NCBI GenBank assembly: GCA_039630355.1
Contig: JBCNVF010000099.1
Coordinates: 1 to 38,348 of the forward strand
Source: Brevinematia bacterium
Lineage (GTDB): Bacteria; Spirochaetota; Brevinematia; DTOW01
Direction of reading: 5' to 3'
DNA length: 38,348 nt
Of the stretch, positions 1 to 38,348 are shown one piece after another. The notes beneath the pieces were generated by a model, which did not search any database, was not told the DNA's origin, and saw only the letters and a program-made list of their open reading frames with translations. Each line of letters starts with the position of its first letter. Position 1 is the stretch's first letter. The position numbers and the translations under genes were made by a program.

Positions 1-1887
1 TTACCAGAAAAACAAGAGGATAAAAAGATTATCAAAAAAGGACCTAGTAAACACATTGCATACACTTCAGATGGTCAACCGACGCAAGCGCTCAAGGGAT
101 TTCTAAGTTCTGTTTCTTCGCTTCAGGGTGAGATAAAAATACTAAGAGAAGGTGAAAAGGAGTTTGTGTTCTTTGAAGGGAAGCAGGAAGGCAGGTATGC
201 TAAGGATATTCTTAAAGATGAGATACCTAAGATTGTGAAGACACTGAAGTTTCCGAAAACAATGAAATGGTCGGACGTAGGATACTCTTTTGTGAGACCT
301 GTGAGGTGGCTTGTGTGTATGCTTGGTAAAGAAGTTATTGATATTGAGATAGGTGGTGTTAGAGCATCAAATATTTCCTGTGGACATAGATTTATTGGAG
401 AAAACATTAGGATAGAGGATCCAAAGCACTATGAAGTTTTACTTGAGACCAAGGGTAAGGTAATACCTTCACCTGAAAAGAGAAAGCAGGTAATTCTAAG
501 CAAAGTTGATGAAGTTGAAAAAAAGCTTGGCTGTAAATCATTACTCTCAGATAGACTTCTTGAGGAAATAGTAAACCTTGTGGAGTATCCGGATTGTGGA
601 GTAGGAACATTTGATGAAACTTTCTTAACAGTGCCTAGTGAAATCCTTGTTTCTGAAATGGTGGATCACCAGAAATTCATACCTCTTACACAAGACGGGA
701 AATTGATAAACAAGTTCATAATCATAACTAATACGATACCAAATGAGAAGATAGTAAAGGGCAATGAAAAGGTGATATCAGCAAGGCTTAATGATGGTAA
801 GTTCCTTTATGAAGAGGATCTAAAAAGGTCCATAAACTTCTTTGTGGAGAAGACAAAGGAACTTGTGTTTTTTGGTGAACTTGGAACGGTGTATGATAAA
901 ATGCAGAGAATGGAAAAACTTTCGGAGATAGTGTGTGACATACTCAAGGTAGAAGGTAAGGAAGAAATAGTAAGAAGTGCAAGTATAAGCAAGTTTGACT
1001 TAACAACAGGTGTTGTTTACGAATTTCCTGAACTACAGGGAATAATGGGATATTACTACTCTCTTGCCTTTAAGGAAAGTAAAAAAGTTGCAGAATACAT
1101 AAAGGAGCACTACAAACCTATTTCTGCAGATGACGAGCTTCCTTCAACGGTAGGGGGAAGTATACTATCAATTGTTGACAAGCTTGATAGCATTTTCTCA
1201 CTCTATTCTGCAGGTAGGAAAGTTTCCGGTTCAAGCGATCCATATGGTCTAAGAAGGCAACTTATAGGAGTGTCTAGAATTTGTATTCACAACTCTTTTG
1301 ATCTTGACATAATAGATGTTTTTGAGAGAGCGGTTGGTTTGTATGAAAGTTTTCTAAGAAGGAGTAAGGAAGAAGTAAAGGAAGATTTGGAACAGTTTAT
1401 AAGTGTAAGACTCAAAGGACTTTTTAGGGAAATGGGTTTTAGAACTGATGAAATTGAAAGTACAGTGAGGAAAACTACCAATCCATACGATGCATACCTT
1501 AGAGTGAAGGCTGTAAATAGCTTTAGAAACAGAGGAGAATTTGTAGATGTAGCGATACTTTTCAAAAGAGTGAGGAATATTTTACTTGAAGCGGGATTCA
1601 CCTCTCCTAAAGAAGTAGATCTCTGCCTTTTAACACAGGAAGAGAGGGAACTATATTCTCTTATTCTATCCAAGAAAGAAAGTGTGGAGAAGAAAATTGC
1701 TGACAAGAATTATGAGGAGGTTTTGAATCTTCTTTTAGAGTTTCAAAAACCAGTTCATATCTTTTTTGAGAGAGTCTTTGTAATGGATCAAAACCAAAAA
1801 ATAAGGGAGAATAGACTTTCCATTCTCTACAGATTATATGAGATGTTTGAAAAATTAGTAGACTTTAATGCGATGGAGTTTGCGTAA
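1..1887 (+). CDS. glyS: Glycyl-tRNA synthetase beta subunit (5' partial)
   Basis: This is the beta subunit of the alpha2beta2 glycyl-tRNA synthetase, which charges tRNA-Gly in the cytoplasm. The frame is open from base 1, and the first residues carry the family signature KGPSKHIAY followed by GQPTQALKGF. The true start therefore lies before the window, and an in-frame GTG at 166 is internal. Other family landmarks are GHRFIGENI, ARLNDGKFLYEEDL, KFDLTTGVVYEFPELQG and SGSSDPYGLRRQLIG. The C-terminal 110 or so residues form the helical anticodon-binding region. 628 residues are visible against roughly 680-700 in the family, so about 60 N-terminal residues are missing. It converges on the membrane-protein gene that ends at 1907. 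Two tRNA-Gly genes lie elsewhere in the window. The alpha subunit (glyQ) is not visible and may lie upstream. Confidence 0.96.
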   Translation, partial: LPEKQEDKKIIKKGPSKHIAYTSDGQPTQALKGFLSSVSSLQGEIKILREGEKEFVFFEGKQEGRYAKDILKDEIPKIVKTLKFPKTMKWSDVGYSFVRPVRWLVCMLGKEVIDIEIGGVRASNISCGHRFIGENIRIEDPKHYEVLLETKGKVIPSPEKRKQVILSKVDEVEKKLGCKSLLSDRLLEEIVNLVEYPDCGVGTFDETFLTVPSEILVSEMVDHQKFIPLTQDGKLINKFIIITNTIPNEKIVKGNEKVISARLNDGKFLYEEDLKRSINFFVEKTKELVFFGELGTVYDKMQRMEKLSEIVCDILKVEGKEEIVRSASISKFDLTTGVVYEFPELQGIMGYYYSLAFKESKKVAEYIKEHYKPISADDELPSTVGGSILSIVDKLDSIFSLYSAGRKVSGSSDPYGLRRQLIGVSRICIHNSFDLDIIDVFERAVGLYESFLRRSKEEVKEDLEQFISVRLKGLFREMGFRTDEIESTVRKTTNPYDAYLRVKAVNSFRNRGEFVDVAILFKRVRNILLEAGFTSPKEVDLCLLTQEERELYSLILSKKESVEKKIADKNYEEVLNLLLEFQKPVHIFFERVFVMDQNQKIRENRLSILYRLYEMFEKLVDFNAMEFA

Positions 1888-1906
1888 TTGGAAAATGTTT
1901 GTATGC

Positions 1907-3493
1907 CTATCCTCCTCTGAAATCTTCAACAACCTTAACTTTAATTCTAACCTTTGATATTATATTCTGGACCCTCTCTTTAAGTTCTTCAATAGCAGTA
2001 TGAGGAAGTAGGTGGTTACTATATCTACTCTCATTAACGATATCAGAGATAAATTCAAGGTGATTTGAAAACTCAGGTATGAAACTCTTCAGTCCAGTGC
2101 AGTACTCCTCTACACCCATAGATTTCTTGTAAGGGAAGATATAGGAGGTATAAGAGAGCATGTTGATAAAAATCTTGACTATTGTTTCTATCTCCTCAAT
2201 CTTCTCTTTAGAAACTTCCTCCTTGTGGATGTGCATTGAAGCCATTATCTCCTCTTCTATCTCCTTTGGTATATAAGCACGCTTTCTAACGAAAAACAGC
2301 CTTCTCAGAATATCAAAAAGCGATCTAAAGAAGTTTCCTACGAAGTAAGCAAAAATCTCATAAACTTTGACAAAAAAACCTAACACAGGAATGTCTTTTA
2401 CTTTGAAAACTTTCTTAAGTATAAACCCAATGATTATTATCGTAGCTAAGATCAGAAGAAGGTATTGGATAAAAAACAAGATGATAAGCCAATCTATTCC
2501 TCTCCTTACTTTTCTTTCAGGTTTAGGGGTAGCAACGAGATTTTCGTTAGTTATGTCTTTAGCCATAAGTCTCTCTCTTATTCTTTTGATCTCCTCTTCA
2601 CTTACTTTTCTCTCCTGAGAGATTATCTCATTTATTTTATCTCTTAAAGCTAGATTAGCTATTTTTGAAATTTCGCTAGCACCAAAATAGATTCCCACGG
2701 AGAGAATTAGAGAAACAAGTGTTATTAGGATGGTTGATACGAGCGAGAATTTGACCAGTTTATTCATGAAATCTATATTTCCGATATTAATCTTCTTGAT
2801 GATACTGTCTTCCAAAACGTAGGCTTTTGCTACGTTTAGCAACAGCATAATACAGGATACGACGAAAAGGATAGTATAGATTGAGGTCAGAAGGGTAGAT
2901 CCTGAGAGGATTAGTGCGATGGAGAAGAGAACTAACATGGATGAGAAAGTTATAACTAATGTTTTGATTGACTTTCTTATACTGTGTTTTTCAAAGTATT
3001 TCTCGTCAAATATCTCCTCAATGTTAATGCCACTAGCTATTGAATTAGCAGTAGTCGTGAGAATCTCGTATGGAAGATTTGTCAATCTCACGATGTGACC
3101 GTTAATGATTCTAAGAGCAATCCAGAAGGCTACCGAGATACCAAAGCTTATATCTAGAAACTCATTTATGTTCTTACCTAGGCTAAATCCTTTTAGGAAG
3201 ATAAAATTAAAGAGCAAAAGGAGAAATATTTCAAATATTGTTTCAATGATACTTCTTAAAAACTTACCACCTGCAAAAATAGAAGAATTGGTGTATATAG
3301 AGAAAGGGATGATGAACAAGAAATATATAGGATACCAGTTAAAATACGGTGAATTGTAATTACTAAGCACTTTAGCAACCTCAACAAGTATTCCGAAAAA
3401 GGAGAAGGAAATTAAAAAGGGTAGTAAAGCGTAGACTATGACTTTTTCTTCAAAAACAAGATCTAGAAGGCTCTTACTTTTTTGGTTGTTCAT
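1907..3493 (-). CDS. Multi-pass membrane protein, possible DUF4129-like C-terminus
   Basis: The function is not recognised. The 528-aa product has about eight hydrophobic segments, near residues 18-40, 52-70, 84-101, 112-130, 178-197, 200-222, 248-271 and 334-360. A charged stretch at about 280-332 (SQERKVSEEEIKRIRERL) lies between the last two. The cytosolic C-terminus (about 435-515) has a helical pattern with GVEEYCTGL and a later ESRYSNH. It resembles the DUF4129 tail found on transglutaminase-like membrane proteins (T-P-x-E-Y then Y-E-x-x-R-Y-G). That likeness is by eye only. There is no Shine-Dalgarno sequence. A perfect TATAAT (minus strand) lies 6 nt before the ATG, which suggests a leaderless mRNA. 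It is a single-gene unit between convergent glyS and divergent dnaE. Confidence 0.75.
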   Translation of the reverse strand: MNNQKSKSLLDLVFEEKVIVYALLPFLISFSFFGILVEVAKVLSNYNSPYFNWYPIYFLFIIPFSIYTNSSIFAGGKFLRSIIETIFEIFLLLLFNFIFLKGFSLGKNINEFLDISFGISVAFWIALRIINGHIVRLTNLPYEILTTTANSIASGINIEEIFDEKYFEKHSIRKSIKTLVITFSSMLVLFSIALILSGSTLLTSIYTILFVVSCIMLLLNVAKAYVLEDSIIKKINIGNIDFMNKLVKFSLVSTILITLVSLILSVGIYFGASEISKIANLALRDKINEIISQERKVSEEEIKRIRERLMAKDITNENLVATPKPERKVRRGIDWLIILFFIQYLLLILATIIIIGFILKKVFKVKDIPVLGFFVKVYEIFAYFVGNFFRSLFDILRRLFFVRKRAYIPKEIEEEIMASMHIHKEEVSKEKIEEIETIVKIFINMLSYTSYIFPYKKSMGVEEYCTGLKSFIPEFSNHLEFISDIVNESRYSNHLLPHTAIEELKERVQNIISKVRIKVKVVEDFRGG

Positions 3494-3499
3494 AAGTAA

Positions 3500-3529
3500 A
3501 TTATAATAAATTGTGGAAAGAGGTCTCTA
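3500..3529 (-). promoter_or_regulatory. Promoter of the 528-aa membrane protein gene
   Basis: On the minus strand TAGAGA (3524-3529), an 18-nt spacer and TATAAT (3500-3505) are followed by 6 nt and the ATG. The -10 box is perfect and the -35 weak. Transcription would start at or next to the A of the start codon. Confidence 0.5.
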
Positions 3530-3596
3530 GCATCATTTGGCTTAGAAGTGAAAGGAGATCGCAAGTTATGGATCAGAAATTTAAAATTTTAGATGT

Positions 3597-6500
3597 ATGA
3601 AAGAATTTGTGCATCTCCATGTTCACACAGAATATAGCTTACTTGATGGTGCAAATAAGATTTCTGAGCTTGTTAGTAAGGCAAAAGAATATGGGATGCC
3701 ATCTCTTGCTATAACAGATCACGGGAATCTGTTTGGGAGTATAGAGTTTTATAAGGTATGTAAGGATGTTGGTATAAAGCCGATAGTTGGTGTTGAGGCA
3801 TATCTCACAGAAGATATGCATAAAAAAGAGAAGGTTCAGAAGGTAGATCCTTATAGTCTTGATAAACAATATTCTCATATCACTCTTCTTGCTAAGGATA
3901 TAATTGGGTATAAGAATCTTGTTAAGATGGTCACAAAGTCCTACACAGAAGGGTTTTACTATAAGCCTAGAATAGACAAGAAGCTTCTGGAAGAACACAG
4001 AAGGGGGATTATAGTTCTAAGTGGCTGTATAGCTGGAGAGATCCCCCAACTTCTGCTAAGGGGTAATTTTAAGGAAGCTAGGAGAGTGGCTGATTGGTAC
4101 ATATCCACCTTTGGTAGAGATAATTTCTATATTGAGATTCAAAGGCATGATCTAGATGAGGAGAAAGTGGTAAATCCTGCTCTTGTGAAGCTAGCGAAGG
4201 ATACTGGAGTTAAAATAGTAGCAACTGGTGATGCACACTATCTTCGGGTAGAAGATGCTAAGATTCATGATGTTTTGCTGTGTATTCAGACAAATAGTAG
4301 GAGATCAGATCCAAACAGATTCAGGTTTCCAAATAACACATTCTACCTAAAGTCACCTGAGGAGATGTGGAAAGATTTTGCTGATTTTCCAGAAGCTCTT
4401 CTTAGTAGTATAGAGATCAGCGAAAAGTGTAATTTAGAGATACCTTTCGGTAATAAAGAATTGATGCCTAAGTATTATGATGACAACCTAGAGGGTAGTG
4501 TAGATGAAAAGCTTAAGGAGATGATTTTTGAAGGCTTGCTTAGAATATTTGGTGATAATATTCCGCAAGAATACATTGATAGGGCAAATTACGAGTTTGA
4601 AGTAATAAAAAGCATGGGATTTAGTAATTATTTTTTAGTTGTTCAGGACTTTGTAAATTGGGCTCGTAGGATGAATATTCCTGTTGGACCTGGGAGAGGT
4701 TCAGCAGCAGGGGCTTTAATAGCCTACGCTTTGGGAATAACTCAAGTTGACCCTATAAGATATAACCTACTCTTTGAAAGATTTCTTAATCCTGAAAGAA
4801 TAACAATGCCGGACATTGATGTAGATGTAGCAGATAGAGATAGGGAAAAAGTCATAAAGTATTTGACAGAAAAATATGGCAAAGAGAATACTGCAAACAT
4901 CATCACTTTCGGGACTCTTCAACCCAAAGCAGCAATAAGGGATGTTGGTAGAGTTTTGGGGATACAATCAGCTAGAATAGACAGTGTTGCTAAGGCCATA
5001 TCAAACGTAGAAAGTGTTTCGGAAGCAAGAACTTTAGTCTCCGAGGTGAGAGAGATATGCGAAGGTAAGAATGACCTGGAAAAAGAGTGGATTGACATAG
5101 CTGAGAAACTTGAAGGAATAGTAAGACATGCGTCAATTCATGCTTCGGGCATAGTTATATCTTCGATTCCTATTCATGAGTTTATAGCATTCTACCGTGA
5201 CCCGAAAGAAGAAGTTATATCTACTCAGATTTCAGCTCAGTATCTTGAGGAACTGGGTTTCTTAAAGATGGATATATTGGGACTAGCTAACCTATCAGTT
5301 ATACAGGATACTGTTGAGCTTATAATGAAAACTAGAGGAATAGAAATAGATATCTCTCAGATTCCCCTTGATGATCCGAAAACGTACGAATTACTGTCTT
5401 CTGGCAGAACTGATGGAGTGTTTCAAGTAGAATCTGAGGGAATGAAGGAGATGCTAAAGAGAATGAAGCCATCGTGCATAGAGGATATAATAGCAGCGTT
5501 AGCTTTATACAGACCTGGACCACTTGGATCGGGGATGGATAAACAGTATATAAATAGAAAACACGGTGCAGAAAAGGTAGAATATCCCCACCCAGATCTA
5601 GAGGAAATCCTTAAGGAAACCTACGGTGTTATCTTATACCAGGAACAGATAATGAAAATCGCTCAGAAGATAAGCGGATTTTCACTAGGGCAGGCTGATA
5701 ATTTAAGAAGGGCTATTGGTAAGAAAAAGAAAGACATAATGGATCAGATGAAAAACTCGTTTGTAGAGGGGGCTGTCAAGAACGGGTATGACGAAAAATT
5801 TGCACAAGAACTTTTTGACACTATTGAGAAGTTCGCAGAATACGGATTTAACAAATCTCATAGTACAACATATGCAATGATAACATATCAAACTGCCTAC
5901 CTAAAAGCACACTATCCTCTTGAGTATATGACCGCTTTAATCAACTCAGAAATTGGAAAGTTTGATAAGATGATGAAGTATGTTATGGAAGCAAAGAGAA
6001 TGGGAATAAAGATCTTACCTCCTGATGTAAACAGAAGTAGAAAACTATTTGAAATAGAGAAAGTAAACGGAAAACTTGGGATAAGATATGGATTTATGGG
6101 AATAAAGGGGTTTGGTGAATCAACTGCAGAGGAAATAATAGCGGAAAGAGATAAGGGTGGTCAATACAAAACCATAGATGAATTTTTTGAAAGGACACAT
6201 CATTTCCTAAAGAAGAATTCTTACGAAATACTAGTAAAATCTGGAGCTTTGGATTCGTTGTTCGGTGACAGAGGTAGACTCTTGGCAGGTCTTGAGAAAG
6301 TAGTCGGAGCTTTTTCATCAATCTCAAGGGATAAGGAAATTGGGCAAAATAACCTCTTCCTACAAAGTTCAGTGTACCAATCTGTCCAAAGAAAGCCAAC
6401 AGTTGAAATCATACTTTCAAGTGTTCCCTCCATATCAAGAGAGACTTTATCGGGTTACGAGAAAGAAACAATAGGTATGTTTTTATCTCATGATCCTCTT

Positions 6501-7067
6501 AAGGAGTATTGGAAAAGGGTAAAATACTTAACCTCGTTTGAGATAGACTATGTTGATCTCTTACCAGAGGGGTGTCGCTTCACAATTCTAGGAATGATAT
6601 CTGAGGTTGAGAAAAAAGATACTATTAAAGGAAAAATTGCTAATATCAGGGTAATAAACCCATTTGGAAAAGAAATCTCACTTTATCTATCAACAAGTGC
6701 TACAAGAGAATACAGCGAGCTTATTGTTCCCAACAATGTGTTACTTTTCAAAGGGATTATGTCAAAAGGCACTTCTGGTAAAATGTTTCCCAAGGTTGTA
6801 AGAGTTGTTAAAGCAGATGAATACAAGAAAGATAGAATCACAGAGTTACACATAATACTATCCAACGATACCTCTGAGAAGAGTTTAACAGAACTTAGAA
6901 CTATTTTAAAGGAAAACTTTGGAAAGTGTATCTCTTATGTAGGTATTTTAGGTAATGGGAGAATAAAATACTATAAGCTTTCACCTGCTTTCACTGTAAA
7001 ACCTTCCGTGGAGCTATCGTCAAGAATCAGGGAGCTTGTTGGTGTAAAGGCCTTTTGGTATTTCTAG
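3597..7067 (+). CDS. dnaE: DNA polymerase III alpha subunit
   Basis: This is the replicative polymerase catalytic subunit, DnaE type, 1156 aa. An N-terminal PHP domain (about 1-210) keeps the metal-ligand motifs: HLHVHTEYS, TDHGNLFG, VGVEAYL and GDAHYL. It therefore looks like an intact PHP domain, unlike the degenerate one of Escherichia coli. The polymerase core has PGRGSAAGALIAY near residue 365 and the acidic cluster PDIDVDVADRDR near 402-413. The fingers region contains LYRPGPLGSGMDKQ and EYGFNKSHSTTYA. A helix-hairpin-helix (GIKGFGESTAEEI) and an OB-fold (about 990-1070) follow. No polC-type exonuclease insertion is seen. There is no clear Shine-Dalgarno sequence, and AT-rich sequence directly precedes the ATG. 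It is the last plus-strand gene before convergent purD. Confidence 0.97.
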   Translation: MKEFVHLHVHTEYSLLDGANKISELVSKAKEYGMPSLAITDHGNLFGSIEFYKVCKDVGIKPIVGVEAYLTEDMHKKEKVQKVDPYSLDKQYSHITLLAKDIIGYKNLVKMVTKSYTEGFYYKPRIDKKLLEEHRRGIIVLSGCIAGEIPQLLLRGNFKEARRVADWYISTFGRDNFYIEIQRHDLDEEKVVNPALVKLAKDTGVKIVATGDAHYLRVEDAKIHDVLLCIQTNSRRSDPNRFRFPNNTFYLKSPEEMWKDFADFPEALLSSIEISEKCNLEIPFGNKELMPKYYDDNLEGSVDEKLKEMIFEGLLRIFGDNIPQEYIDRANYEFEVIKSMGFSNYFLVVQDFVNWARRMNIPVGPGRGSAAGALIAYALGITQVDPIRYNLLFERFLNPERITMPDIDVDVADRDREKVIKYLTEKYGKENTANIITFGTLQPKAAIRDVGRVLGIQSARIDSVAKAISNVESVSEARTLVSEVREICEGKNDLEKEWIDIAEKLEGIVRHASIHASGIVISSIPIHEFIAFYRDPKEEVISTQISAQYLEELGFLKMDILGLANLSVIQDTVELIMKTRGIEIDISQIPLDDPKTYELLSSGRTDGVFQVESEGMKEMLKRMKPSCIEDIIAALALYRPGPLGSGMDKQYINRKHGAEKVEYPHPDLEEILKETYGVILYQEQIMKIAQKISGFSLGQADNLRRAIGKKKKDIMDQMKNSFVEGAVKNGYDEKFAQELFDTIEKFAEYGFNKSHSTTYAMITYQTAYLKAHYPLEYMTALINSEIGKFDKMMKYVMEAKRMGIKILPPDVNRSRKLFEIEKVNGKLGIRYGFMGIKGFGESTAEEIIAERDKGGQYKTIDEFFERTHHFLKKNSYEILVKSGALDSLFGDRGRLLAGLEKVVGAFSSISRDKEIGQNNLFLQSSVYQSVQRKPTVEIILSSVPSISRETLSGYEKETIGMFLSHDPLKEYWKRVKYLTSFEIDYVDLLPEGCRFTILGMISEVEKKDTIKGKIANIRVINPFGKEISLYLSTSATREYSELIVPNNVLLFKGIMSKGTSGKMFPKVVRVVKADEYKKDRITELHIILSNDTSEKSLTELRTILKENFGKCISYVGILGNGRIKYYKLSPAFTVKPSVELSSRIRELVGVKAFWYF

Positions 7068-7176
7068 ATACTCTACAGAGAGACTTCTCTAGAATACTTC
7101 TAGGTGGGTAAACCTTAATTGCATAATAGATGCTGAATTTGCTTTAATGAACTATCTTTAAAAATCGCAAATTTTA

Positions 7177-8448
7177 TCATATGTTGAGTATGGCTTTTCT
7201 ACCGATGTCTTTCCTGTAAAACATCCCTTCAAAGGTTATCTCTTCTATTCGCTTGTAAGCTATATCTATAGCCTGCTTTATGGAGTTACCAATTCCTACT
7301 ACGTTTAATACCCTACCACCGCTTGTAACTAGTTTTCCGTCTTTTATAGTAGTTCCAGCGTGAAATACTATCAAGTCCTCGTTCTCTGATAGATTTCCTA
7401 CTATTTCCTTCCCTTTCTCAAACTCTCCCGGATATCCCCTTGATGCTAAGACTACTGCTACCGAAAATTTCTCATATACTTCAATTTTTACCTTTCTCAG
7501 TAGCCCATCACAGACTGCTTCTACGATTTCGTAGAAATCACCTTTTATGATAGGGAGTATAGTTTGTGCTTCAGGATCTCCGAATCTACAGTTGAATTCT
7601 AGGACAAAGGGATTTCCACTTTTATCAATCATAAGTCCACAATACAGAACACCTTTGTATACTATCCCTTCACTAGCAAGTGCTTCAATCGTTGGGTAAA
7701 CTATCCTATTTATTATTTTTTCGGTTGTCTCTTTGGACACGAAAGGTACCGGTGAGTATGCTCCCATGCCACCTGTATTTGGTCCATTATCGCCATCGTA
7801 GGCTCTTTTATGGTCTTGAGCATTTGGAAGTAGTACTACATCTTCCCCATCAGTTAATACAAAGACACTTAGTTCATAACCATCCAACTTCCTCTCAATA
7901 ACTACTCTATCTCCAGCATCACCAAACTTTTTTTTCAGAAACACTTCCTCAAGAAATCCTATTCCCTCCTCTTTACTTGAAGGAACGACAACACCTTTAC
8001 CACCCGCAAGACCATTTACCTTTATCACCCAGTTTTGATGTCTCTCAAAAAATGCTTTAGCGCTTTCAAAGTTGTCAAAGATTTCAAAATCTGCAGTAGG
8101 GATATTGTATTTCTTCATAATTGATTTTGCAAAAACTTTGCTTCCCTCAACTATACTTGCGTTTGAAGTAGGACCAAAAACTTTTATACCTTCAGAGCTT
8201 AAAAAGTCAGATATACCATCAACCAATGGTTGCTCAGGACCTACAACAACCACATCTATCTTGTTGTTTCTAATAAAGCTTATCAGTTCCGAAAACGGAG
8301 GCTTTATGGGTAAAGAGATGTTTTCTCCAATACTTGCAGTGCCTCCATTTCCAGGAATACAGAAAATTTTGCTAACATTAGATGATTTACTCATTTTCCA
8401 AGCTAAGGCATGTTCCCTACCCCCACTTCCAATAACACATACCCTCAT
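7177..8448 (-). CDS. purD: Phosphoribosylamine-glycine ligase
   Basis: This ATP-grasp enzyme makes glycinamide ribonucleotide from phosphoribosylamine, glycine and ATP in de novo purine synthesis. The 423-aa product begins MRVCVIGSGGREHALAWK, the family's usual N-terminus. VVVGPEQPLVDG, KVFGPTSNASIVEGSK, NTGGMGAYSP and LEFNCRFGDPEAQ follow, as expected for the N-domain, ATP-grasp fold and metal-binding region. I chose the ATG at 8448 because a GGAGG sits 5 nt upstream. A longer reading from the TTG at 8460 would make that Shine-Dalgarno sequence coding. No other pur gene is adjacent, so the pathway is dispersed in this genome. Confidence 0.96.
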   Translation of the reverse strand: MRVCVIGSGGREHALAWKMSKSSNVSKIFCIPGNGGTASIGENISLPIKPPFSELISFIRNNKIDVVVVGPEQPLVDGISDFLSSEGIKVFGPTSNASIVEGSKVFAKSIMKKYNIPTADFEIFDNFESAKAFFERHQNWVIKVNGLAGGKGVVVPSSKEEGIGFLEEVFLKKKFGDAGDRVVIERKLDGYELSVFVLTDGEDVVLLPNAQDHKRAYDGDNGPNTGGMGAYSPVPFVSKETTEKIINRIVYPTIEALASEGIVYKGVLYCGLMIDKSGNPFVLEFNCRFGDPEAQTILPIIKGDFYEIVEAVCDGLLRKVKIEVYEKFSVAVVLASRGYPGEFEKGKEIVGNLSENEDLIVFHAGTTIKDGKLVTSGGRVLNVVGIGNSIKQAIDIAYKRIEEITFEGMFYRKDIGRKAILNI

Positions 8449-8500
8449 CATTTCCTCCAAATGGTAAAAAATGATAAATTTGTTGTTAAAACTAATTCAA

Positions 8501-8644
8501 GATATTTGCCTAGCAGGGGTATTTACCCAGTCAGACTGCAAGAAGAAACCACACCTAACTGTGAATTTTCAATAAATTCCAATTCCCATTATTTCCACTA
8601 GGTGAGAGAGACCATACCTAATTGTTGAATTTTGGAACTCATTG
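8501..8644 (-). repeat. Dispersed intergenic repeat, composite copy
   Basis: This is a reverse-oriented copy of the dispersed element. Bases 8501-8569 hold the core TATTTACCCAGTC and AGAAACCACACCTAA. Bases 8570-8644 hold a second, internally deleted copy with both ends (CAATAAATTCC at 8570, GGAACTCATTG ending at 8644) and CCATACCTAATTGTTGAATT. Two overlapping or nested copies appear fused. The repeat fills the divergent purD/ispE gap of about 300 bp. Confidence 0.7.
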
Positions 8645-8745
8645 ATGAATTTTAGACTTTATCGTAATTCAGTATTGAGTAGTGTAAACTTTTCTTATTC
8701 TTTCACTTTTTACCTACTACTGATTTAAGATTTTTCTAGGATCTT

Positions 8746-9684
8746 ATGAAATATAGAATTCTTACCTCTGGTAAGATAAATTTAGGATTAACGGTCATAG
8801 GAAGACTCTCTGATGGATATCACGAGATAGAAAGTATATTCTTACCCATAGGAGTGTTTGACAGTATCTGTTGTGAGTTCAGCATAGATGATAAGGAGAA
8901 AGTATTGGAGGTTTTCACGTCGTCAGAATCTTTAAAGGGAGAAGCGGTTCCAACGAACAGTGAAAACATAGTTTGGAGGGTTATTGAACTTGTTGAAAAC
9001 TTGGTAGGAGTCAAAATTGGCTTTAGGATAAGTCTTGAGAAAAATATACCGGTGGGAAGTGGCTTAGGTGGCGGAAGTGGAAATGGAGCAGGTGTTTTAT
9101 TAGCAACAGTGAGTTTTCTTGAGAGTAAGGGAATTTTGAGTGCAACGAAGAAGAGTGAAATCTTTTCAGAAGTTATAAGAATTGGTGCTGACATACCATT
9201 TTTTCTTCAATCAGGTGGTTGTGTGGTTAGGGGCAAAGGAGAGAAGATCATTCCTATTAAAGGGCTTTTGGAGACACTTTTGGATTACAACTTAGTAGTT
9301 GTGTATCCAGGTTTTCCTTCATGCACAAAAGATGCCTACGACTTTATCTCTAAGAAAAAACTATATCATCCTGAAAGATGGGCGTTAGATGTGGCTACCG
9401 GTATTGCCAAAAGAAGCATAAAACTGGAGGAACTAAAAGGAATGTTGAAAAATACATTTGAATTATTCATAATCTCACCAGTTGTTAAGGAAGTAAAAGG
9501 AGAGCTTTACAGAATGGGAGCACTATTTTCCGCAATGAGTGGTAGCGGTTCAAGTGTATATGGAATCTTTAGTAAGCAAACTGATAGTATAGGTATAAAG
9601 AAATCTTTAGTCAGCAGATTTGGATTTAGTGAAAATCAGATATTTATCACTAGGTTCGTTGAGAACCCAGTGCAATTTATCTAG
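8746..9684 (+). CDS. ispE: 4-diphosphocytidyl-2-C-methyl-D-erythritol kinase
   Basis: This GHMP-family kinase phosphorylates CDP-methylerythritol in the non-mevalonate (MEP) isoprenoid pathway. The 312-aa product has the N-terminal signature GKINLGLTVIGRLSDGYHEI, the ATP-binding loop PVGSGLGGGSGNGAG near residues 103-117, and the C-terminal GHMP motif MSGSGSSVYGIF near 264-275. The loop normally ends SSDAA; here it reads SGNGAG, a mild divergence. Only a weak AGGA precedes the ATG. spoVG follows 16 nt downstream on the same strand. An ispE-spoVG neighbourhood is also known from other bacteria, including Bacillus, where ispE lies a few genes from spoVG. Confidence 0.95.
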   Translation: MKYRILTSGKINLGLTVIGRLSDGYHEIESIFLPIGVFDSICCEFSIDDKEKVLEVFTSSESLKGEAVPTNSENIVWRVIELVENLVGVKIGFRISLEKNIPVGSGLGGGSGNGAGVLLATVSFLESKGILSATKKSEIFSEVIRIGADIPFFLQSGGCVVRGKGEKIIPIKGLLETLLDYNLVVVYPGFPSCTKDAYDFISKKKLYHPERWALDVATGIAKRSIKLEELKGMLKNTFELFIISPVVKEVKGELYRMGALFSAMSGSGSSVYGIFSKQTDSIGIKKSLVSRFGFSENQIFITRFVENPVQFI

Positions 9685-9700
9685 CTACTTGGAGGTTTGT

Positions 9701-9961
9701 ATGAAGATTACGAATGTTAGGATCAAAAAGTTTCAATCCGATGGGAGAAGGCCTAGCAGAGTGAAAGGTATTGCTTCTGTGACGTTTGATGGGCAGTTTG
9801 TGGTTCACAATATCAAAATAGTTGAGGGACAGGGAAAGCTGTTCATATCTATGCCTTCTAGGAGAGTGGGAGATCAAAACAAAGACATTGCTCACCCAAT
9901 TACACCTGAGTTTAGAAAAGAACTTGAGGAAGCTATTCTCTCTCACTACAACTCTATTTAA
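9701..9961 (+). CDS. spoVG: SpoVG-family nucleic-acid-binding regulator
   Basis: This small SpoVG protein is 86 aa, close to the family norm. It begins MKITNVRIKKF and contains ASVTFDGQFVVHNIKIVEG, FISMPSRR and DIAHPITPEFR, which cover the conserved beta-sheet core and the basic helix. SpoVG binds DNA or RNA and acts as a global regulator in Firmicutes and spirochaetes; the targets here are unknown. The ATG at 9701 has a good GGAGGT 5 nt upstream. A longer frame from 9620 overlaps ispE and is not needed. It is co-transcribed with ispE. Its presence in a diderm is one reason to suspect a spirochaete-like host. Confidence 0.96.
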   Translation: MKITNVRIKKFQSDGRRPSRVKGIASVTFDGQFVVHNIKIVEGQGKLFISMPSRRVGDQNKDIAHPITPEFRKELEEAILSHYNSI

Positions 9962-10076
9962 AATTGTAGAATAATTATTGGTCTCGTAGCCTTCCAAAAA
10001 GTACAAAATACTCTAGCAAGAATAAGTGTTAAAAAGTTAAGTTTTAGACTTATTCCACAAGTTGTTGGCATCCTAA

Positions 10077-10793
10077 CTATTGAAATATTCCAATAAAATA
10101 TTGAGATACTGTTTCCATGGTGTCTGTTATTAGCAAAATTCCTACCAGAACTAAAATACCTCCGCTTATCAATCCTACAGCTCTTAAAGCTTTCCTAGCT
10201 TTAGAAAGCATAGATACCGAAGATTCAATAAATACCGATATAATGAAAAATGGTAATGAGAATCCCAAGGAGTATACTCCCAGAAGTGCTCCGCCATAAA
10301 GCATACTACCAGAATGGAGAGCAATTCCTACCACCGTGCCAAGTATAGGACCTACACACGGAGTCCAACCTAGAGCAAATGACACCCCCATCAGAAAAGC
10401 TGTTAAAAAGCTAGCTTTTTCGGAAGAAAAATTACCTATTCTTTTTTCTTGCTCAAGAAATGGTATTCTTAGAAGACCTATAATATGTAATCCGAAAACC
10501 AATACAATTATCCCCATTACTCTACTTAAGATTTCCTTCACTGAAGATAGTATTTCTCCAACCTGTCCCGCAATCACACCAAAGACTATGAAGATAATAG
10601 TAAAACCAATAGTGAAATAAAGCGTAGAAATCACTATCCTCACTCTGTCTCTAACACTAATCTTACCCTGCTTTATATTGGATACCGAAATACCGGAAAT
10701 AAGCGAGATATATGGAAGCACAAGCGGTAACACACAAGGAGAAAGAAACGAGAGAAGTCCTGCTAGAAACACTATAGGAATGCTTACTTCCAT
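10077..10793 (-). CDS. ccdA: CcdA-type thiol-disulfide electron transporter
   Basis: This is a six-helix inner-membrane protein of the CcdA/DsbD-beta family, 238 aa. It moves reducing equivalents from cytoplasmic thioredoxin to the outside for cytochrome c maturation or disulfide reduction. The two membrane-embedded redox cysteines lie in the expected contexts: FLSPCVLPLVLPYIS (near residue 20) and GWTPCVGPILG (near residue 145). There is no fused thioredoxin domain, which separates it from full DsbD. An AGGAG lies upstream of the ATG. The gene stands alone with its own promoter and a 25-bp palindrome over the transcription start, so it is probably under specific repression. No cytochrome genes are next to it. 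Confidence 0.92.
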   Translation of the reverse strand: MEVSIPIVFLAGLLSFLSPCVLPLVLPYISLISGISVSNIKQGKISVRDRVRIVISTLYFTIGFTIIFIVFGVIAGQVGEILSSVKEILSRVMGIIVLVFGLHIIGLLRIPFLEQEKRIGNFSSEKASFLTAFLMGVSFALGWTPCVGPILGTVVGIALHSGSMLYGGALLGVYSLGFSLPFFIISVFIESSVSMLSKARKALRAVGLISGGILVLVGILLITDTMETVSQYFIGIFQ

Positions 10794-10812
10794 AACTACA
10801 CTCCTGAAATGC

Positions 10813-10837
10813 TATACTCTATATACCATAGAGTATA
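10813..10837. promoter_or_regulatory. Operator-like palindrome at the ccdA start site
   Basis: TATACTCTAT and ATAGAGTATA are perfect 10-bp inverted arms around a 5-nt centre. The site lies directly downstream of the ccdA -10 box and 20 nt before the ATG, covering the predicted transcription start. This is the classic position for a dimeric repressor. The cognate regulator is unknown. Confidence 0.6.
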
Positions 10838-10866
10838 AATATAAACATACAGATTTGATTTGACAA
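10838..10866 (-). promoter_or_regulatory. ccdA promoter
   Basis: On the minus strand TTGTCA (10861-10866), a 17-nt spacer and TATATT (10838-10843) lie immediately upstream of the palindrome. Both boxes match the sigma-70 consensus well. Confidence 0.6.
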
Positions 10867-11088
10867 ATTACACTCTAGGTCTCTAGACATTTTATTTCAC
10901 ACGTATTTTTCGCTTATATACTATAAGTAAGCCAGGGAACATAGTTTTAGCCATGAATGTCTCTGCTAACGCCTTTAGAGACTCTTAAGGCGCTTGTTCA
11001 AGCTTTTTGATAGAAAGCCACAATAGGGATAAAACTAGTTTTGAAAATGAAGTTGAAGGAAGAAAATCCATTTTTAAGCTATAAGGGT
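10867..11088. other. Gap between comF and ccdA with hairpins
   Basis: No ORF is supported here. On the plus strand, GCCTTTAGAG and CTCTTAAGGC form a near-perfect stem at about 10971-10991. A short GCTT/AAGC stem followed by TTTTT comes right after it (about 10992-11008). On the minus strand these lie downstream of comF, but the T-run is on the plus strand, so a comF terminator is uncertain. Confidence 0.35.
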
Positions 11089-11787
11089 TTAAAATTCCTC
11101 AATACTTCTAGCTAAGGTTAGTGAAAAAACCTTACCAGCTCCTAGAGTTTTGATGATGCTACTGCATACATTGAGGGTGCTACCTGTAGTAAATACATCG
11201 TCAACGATTAGAACGGTTTTACCTTTTATTTCCTCCCTTTTCTTTCTTACAAAGAATTGTTCTTTGGCTAATCTCAATCTTTCGTCTCTTGAGAGTTTCT
11301 TCTGCTGTTTAGCAAACAGTTTTCTTCCAATTACTCTTTCAAATTTTTTCCTATTTTTTCTCGCAAGAGGTTTGAAAATTAGTTCAATCAGATCAAATCC
11401 TCTTTTGAGGAAAGCTTTTAGAGATGAAGGGACAGGAACTATTATATCTATGGGTTCACCAAATATTTTGTCTAGAACTACATTTTGTGTCAAACGTTTT
11501 ATTATCCTAATTTTCTGGGTTTCGTTGTTGAATTTGATTTTCTGAATAATGTTTCTGATGATTCCATCATAAGTGTAGAGAGAAATATTTCTATCCATAT
11601 TTAGTTTTTGGTTAGCACAGAAATAGCACCAATTCTTGGCGTTGGGAAGGCCACATTTAGGACAAGAACTGAAGATATCTATCATCTTTATGCTAGATAA
11701 ACATTTTTCGCATATACCATAGCTTAGGTTCTTGTATTCTAGCTCGCAACCGCAGTTGTAACATTCTCTTTCTGTTATCAGTTTCAA
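11089..11787 (-). CDS. comF: ComF-family phosphoribosyltransferase-like protein
   Basis: This ComF/amidophosphoribosyltransferase-like protein is 232 aa. In competent bacteria ComF is a cytoplasmic DNA-uptake factor; in others the role is unclear. The N-terminus carries paired CxxC zinc knuckles (CYNCGCEL, CEKCL, CPKCGLP, CYFC). The C-terminus carries the phosphoribosyltransferase PRPP loop VLIVDDVFTTGSTL (about residues 194-207). The start is TTG at 11787, supported by a perfect AAGGAGGT 5 nt upstream. That Shine-Dalgarno sequence overlaps the last codons of the 43-aa membrane microprotein gene, so the two are translationally coupled. It is the last gene of the amidohydrolase-microprotein-comF operon. 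Confidence 0.92.
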   Translation of the reverse strand: MKLITERECYNCGCELEYKNLSYGICEKCLSSIKMIDIFSSCPKCGLPNAKNWCYFCANQKLNMDRNISLYTYDGIIRNIIQKIKFNNETQKIRIIKRLTQNVVLDKIFGEPIDIIVPVPSSLKAFLKRGFDLIELIFKPLARKNRKKFERVIGRKLFAKQQKKLSRDERLRLAKEQFFVRKKREEIKGKTVLIVDDVFTTGSTLNVCSSIIKTLGAGKVFSLTLARSIEEF

Positions 11788-11790
11788 CTT

Positions 11791-11922
11791 TTACCTCCTT
11801 CTTTTGAACTTTTCCATCTCACGCTCTCTCTTTTTGTTTCTGTAGTCTATATAAGATATTAGTCCAAGGATGATTAGAAATGCAACTGCTACTATCACAA
11901 GGAGTAGTATAACTCTGGCCAT
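11791..11922 (-). CDS. 43-aa single-pass membrane microprotein
   Basis: This small gene is below usual ORF-length cut-offs. The peptide starts MARVILLLVIVAVAFLIILG, a clean transmembrane helix. A very basic tail follows (YRNKKREREME, then KFKRRR). By the positive-inside rule the tail would be cytoplasmic. Its ATG lies 5 nt after the amidohydrolase stop. Its last three codons plus stop (AGAAGGAGGTAA) contain the comF Shine-Dalgarno sequence, and comF starts 3 nt after the stop. This tight packing argues that it is translated. The function is unknown. Confidence 0.65.
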   Translation of the reverse strand: MARVILLLVIVAVAFLIILGLISYIDYRNKKREREMEKFKRRR

Positions 11923-11927
11923 GATTA

Positions 11928-13172
11928 CTAGTCTTCTACTGTTACTGGAATAAAGGGAAGTTGTTTTTTAATTCCTACAAATTTCCACACAGTTTTTATT
12001 AGGTCATTTAGGGAGCCTACAATTATTCTTTCCTTTCTGTCAATGATAGTTCTAGAGTAGTGAGCATATGAGGAAAACTTGTCAAAAATGTCTTTGTAAT
12101 ACGAGAATCCATAGTAAGGTATACCGTTAATTAGCACAAGTTCGATATCATTAAACCAAGCGTTAACTATACTAGAGAATATATCCTTGTCTTTGAGCCT
12201 AATTACGGTTATATCTGCAAGATTTCCCTGCTGTATTCTTCCAACTTTATTATCAATTCTGAAAGCTTTAGCTGGATTACTGGTTATCATGAACAGAATT
12301 GTTCTATCACTGATGTCTTCTCCATATTTGGATTTGTATGCCATCTTCAGGAATTTCATTTCTTCTAGGATGTTCATTCCACCGGACATAGGTGAATCGG
12401 TACCTAGAGAAGTATTTATTCCTCTAGCTAACCATTCTCTTATTCTGGCAATTCTTTTGAACATAAAGTAGTTAGAGATGGGACAAGTGATAAGGTGTGC
12501 GCCTGCTTTAGCTATTTTCTCAAGATCTTCGTCTGACAGAGCAAGTCCGTGTATCATAACAGTATGTTCTGTCAAAGCTTTGTATTCTTCAAGGTAGTCA
12601 ATTCCTTTCATTGATTCTTCGTCAAATCCTTCCTCAATGTGGGTTACGAATGGCCAATTATTTTCAACTGCCCTCCTATGCTCAATTTCAACTCCATCTC
12701 CCCATTTTAGGTCATATTCAGATACTTCGTGAGCTAGTGAATATTCGTTGATAACCTTTACGGGTAGTTTATTTATAAATTCACGATTAACTTTGTGAGG
12801 TATGTGATCCATCACAGTAGTAACTCCAGATATTAGATTCTTGTAAGCTCCGAGAAGGTATAGATAAAAGTTTGGTATTTTGCTTCTTTCAGCATATACT
12901 TCGGAAGATTTTAGAATGTCATCCCACGGTTTCCAGGAGATATGGGGGCCTTCACCAACTCTAGGCCAGTAAGACCCAAGGAGATGATCGTGAGCATTTA
13001 TTATCCCTGGTATTGCAACAGTGTCAGACCTTAGGAGAATAACTACTTCAGCGTTAACTCTATATTCTCCTATCTCAACAATCCTTCCAGAAGGAATTTC
13101 TATGTAGATTCCTTGTTTCTCTATAATTCTGTCTGGGGTAAGTATAAACCCAGGTCTCAAAAAGACAAGCAT
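11928..13172 (-). CDS. Amidohydrolase (TrzA/MTA-SAH deaminase-like)
   Basis: This is a metal-dependent hydrolase of the amidohydrolase superfamily, 414 aa. Ligands in order are NAHDH near residue 61 (HxH metal site), THIEEG, MIHGLALSDEDL and GTDSPMSGG (the catalytic Asp). A C-terminal beta-sandwich return (GRIQQGNLADITVIRL, then ELVLINGIPYYG) completes the fold. The order best fits the cytosine/atrazine/MTA-SAH deaminase branch. The usual N after GTD is replaced, so the substrate cannot be named. Deamination of an S-adenosyl derivative or nucleobase is only a possibility. No clear Shine-Dalgarno sequence is seen. It is the first gene of an operon with the 43-aa membrane microprotein and comF. 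Confidence 0.85.
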   Translation of the reverse strand: MLVFLRPGFILTPDRIIEKQGIYIEIPSGRIVEIGEYRVNAEVVILLRSDTVAIPGIINAHDHLLGSYWPRVGEGPHISWKPWDDILKSSEVYAERSKIPNFYLYLLGAYKNLISGVTTVMDHIPHKVNREFINKLPVKVINEYSLAHEVSEYDLKWGDGVEIEHRRAVENNWPFVTHIEEGFDEESMKGIDYLEEYKALTEHTVMIHGLALSDEDLEKIAKAGAHLITCPISNYFMFKRIARIREWLARGINTSLGTDSPMSGGMNILEEMKFLKMAYKSKYGEDISDRTILFMITSNPAKAFRIDNKVGRIQQGNLADITVIRLKDKDIFSSIVNAWFNDIELVLINGIPYYGFSYYKDIFDKFSSYAHYSRTIIDRKERIIVGSLNDLIKTVWKFVGIKKQLPFIPVTVED

Positions 13173-13286
13173 ACTTCACTTAATTTATCGGAAACAGGAA
13201 TTTTTTACTCTAAGTTTTGCGTTCTATTTCTTTGTTTGGTTTGGGAATAATGGATGTAAATTGTAGAATCAAAGCTCTTGCTAGAA

Positions 13287-15047
13287 CTATTTTTGCTTAT
13301 TTCCTCTTGCGTCACTGGCTCCTGAGAACTTAGGGTTGTTTACACCGGTTATGAGCCAGGTTGCGTCTAACTTGAAGTCTCTGTACAAACCACCTTGTAA
13401 TGTGTCAACGACAAAAGTGTTATCAAGGATCTTGTGGAGCAAAATATCGTTTAGTCCGTCTTCAAATATTCCAAATCCCTTAGCTCCTGGAACACTAGAG
13501 ATGGTGCAATTGGATATAATGAAGTTTATTACACCATCAGTTTTGTAAAGATACACGATGCTATTTGTTACTTCAGCCTTGTTCTGAGTAATTTCAATGT
13601 TAAGCAACAGAGAGTTAGTTGAATCATATATAGCAATTCCACCTCCATGAAGTTTGGAAGAGTTGTTCACGACTTTAGTGTCAATTATTGTTGTATCCAG
13701 ATCCCTGAAGGTAAATATCCCACCACCAATGTTTTCTGATCTATTCCCAGTAACCTCTGAAGCTTCAATTTTTGTTGATCTAGAAAACTCAATGTAGATC
13801 CCTCCACCGTCTTTCCGAGAAGTGTTGTTTTGCACTTTACTTTTGACATTATTTTTAGAGCCTGTTATGTAAATTCCACCTCCGTTCTGTGTTGCAATAT
13901 TTTCAGAAACTGAGCCAAGAATGACATTCTCTTCACCTCTTATAAAAATTCCTCCCCCTGTAAACTGGGCGGTATTTCTAGACACGGAACTATTGATAGT
14001 AGCTTTATATGTAGTTTCCAGAAATACTCCTCCACCGTTTCTGCTTGCCGAATTATCGGTAATGGAGGACTCTACAAGTAACGAAGTGGTCTTAAACCCA
14101 TATACACCACCGCCATCTCTTGAAGTATTACTTTTAATGATAGCTTTTACAGTGTTTCCTGCGCCAACATTTACAAAAACTCCACCTCCGGAATTCTGAG
14201 AATTGTTAAACTGCACCGTTGTATCGGAAACTAAGTTACCTATCCCCTTGTCAATATAGATTCCTCCACCTTCTCTGGAAGAATTATAGGAAAACTCCGA
14301 GTTTTTCAATGTATTGCTTACCCCACTGATCAATGCGCCACCTCCCCATATACTTGCAGAATTACTTTGCACTGTCAAAGAAGAAAGCTCATTGTAATTA
14401 CCAACTAGATAGATACCCCCTCCATTGTCGCCAGAATTACCTATAACCTTAGAGTCAAGAATTTTGTTGTTGTTACCAATTATGCACATCCCAGCCCCAT
14501 TGCCTACTGAATTGTTTGAGGATATAACATTTCTCACAACGGAGTAATCAGATTTGTTAAGATATATCCCCCCTCCGTTTTTTTCGTTTCTCTCCCTATT
14601 TGTTGTTCCCAAAACAACAAAATTCTCTATAAGTGCATTTGTAACTTCCCTGACTTCTATTACGGCTTGAACTTTCTTTTGCCCATCTAATATAGAGTAA
14701 CCAACTATACTACTAAAGCTAGGATCATAACCTCCTATAAGCTTTATGTTATGATGCTTTATTGCTACTCCACTGAATCCTGTGTTCAACCCTTTACCAG
14801 GAGAGTATACTCCTTCAGCTACCTTGATAACTCTCACACCAAAAACCACTCCTTTGTCAATTGCTACTTCTATTGTTCTAAAAGGAAGAGCTTTGGTGCC
14901 AGGATTTTCATCACTGCCGGTTGGTGAAACGTAAACACTTGATTCTGCTTCGTAAGGATCTTTTACACCAGCTTTTTGAGAAAATGCTAAATTACTTACC
15001 AAAAAGAATAGAACGGAAAAAGCTATCAAAAATTCTATTCTCCTCAT
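13287..15047 (-). CDS. Secreted beta-helix protein with Pmp-like GGG-I repeats
   Basis: This exported protein of 586 aa has a signal peptide (MRRIEFLIAFSVLFFLVSNL, cleavage near residue 24). The mature N-terminus YVSPTGSDENPGTKALPFRT is the typical opening of right-handed parallel beta-helix (DUF1565-type) proteins. About 13 repeats of roughly 23 residues follow, each with GGG[IV][YF] (for example NGGGIYLNKS, EGGGIYIDK, DGGGIYIEF) after an N-x-[SA] turn. They resemble the chlamydial polymorphic outer-membrane-protein repeats. No C-terminal beta-barrel is seen, so it is not an autotransporter. It is probably periplasmic or released, or held by a partner. GGAGGT lies 4 nt before the ATG. A lipoprotein gene diverges upstream. 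Confidence 0.85.
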   Translation of the reverse strand: MRRIEFLIAFSVLFFLVSNLAFSQKAGVKDPYEAESSVYVSPTGSDENPGTKALPFRTIEVAIDKGVVFGVRVIKVAEGVYSPGKGLNTGFSGVAIKHHNIKLIGGYDPSFSSIVGYSILDGQKKVQAVIEVREVTNALIENFVVLGTTNRERNEKNGGGIYLNKSDYSVVRNVISSNNSVGNGAGMCIIGNNNKILDSKVIGNSGDNGGGIYLVGNYNELSSLTVQSNSASIWGGGALISGVSNTLKNSEFSYNSSREGGGIYIDKGIGNLVSDTTVQFNNSQNSGGGVFVNVGAGNTVKAIIKSNTSRDGGGVYGFKTTSLLVESSITDNSASRNGGGVFLETTYKATINSSVSRNTAQFTGGGIFIRGEENVILGSVSENIATQNGGGIYITGSKNNVKSKVQNNTSRKDGGGIYIEFSRSTKIEASEVTGNRSENIGGGIFTFRDLDTTIIDTKVVNNSSKLHGGGIAIYDSTNSLLLNIEITQNKAEVTNSIVYLYKTDGVINFIISNCTISSVPGAKGFGIFEDGLNDILLHKILDNTFVVDTLQGGLYRDFKLDATWLITGVNNPKFSGASDARGNKQK

Positions 15048-15215
15048 ATAGACCTCCTTCTTCCTCAGATTTGCTTGAGATTAAGCATCTTAACCCTAGA
15101 TAATTTTATATATATGAATCGGCATTGTAAAGTTTTTTCTAAAACCTTGATATCTGAGTTCTTCTCTGGATCCGTAGAATCCTTTCATGCCGTAGGTGAA
15201 AAAAATCTACCCGCG

Positions 15216-15776
15216 ATGTTGCGAAGTTCAACAAACACGCTTAGAAACTTAGCAAAGGCAGGGCAAAAAAGACTGGAAGTAAAAATTAACCTTGATGAGC
15301 TTAGCAAACTGATATTGATACTTTTTGGAGTAATGTTTTTTCTTGGCTGTCCTCAACCCAAGAAGGTAGCAACTCCTACACCAGTTAAGAATAAGGATGT
15401 GATAGTAGAAAATAGTTCCTGGATTGTAGAAGTAGGTCCCATTCCTGAGTGGGTGTTGTATACTGAGTCACCAAGAGAACTTCAAAAATCCGGAGACAGA
15501 GTATTCTTTGTGGTTTTTGTTGAGTCTGAAAAGAGGGAAGATATTGACCCTTATGGTGAATTTTCATCCTATCTTTCACATTATCTACCTGATGCTCCGA
15601 AGCTTGTTGGTATTCTAAAACTTAGTAAGAGTAGTAAATACTGGCAAAAGCTTAAAAACGGAAAGTATCAGAATTTCTTTAAGTATGAGATTACGAAAGA
15701 AAGCATTCTTGAAGCTTTAAAGAGAAAGAATGAGTTTTCAGAAAAAACTAGAATTTTCCTAGACAAGTTGCAATAA
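15216..15776 (+). CDS. Putative lipoprotein of unknown function
   Basis: The function is not recognised. The frame is open from a TTG at 15075, with ATGs at 15114 and 15216. The clear landmark is a lipobox, LFGVMFFLGC followed by PQPKK, so mature residue 1 is the Cys encoded near 15348. I give the ATG at 15216, which leaves a 44-residue signal region, longer than normal. No good Shine-Dalgarno sequence supports any of the starts, so the N-terminus is uncertain. The mature part is about 142 aa and contains IVEVGPIPEWVLYTESP, RVFFVVFVESEKRED and a Lys-rich helical C-terminus. It is divergent from the beta-helix gene and ends 10 nt from convergent yidD. Confidence 0.6.
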   Translation: MLRSSTNTLRNLAKAGQKRLEVKINLDELSKLILILFGVMFFLGCPQPKKVATPTPVKNKDVIVENSSWIVEVGPIPEWVLYTESPRELQKSGDRVFFVVFVESEKREDIDPYGEFSSYLSHYLPDAPKLVGILKLSKSSKYWQKLKNGKYQNFFKYEITKESILEALKRKNEFSEKTRIFLDKLQ

Positions 15777-15786
15777 AAAGCAAGTT

Positions 15787-16008
15787 CTAGGGTAGCGGAT
15801 CGTATCCGCCAGGATTAAGTGGATTACATCTTAAAATCCTTCTAATACCAAGTAAAATTCCCTTTGCAACGCCATACTTAGCTATAGCTTCTTTCGTATA
15901 TTCCGAGCAAGTAGGATAAAACCTACAGGTTTTCCCTTTCAGAGGACCTAGATATTTTTGGTAGATTTCTATAGCATTTATTATAAGTTCTTTTACCAAT
16001 TTCCCCAT
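15787..16008 (-). CDS. yidD: YidD membrane-insertion efficiency factor
   Basis: This small YidD-family protein (73 aa) aids YidC-dependent membrane protein insertion at the inner membrane. The whole family pattern is present: YQKYLGPLKGKTCRFYPTCS with the paired cysteines, YTKEAIAKYGVAKGILLG, and RRILRCNPLNPGGYDPLP at the C-terminus. AGGAG lies directly before the ATG. It is usually found between rnpA and yidC; here it stands apart from both, next to a lipoprotein gene. Confidence 0.96.
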   Translation of the reverse strand: MGKLVKELIINAIEIYQKYLGPLKGKTCRFYPTCSEYTKEAIAKYGVAKGILLGIRRILRCNPLNPGGYDPLP

Positions 16009-16100
16009 TTCTCCTCTGGAAACATTCTATTCGTCTGTTTGCTTTAGTAGCAAATTCTAAACCATATCTATGTGTTTCTGTAAACTCCTGCACCGTTTTT

Positions 16101-16299
16101 CAATAAATTCCAAAATTCAACAACTGAGTATGGTTTTTTGTTTTTCTCGCAGTCTCCGTCGGAATTGGTAAATACCCTTCTTGATAAACACCTAGGAGAC
16201 TTGTTGCAAAGAGAAGTTTTGCAACTAATGAAAACCAAAAAGTAAGTAAGAAAGGTTTAGAATCTTGCTTACTTACCTAATGGAAACTGAAATTTATTG
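16101..16299 (+). repeat. Dispersed intergenic repeat, full-length copy with TIRs
   Basis: This is the best-preserved copy, 199 bp. Its ends are CAATAAATTCCA (16101-16112) and TGAAATTTATTG (16288-16299), an 11-of-12 inverted match. It contains the core hairpin CAGTCTC-CGTC-GGAATTG (16150-16167), then GGTAAATACCC and GATAAACACCTAGGAGAC. Two more inverted repeats follow: TTGCAAA/TTTGCAA (16204-16224) and GTAAGTAAG/CTTACTTAC (16242-16276). It has no ORF. It fills most of the 402-bp yidD/nadA gap; the remaining bases 16300-16374 show nothing else. Confidence 0.75.
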
Positions 16300-16374
16300 G
16301 TCTTTTTGGAATTGAACACAGAGATACAAACTAGAATAGGAATCCTAAAGGCATAATATTTTGGTGTTGTCGCC

Positions 16375-16403
16375 TTGACTTTATTTACAGATTTACTTAG
16401 ATA
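16375..16403 (+). promoter_or_regulatory. nadA promoter
   Basis: TTGACT (16375-16380), a 17-nt spacer and TAGATA (16398-16403) lie 7 nt before the ATG at 16411. There is no Shine-Dalgarno sequence, so the mRNA is predicted to be leaderless. Confidence 0.65.
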
Positions 16404-16410
16404 TTTATCT

Positions 16411-17367
16411 ATGGAAACTGTTACTTCCAAGGAAAGCATTGTAGATGAGATAACTAGGTTAAAAAGGAAAAAAAATGCCGTAATACTAGCTCACAACTAC
16501 CAAGTTGGAGAAGTTCAAGATATAGCGGATTTTGTGGGTGACTCTCTGGGGCTATCAGTAAAAGCTAAGGAAACTAATGCTGATATAATTGTCTTTTGTG
16601 GGGTTCACTTTATGGCAGAAACTGCTTACATCCTTAACCCTGATAAAAAGGTTTTACTCCCAGACCTTGAAGCAGGATGTTCGTTAGCAGATAGTATAAC
16701 CGTTGATGAACTGAGAAAATGGAAAAGTCAATATCCAGATGCGGTGGTAGTTTCTTACATTAACACAACTGCTGAAATAAAGGCTGAAAGTGATTACTGT
16801 TGCACTTCTTCAAATGCCTTGAAAGTAATAAACTCTATACCTAGTGATAAGGAAATTTTGTTCCTTCCTGATATGTTTTTGGGAATTTATGTTGCCAGAG
16901 CGACCAATAGGAAAATACATGTATGGCCTGGTGAATGTCATGTTCATGCAAATATAAGGCCTTCAGATATTGAAGGCGTCAGGGCTAAGCATCCAAATGC
17001 AGACTTTCTGATACACCCCGAGTGTGGATGCACTACCAGTTGTTTCTATTATCTTGAAAAGCAAGATATAAGCGCGAGAAACACTCACTTTCTCTCAACT
17101 GAAGGAATGGTAAATTTTGTGAAAAACTCTGCGAAGAATGAGTTTGTAGTAGCTACCGAGCTTGGGGTGTTACACAGAATGAAAAAATACAGACCAGATG
17201 CCCAATATTACCCCGTGAGTGAAAATATGATATGCGAGTATATGAAAAAAATAACCTTAGAGAAAGTTCTGTGGGCTCTTAAGGAAGAGAAATACCAAGT
17301 AGTCGTGCCTGAGGAGATAAGAAAAAAAGCCCTAATACCTATCCAGAGAATGCTTGAGATTAAGTGA
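16411..17367 (+). CDS. nadA: Quinolinate synthase A
   Basis: NadA condenses iminoaspartate with dihydroxyacetone phosphate to quinolinate in de novo NAD synthesis, using a [4Fe-4S] cluster. The 318-aa product has AVILAHNYQVGEVQDIAD, VFCGVHFMAETA (cluster Cys), SDYCCTSSNA (Cys) and HPECGCTTSCFY (Cys), in the right order. MKKYRPDAQYYPVSENMICEYMKKI follows in short segments near the C-terminus. The frame extends back to a TTG at 16375, but that TTG is the -35 box of a good promoter. The ATG at 16411 is therefore preferred. nadB and nadC are not in the window. Confidence 0.95.
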   Translation: METVTSKESIVDEITRLKRKKNAVILAHNYQVGEVQDIADFVGDSLGLSVKAKETNADIIVFCGVHFMAETAYILNPDKKVLLPDLEAGCSLADSITVDELRKWKSQYPDAVVVSYINTTAEIKAESDYCCTSSNALKVINSIPSDKEILFLPDMFLGIYVARATNRKIHVWPGECHVHANIRPSDIEGVRAKHPNADFLIHPECGCTTSCFYYLEKQDISARNTHFLSTEGMVNFVKNSAKNEFVVATELGVLHRMKKYRPDAQYYPVSENMICEYMKKITLEKVLWALKEEKYQVVVPEEIRKKALIPIQRMLEIK

Positions 17368-17504
17368 ACAACTACAAACAATTTATCAGGAACTAGTATC
17401 TTTCTAAACTCAAAAACAAACTCTAAAACTGAGAAGTAGTTAAGCTCCATCTTTTTAGAACATCACCTTGTGCCAAGCCTCTAGTGAATTTATTGAGAAA
17501 GTGT

Positions 17505-17575
17505 TCATCAGTTCAAGAAGAAACCACCCGAGAAACATAAAAAATCATAAATTTTAGACTTTATTGGAGTCTAGG
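17505..17575 (-). repeat. Degenerate fragment of the dispersed repeat
   Basis: The nadA/SNF2 gap (17368-17643) contains TTCAAGAAGAAACCACCC, which matches the repeat segment at 8538-8552. It also contains AATTTTAGACTTTAT (17550-17564), shared with two other intergenic sites. No intact ends are visible. Nothing else is recognised in this gap. Confidence 0.35.
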
Positions 17576-17643
17576 GGAGGTTTGTTGATTTTAGCTAATT
17601 GATCATTTAGAATATCCTTTGACCTACACTAGGTGGTGGCTGT

Positions 17644-20600
17644 ATGGTTGGCAAATCCAAGATTCTGGGTGAGTTTGGAGAAAGACTATATAACAAAGCC
17701 TTAAAGAAGCTGGAAGGAGCTCAGGTTGAAAACATAGAGTTTACTTCAGAGGATCATAGTATAAGAATTTCTGGAAAAATTCAAGATGGGGAAGAAGTGT
17801 TTTTCACAGAGGTTGTAATAGATGCAACTTCTGACAACATAATAGATTTTAGATGTTCGTGTAATGAAGAATGTGAGCATGTTGTAATGTTACTTTTAAG
17901 CTCAAGTAACCAGGATAAAGAAGAAATAATTAGCAGAATGAGAAAATTCAACTCTGAAAAAAGGCTTTTACCCTTAGAAGTATTACTTGATTTTTCACAC
18001 CTAAAGCTACTCTCTGTCATAAGGGTGAGATTTGACCTTGCGGATAAGAAGCTTGCGAGAAGTCCTAAGAACTACATATACGAATATATAGTAGACGATG
18101 TTAAGACTGTGAAAGTAACTCCAGAGGATGATAAGTTTCTTAGATACCTTATCTCCGAAAACAATGTCTACACCTATCCTGATGAAGGAATTAGTCTTTC
18201 AATGAGCCAGTTTCTTAGGATGGTAGAACTTATTAAGGAACATCCTAGGGTATATATCTATCCGTCCCATGAAAAATTGATTGTAAGTAATAAGGTCTTT
18301 GTCCCTAAGCTTAGAGTGGTTTATGAAAGTGTAGATGGTATAAAGAAACTGAAAATTCAAACCGAGGAGGATTACTCAGATGTATACGTAATAGCGAATG
18401 GAAACGAGAAGAGAGTTCTTAGGGGTAATGAGCTTTATGTATTTGACAACCCTATTCCGATAGAGAATTGGTTGGCAATTCTTGAGAATAAGTTCAAGAT
18501 TAGTGAGAAGGAGTTTCCGAAATTTTTCGGTAAATTCTATGAACTATTGTCAAATTCTTCACTTTTAAAGCTTAGTGAAGAGATTGATATAAGTAAGCCG
18601 GTAATAGTTGATGTAAAAGACTTAGAAGTGAAGCTATACCTTGATTACAATGAGAGTATTGAAAAACTTTACTGGGAACCGATCATTGTGCTTAAAAACA
18701 AAGAGGTTAGAATAAAAGACATTTTTGATGTTTTAGTTAACCACATTGAGATTGATAGAAACCATTTTGTAAGTGATCTTAAGGCACTGAGGCAGGTGAT
18801 ATTAAATGAACTTTATGAGATAGGGATGAAGGAATACCTTCTCTCCTTGAGCAATCCAAGTCAGTATATCCCAATAGACAAGGAAAGTTTTGTAAAAAAA
18901 ATCTTAGTCAACTACACCCTATGGAAGAATAGGGTTGAACTATCAAACAGAACAAAACTATTAGTTCCTATAGAGGTTGAAATAGTCTTTGATATTGATA
19001 TTTCTACTGAAAGTAGGACCAACTTCAAGTTTCAATTTAAGGTCTTTTTCATAGAGGTGGGTTCAAAGAACATAGTAAAAGAGGTTAGTGTAGAATCTTT
19101 TATCAAAAACTTTTCAAGCTTACCCAGCAGTGGTGTTATTGAGGTTGGTGGTAGATACTTCAAGATAACGAACGTCACTGAAGTTCAGAACATACTAAAT
19201 AGGATAAAAGACATAGCCTTAGATGACAAAAGTGAGAGCACCCTGATAAGGCTTATTAGAATACTCTCTCTTGAAGATGAACTGTTAGAGGATAAACTAA
19301 TAAATGTTCTGAGAGTGAGGAAAGATGAAACTGTGGAGAGACTGAAAGCAGATATGAAGACGATGGGCAGAGGAATAGAAATTGACATACCTGCTGAGAT
19401 AAGAGATGTAATAAGAGAGTATCAGAAGACAGGGTATTATTGGTTAAATTTCTTGTATAGAAACAGTTTTGGTGGCATCTTAGCCGATGATATGGGGCTG
19501 GGGAAGACTTTACAAGCTTTGGCATTTATAAAGGGTATTAGAGAGTTTAGCAAAAAGTTTCCTTCATTGGTTATCTGTCCAACTTCACTTACTCACAACT
19601 GGGCTAGAGAGATAGATAAATTCTTCCCGGGTATGAGATATGCGGTAGTCTCAGGAAAACCAAAGGAAAGAGAGGAAATATTGAATAACTATAGTAACTA
19701 CGATGTTATAATAACCTCTTATGCACTGCTTAGAAACGATGTGGAAATGTATGCTGACAGAGAGTTTGAAGTTGTAATAGTTGATGAGGCTCAGTATATA
19801 AAAAACAAGGAAGCAAAGATAACAAAGTTTGTTAAGCTTCTAAACTCAAGAATAAAAGTTGCATTAACTGGAACGCCAATAGAAAACTCTGTTTCAGATT
19901 TGTGGTCAATTTTTGACTTTATAATGCCAGGTATGTTAGGTAGTTACCAAACATTTATTGAAAAGTACTCTAATCCTGAGAATTACGGGGAACTAGCGAA
20001 GAAAATCTCGTATTTTGTGTTAAGAAGGAAGAAAGAGGATGTGCTTAGGGAATTACCAAGTAAGATTGAGCAAAACATCTTTGTACCTTTATCTCCTGAA
20101 CAAAGCGAGATATACGATAGAATGGTAAGAGAGATCAAACTGAACATTCTTAAACAAGTCGGGGAATTTGGTTTCGAAAAATCAAAAATGCATATTCTCT
20201 CCGCCCTGACTAAATTAAGACAGGTATGCAATCACCCATATCTTATATCTGAAGATTACAGAGACATAAAGTCCGGAAAGATGGAACTTCTAATGGACTT
20301 ATTGGATGACGCCATTGAAGGTGGGCATAAGGTCTTAGTATTTTCACAGTTTGTTGAAATGCTGAAAATAATAAGAGAAGAGTTTGAAAATCAAGGTATA
20401 AAATACTCCTACCTTGATGGTTCAACTAAAAACAGGCAGAAGGTTATAGATGAGTTTAATAGCAAAGATGACATAAAAGTCTTTCTTATAAGTCTAAAGG
20501 CCGGGGGATTTGGCATAAATCTAACCTCTGCAGATATAGTAATACTCTATGACCCTTGGTGGAATCCGATGATAGAGAGGCAGGCTATGGACAGAGTCCA

Positions 20601-20778
20601 TAGAATAGGGCAAACAAAAACAGTGAATGTTTATAAATTGATCTCCGAAAACACAATTGAAGAAAAAATTCTGTCTCTACAGGAAAGCAAAAGAATTATT
20701 TTCTCTAGTGTCATAGAAGCAAGTTCTTCCTTGCTATCGTCAATGACGTGGGAAGATGTGAAATCTTTACTTGAGTAG
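17644..20778 (+). CDS. SNF2-family helicase with SWIM zinc finger
   Basis: This is a Swi2/Snf2 (HepA/RapA-like) ATPase of 1044 aa, expected to translocate on double-stranded DNA and remodel protein-DNA complexes. An N-terminal SWIM finger, FRCSCNEECEHVVMLLL (CxCx3CxH near residues 70-77), is typical of bacterial SNF2 proteins. A long poorly conserved middle region (about 100-590) follows. The ATPase has GILADDMGLGKTLQALAF (Walker A, near 610-627), VVIVDEAQYIKN (motif II), ALTGTPIENS (III), LRQVCNHPYL, KVLVFSQF (IV), SLKAGGFGINLTSAD (V) and DRVHRIGQTK (VI). GGTGG upstream of the ATG may serve as ribosome-binding site. It is a single-gene unit converging on lptB. No restriction or defence genes flank it. 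Confidence 0.93.
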   Translation: MVGKSKILGEFGERLYNKALKKLEGAQVENIEFTSEDHSIRISGKIQDGEEVFFTEVVIDATSDNIIDFRCSCNEECEHVVMLLLSSSNQDKEEIISRMRKFNSEKRLLPLEVLLDFSHLKLLSVIRVRFDLADKKLARSPKNYIYEYIVDDVKTVKVTPEDDKFLRYLISENNVYTYPDEGISLSMSQFLRMVELIKEHPRVYIYPSHEKLIVSNKVFVPKLRVVYESVDGIKKLKIQTEEDYSDVYVIANGNEKRVLRGNELYVFDNPIPIENWLAILENKFKISEKEFPKFFGKFYELLSNSSLLKLSEEIDISKPVIVDVKDLEVKLYLDYNESIEKLYWEPIIVLKNKEVRIKDIFDVLVNHIEIDRNHFVSDLKALRQVILNELYEIGMKEYLLSLSNPSQYIPIDKESFVKKILVNYTLWKNRVELSNRTKLLVPIEVEIVFDIDISTESRTNFKFQFKVFFIEVGSKNIVKEVSVESFIKNFSSLPSSGVIEVGGRYFKITNVTEVQNILNRIKDIALDDKSESTLIRLIRILSLEDELLEDKLINVLRVRKDETVERLKADMKTMGRGIEIDIPAEIRDVIREYQKTGYYWLNFLYRNSFGGILADDMGLGKTLQALAFIKGIREFSKKFPSLVICPTSLTHNWAREIDKFFPGMRYAVVSGKPKEREEILNNYSNYDVIITSYALLRNDVEMYADREFEVVIVDEAQYIKNKEAKITKFVKLLNSRIKVALTGTPIENSVSDLWSIFDFIMPGMLGSYQTFIEKYSNPENYGELAKKISYFVLRRKKEDVLRELPSKIEQNIFVPLSPEQSEIYDRMVREIKLNILKQVGEFGFEKSKMHILSALTKLRQVCNHPYLISEDYRDIKSGKMELLMDLLDDAIEGGHKVLVFSQFVEMLKIIREEFENQGIKYSYLDGSTKNRQKVIDEFNSKDDIKVFLISLKAGGFGINLTSADIVILYDPWWNPMIERQAMDRVHRIGQTKTVNVYKLISENTIEEKILSLQESKRIIFSSVIEASSSLLSSMTWEDVKSLLE

Positions 20779-20791
20779 TTACATTTAGTAG

Positions 20792-21517
20792 TTACATTTC
20801 AAACGAATGTCCTAAATAGATCTCTCTGGCTTTCGGGTCATTTATTAACATATTTGCATCACCTTCTATAAGTATTTCTCCATTGTGTATTATATAAGCT
20901 CTATCAACTATCTTAAGCGTTTCTCTGACATTGTGGTCAGTTACTAGTACTCCAATTCCTTTATCCTCCTTAAGTCTTCTAATGATAGTCTGTATATCAT
21001 TTATAGCTATGGGATCTATTCCAGTAAAAGGTTCATCCAGGAGAAGAAAGGAAGGCTCTAAAGCTATTATTCTTGCAACTTCTAATCTTCTTTTTTCACC
21101 ACCTGATAGAGACATTGCTAGATTTTTCCTTACCTTAGTAAGTCCCATATACTCAAGTACTTCTTCAGTTTTGGTTCTCAGTTCTTTGCCAGAGATTCCT
21201 TTAAGTTCAAGCACGGCTTTTACATTATCCTCTACCGAAAGAGACCTAAATACTGAGTGTTCCTGAGGTAAGTAACCTATTCCCAATTGGGCCCTTTTGT
21301 ATATAGGCCAAGTAGTTATATTCTTGTTGTCAAAGAATATATTACCACCATCAGGTGATACTATTCCTACTATCATATAAAAAGTAGTTGTTTTTCCGGA
21401 ACCATTTGGTCCGAGAAAACCAACAACTTCACCCTTCTCTATCTCCAGAGATATTCCATTAACCACAAATCTTCTATTGTATTGCTTGTAGACCTTATCT
21501 ACCCTAAGCTTACTCAT
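20792..21517 (-). CDS. lptB: LPS export ABC transporter ATP-binding protein
   Basis: This is the cytoplasmic ATPase of the LptB2FGC complex, which extracts lipopolysaccharide from the inner membrane. The 241-aa product has Walker A GPNGSGKTTTFYMIVG, Q-loop GYLPQE, ABC signature LSGGEKRRLEVAR, Walker B LLLDEPFTGIDPIA and switch His VTDHNVRE. The spacing and the text PDGGNIFFD fit LptB rather than LivF. The ATG at 21517 (MSKLRVDKVYKQY) matches family starts. An in-frame ATG at 21538 would add 7 residues. No Shine-Dalgarno sequence is present; TATCAT lies 6 nt before the ATG. The permeases are not adjacent; the pair at 30.5-32.4 kb is a candidate. Confidence 0.93.
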   Translation of the reverse strand: MSKLRVDKVYKQYNRRFVVNGISLEIEKGEVVGFLGPNGSGKTTTFYMIVGIVSPDGGNIFFDNKNITTWPIYKRAQLGIGYLPQEHSVFRSLSVEDNVKAVLELKGISGKELRTKTEEVLEYMGLTKVRKNLAMSLSGGEKRRLEVARIIALEPSFLLLDEPFTGIDPIAINDIQTIIRRLKEDKGIGVLVTDHNVRETLKIVDRAYIIHNGEILIEGDANMLINDPKAREIYLGHSFEM

Positions 21518-21523
21518 AACAGA

Positions 21524-21553
21524 ATGATAATTAAACAAACTAAGCTTTTTCTA
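21524..21553 (-). promoter_or_regulatory. lptB promoter (leaderless type)
   Basis: On the minus strand TAGAAA (21548-21553), an 18-nt spacer and TATCAT (21524-21529) are followed by 6 nt and the ATG. The -35 is weak. The -10 distance matches that of cutA and nfi. Confidence 0.45.
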
Positions 21554-21678
21554 GTTATCTGCGATATGGATAGTTCTTGTATGTACTCGGCATCTAGGTT
21601 TACAGATATTGTATTCTACTTGTGCAATAGAAGTTTGAGTTATTTGAATTTCAGTTTGATATTACCAAAAGTTTTTAT

Positions 21679-21708
21679 TAAAATTTTATGCGTAAAATTT
21701 TAAGGAGG
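21679..21708 (+). promoter_or_regulatory. speD leader hairpin abutting the Shine-Dalgarno sequence
   Basis: TAAAATTTTA-TGCG-TAAAATTTTA is a perfect 10-bp stem with a TGCG loop (21679-21702). AGGAGG follows it at 21703-21708. An all-A/U stem beside the ribosome-binding site could influence speD translation or mRNA stability. Confidence 0.5.
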
Positions 21709-21720
21709 TGAGAGGAAAAG

Positions 21721-22146
21721 ATGGAAAAGATAACTTCTCTTGGTAAACATCTTCTTGTTGAATACTATGATTGTGATGTTGATGTTCTTGACAGTGTGGA
21801 TGAAATAAGAGGAGCTATGGTTAAAGCAGCAAAGCTTTCTGGTGCTACTGTGATCAATGACACTTTCCATCATTTCAGTCCTTTTGGTGTAAGTGGTGTT
21901 GTAGTAATTGCAGAATCTCATCTGGCTATACATACCTGGCCAGAACATAAGTTTGCTGCGGTTGATCTCTTCACTTGTGGTGAAGATGTAGATCCTTGGA
22001 TAGGTTTCAGGTATCTTAAGGAAGTGCTAAAGTCTAAGTATTTTACAGTGATGGAGATGAGAAGAGGACTAATAGACGCAAAGGATGGAAAACTACTTTT
22101 TAAACCAGTATCCTCAGAAGAAACTCTGCCGTCCAATAAGATATGA
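21721..22146 (+). CDS. speD: S-adenosylmethionine decarboxylase proenzyme
   Basis: SpeD makes decarboxylated S-adenosylmethionine, the aminopropyl donor for spermidine. It is the short bacterial/archaeal type (141 aa) that self-cleaves to a pyruvoyl enzyme. The processing site is Glu65-Ser66 in [20 protein letters not shown]. The catalytic His and Cys contexts are [11 protein letters not shown] and [13 protein letters not shown] strong AAGGAGGT lies about 11 nt before the ATG, with an A/T-rich hairpin directly upstream. No speE (aminopropyltransferase) gene is adjacent. It is divergent from lptB and converges on lpxB. Confidence 0.96.
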
Positions 22147-22199
22147 CTGGCTGAAGGTGAAAGAAATAAAAGTTCCAAGAGAAGGTTTTTAGCTTTAAA

Positions 22200-23354
22200 T
22201 TAGCTTAGTCCCAAACATTTCTTTATTTCTTTTACAGTTTTGTCTATAGCCCCAGGTTTGTATTCATTCTTTATCTTTTCAAGTTTATCCTTGGTTGTTT
22301 TAATGTAGTTCTCGTCCAACATGGTTTCAACAAGAGCTAATATGTTCCTAGGATTAACCTTGTTTTGAAGTAGTTCAGGGTAAATTTGTTCACCAAGGAG
22401 AATGTTAGGTAGAGATATAAACTTACTTCTTACAACTCTTTTTCCTATTTCAAATGTTAGCTTTGACACTTTGTACAAGACTATTGCTGGTTTCTCTAAA
22501 AGAGCGAGCTCCAGAGTTACTGTTCCGGATGTAACTATTGCTAAGTCACATATGTCATATAGCGCAAAGTCTTTGGGGTTATCAAATACCTTTACATACT
22601 CATCCAGTTTGAACTTCTGGATTTTGTTAATAATGTAATTTGTGAAAGCTCCGTGAGAAACAATAGTATAAAACTCAAATTCGTTGGCATTCAGGTTAGA
22701 TTTACCTGAAACTATGCATTTTACCGTTTCTAGCATTGGGGTAAACAACCTTCTCACTTCCTGTTTCCTACTTCCAGGGAGCAGTAGGATCTTTTTCTTG
22801 CCTTTGGTAAAGAAATCTAAGTATTTCTCCTTAGAGGAGTAGTTTTTAACTACCCTATCCACTATAGGGTTTCCTACGAAAACGGCATTATCGGAGACTT
22901 TGTGGTAGATTTCATAATCATCCTTGAAGGTGCATATTATTTTGTCGCAATACTTTGCTATCTTATACTTTACATTCTCATTCCACACTGATACCATTGG
23001 GGGGAAATAGTATACAATCTTTAGCCCCATTTTCTTACAAATCTTTGCAAACGGAATGTTGAATCCTTGGTTATCAACCAAGACTACTAGATTTGGGTGA
23101 TTTTTCTTAAGATAGTTGACTATCTTTCTTAGCAATATAAGTTTTGGGAAGATATACTTCAGCGATTCAGAAAACCCTACTGCGCTTGAAATACTTTCAT
23201 CCGTGCCAGTAATATTTATCATACCAGACTCAATCATTTTGGGACCACCAACGCCTGTACATCTTATACCAATCTTGACAAGTTCTTCTATTACTTCGCT
23301 TGCGCTAATATCCCCGGAGACTTCACCTGCTGAAAAGAATACCTCAATACTCAC
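22200..23354 (-). CDS. lpxB: Lipid-A-disaccharide synthase (divergent)
   Basis: LpxB joins UDP-diacylglucosamine and lipid X to form the lipid A disaccharide at the inner membrane. The 384-aa product has FFSAGEVSGDISASEVI at the N-terminus, GVGGPKM, VFVGNPIVDRV, LLPGSRKQEVRRLF, the sugar-nucleotide site VTSGTVTLELALLEKPAIVLYK (seen in two parts) and LPNILLGEQIYPELLQ. Two usually conserved stretches differ: D-x-P-D-F-N reads DNQGFN, and the Trp-rich VWAW stretch reads VSVWNEN. The GTG at 23354 gives the usual short N-terminus; a TTG at 23378 would add 8 residues. It may be a single-gene unit. Confidence 0.9.
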   Translation of the reverse strand: MSIEVFFSAGEVSGDISASEVIEELVKIGIRCTGVGGPKMIESGMINITGTDESISSAVGFSESLKYIFPKLILLRKIVNYLKKNHPNLVVLVDNQGFNIPFAKICKKMGLKIVYYFPPMVSVWNENVKYKIAKYCDKIICTFKDDYEIYHKVSDNAVFVGNPIVDRVVKNYSSKEKYLDFFTKGKKKILLLPGSRKQEVRRLFTPMLETVKCIVSGKSNLNANEFEFYTIVSHGAFTNYIINKIQKFKLDEYVKVFDNPKDFALYDICDLAIVTSGTVTLELALLEKPAIVLYKVSKLTFEIGKRVVRSKFISLPNILLGEQIYPELLQNKVNPRNILALVETMLDENYIKTTKDKLEKIKNEYKPGAIDKTVKEIKKCLGLS

Positions 23355-23407
23355 GAGTTTATTTTTTACGATGTCCAAACTATCTTTCCAGAAGTAACAC
23401 TATTCTT

Positions 23408-23610
23408 CAATAAATTCCAAAGTTTAATAGTTAGGTGTGGTTTTTCTTACTTTTCTTGCAGTTCCTGTTGTGAGTGAGTAAAACTGTTTTCTCAATGGAA
23501 GCTGGAGGCTTAGTATAGAGTAATACTGTAGGGACTAAACTTTATTGAAGGTTTTTCATTAACTTTTGGTAAGTCTAAAGTTTCAATCTCTAGCTTACCT
23601 ACTCATAGGT
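23408..23610 (+). repeat. Dispersed intergenic repeat, full but diverged copy
   Basis: It begins CAATAAATTCCAAAG, then TTAGGTGTGGTTTTTCTTAC, TTCTTGCAGTTCC and a diverged centre. It ends near AGCTTACCTACTCATAGG, matching the right end of the 16101 copy. The central hairpin is largely lost. It lies in the 495-bp gap between lpxB and tRNA-Ser. Confidence 0.65.
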
Positions 23611-23849
23611 GGTGGTGAGGTAGAGAATAAAGTGAGTAAGGAGTATGTAGACTTGAAAGAGTAATGCACTTGTTGCAAAAGGTGAGTTGGTACTTGAGTT
23701 GGAAAAAATAGGGTTATTGAAATTGAAAGTAGATTTTGAAATGAAGTGTTTTGTATAATATCTTGTGCTAAGGGCTTCAGAGCCTAAAGACAATTGAAGA
23801 ACTTTGGTGTAGAGTGGAAGAAGATGATAGATTAGGTTGCCATTTTCTT
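23611..23849. other. Leader region of tRNA-Ser
   Basis: No ORF is supported. A TATAAT lies at 23754-23759 without a convincing -35, and GGCT-TCAG-AGCC forms a short hairpin near 23771-23782. The tRNA promoter is probably here but cannot be fixed. Confidence 0.3.
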
Positions 23850-23937
23850 GGAGAGGTGCCAGAGCGGTCTATTGGGGCAGACTCGAAATCTGCTGTTCTC
23901 CTTCGGGGAACCGCGGGTTCAAATCCCGCCCTCTCCG
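23850..23937 (+). tRNA. tRNA-Ser (anticodon CGA)
   Basis: This is an 88-nt class II tRNA. The acceptor stem GGAGAGG pairs with CCTCTCC, with discriminator G. The anticodon loop is CTCGAAA in a GCAGA/TCTGC stem. The variable arm (GTTCTCCTTCGGGGAAC) is long and pairs. The T arm is GCGGG-TTCAAAT-CCCGC. It reads UCG codons. CCA is not encoded. argC starts 4 nt after the 3' end. Confidence 0.97.
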
Positions 23938-23941
23938 AAGT

Positions 23942-24970
23942 ATGCGAAAAGTTAAAGTAGGTATAATAGGGGCTAGCGGATATACTGGAGCCGAACTTTT
24001 AAGAATACTCCAAAGACATAAAATGGTGGAGATAGTGTTAATAACCTCAAGAACTCTAGCTGGGGAAAAGGTTAGTAAAGTGTTTCCCGAATTTCCTTCC
24101 CTAAACCTTAGGTTCTCATCCACTGAAGAGGTAGCAAACAACTTAAGTAACGATGTTGTTGATGTTGTCTTTCTAACATTACCTCATGAACCAGCAATAG
24201 GTTTGGTTCATACTTTTTACTCAAAGGGGATAAAGGTTGTGGATCTAAGTGCTTCCTACAGATTCAAGAAGAGGGAAGTTTTTGAGAATACTTATGAAAT
24301 TCATCATCCCTACCCTGAACTTCTACAAAAATCTGTGTGGGGCTTACCTGAACTTTTTAGAGAAACCATAAAAAACGCAGAAATCATTGGGAATCCAGGA
24401 TGTTATCCTACTTCCATAGCTATTGGATTGATACCCCTAAGGGAAATCAAGGAAAAAGTGGACCTTGAGAACATTATAATTGACTCTAAATCCGGAATCT
24501 CAGGAAAAGGGAGAAAGGTCTCGGAAGACTCAATATTTGTAGAGCATAACGAAAACTTTTACGCTTATGGCATACCAGCTCACAGGCATACACCGGAAAT
24601 TGAACAGTTTATAGAGTTTAACTTTGGAAAGAAGGTTAGTGTTGTTTTTGTTCCACATGTTGTTCCAATGGATAGAGGTATATTTTCTTCCATATATGTA
24701 TCTGCAGAAAACATATCGCAAAAAACCCTGGAAGAACTATACCATTCTTACTACGATAAGGAGCCTTTTATATATGTTATAGACACCATCCCACAAACAA
24801 AGTGGATCTCTCATACCAACAACTGCATGGTTTTTGTAAAATATCTTGAAAGGAAAAGTAAAATTGTAATCTTCTCTGCGATTGATAACTTAGTAAAGGG
24901 AGCTTCGGGCCAAGCAGTGCAGAATATGAACATTATGTTTGGTATTGATGAAACAGAGGGGTTGGTTTGA
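23942..24970 (+). CDS. argC: N-acetyl-gamma-glutamyl-phosphate reductase
   Basis: ArgC reduces N-acetylglutamyl phosphate to the semialdehyde in arginine synthesis. The 342-aa product starts MRKVKVGIIGASGYTGAELL, the NADP-binding loop. The catalytic Cys is in GNPGCYPTSIAIGL (about residue 152), and AHRHTPEIEQF carries the active-site His. VFVPHVVPMDRGI and DNLVKGASGQAVQNMN are also typical. The frame extends upstream through tRNA-Ser, but that part is the tRNA. The ATG at 23942 is 4 nt after the tRNA 3' end and no Shine-Dalgarno sequence is possible after tRNA cleavage. argJ lies about 4 kb away. Confidence 0.96.
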   Translation: MRKVKVGIIGASGYTGAELLRILQRHKMVEIVLITSRTLAGEKVSKVFPEFPSLNLRFSSTEEVANNLSNDVVDVVFLTLPHEPAIGLVHTFYSKGIKVVDLSASYRFKKREVFENTYEIHHPYPELLQKSVWGLPELFRETIKNAEIIGNPGCYPTSIAIGLIPLREIKEKVDLENIIIDSKSGISGKGRKVSEDSIFVEHNENFYAYGIPAHRHTPEIEQFIEFNFGKKVSVVFVPHVVPMDRGIFSSIYVSAENISQKTLEELYHSYYDKEPFIYVIDTIPQTKWISHTNNCMVFVKYLERKSKIVIFSAIDNLVKGASGQAVQNMNIMFGIDETEGLV

Positions 24971-25030
24971 GAGCACAAATTCTTTAATCTGACAGTTGGA
25001 CTATAATCACAGAACTTTACTTCATACCAA

Positions 25031-25120
25031 GCATCTTAGGTACTTATCAAGAGGAGTATTTACCCAGTCCCGATAGGGACTGCGAGAGTAGTGAAAAGAA
25101 AGACTACATCATGATTATTG
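25031..25120 (-). repeat. Dispersed intergenic repeat, copy with perfect hairpin
   Basis: This reverse-oriented copy lies in the argC/miaB gap. It contains GGAGTATTTACC, then the perfect hairpin CAGTCCC-GATA-GGGACTG (25065-25082) and GCGAGAGTAG. The left end is reduced to ATTATTGG near 25113-25120. The segment CTTAGGTACTTATCAAGAGG matches the flank of the same core at 16170-16200 in reverse. Confidence 0.7.
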
Positions 25121-25130
25121 GGTACAGAAG

Positions 25131-25159
25131 TAGAAAATTTATCTACGGTGTCTTATAAT
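25131..25159 (+). promoter_or_regulatory. miaB promoter
   Basis: TAGAAA (25131-25136), a 17-nt spacer and a perfect TATAAT (25154-25159) lie 15 nt before the ATG. The mRNA leader would be only 8-9 nt, with no Shine-Dalgarno sequence. Confidence 0.5.
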
Positions 25160-25174
25160 TAAAACTCAGGCACT

Positions 25175-26470
25175 ATGAAGTTTTTCATTGAAACATACGG
25201 ATGTCAAATGAATCTCTCCGATTCGTTTGAACTTAAAAAGCTACTGGAGGACAACGGACTGGAAGAATCACAGAGTGAAGAAGAAGCTGATGCGATAATA
25301 GTAAATACCTGTAGTGTGAGAAACACTGCAGAAGAGAGAGTATTTGGAAGGCTAGGATTCCTTAAAGGGCTGAAGAACAAAAAGCCAAATCTAAAAATAT
25401 ACGTGATTGGGTGTATGGCTCAGTTGTGGGGGAAAGAGTTGTTTAGCAAAGCTCCACACATAGACGGTGTTTTCGGAACATACAATCGTAGCAAAGTAGT
25501 TCAACACCTTCTTGCTAAAGACAGTTATGTCGTTGATGTTAGTATGGATAGATACGAATTTCTTCCACCTTCCGTTGATTACCAATTTCCGTTTAAGGCT
25601 TCCGTAACGGTGATTCACGGCTGTAATCATGCTTGCACTTACTGTGTAGTTCCCAAAACTAGAGGCAGGGAGGTAAGCAGACCGTTAAACGAAATAGTTG
25701 AAAATATAAAGAAATTGGTTGATGAAGGAGTAGTTGATGTCCAGCTTCTTGGTCAAAATATAAACTCCTATGGCAGAGATATTGGCACAAGTTTTAAAGA
25801 ACTCTTGAAGGAGGTAAATAAAATAGAAGGACTAAGGAGAATAAGCTTTTTAACCTCTCATCCAGTAAACTTTACCGAGGATCTTATAGATACTATCTCC
25901 GAACTTGATAAGGTGTATAGATATTTCCATCTGCCAGTCCAGAGTGGTTCCAACAAGATTCTTAAACTTATGAGGAGAGGGTATACTCGCGAAAAATACC
26001 TAAAGTTGATTGAATATCTTAGAAAAAAAATACCCGATGCATCAGTTTCAACAGATATAATTGTTGGTTTCCCTTATGAAACCGAAGAGGATTTTAACTC
26101 TACTTTGGATCTAGTTAAAGAGGTAAGATTTGACTTTGCGTATATGTTTGTATTTAACCCTAGAAGAGGCACAATATCAGCGGAAATGCAAGAACAGGTT
26201 CCAGAAGAAATAAAAACTGAGAGGATACAGAAACTTGTAGCACTACAACATTCCATAAGCAAAGAAAATAACCTAAAGGATATTGGGAAGGAATTTGAGA
26301 TATTGGTTGAAGAAAAAGGGAGATACAAAGGGCAACTTTTGGGTAGAACTAGATACAACAAAATCGTTGCATTTGAGGGGAGAGAGAACCTCATAGGTAA
26401 GTTTATTAAGGTTAGAGTAGAAAGACTTTCGGGAAATACTTTAATAGGTAAAGTTGTAGTAAAATGCTAA
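25175..26470 (+). CDS. miaB: tRNA-2-methylthio-N6-dimethylallyladenosine synthase
   Basis: MiaB is a radical-SAM methylthiotransferase that adds a 2-methylthio group to i6A37 of tRNAs reading UNN codons. The 431-aa product has the N-terminal UPF0004 domain with its three cluster cysteines (ETYGCQMNLSDS, VNTCSVRNTAEER, VIGCMAQLWG). The radical-SAM CxxxCxxC follows in HGCNHACTYCVVPKTRGRE, then LLGQNINSYG and FHLPVQSGSNKILKLMRRGY. It ends in a TRAM RNA-binding domain (about 368-431). SVRNTAEERVFGRLG and the length favour MiaB over MtaB or RimO. The i6A-forming miaA is not in the window. Confidence 0.95.
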   Translation: MKFFIETYGCQMNLSDSFELKKLLEDNGLEESQSEEEADAIIVNTCSVRNTAEERVFGRLGFLKGLKNKKPNLKIYVIGCMAQLWGKELFSKAPHIDGVFGTYNRSKVVQHLLAKDSYVVDVSMDRYEFLPPSVDYQFPFKASVTVIHGCNHACTYCVVPKTRGREVSRPLNEIVENIKKLVDEGVVDVQLLGQNINSYGRDIGTSFKELLKEVNKIEGLRRISFLTSHPVNFTEDLIDTISELDKVYRYFHLPVQSGSNKILKLMRRGYTREKYLKLIEYLRKKIPDASVSTDIIVGFPYETEEDFNSTLDLVKEVRFDFAYMFVFNPRRGTISAEMQEQVPEEIKTERIQKLVALQHSISKENNLKDIGKEFEILVEEKGRYKGQLLGRTRYNKIVAFEGRENLIGKFIKVRVERLSGNTLIGKVVVKC

Positions 26471-26493
26471 CACTTTATCCGTTCTTAACTAAA

Positions 26494-26805
26494 CTATGGA
26501 GAAATTGTCTCTTTGTTTAGCCATTCCAGATACTCTCGGTTTACATTCTCAACGTTTAGTGCAACTATTTCAGGAACTGTGTAGGGATGATTTGATTTTA
26601 TGAAATCACGGAGCTTTTCAAAAAGTTCTTTTTTGGTCTTCATTACTAGTAGATCCTCACTGTCTCTTTCTATTTTACCTTGCCAGTGATAAATACTTTG
26701 AACATTTTGTATGATATTGACACAAGCTACTAGCCTTGCTTCAATAACTTTTTCGGCAAGTTCTTTTCCTTTACCCGATGGAATTGTGCATATAACTACT
26801 ATCAT
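26494..26805 (-). CDS. cutA: Divalent-cation tolerance protein CutA
   Basis: This small trimeric cytoplasmic CutA1-family protein is 103 aa and ferredoxin-like. It is linked to copper and divalent-cation tolerance, though its exact role is debated. Family motifs run throughout: MIVVICTIPSGKGKELAEKV, ARLVACVNIIQNVQSIYHWQ, GKIERDSEDLLVMKTKK and HPYTVPEIVALNVENVN, ending YLEWLNKET. The ATG at 26805 gives the standard start; the open frame runs 12 codons further up but into the promoter. There is no Shine-Dalgarno sequence; the -10 box is 6 nt from the ATG. It converges on miaB. Confidence 0.95.
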   Translation of the reverse strand: MIVVICTIPSGKGKELAEKVIEARLVACVNIIQNVQSIYHWQGKIERDSEDLLVMKTKKELFEKLRDFIKSNHPYTVPEIVALNVENVNREYLEWLNKETISP

Positions 26806-26811
26806 AAGAGT

Positions 26812-26841
26812 ATGATAAAAATTTCTTTTTGGAAAAATCAA
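26812..26841 (-). promoter_or_regulatory. cutA promoter (leaderless type)
   Basis: On the minus strand TTGATT (26836-26841), an 18-nt spacer and TATCAT (26812-26817) are followed by 6 nt and the ATG. Confidence 0.65.
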
Positions 26842-26859
26842 TTAACAAATTGCGATTCC

Positions 26860-27037
26860 CAATAAATTCCAGGGTTTAACAATTAGGTGTGGTTTTTGCA
26901 GTCTCTATTGAAACTGAGTGATACACTTTTTGATAAATGCCTAAAGAGAAATAATGTAAAGTCAAGTTTTGTGATTGATGAAAACCAAAAAGTTTAGAGT
27001 CTTTGCTTACTTGCCTAATGGAAATTGGAGTTTTTGG
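26860..27037 (+). repeat. Dispersed intergenic repeat, near-complete copy
   Basis: This copy of about 178 bp starts CAATAAATTCCAGGG, then AACAATTAGGTGTGG. It has the hairpin CAGTCTC-TATT-GAAACTG (26899-26916), GATAAATGCCTAAAGAG, and TGATGAAAACCAAAAAGTTT, shared with the 16101 copy. It ends GCTTACTTGCCTAATGGAAA. It fills most of the cutA/tRNA-Gly gap. Confidence 0.72.
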
Positions 27038-27043
27038 TTCTAG

Positions 27044-27073
27044 TTGCAAAAAAACATCTTGGACAATTACAAT
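27044..27073 (+). promoter_or_regulatory. tRNA-Gly(GCC) promoter
   Basis: TTGCAA (27044-27049), an 18-nt spacer and TACAAT (27068-27073) lie 28 nt before the tRNA. The same TTGCAA-N18 layout precedes the other tRNA-Gly gene. Confidence 0.55.
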
Positions 27074-27101
27074 ATATAAGGCTGAAGATTGAGAATAGTT
27101 T

Positions 27102-27174
27102 GCGGGAATAGCTCAGTTGGTAGAGCGCTTCCTTGCCAAGGAAGAGGTCGCGGGGTCAAGTCCCGTTTCCCGCT
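27102..27174 (+). tRNA. tRNA-Gly (anticodon GCC), G54 variant
   Basis: The tRNA is 73 nt. The acceptor stem GCGGGAA pairs with TTCCCGC, with discriminator T. The D loop AGCTCAGTTGGTAGAGC is normal. The anticodon loop is TTGCCAA in a CTTCC/GGAAG stem. The T arm is GCGGG-GTCAAGT-CCCGT, so position 54 is G instead of the near-universal T. CCA is not encoded. A DUF2905 gene starts 5 nt after the 3' end. Confidence 0.93.
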
Positions 27175-27179
27175 CATTG

Positions 27180-27401
27180 ATGGCAGAGATAGGTAAATTC
27201 TTCCTTATCCTAGGTTTGGCTATTGCCTTTGTAGGAATCCTTTTTATGCTCCTGCCTAAAATTGATTTCAAGGGGCTTCCAGGAGATATTTTCATAAAAA
27301 AAGATAACTTTGTGTTTTTCTTCCCCATTGTCACAAGTATCGTATTGAGTATTTTACTAAGCATAGTATTGACCGTAATATTCTCTCTGTTTAGAAAGTA
27401 A
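27180..27401 (+). CDS. DUF2905-family small membrane protein
   Basis: This 73-aa protein has two transmembrane segments (about residues 6-26 and 45-69). The family hallmark GLPGDIFIKKDNFVFFFP lies between them. DUF2905 has no established function and is widespread in diverse bacteria, often near translation or recombination genes. The longer frame from 27117 runs through the tRNA-Gly and is not real. The ATG at 27180 is 5 nt after the tRNA 3' end, so the two share a transcript and no Shine-Dalgarno sequence would survive tRNA cleavage. Confidence 0.88.
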   Translation: MAEIGKFFLILGLAIAFVGILFMLLPKIDFKGLPGDIFIKKDNFVFFFPIVTSIVLSILLSIVLTVIFSLFRK

Positions 27402-27540
27402 CCTCTAAAGGTCAGAATCATTCTTTCAATAAAGCATCATATTACCTTGTAGAAAGACTTAAAGATCAAAAAAGTATGAAAATCTGTTACTGTTTTCAAG
27501 TCTTTCCTATAACAAGCTTGGAAGCAGAAACCTAGAAAAA

Positions 27541-27924
27541 TTAGAGTTTCTCCTTGACATTAGTCTGTACTTTTGGTTCTTTAGCGGGCATGGAACAGTT
27601 ACCGTTGAAAATACAACCAGATTCAATGTAAAGGTCTGGGGTCTTTATATCACCCGTTAGTTTAGCACCACTTATCATTTCTAGCTTTTCCGTAGCCTCG
27701 ACATTTCCAACTATCTCCCCGTAATTGGTAATAGTAGCAGCCTTTATTTGAGCTCTTACTAGAGCTTTAGGTCCTACTACAAGATGACCTGTTGCATCAA
27801 TTTCTCCTTCAAACACGCCCTTTATCATCAAGGAAGTTGAAAACTTCAAAGTACCCTTGAAAGATATATCTTCAGCAAGAACAGTATTAATGTTTTTTTC
27901 ATCAATGATATGTTCTTTTGGCAT
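27541..27924 (-). CDS. Bactofilin-family cytoskeletal protein
   Basis: This polymer-forming bactofilin (DUF583) is 127 aa. These proteins form a beta-helical core, assemble into filaments and help set cell shape or localise wall enzymes. The core here runs from about residue 14 to 105, with short repeated turns: GTLKFSTSLMIKGVFEGEID, HLVVGPKALVRAQIKA, NYGEIVGNVEATEKLEM and GAKLTGDIKTPDLYIESG. The termini are short and charged, as usual. The ATG at 27924 has GGAGG 5 nt upstream; a TTG at 27936 lies in that Shine-Dalgarno region. No M23 peptidase partner is adjacent. Confidence 0.93.
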   Translation of the reverse strand: MPKEHIIDEKNINTVLAEDISFKGTLKFSTSLMIKGVFEGEIDATGHLVVGPKALVRAQIKAATITNYGEIVGNVEATEKLEMISGAKLTGDIKTPDLYIESGCIFNGNCSMPAKEPKVQTNVKEKL

Positions 27925-28018
27925 ATTAACCTCCAATTAATTTAAAAGTCTTAGTTACCTTTTCATTATAGAGGATAAGTCAATTCTATTTCAAATTTTT
28001 TTTGGGACTGAAGTTTAC

Positions 28019-28240
28019 TCAAAAGTTTGGTATTTTTTTGTGGAAGAGTATTCTGAATACCTCGTGTTTGTAATTCATCCAAGCAATTCTCAAATCTCTC
28101 CTTCCTAACCCTAGCATACCTGCCTTACCTAGAAGGTAGAAGAATATAAAAGGATAACTTCCGCTATCTTTTTCCTGAGCTTGGATGGAAGGTCAAGTAG
28201 AAAGTTTTTTATAGTGATTTATAGTTTTTCTGTGATTCAT
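28019..28240 (-). pseudogene. Decayed small ORF behind a strong Shine-Dalgarno sequence
   Basis: AAAGGAGGT lies 4 nt before an ATG at 28240. The frame reads MNHRKTINHYKKLST and then TGA (28193). Slipping at the six-A run after codon 10 opens another frame that reads FLLDLPSKLRKKIAEVILLY and stops at 28129. The original frame beyond the TGA also reads protein-like (FYLLGKAGMLGLGRRDLRIA, then WMNYKHEVFRILFHKK) up to a stop at 28019. Coding-like stretches in alternating frames suggest a frameshifted remnant, with programmed frameshifting a remote alternative. No family is recognised. Confidence 0.4.
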
Positions 28241-28244
28241 ATAT

Positions 28245-28286
28245 ACCTCCTTTTGCCTTTATTTTACGAGGCAAGAGGAGGTTTTT
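28245..28286 (+). terminator. Strong hairpin with T-run; also buries a Shine-Dalgarno sequence
   Basis: ACCTCCTTTTGCCT (28245-28258) pairs with AGGCAAGAGGAGGT (28269-28282), with one G-T pair and a 10-nt loop. TTTT follows on the plus strand, so it can act as a rho-independent terminator ahead of pdxJ. On the minus strand the same stem contains the Shine-Dalgarno sequence of the decayed ORF at 28240. Confidence 0.65.
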
Positions 28287-28387
28287 CACTTTAATTTTTA
28301 TCAAATTCTCCTGCAAACTTCAGTAAACTATATTATGAATCTCCCCACAAAAAAATTTTAGACTTTATTGATAGAGCATAATACAAC

Positions 28388-28417
28388 TTGATAAAACCAC
28401 TTTGCTACATAAATAAT
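28388..28417 (+). promoter_or_regulatory. pdxJ promoter
   Basis: TTGATA (28388-28393), an 18-nt spacer and AATAAT (28412-28417) lie 8 nt before the GTG start. A TAAATA at 28410 (16-nt spacer) is an alternative -10. Confidence 0.45.
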
Positions 28418-28425
28418 CTATTTTA

Positions 28426-29181
28426 GTGAAGGTGCTAAAAAAGAAACTAGGAGTTAACATAGACCATGTTGCGACCTTAAGACAAGCCAGAAGGGGTGTG
28501 GAACCTGACCCAATATCTGTAATACCTATAGTAGAGCTTGCAGGTGCTGATAGTATAACGATGCATCTTAGAGAAGATAGGAGACATATTCAGGATAGGG
28601 ATGTTTTTCTTGCAAAGCAGATAATAAAAACCTCCCTTAATTTGGAGATGTCAATAAACGAGGAAATAGTAAAAATAGCACTTGATCTTGTGCCTAATGA
28701 GGTTTGCATAGTACCTGAACGTAGAGAAGAGATAACAACCGAGGGGGGACTGGACATAAAGCCGATTAAATCCAGACTTGAAGATGTCATAAGATCTCTT
28801 AGGAGTAAGGGAGTTGTTGTAAGTTTATTTGTTGAGCCTGAGAAAGAAGCAATTAGTTTATCTAAAGAGGTTGGGGCCGATTATATAGAGATTCACACGG
28901 GTAGGTATGCCAATTCTTCTGGCGATGTGATGCTTCTTGAGTTGAATAAGATAAGGGAAATGTCAGCATATGCTAGGTCTATAGGTTTAGGAGTAAACGC
29001 AGGACATGGACTAAACTACAAGAATGCTTACGACATTGCTACGATCCCTGAGATAGAAACCCTAAACATAGGGCATAGTATAATCAGTAGAGCAATATTT
29101 GTTGGAATAAGGCAAGCAGTTGTTGAGATGAAGGATATCATCCTCCGTGGCTACTACGACCTAATAGCCGCAAGGGATTAA
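28426..29181 (+). CDS. pdxJ: Pyridoxine 5'-phosphate synthase
   Basis: PdxJ condenses 1-deoxyxylulose 5-phosphate with 3-amino-2-oxopropyl phosphate to give pyridoxine 5'-phosphate, as a TIM-barrel octamer. The 251-aa product has LGVNIDHVATLRQARRG, ITMHLREDRRHIQDRD, NLEMSINEE, EVCIVPERREEITTEGG and GLGVNAGHGLNYKN, which carry the catalytic His and Glu residues. The start is GTG at 28426 with no Shine-Dalgarno sequence, 8-10 nt after the -10 box. The stop is 1 nt from the end of convergent argJ. Confidence 0.97.
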   Translation: MKVLKKKLGVNIDHVATLRQARRGVEPDPISVIPIVELAGADSITMHLREDRRHIQDRDVFLAKQIIKTSLNLEMSINEEIVKIALDLVPNEVCIVPERREEITTEGGLDIKPIKSRLEDVIRSLRSKGVVVSLFVEPEKEAISLSKEVGADYIEIHTGRYANSSGDVMLLELNKIREMSAYARSIGLGVNAGHGLNYKNAYDIATIPEIETLNIGHSIISRAIFVGIRQAVVEMKDIILRGYYDLIAARD

Positions 29182-29182
29182 C

Positions 29183-30379
29183 CTAAGTGTATTCTGCGTT
29201 TATCTTTACGTACTCATAACTCAGATCAGTAGTGAATAAGAAGTATTTTCTTTTTCCTGTGCCTAGGTCAACAAGTATATTGATGTTTTTGCCCTTTAAA
29301 ACGTCATTGCTAGGATATCCTAGGTAATTCCCCCTATCAAAGATAACCTTATCGTTTACTTTCACAACCAGTTTGTTTGGTTTTACCTGCTCACCTGCTG
29401 AACCAATTGCTGCTATAATTCTACCCCAGTTTGGATTTTCACCAAATAGCATAGTTTTTACTAAAAGAGAATTACCAATTTTTCTTGCTATACTCTGAGC
29501 TACTTTCTCCCTAGAAGCGTTTATCACTTCTATTTTCACAACTTTTGTAACCCCCTCACCATCCTCAACTATCATCATTGCCAAATCATTCAGGACTTCT
29601 CTCAGATAGTCTGTAAATAACTCAAAGTTTCTATCCTCTTTTTCTACAGAAAACTCCGACATTCCATTAGCTAGGACAAGAACAGTATCATTTGGGCTCA
29701 TGTCTCCGTCAACAGAAATCCTATTAAAGGTTTCATCTACCGCCTTTTTCAAAGCCTTTTGTAGCAATTCACAGGTTATTTTAGCATCTGTTGTAACGAA
29801 ACACAGCATTGTAGCCATCATAGGGTTTATCATTCCACTTCCTTTGCCTATCGCTCCGATTTTGAAGGTTTCAAGACCAGAGATATGTTGGATTGCTGTT
29901 TCCTTTATTTTGGTATCGGTAGTCATTATTCCTTCTGCGGAGTTGCTTGAGGAACTTTCATGTTTTATCCTTTCACATACTTTTGCAATGCCATATTCAA
30001 CAACATCCATAGGCAAAGGTTTTCCAATAATGCCAGTTGAGGCAACGAGAACGGAATTTTCACTAAAGCCCAATTTTTCTTCAACGAGCCTAGCCATCCT
30101 CCTAGCATCCTCTATCCCCCTCTCACCTGTTAAGCAATTTGCGTTACCACTGTTTGCTATTATGCCTCTTATTCCGGTAGGGTTCTTTTTCAAAATCTCC
30201 ATACTCACCAATACTGATGCAGACTTAAAGACATTTGTTGTAAAGACACCAGCAGAAACAGACGGAACTTCGGAAATTATAAGTGAGATGTCTTTTCTAC
30301 CTGATAGTTTTATTCCTCCGGCTACACCATTAGCTCTAAATCCTCTAGGAGCAGTAACACCTCCAGAAATTCTGCGCAT
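29183..30379 (-). CDS. argJ: Bifunctional glutamate N-acetyltransferase
   Basis: ArgJ transfers the acetyl group from N-acetylornithine to glutamate and, in bifunctional forms, also uses acetyl-CoA. It thereby makes the arginine pathway cyclic. The 398-aa proenzyme self-cleaves before the nucleophilic Thr in KGSGMINPMMATMLCFVTTD (about residues 179-198). Other marks are GGVTAPRGFRANGVAGGIK at the N-terminus, NSGNANCLTGERG, SVDGDMSPNDTVLVLANG and GENPNWGRIIAAIGSAG. GGAGGT lies 6 nt before the ATG. It cooperates with argC but is in a separate unit. Whether it is bifunctional cannot be told from sequence alone. Confidence 0.96.
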   Translation of the reverse strand: MRRISGGVTAPRGFRANGVAGGIKLSGRKDISLIISEVPSVSAGVFTTNVFKSASVLVSMEILKKNPTGIRGIIANSGNANCLTGERGIEDARRMARLVEEKLGFSENSVLVASTGIIGKPLPMDVVEYGIAKVCERIKHESSSSNSAEGIMTTDTKIKETAIQHISGLETFKIGAIGKGSGMINPMMATMLCFVTTDAKITCELLQKALKKAVDETFNRISVDGDMSPNDTVLVLANGMSEFSVEKEDRNFELFTDYLREVLNDLAMMIVEDGEGVTKVVKIEVINASREKVAQSIARKIGNSLLVKTMLFGENPNWGRIIAAIGSAGEQVKPNKLVVKVNDKVIFDRGNYLGYPSNDVLKGKNINILVDLGTGKRKYFLFTTDLSYEYVKINAEYT

Positions 30380-30531
30380 AAGCCACCTCCCAAAAATAAT
30401 TGTTTAAATTCTCGCCTCCCCGCTAATCATCAAATCCTAACACCACAAAACTTCAAAGCATTCCACTTTACAAGTATAAAACTTTACTTTGATGCTCTCA
30501 AATTACGATAATTATAGAAGTTGGAGCTAAG

Positions 30532-31551
30532 ATGAAGCTAAGCATAACTCCAGATGATTTGAAAACTGATCTAAAGGCTGTAGGAAGATTCTTCTACATC
30601 TTCATAGTTTCACTAACCATTTTTCTCGTCTTCTCACTTCTATACGGAGTGGAAAATGTCATAAAGATAACTTACATCTTAACAAAGCCTAATCTTCTAG
30701 ATGTAGTTTCAATATACTTCTTCAGCAACCTCATTGCTATTCTACCGTTCGTAACAATATTCTCCCTCGCATATTTTGCATACAAACTTGATTATAGATC
30801 CTTATCCGACATAGTAAGACTATCTGTAATACTAGGGGTCTTCATCTACATTTTATTCTTCGTAGCGATTCTGTTAACCCCACGAGTAGATGCTCTAGTC
30901 TTAAGTGCCTACAAAAATTTCTCTACCTCTCCTTCAACTCCTAAAAATTTGTTAACAAAATCTAAGATTCACTTTGTCGGAAATGAGAAAGTTGTGCCTA
31001 TTGTAATTCGGAAAAATTCCTTTGATGCAGTTGTTGTAAGAAAAGGTAAAACCCAAATTTACCACAACCTTAGAATAGTACCCTACGATAACGGAATAAG
31101 AATAAAAAGTGGTAAAACTCAAATTCTTGACATTCCTTACGAAAAAGTTATTCCTCCAAGCTTTGGTAAACTCTACGAGAAGATCTACAGAGGTTTTATG
31201 AAAATCGCAACACAATTTCCACTTACACGATACGTGGAAAAATTCTCATTCACCAGCTTTCTAAACCTTCTTCTTTATGTAGAAGCTCTGACGATAGGAA
31301 TGGTATATGTGATCTGGCTATTCAGAGACTACCCCACAACAAAAATATTGATCTTATCACTTATAGTTGCAGTGCTTGGAGTCACAGTTATGGGATTTCT
31401 GGGAAGTGTCTTTGAATTTATGAAATTCTCATCATTACTTGAAGGGATAAAAGACATAATCTCCGGATTAATGGCCATTACATTAGCTATACTAGTGGTT
31501 ATGGGAGCATACAAAATGGACCAGATACTGAAAGGTAGAGTAGGAGGATAA
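30532..31551 (+). CDS. Membrane protein with LptF/LptG-like topology
   Basis: This 339-aa protein is not recognised by strong motifs. It has six hydrophobic helices arranged three plus three (about residues 19-38, 58-84, 97-115, then 241-264, 270-294, 307-327). About 125 soluble, beta-rich residues separate the two halves. LptF and LptG, the LPS-export permeases, have this layout with a periplasmic jellyroll in the middle. After TM3 it reads LLTPRVDALV, comparable to the Pro-containing turn of that family. GGAG lies 5 nt before the ATG. The next gene, of similar layout, starts 1 nt after its stop. The LptF/G assignment is inference from topology and pairing. Confidence 0.5.
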   Translation: MKLSITPDDLKTDLKAVGRFFYIFIVSLTIFLVFSLLYGVENVIKITYILTKPNLLDVVSIYFFSNLIAILPFVTIFSLAYFAYKLDYRSLSDIVRLSVILGVFIYILFFVAILLTPRVDALVLSAYKNFSTSPSTPKNLLTKSKIHFVGNEKVVPIVIRKNSFDAVVVRKGKTQIYHNLRIVPYDNGIRIKSGKTQILDIPYEKVIPPSFGKLYEKIYRGFMKIATQFPLTRYVEKFSFTSFLNLLLYVEALTIGMVYVIWLFRDYPTTKILILSLIVAVLGVTVMGFLGSVFEFMKFSSLLEGIKDIISGLMAITLAILVVMGAYKMDQILKGRVGG

Positions 31552-31552
31552 A

Positions 31553-32431
31553 ATGTCTGGTTACGTAAGTATTAGACTACTTCTGTTCTTCATGTTGATA
31601 TTAACTGCACTTATCCTAATCTCGTACTTCATCTCTGGAGACGTAGATACAAATAAGTTCATAAGCTTTCTGAAAATATTTCTTTTTGAGCTACCAGTAG
31701 CAAGTACTTCAGCAATAGTAATAGTCTATACCTTTTTCTTAACTGAAAAAACCCTTACATCACTCCCATCAAGAAATCCAACCCTAGCGTTCATACCATC
31801 TGTATTCTTCACCCTAACAGTTGTTTTTCTCATCATCCTACTACAAGAGATAGTATTACCCTCTCTTGCTAAACAAAAGCTCACCACTGAAGGTGTAAAA
31901 AATGTTGTATTTGCTATTGACAAAAATAGGTATCTAGTTGTTGACAACGTTAAGTTTGACAACAATAAAAATGTTTACATTCTCAGTGGTGTTGATACCG
32001 TCAGTAAAGTAAACTTTTCAGTCATAAAAAGCTATAACAAGATAATCTACGATCCGTCAAAAAACACCCTAGCAATGGAGGGGAAAAAGTTGGATCTGAA
32101 TGGAAACTTAGAGAAAGTTTTGATATTCTTTGTTGACAGAAACTACTTTTTCAGTATATGGGAGTTTAACAAAGTAAAAGACTCTTTCTTTGTGTTTGAC
32201 CTAAAAACCTCGTTCTTAAACTTCATAATGTATGAAAAAATATTCATTCCTGTTATCTCGTTTGTAACGATGATGTTTGCTATAACACTTGGCTGGAAAT
32301 GGAGAATGAACAAAAGCACAAAACTTATGCCTATTTACATAATTGTTGGCTCAGTTGTGATACCAATAGCAGTTAAAATGGTATACTACCTTTCAATAAG
32401 AACTTTTGAGTTTCTAGTCTTCCCTTTCTGA
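31553..32431 (+). CDS. Membrane protein, second LptF/LptG-like partner
   Basis: This 292-aa protein is translationally coupled to the preceding gene: GGAGG lies in the upstream gene's last codons and the ATG is 2 nt after its stop codon ends. Helices are near 8-27, 43-63 and 79-102. A soluble beta-rich region covers about 105-225, and helices follow near 229-247 and 258-280 with a short hydrophobic end. TM3 ends LLQEIVLPSLAKQ, similar to the N-x-x-V-x-P turn seen in LptF/LptG. It is shorter than typical (about 350-400 aa). An alternative is an unrelated pair of envelope proteins. Confidence 0.48.
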   Translation: MSGYVSIRLLLFFMLILTALILISYFISGDVDTNKFISFLKIFLFELPVASTSAIVIVYTFFLTEKTLTSLPSRNPTLAFIPSVFFTLTVVFLIILLQEIVLPSLAKQKLTTEGVKNVVFAIDKNRYLVVDNVKFDNNKNVYILSGVDTVSKVNFSVIKSYNKIIYDPSKNTLAMEGKKLDLNGNLEKVLIFFVDRNYFFSIWEFNKVKDSFFVFDLKTSFLNFIMYEKIFIPVISFVTMMFAITLGWKWRMNKSTKLMPIYIIVGSVVIPIAVKMVYYLSIRTFEFLVFPF

Positions 32432-32511
32432 AACAGAAACTATCTTCCACTCTTTACCTAAGAAACTACGAATGGACAAATTCCAATCACAAACTTAGAA
32501 TTTTCACAAAT

Positions 32512-32541
32512 TTGCAAAATTCTGACTTTAATGAACATAAT
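32512..32541 (+). promoter_or_regulatory. tRNA-Gly(TCC) promoter
   Basis: TTGCAA (32512-32517), an 18-nt spacer and CATAAT (32536-32541) lie 19 nt before the tRNA. An inverted repeat AGAATTTT/AAAATTCT (32497-32523) overlaps the -35. Confidence 0.5.
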
Positions 32542-32560
32542 TATTTTGCCTAAGTACCGT

Positions 32561-32633
32561 GCGGGAATAGCTCAGTTGGTAGAGCATCGGCCTTCCAAGC
32601 CGAGGGTCGCGGGTTCGAGTCCCGTTTCCCGCT
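32561..32633 (+). tRNA. tRNA-Gly (anticodon TCC)
   Basis: The tRNA is 73 nt. The acceptor GCGGGAA pairs with TTCCCGC, with discriminator T. The anticodon loop is CTTCCAA in a TCGGC/GCCGA stem. The T arm is GCGGG-TTCGAGT-CCCGT with the normal T54. It reads GGA/GGG codons. CCA is not encoded. A secreted-protein gene begins 34 nt downstream on the same strand. Confidence 0.97.
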
Positions 32634-32667
32634 CATCTTTCTCTCTCATATTCCGACTATTCTATAG

Positions 32668-33483
32668 ATGAAAAACCTAAAGCATTCATTTCTTATTTCA
32701 CTTCTACTAATAATGTTTACATATTCCGCTTTTTGTGATGTTTTAACTTTCATATCATCAAATACTTACATAAACTGGACAAAAGGTATGATAGTCTCAG
32801 AGTTTTCGGGACACAGCGAATTCCTCATAGGTGAGGACTTTCATAGGAAAATACTCGATACCAAATATCTAGTCAAGAAAAAAATAATCTCAGAACTGTT
32901 ATTTCTAATCAAAAGCATTCCATTTGACGAAAATAGAAAAGTTGAAGACTTGTTTCTACTTTTCCCCGAAAAGAGAAAAGCACTTGTCTCACTTCTTGAA
33001 GCAAATGAAGTAAAAGACTTTAGATACTTTGGTGGCAAGGTCCTAGCAAGATACACTGTAGGAATATATGGTCAAAATGGCATCTTTAACATTCTCAGAC
33101 TACCATCTATCCCTAGAGACTATAGAGAGTTTATAAATCAAGCCGAACCTAAGGAATATACCGGATTACTGATATCCACGAAAAACCAAAAATTCAATAT
33201 CTCTCTTTCTGTTAAGATACTTTCTAAATCTGGTAAACTGGTCTACAGCTACGCAGATTATAGGGGTAAAAGCAACTACATCCACTTTTTCAGATCACTA
33301 AAAGATGCTATTGATAGCGGAATATTCGGAAACAATATTATATATACCACACCCTTGAAAATAGAAGGAGAAAATCTCACAGATATAGTGCTTGACGACT
33401 CTGTAGTAGAAAAAATTCTCACAACTAGTGAAAACCACAACATATTCTTTGACGGAAAGGTAGGAATAATACTAGGAAACTAA
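32668..33483 (+). CDS. Secreted protein, possibly LPP20/FlgT-like
   Basis: This 271-aa exported protein has a signal peptide (MKNLKHSFLISLLLIMFTYS, likely cut after SAFC-D or nearby). The function is not firmly recognised. A central segment, KEYTGLLISTKNQKF followed by LSVKILSKSGKLVYSY, resembles a motif I recall from LPP20/FlgT-like envelope proteins (Y-T-G-L-I-I-D-A-R-G ... P-R-I-L-D-E-D-G-x-x-V-Y). Here it is degenerate. No flagellar gene is nearby. The gene follows tRNA-Gly(TCC) by 34 nt and probably shares its transcript. Its stop overlaps the end of convergent nfi by 4 nt. Confidence 0.7.
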   Translation: MKNLKHSFLISLLLIMFTYSAFCDVLTFISSNTYINWTKGMIVSEFSGHSEFLIGEDFHRKILDTKYLVKKKIISELLFLIKSIPFDENRKVEDLFLLFPEKRKALVSLLEANEVKDFRYFGGKVLARYTVGIYGQNGIFNILRLPSIPRDYREFINQAEPKEYTGLLISTKNQKFNISLSVKILSKSGKLVYSYADYRGKSNYIHFFRSLKDAIDSGIFGNNIIYTTPLKIEGENLTDIVLDDSVVEKILTTSENHNIFFDGKVGIILGN

Positions 33484-34169
33484 AGTTGCTTTCTTTCCTG
33501 CTTTGATATCTTATCCGCAATAAATGTAACTAAAGGTAACCTGCTATTCCCAGCTTCTGCAAGTTTCTTAACAAATTCAACAGACTGATCCAGAGTTATA
33601 TAATTACCAACTGAAACAAATACAGGCTTAGATGAAAGTTTGGTCCTAACTACCTTTCCTATAACCTCCTTTGTCAAAGGATCTAGGATATCTCCAGTAC
33701 ACCACCTAATGTTAGGAATCTCGGTATATTCGCCATATAATATAGACTTCGCACACCCTATTGTTGGTTTTTGGAGAATTGTTCCAAGATGTGTCGCAAT
33801 TCCAGCCTTTCTAGGATGTGCTACTCCCTGACCATCAACTACAACCACATCTGGAGAAACCTCGGATAAATTAAACGCATCAATCACTATGGGTATTTCC
33901 CTAAACGCAAGAAAACCCGGTATGTAAGGAAAACTAACTTTACTCTTGCTTACAACTTTTTCCAAAACCCTCCAAGTATCCACTTCAACAACTACCATTA
34001 CCCCAATCCCGTAATCCCCCTTGTAGCTAACATCAACCCCCGCAACCGTCTTCACCATTGAAAAATCTACTCTCCTTTCCTCAACTAGATCTCTAACGAG
34101 AAGCTGAACTCTCTTACACTCATCAATACTTTTTGCAGAAAGAGTCATATTCAGAATTTCAAAATTCAT
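33480..34169 (-). CDS. nfi: Endonuclease V
   Basis: This is the deoxyinosine 3' endonuclease, which nicks DNA near deaminated adenine to start repair. The 229-aa product has VAGVDVSYKGDYGIGVMVV (first catalytic Asp), PYIPGFLAFREIP (the Y/F wedge and Glu), VVVDGQGVAHPRKAGIATHLG (second Asp and His, seen across two strands) and TIGCAKSILYGEY. The order and length match the family. No Shine-Dalgarno sequence is seen; CATACT lies 6 nt before the ATG with TTGATA 18 nt further up. Confidence 0.96.
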   Translation of the reverse strand: MNFEILNMTLSAKSIDECKRVQLLVRDLVEERRVDFSMVKTVAGVDVSYKGDYGIGVMVVVEVDTWRVLEKVVSKSKVSFPYIPGFLAFREIPIVIDAFNLSEVSPDVVVVDGQGVAHPRKAGIATHLGTILQKPTIGCAKSILYGEYTEIPNIRWCTGDILDPLTKEVIGKVVRTKLSSKPVFVSVGNYITLDQSVEFVKKLAEAGNSRLPLVTFIADKISKQERKQL

Positions 34170-34175
34170 AAATTT

Positions 34176-34205
34176 AGTATGAATTTAAACCTTGAACCCT
34201 ATCAA
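34176..34205 (-). promoter_or_regulatory. nfi promoter (leaderless type)
   Basis: On the minus strand TTGATA (34200-34205), an 18-nt spacer and CATACT (34176-34181) are followed by 6 nt and the ATG. Confidence 0.6.
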
Positions 34206-34329
34206 ACTGCATACAAAGCCTATTGTAGGTCCATTAAAGAGTATTCACTTTCAGTTCCAACAGAAACTGTGAAGAAAACAAAATAACAACTTTCTATTAG
34301 ACTTTTTTGACATTTAAAATTTCGTAAAT

Positions 34330-35529
34330 ATGAAAGTAAGAAGTATCCTAGCCTTACTAGTCATTATAACCACTACTGTAAGCTGGGCAAGCACTATCAC
34401 AACTTTTCACCTGACCAACAATCTAATTGAGATATTTTCATTCTCTGAGTCTCTTAGAGGAAACCTTTCGTATGATCCCTACAAAGCAAAAATAACAATA
34501 AGATTCGGTACAAACACCCTTGAGTTTTTTGAGAACAGAGAATTTTTTATTGTCAATTCCAATTTTGTGTTTCCGATCGTAGGTGGACTTATAAAAACAA
34601 ACTACAACTACTACCTTCCCCTATCGGTTGTAGATAGCATTGTGTCATTTCTAAAGCTAGAGTGTAAAGTTCTAAACGTTGTGACAATCTCTTCAACTCT
34701 ACCAGTACCTTCAGAGTTCCCAAAGGAAGAATCCAAAACAGGTTCTGCGAAAAATACCCAAGTTTTAGATAATGCATCAACTACTTTTGTAACAAACTTG
34801 GATGCTGGAGCTACAGACTTTGTACCCATCAAGTTTGTCATAATAGATGCTGGTCACGGTGGTAAAGATCCCGGAGCCATACATAACGGAATAAAGGAAA
34901 AAGACTTAAATCTTACCTATGCAAAAGCACTATCTTCAGAACTCTCAAAGAGACTCTCTCATATAGGAGTAGATGTTATACTAACAAGAACCTACGATGT
35001 ATACCTTTCACTTGAACAAAGGGCAAAGATTGCTAACGATTTTATCAAGACAACAAAAGGATATGGGGTTTTTATAAGCATTCACCAAAATGCTTCTCCT
35101 GTAAAAGTCAAGAAAGGAATGGAAATTTACTTTATCAGTGATCAAGCAGTTGACGATGATACTAGGGAAGTTCTCGCTTTTGAAAACTCCTTCATACCCA
35201 AAGAGGAGATAAAAAAAGTCAGTGAGCTGGAGAAGATCATAGGTAAGATAAGAAGTATCGCTCTTATGGAAGAGAGCAAAATACTCTCAGAAAAACTTTC
35301 AAAAGCTTTTCTACCCTCACCTCCCATCAAAGGAGGTCCTTTCTACGTGATAAAATACATTCCTATACCTTCCGTGCTCATTGAAGTTGGATATATCTCT
35401 AATCCGGAAGATGCAAAACTCATAACTTCCGAAAACCATATAAGAGAAATTTCCCGAAGACTATCTGAAGGAATAGTTGAATTTATAAACGAATACAACA
35501 GAACAAGAGGCTTTGTTTTACTTAGATAA
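34330..35529 (+). CDS. N-acetylmuramoyl-L-alanine amidase (Amidase_3)
   Basis: This exported zinc amidase, 399 aa, cleaves the lactyl-peptide bond of peptidoglycan in the periplasm. The signal peptide is MKVRSILALLVIITTTVSWA. Residues about 25-130 form a poorly conserved beta-rich region, in the place where AmiC-like proteins carry AMIN or a copper-amine-oxidase-like domain. The catalytic domain (about 175-392) has zinc ligands in FVIIDAGHGGKDPGAI (His), GIKEKDLNL (Glu) and VFISIHQNAS (His), and the catalytic Glu in PSVLIEVGYISNPEDAKL. An acidic insertion (about 270-320, VDDDTREVL to LMEESKILSEKL) could be the autoinhibitory helix seen in AmiB/AmiC. No clear Shine-Dalgarno sequence is seen. 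Confidence 0.93.
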   Translation: MKVRSILALLVIITTTVSWASTITTFHLTNNLIEIFSFSESLRGNLSYDPYKAKITIRFGTNTLEFFENREFFIVNSNFVFPIVGGLIKTNYNYYLPLSVVDSIVSFLKLECKVLNVVTISSTLPVPSEFPKEESKTGSAKNTQVLDNASTTFVTNLDAGATDFVPIKFVIIDAGHGGKDPGAIHNGIKEKDLNLTYAKALSSELSKRLSHIGVDVILTRTYDVYLSLEQRAKIANDFIKTTKGYGVFISIHQNASPVKVKKGMEIYFISDQAVDDDTREVLAFENSFIPKEEIKKVSELEKIIGKIRSIALMEESKILSEKLSKAFLPSPPIKGGPFYVIKYIPIPSVLIEVGYISNPEDAKLITSENHIREISRRLSEGIVEFINEYNRTRGFVLLR

Positions 35530-35594
35530 AAACTATCCGGACAACTTCCATCAACTTAGAAACCTTTGGAGCTAGAAAGAGCCTACTCAGCGAT

Positions 35595-36254
35595 TTAGAG
35601 TGTATTCAAAAAATCAACTACTTTCTTTCCGTTGTTGTCTCTAAAGAAAAAACTCCCCATCACTATAAGATTAGCTCCCTTCTCTACAACCTGTCTGATA
35701 TTACTAAGACTTATCCCCCCGTCAGTTTCAAGGTATATATCCTTGTCTTTTGAATTCTTCTCAAGAATTTCTCTTACCTTACCTATCTTATCTATTGTCT
35801 CTGAGATAAGAGTTTGTCCTGAAAACCCTGGCTCCACCGTCATAACCAGAACAAGTTCCACTAGATCTAGAAACTGTTCTATCTCTTCAGGAGGAGTAGA
35901 AGGCTTTACTGAGATTCCGGGCTTTTTCCCATTTTCTTTTATAAACTTTAGTAGATCTCTTGAGAATCCAGGTGCCTCTAAATGTAAAGTTATGAACTCT
36001 ATGTTTCTCAAAAAAAACGGTTTTATTTTCTCCTCCGATAGGTCAATCATCAGATGAACATCACCTGGAATTTTCGTAGCCTCCGATATCTGCTTTGTTA
36101 TAAGTGGTCCAAAACTGATATTCGGCACAAAGTGGTTATCCATTATATCATAATGGAGGTAATCAACTCCCAATTTTTCAAGATTCTCCAATTCCTCCTT
36201 TAGATTCAGAAAGTTTGACGCAAATATTGAAGGAGCTATTTTAACATTTCTCAT
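35595..36254 (-). CDS. rpe: Ribulose-phosphate 3-epimerase
   Basis: Rpe interconverts ribulose 5-phosphate and xylulose 5-phosphate in the pentose phosphate pathway. The 219-aa TIM barrel has VKIAPSIFASNFLNLKEEL, LHYDIMDNHFVPNISFGP (metal His and Asp), DVHLMI, VMTVEPGFSGQ and LETDGGISLSNI, ending with the phosphate loop IVMGSFFF. MDGHF is changed to MDNHF and VDGGI to TDGGI, both mild. The ATG overlaps the stop of the PASTA-protein gene in an ATGA arrangement, so the two are translationally coupled. Confidence 0.96.
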   Translation of the reverse strand: MRNVKIAPSIFASNFLNLKEELENLEKLGVDYLHYDIMDNHFVPNISFGPLITKQISEATKIPGDVHLMIDLSEEKIKPFFLRNIEFITLHLEAPGFSRDLLKFIKENGKKPGISVKPSTPPEEIEQFLDLVELVLVMTVEPGFSGQTLISETIDKIGKVREILEKNSKDKDIYLETDGGISLSNIRQVVEKGANLIVMGSFFFRDNNGKKVVDFLNTL

Positions 36255-37312
36255 AGCGTCTCTTCCTTAACAAGTTCGCTATTTATGTAAATCTTTATGT
36301 TGAGCACTCCTCTTACCTTCAAGGGAAGAGTTAGGAGAGAAAGTTTGTTAACAACTTTTTTTATAGTTCTCACTCCTGTAAGATCCTTTACTTCAATGTC
36401 TATGTAATATGAGTTAACCCCCTCTTTTGAAAATGACGAAAGGCTCGTTTTGTAAAGGATGAACCTAGTGTTTTTCGCTACTGTCTCATCTCCGAAAACA
36501 CCAATCATTATCTCTGGAACCACATTCTCCGTTATTATCTCGCCTTCTCTGGGAAGATGATCCAGCACAATCCCATCATTTGCCGGCTCACTAGTAGGAA
36601 CCGAGGTTATCTTAAATTTTATATTCTTTGAATCCAGAAACAGCATTGCATTCTCATAGGTAAAGCCTACCATATTTGGCATCGGTATATTGCCTTCAGC
36701 TCCACTACTTACATACACTACAATCGGAGTTCCAGGCTTTACCTTCACCCCAGCAGAAGGAAATGTTCTGACAACTAGTCCTACATCATACCCCGATGGA
36801 ACATACTCTATTGATACATTTACCCCTTTTGACGACAAAAACTCCCTAACTTCCTCAAAAGGTCTTCCCCCAAAATCCGGTAACACAAACTCACCGCTTC
36901 CTATACTCACAAAAAGCTTTACAGTCTTCCCTTCCCTAACAATGTTTCCGTGGGAGGGAATCTGCCGTACCACATAACCTCTCGGATTCTCCTCCGAAAT
37001 AACAAATTCAACACTAGGAACAAGATTCGCACTCCCCAGCTTTGCCAAAGCATCCAGAATATCATCACCAACAACATTAGGAACTACCACTGTAGGTGAA
37101 GGCAACAATAACAATGCAGACACAAACACAAAGAAAACGAAAAACACTACAAACGATACAAACAAAAGAACTAGAGATTTTTTTACCTCATTTGAAATGA
37201 GATCTGTCTCAGAAGAAACACCCATCATGCCAAGCAAAAACCTGTTTACACCCTTAACCACACCTATGGAGATTCTCTTAAAAAAAGAAAAAAACCTTCC
37301 CAGCAAGCTCAT
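36251..37312 (-). CDS. Membrane-anchored protein with three PASTA domains, no kinase
   Basis: This 353-aa protein has a short cytoplasmic N-terminus (about 1-45) and one transmembrane helix (about 47-70). Three PASTA domains follow, near 75-140, 141-209 and 210-278. Each shows the family rhythm: PNVVGDDILDAL ... GYVVRQIPSHGNIVREG, LPDFGGRPFEEV ... VVRTFPSAGVKVKPG, MPNMVGFTYENA ... IVLDHLPREGEII. A C-terminal 75-residue beta-rich tail is unrecognised. PASTA domains usually bind muropeptides on Ser/Thr kinases or penicillin-binding proteins; here neither enzyme domain is present. It is likely a periplasmic peptidoglycan-sensing or scaffold protein. It is the first gene of an operon with rpe. 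Confidence 0.88.
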   Translation of the reverse strand: MSLLGRFFSFFKRISIGVVKGVNRFLLGMMGVSSETDLISNEVKKSLVLLFVSFVVFFVFFVFVSALLLLPSPTVVVPNVVGDDILDALAKLGSANLVPSVEFVISEENPRGYVVRQIPSHGNIVREGKTVKLFVSIGSGEFVLPDFGGRPFEEVREFLSSKGVNVSIEYVPSGYDVGLVVRTFPSAGVKVKPGTPIVVYVSSGAEGNIPMPNMVGFTYENAMLFLDSKNIKFKITSVPTSEPANDGIVLDHLPREGEIITENVVPEIMIGVFGDETVAKNTRFILYKTSLSSFSKEGVNSYYIDIEVKDLTGVRTIKKVVNKLSLLTLPLKVRGVLNIKIYINSELVKEETL

Positions 37313-37320
37313 ATAAATAT

Positions 37321-37350
37321 ATTCTATAAGTTCAGATAGGTCTATCTCAA
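37321..37350 (-). promoter_or_regulatory. PASTA protein-rpe operon promoter
   Basis: On the minus strand TTGAGA (37345-37350), an 18-nt spacer and TAGAAT (37321-37326) lie 8 nt before the ATG. No Shine-Dalgarno sequence is seen. Confidence 0.55.
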
Positions 37351-37366
37351 TTTACCCGAAAAACTC

Positions 37367-37450
37367 CAATAAATCCAAAATTCACAACCAAGAATAGTCT
37401 CCTTTCTACTTCTCTTGCAGTTCTTGCTAAAACTGGGTAAATACCACTTC
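37367..37450 (+). repeat. Dispersed intergenic repeat, truncated copy
   Basis: The left half only: CCAATAAATCCAAAATTCAC, TCTCTTGCAG and the hairpin CAGTTCT-TGCT-AAAACTG (37418-37435), then GGTAAATACCACTT. The right end is missing. It lies between the PASTA gene and the end of the surface-protein gene. Confidence 0.65.
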
Positions 37451-37483
37451 AGTGAATATATATTGATCAGTCCGGTTACTATA

Positions 37484-38347
37484 CTATGGGTTTAAGACAT
37501 AGTCTATTGATTTGTTAGTAACATTGACAATGTAATGTCCCCAACCACCACTAGCCGTAACTGACACACCAGCAGGGAATATTGATCTCATACCTTGATT
37601 ACCAGGTGTACCTCCACTCAAACCATAAAACACGTATATATTTACAACCTGACCACTAGATGCTCCAGAACCTATAGAAGCGTAAGGTATCGTGAACGAA
37701 TAAATATGATCAGCTCCGCTTATGTATGTCATAGTATGAGAAACAGATACTGAATTTGTAACACCAGAGACTATCTTACGTGCATTTGTTTGTTGCAAGG
37801 TTCTTGGGAAAGGATTATCAATCCATCCCCACACAACAAAGTCAGCATTTATGCCAGCAGTATTTGTAAACCAGAAATCCCCCCATCCTGTATACCAATC
37901 TCCACACCAGCCTGTAGGTGGTGGTTGATGCCCAGTTGTCATATTAGTCACATCAACAAGCACATAAAGGTTATGGTCATCATTGGCAGCGTTTGATATG
38001 ACGATATCAACTACTAATCCTCCTCCTGAACTACTTTTTACGTAAACATCCTTTATCAAAGAAGCCCAGAAGTTGTATTCACCATTACCTAGATAAGTTC
38101 TATCAACATTAACAGATATGGAGTAAGTGCTACTGGTGTTACCAGCATTATCAACTGCGTAAGCTTTTATCTGTATATTAGTTTCTCTTACCCTATAAAC
38201 CTGATTAGTCCAGTTATTAGTTCCTTGTGCAGGTTGGAATGGCCCTCCATCTACTGATACATAAACTTGTTTAACACCACTTAGCGAATCACTTGCAGTT
38301 CCTATTATCCTAAGACCACCTGCTGGTAGATTGTTAGTTATAGTGCT
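37484..38347 (-). CDS. Large surface protein, C-terminal part (5' partial)
   Basis: The frame stays open to the window edge, so the start lies beyond 38348; 287 residues are visible. The first 85 or so form a bacterial Ig-like domain: LRIIGTASDSLSGVKQVYVS, VDGGPFQPAQGTNNW, IQIKAYAVDNAGNTS and VNVDRTYLG. Such domains are typical of long extracellular proteins. The last 190 residues are rich in Gly, Trp and Asn. They contain LYVLVDVTNMTTG, WCGDWYTGWGDFWF and ADFVVWGWIDNPF, a beta-sandwich look like carbohydrate-binding or glucodextranase C-terminal modules. No sortase or sorting signal is evident at the end (SIDYVLNP). An internal ATG at 38059 is not the start. Confidence 0.75.
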   Translation of the reverse strand, partial: STITNNLPAGGLRIIGTASDSLSGVKQVYVSVDGGPFQPAQGTNNWTNQVYRVRETNIQIKAYAVDNAGNTSSTYSISVNVDRTYLGNGEYNFWASLIKDVYVKSSSGGGLVVDIVISNAANDDHNLYVLVDVTNMTTGHQPPPTGWCGDWYTGWGDFWFTNTAGINADFVVWGWIDNPFPRTLQQTNARKIVSGVTNSVSVSHTMTYISGADHIYSFTIPYASIGSGASSGQVVNIYVFYGLSGGTPGNQGMRSIFPAGVSVTASGGWGHYIVNVTNKSIDYVLNP

Positions 38348-38348
38348 A

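Follow-up and report, generated by a model that had tools for sequence, protein, structure and literature searches.

The stretch of DNA analyzed here (the window; 38,348 nt of a Brevinematia bacterium genome) carries on its forward strand three tRNA genes that are each followed by a protein-coding gene. The mature part of tRNA-Ser(CGA) lies at 23850..23937 (+; Rfam RF00005, 54.6 bits) and ends with discriminator G. It is followed by the sequence AAGT (23938..23941, +), a putative 4-nt leader once the tRNA is gone, and by argC (23942..24970, +), whose 342-aa product, N-acetyl-gamma-glutamyl-phosphate reductase, matched TIGR01850 at 386.7 bits (cut-off 233.6). The mature tRNA-Gly(GCC) (27102..27174, +; RF00005, 69.3 bits; discriminator T) is separated by CATTG (27175..27179, +), a putative 5-nt leader, from a DUF2905 gene (27180..27401, +) encoding a 73-aa membrane protein (PF11146, 65.2 bits, cut-off 22.2). 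The third gene, tRNA-Gly(TCC) (32561..32633, +; Rfam), precedes an ATG at 32668 that opens a 271-aa frame, for which no Pfam family was matched. Mature boundaries were set by Rfam, and the ARAGORN ends differ by one base. CCA was encoded after none of the three tRNAs, and tRNA was the only Rfam family matched in 23000-33000. The original prediction had placed the argC and DUF2905 start codons 4 and 5 nt past tRNAs without encoded CCA, and both the Rfam boundaries and the sequence agree with this. It had also included the tRNA-Gly(TCC) junction; the gap of 34 nt was correct, but this is an ordinary long junction outside the short class.

Forty-eight tRNA-to-gene junctions were then considered, gathered tRNA by tRNA from the window genome (G000) and two congeners. 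Gaps of 0–5 nt occurred at 17 of them and gaps of at least 11 nt at 28, with only three between. All 17 short junctions start with ATG, and the 20 nt upstream of it contain no Shine-Dalgarno sequence (SD), whereas a strong SD was present in 20 of the 28 long junctions (Fisher p = 1e-6), a contrast in which a gap of 0–5 nt alone leaves no space for an SD. As the anti-SD is intact, the long class represents ordinary SD translation. The long junctions are also compact, with SDs starting 1–3 nt past the tRNA in several cases. Counted by family, 7 of about 20 have gaps of at most 5 nt in the three genomes (p ~0.009 against uniform placement over 0–46 nt); counted by junction, 17 of 48 gives p = 5e-5 against uniform placement, although orthologues are included in this count and are not independent. 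Further short junctions beyond these 17 were found in G001 and G004. The pattern search used for sister genomes detects gaps of 0–6 nt only, not the full gap distribution, and a background of 80 argC loci from distant bacteria contained only 12 tRNAs, too few to serve as a control. Short junctions are a minority of tRNA junctions, the remaining genes having SDs or leaderless-type promoters, and tRNA excision is not the general mode of mRNA production in this genome.

Comparison of five genomes (G000–G004) from two genera showed that the short gaps are conserved in relatives. The argC gap is 4, 2, 1, and 1 nt in four genomes of both genera (spacers AAGT in G000, AT in G002, A in G003, and A in G004), and the DUF2905 gap is 5, 8, 5, and 4 nt (CATTG in G000, CATCCGTG in G001, CATAG in G002, and CATA in G003). 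A V-ATPase-G-like gene follows its tRNA by 1, 1, 2, 1, and 1 nt across the five genomes; in orthologues, the gap is 3, 3, and 2 nt for yggS and 1 nt in all four cases for Glu-ORF. The spacer letters vary between orthologues while the short gap stays. ArgC is 68–72% identical between the genomes that keep it, and retention of the gap despite this divergence is the strongest support for a non-chance spacing.

These gaps depend on the annotated start codons. If the starts were wrong, an internal SD could direct initiation at a site further downstream, or the tRNA could be read through as part of a fused frame. The tRNAs of G000 are indeed traversed by open frames, and an in-frame TTG lies upstream of the DUF2905 ATG in the window. 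However, the profile alignments begin close to the annotated starts, at residue 4 for ArgC with TIGR01850 and residue 5 for the DUF2905 protein with PF11146, and across ArgC, YggS, and V-ATPase-G-like proteins the family match starts at residues 3–11. A translated fusion was rejected: the argC ATG lies 92, 90, 90, and 91 nt from the first base of tRNA-Ser, which puts argC in all three frames relative to the tRNA, and the orthologous DUF2905 ATG of G002 has a stop codon immediately 5' of it. We therefore regard misplaced starts as very improbable.

Another explanation is that these genes have their own promoters within or overlapping the tRNA genes, yielding ordinary or leaderless primary transcripts. 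Many leaderless-type promoters are present in these genomes: TATAAT-like hexamers peak 12–15 nt before first ATGs, with 61 observed and 29 expected in the same genomes. This excess is an indirect sign that leaderless mRNAs are probably native. At the short junctions, however, the position 12–14 nt before the ATG, where such promoters have their -10 box, is occupied by acceptor-stem sequence with 3–6 mismatches to TATAAT, and at the gaps of 0–5 nt that were tested, no TATAAT-like hexamer (at most one mismatch) came within 40 nt of the start codon. Internal promoters were thus rejected for these junctions, and the explanation as a whole seems improbable, if less so than misplaced starts. Candidate promoters were found upstream of the tRNAs. 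A TATAAT at 23754..23759 (+), 90 nt 5' of tRNA-Ser, might serve the tRNA-Ser-argC unit as its -10 box, though this assignment is weak; no -10-like hexamer was found within 60 nt upstream of the G000 tRNA-Ser, and the orthologous genes in G002 and G004 have TATAAT 20–21 nt upstream. The promoter-like TTGCAA-18-TACAAT 5' of tRNA-Gly(GCC) (27044..27073, +) is a consensus match only, and the tRNA's orthologues in G001–G003 carry TATAAT 17–20 nt upstream.

We consider it probable that the tRNA and the following gene are transcribed together and that cleavage of the transcript at the 3' end of the tRNA leaves a near-leaderless mRNA. The protein genes would form the 3' part of the tRNA transcript, and an endonuclease would free the tRNA at or next to the discriminator, leaving 0–5 nt before the AUG. 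Removal of the tRNA would be needed in any case because CCA must be added: the CCA-adding-enzyme domain PF01743 was detected in G000, G002, and G003, and CCA follows the discriminator in only one surveyed tRNA (G000, C92:15253-15335) and is absent from its orthologues. The uncut transcript should be translated poorly, since a folded tRNA abuts a start codon that lacks an SD; the cut transcript could be read via the leaderless route apparently used for promoter-made mRNAs. A structured leader was considered and rejected: two tRNA-into-gene stretches folded no better than many of their shuffles (z -0.4 and -1.4), and Rfam matched only tRNAs in 23000-33000.

Alternatively, the gene might be translated from an uncut tRNA-mRNA precursor or a tRNA-containing leader, for example with the help of ribosomal protein S1 or if the tRNA is unfolded. 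In favor of this, no RNase Z was recognized in the host family, and cleavage is a step that we infer. Against it, release of the 3' end is required for tRNA function as well as CCA addition, the 17 short junctions offer no SD, and the starts cluster at 0–5 nt, only 3 of 48 falling at 6–10 nt, a clustering that a tRNA-containing leader would not require. Translation of the uncut precursor is therefore unlikely, though somewhat less so than internal promoters.

The identity of the cutting enzyme is a separate matter. The original prediction attributed the cut to RNase Z, and this attribution found no support: no protein in the host family passes TIGR02651 (best 81 bits, cut-off 293) or TIGR02650 (zero matches), and RNase Z scored above the cut-off in only 3 of 60 genomes surveyed across the phylum. 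The candidates, GVRGSIPVPG-type MBL proteins and PhnP-like proteins, scored below the curated cut-offs and were rejected, as were stronger-looking matches in sister families, which are also of the GVRGS type. The 3' cut may fall to a divergent MBL enzyme or to some other nuclease, and when no RNase Z passes its model, precise cutting at the discriminator cannot be taken for granted. Apart from the enzyme, near-leaderless mRNA production through tRNA 3' processing remains the best fit to the missing SD, the lack of a nearby -10 box, the conserved spacing, and the apparent use of leaderless mRNAs elsewhere in the genome.

If co-transcription and cleavage are right, expression of argC, DUF2905, yggS, the V-ATPase-G-like gene, and others would hinge on how the tRNA is transcribed and matured at its 3' end, which would tie protein output to tRNA maturation. 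This tie may be incidental, any regulatory use being conjectural. Genome compaction could move start codons next to tRNAs without a selected function, genes sliding to tRNA ends in a compact, leaderless-tolerant genome; this account overlaps the preferred one and differs from it in function only. We give it about an even chance. The products share no common theme (ArgC, YggS, V-ATPase-G-like, DUF2905, and a SpoIIE phosphatase), tRNA identity is unrelated to the product (tRNA-Ser with argC), and compactness extends to the long junctions; on the other side, the same tRNA-gene pairings and short gaps are kept across two genera. A fuller claim, that bacterial tRNA punctuation operates without a canonical RNase Z and that argC, the V-ATPase-G-like gene, yggS, and the SpoIIE-type phosphatase are licensed by tRNA maturation, is tentative and falls a little short of even.

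In animal mitochondria, tRNA excision sets mRNA 5' ends, leaving few or no leader bases and a start codon at the 5' end, and CCA is added later. The 3' enzyme of this punctuation is reported to be ELAC2 (PMC11996679). The short junctions resemble this arrangement in that no more than a few nt separate the tRNA from the start codon and, with one exception, the tRNA genes surveyed lack CCA. Unlike in mitochondria, where whole-genome polycistrons are cut throughout, only a minority of genes is concerned here, in their own tRNA units and alongside SDs, and no RNase Z/ELAC family protein passes the models. In E. coli, thrU-tufB and metY-nusA transcripts are likewise headed by a tRNA and run into a protein gene; their leaders keep a ribosome-binding site, for which there is no space here. 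Leptospira interrogans presumably belongs to the same phylum as the host family. About 440 leaderless mRNAs have been mapped in it (PMC5243855), which speaks in favor of the route proposed here. As in leaderless mRNAs of Leptospira, mycobacteria, and Cutibacterium acnes, whose AUG lies no more than 10 nt from the 5' end, an AUG without SD would be used, the 5' end here being deduced from the tRNA boundary; in contrast to the mapped primary starts of those bacteria, it would be processed and carry a monophosphate. MazF makes leaderless mRNAs in E. coli by cutting longer transcripts (cited in PMC3848588). The product here would be similar, but MazF is a stress toxin that cuts at ACA and leaves a 5'-hydroxyl, whereas this cut would belong to constitutive tRNA maturation.

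No title matching a bacterial precedent appeared in the leaderless-mRNA, tRNA-processing, and tRNA-mRNA co-transcription literature covered, which was partial and mostly at the level of titles. If true, the proposed mechanism would extend the mitochondrial tRNA punctuation model to bacteria, show how processed leaderless mRNAs can arise naturally, and link protein synthesis with tRNA maturation. It would also point to an endonuclease acting on tRNA 3' ends in a phylum whose genomes mostly lack a recognizable RNase Z. Such starts might be misplaced by gene-calling programs that look for an SD.

The original prediction held that RNase Z, in processing tRNA 3′ ends, leaves near-leaderless mRNAs for argC and a DUF2905 gene. 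When tRNA ends, ATGs and spacers were rechecked, its coordinates for the window tRNAs and both genes proved correct; ARAGORN tRNA ends in the window differed by one base from those used. On the plus strand, tRNA-Ser(CGA) has its mature end at 23937 (discriminator G73) and is followed, after the spacer AAGT, by the argC ATG at 23942. On the same strand, tRNA-Gly(GCC) ends at 27174 (T73) and is followed, after CATTG, by the DUF2905 ATG at 27180. Both genes matched their family models from the first residues. An in-frame TTG lies upstream of this DUF2905 ATG; in the congener G002, a stop codon is immediately 5′ of the ATG. The third window tRNA, also on the plus strand, ends at 32633, and its neighboring gene begins at 32668.

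The spacing was compared between the window's genome (G000; 1.75 Mb, 126 contigs, 95.9% complete), three congeners (G001–G003) and another genus of the family (G004). tRNA-Ser(CGA) precedes argC in all four genomes where argC was found, with gaps from mature tRNA end to start codon of 4, 2, 1, and 1 nt (AAGT, AT, A, and A in G000, G002, G003, and G004, respectively). ArgC identity across the family is only 68–72%, yet the short gap is kept. The tRNA-Gly(GCC)–DUF2905 gaps are 5, 8, 5, and 4 nt in G000–G003. At none of 26 argC loci retrieved outside the family does a tRNA lie directly upstream. An argC reading frame running through the tRNA was ruled out by three different frames in the four genomes. 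In G033, a distant genome of the phylum, a DUF2905 gene lies 1 nt behind tRNA-Leu(CAG), unlike the window's tRNA (L154, 1404–1501); this junction is probably an independent case.

Among 48 tRNA-to-gene junctions of G000, G002, and G003, the gap is 0–5 nt in 17, all with ATG and none with a Shine-Dalgarno (SD) sequence, whereas 20 of the 28 with gaps of at least 11 nt carry a strong SD, a contrast partly built in because a 5-nt gap is too small for an SD, and with the start codon at some long junctions picked by the analyst among candidates. The remaining three (7–10 nt) have no SD. The point of weight is that SD-less genes sit directly at the tRNA end. Short junctions also recur at tRNA-Met–yggS (3, 3, and 2 nt in G000, G002, and G003), tRNA-Val(CAC)–V-ATPase-G-like gene (1, 1, 2, 1, and 1 nt in G000–G004), tRNA-Gln–tRNA-Glu(CTC)–ORF of 178–206 aa (1 nt each in G000, G002, G003, and G004) and tRNA-Leu(CAG)–SpoIIE phosphatase (2, 10, 8, and 1 nt in G001–G004). 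Single cases, both with 0 nt, are a 420-aa ORF in G000 and an alkaline phosphatase gene in G003. Putative near-leaderless tRNA–gene junctions are a class conserved across two genera and wider than argC and DUF2905. In G015 (family f3), one SpoIIE-type ORF lies 3 nt behind tRNA-Ser(CGA); SpoIIE-type loci near tRNAs in four family genomes and G015 are L284, L219, L238, L282, and L248. The junctions noticed incidentally in sister family f2 have leaders of roughly 20 nt or longer, and an SD occurs in several of them.

An internal promoter is an unlikely source of the short-junction mRNAs: no TATAAT hexamer (at most one mismatch) occurs in the final 40 nt upstream of the ATG at tested junctions with 0–5-nt gaps, or upstream of the G001 DUF2905 ATG (8-nt gap). 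Such hexamers do lie within the SpoIIE spacers of G002 and G003, too close to the ATG to fit as a −10 box. The simplest source is co-transcription with the tRNA. A −10-like hexamer occurs within 60 nt upstream of many of the tRNAs; none was found there for the argC units of G000 and G003, the yggS unit of G003, the V-ATPase-G-like unit of G004 or the tRNA-Gln–Glu units, and some units lacking it may belong to upstream operons. The uncut tRNA–mRNA precursor may itself be translated, although this would need initiation with a folded tRNA 0–5 nt from the AUG and without an SD.

Promoter positions suggest that the family also has many leaderless mRNAs made directly from promoters. A crude ORF caller gave 543 ORFs across about 676 kb of the G000 and G002 genomes; among these, TATAAT-like hexamers peak 12–15 nt before the first ATG (61 versus 29 expected, p = 1e-7). 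No SD was found in the 43 listed ORFs with the hexamer at −14 to −12, partly because the −10 box occupies the SD position; for SD-bearing genes the peak is at −28 to −26. Window examples of a −10 box 12–15 nt before the ATG without an SD are minus-strand genes with the 5′ side ending at 3493, 21538, 26841, and 37312. G001 and G002 both carry an intact anti-SD, and no 16S turned up in G000. In Leptospira interrogans, about 440 leaderless mRNAs have been mapped (PMC5243855). Short-junction gene products and tRNAs share no common theme, and genome compaction in a leaderless-tolerant bacterium may therefore explain the junctions fully, without a regulatory role for the tRNA–gene coupling.

Generation of near-leaderless mRNAs by tRNA 3′ processing is partly supported: the conserved SD-less junctions are consistent with it, and RNase Z as the enzyme was not recognized. 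TIGR02651 did not reach its cut-off in G000–G004, and TIGR02650 had no match in the family. The nearest family protein is a 316-aa metallo-β-lactamase (MBL)-fold ORF (81 bits versus a cut-off of 293). TIGR02651 exceeded its cut-off in just 3 of 60 phylum genomes searched; most of the 60 have GVRGS-type MBL proteins only. RNase Z should be replaced in the prediction by an unnamed 3′ endonuclease. Propionibacterium acnes is without an obvious tRNase Z, yet cuts have been mapped at its tRNA 3′ sides (PMC3848588). PF01743, a CCA-adding-type domain, was found in G000, G002, and G003, with no match in G004 (82% complete). CCA follows one G000 tRNA (C92:15253–15335) and is absent there in its orthologues. 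One pair of tRNAs occurs twice in G000, near the ends of two contigs with similar flanks (C46:233–384, C49:4–155), reflecting either a recent duplication event or a break in the assembly. A 724-aa ORF on contig C91 of G000 (L327) combines an MBL-like region with one that resembles, by eye, a cyclic-nucleotide-binding region.
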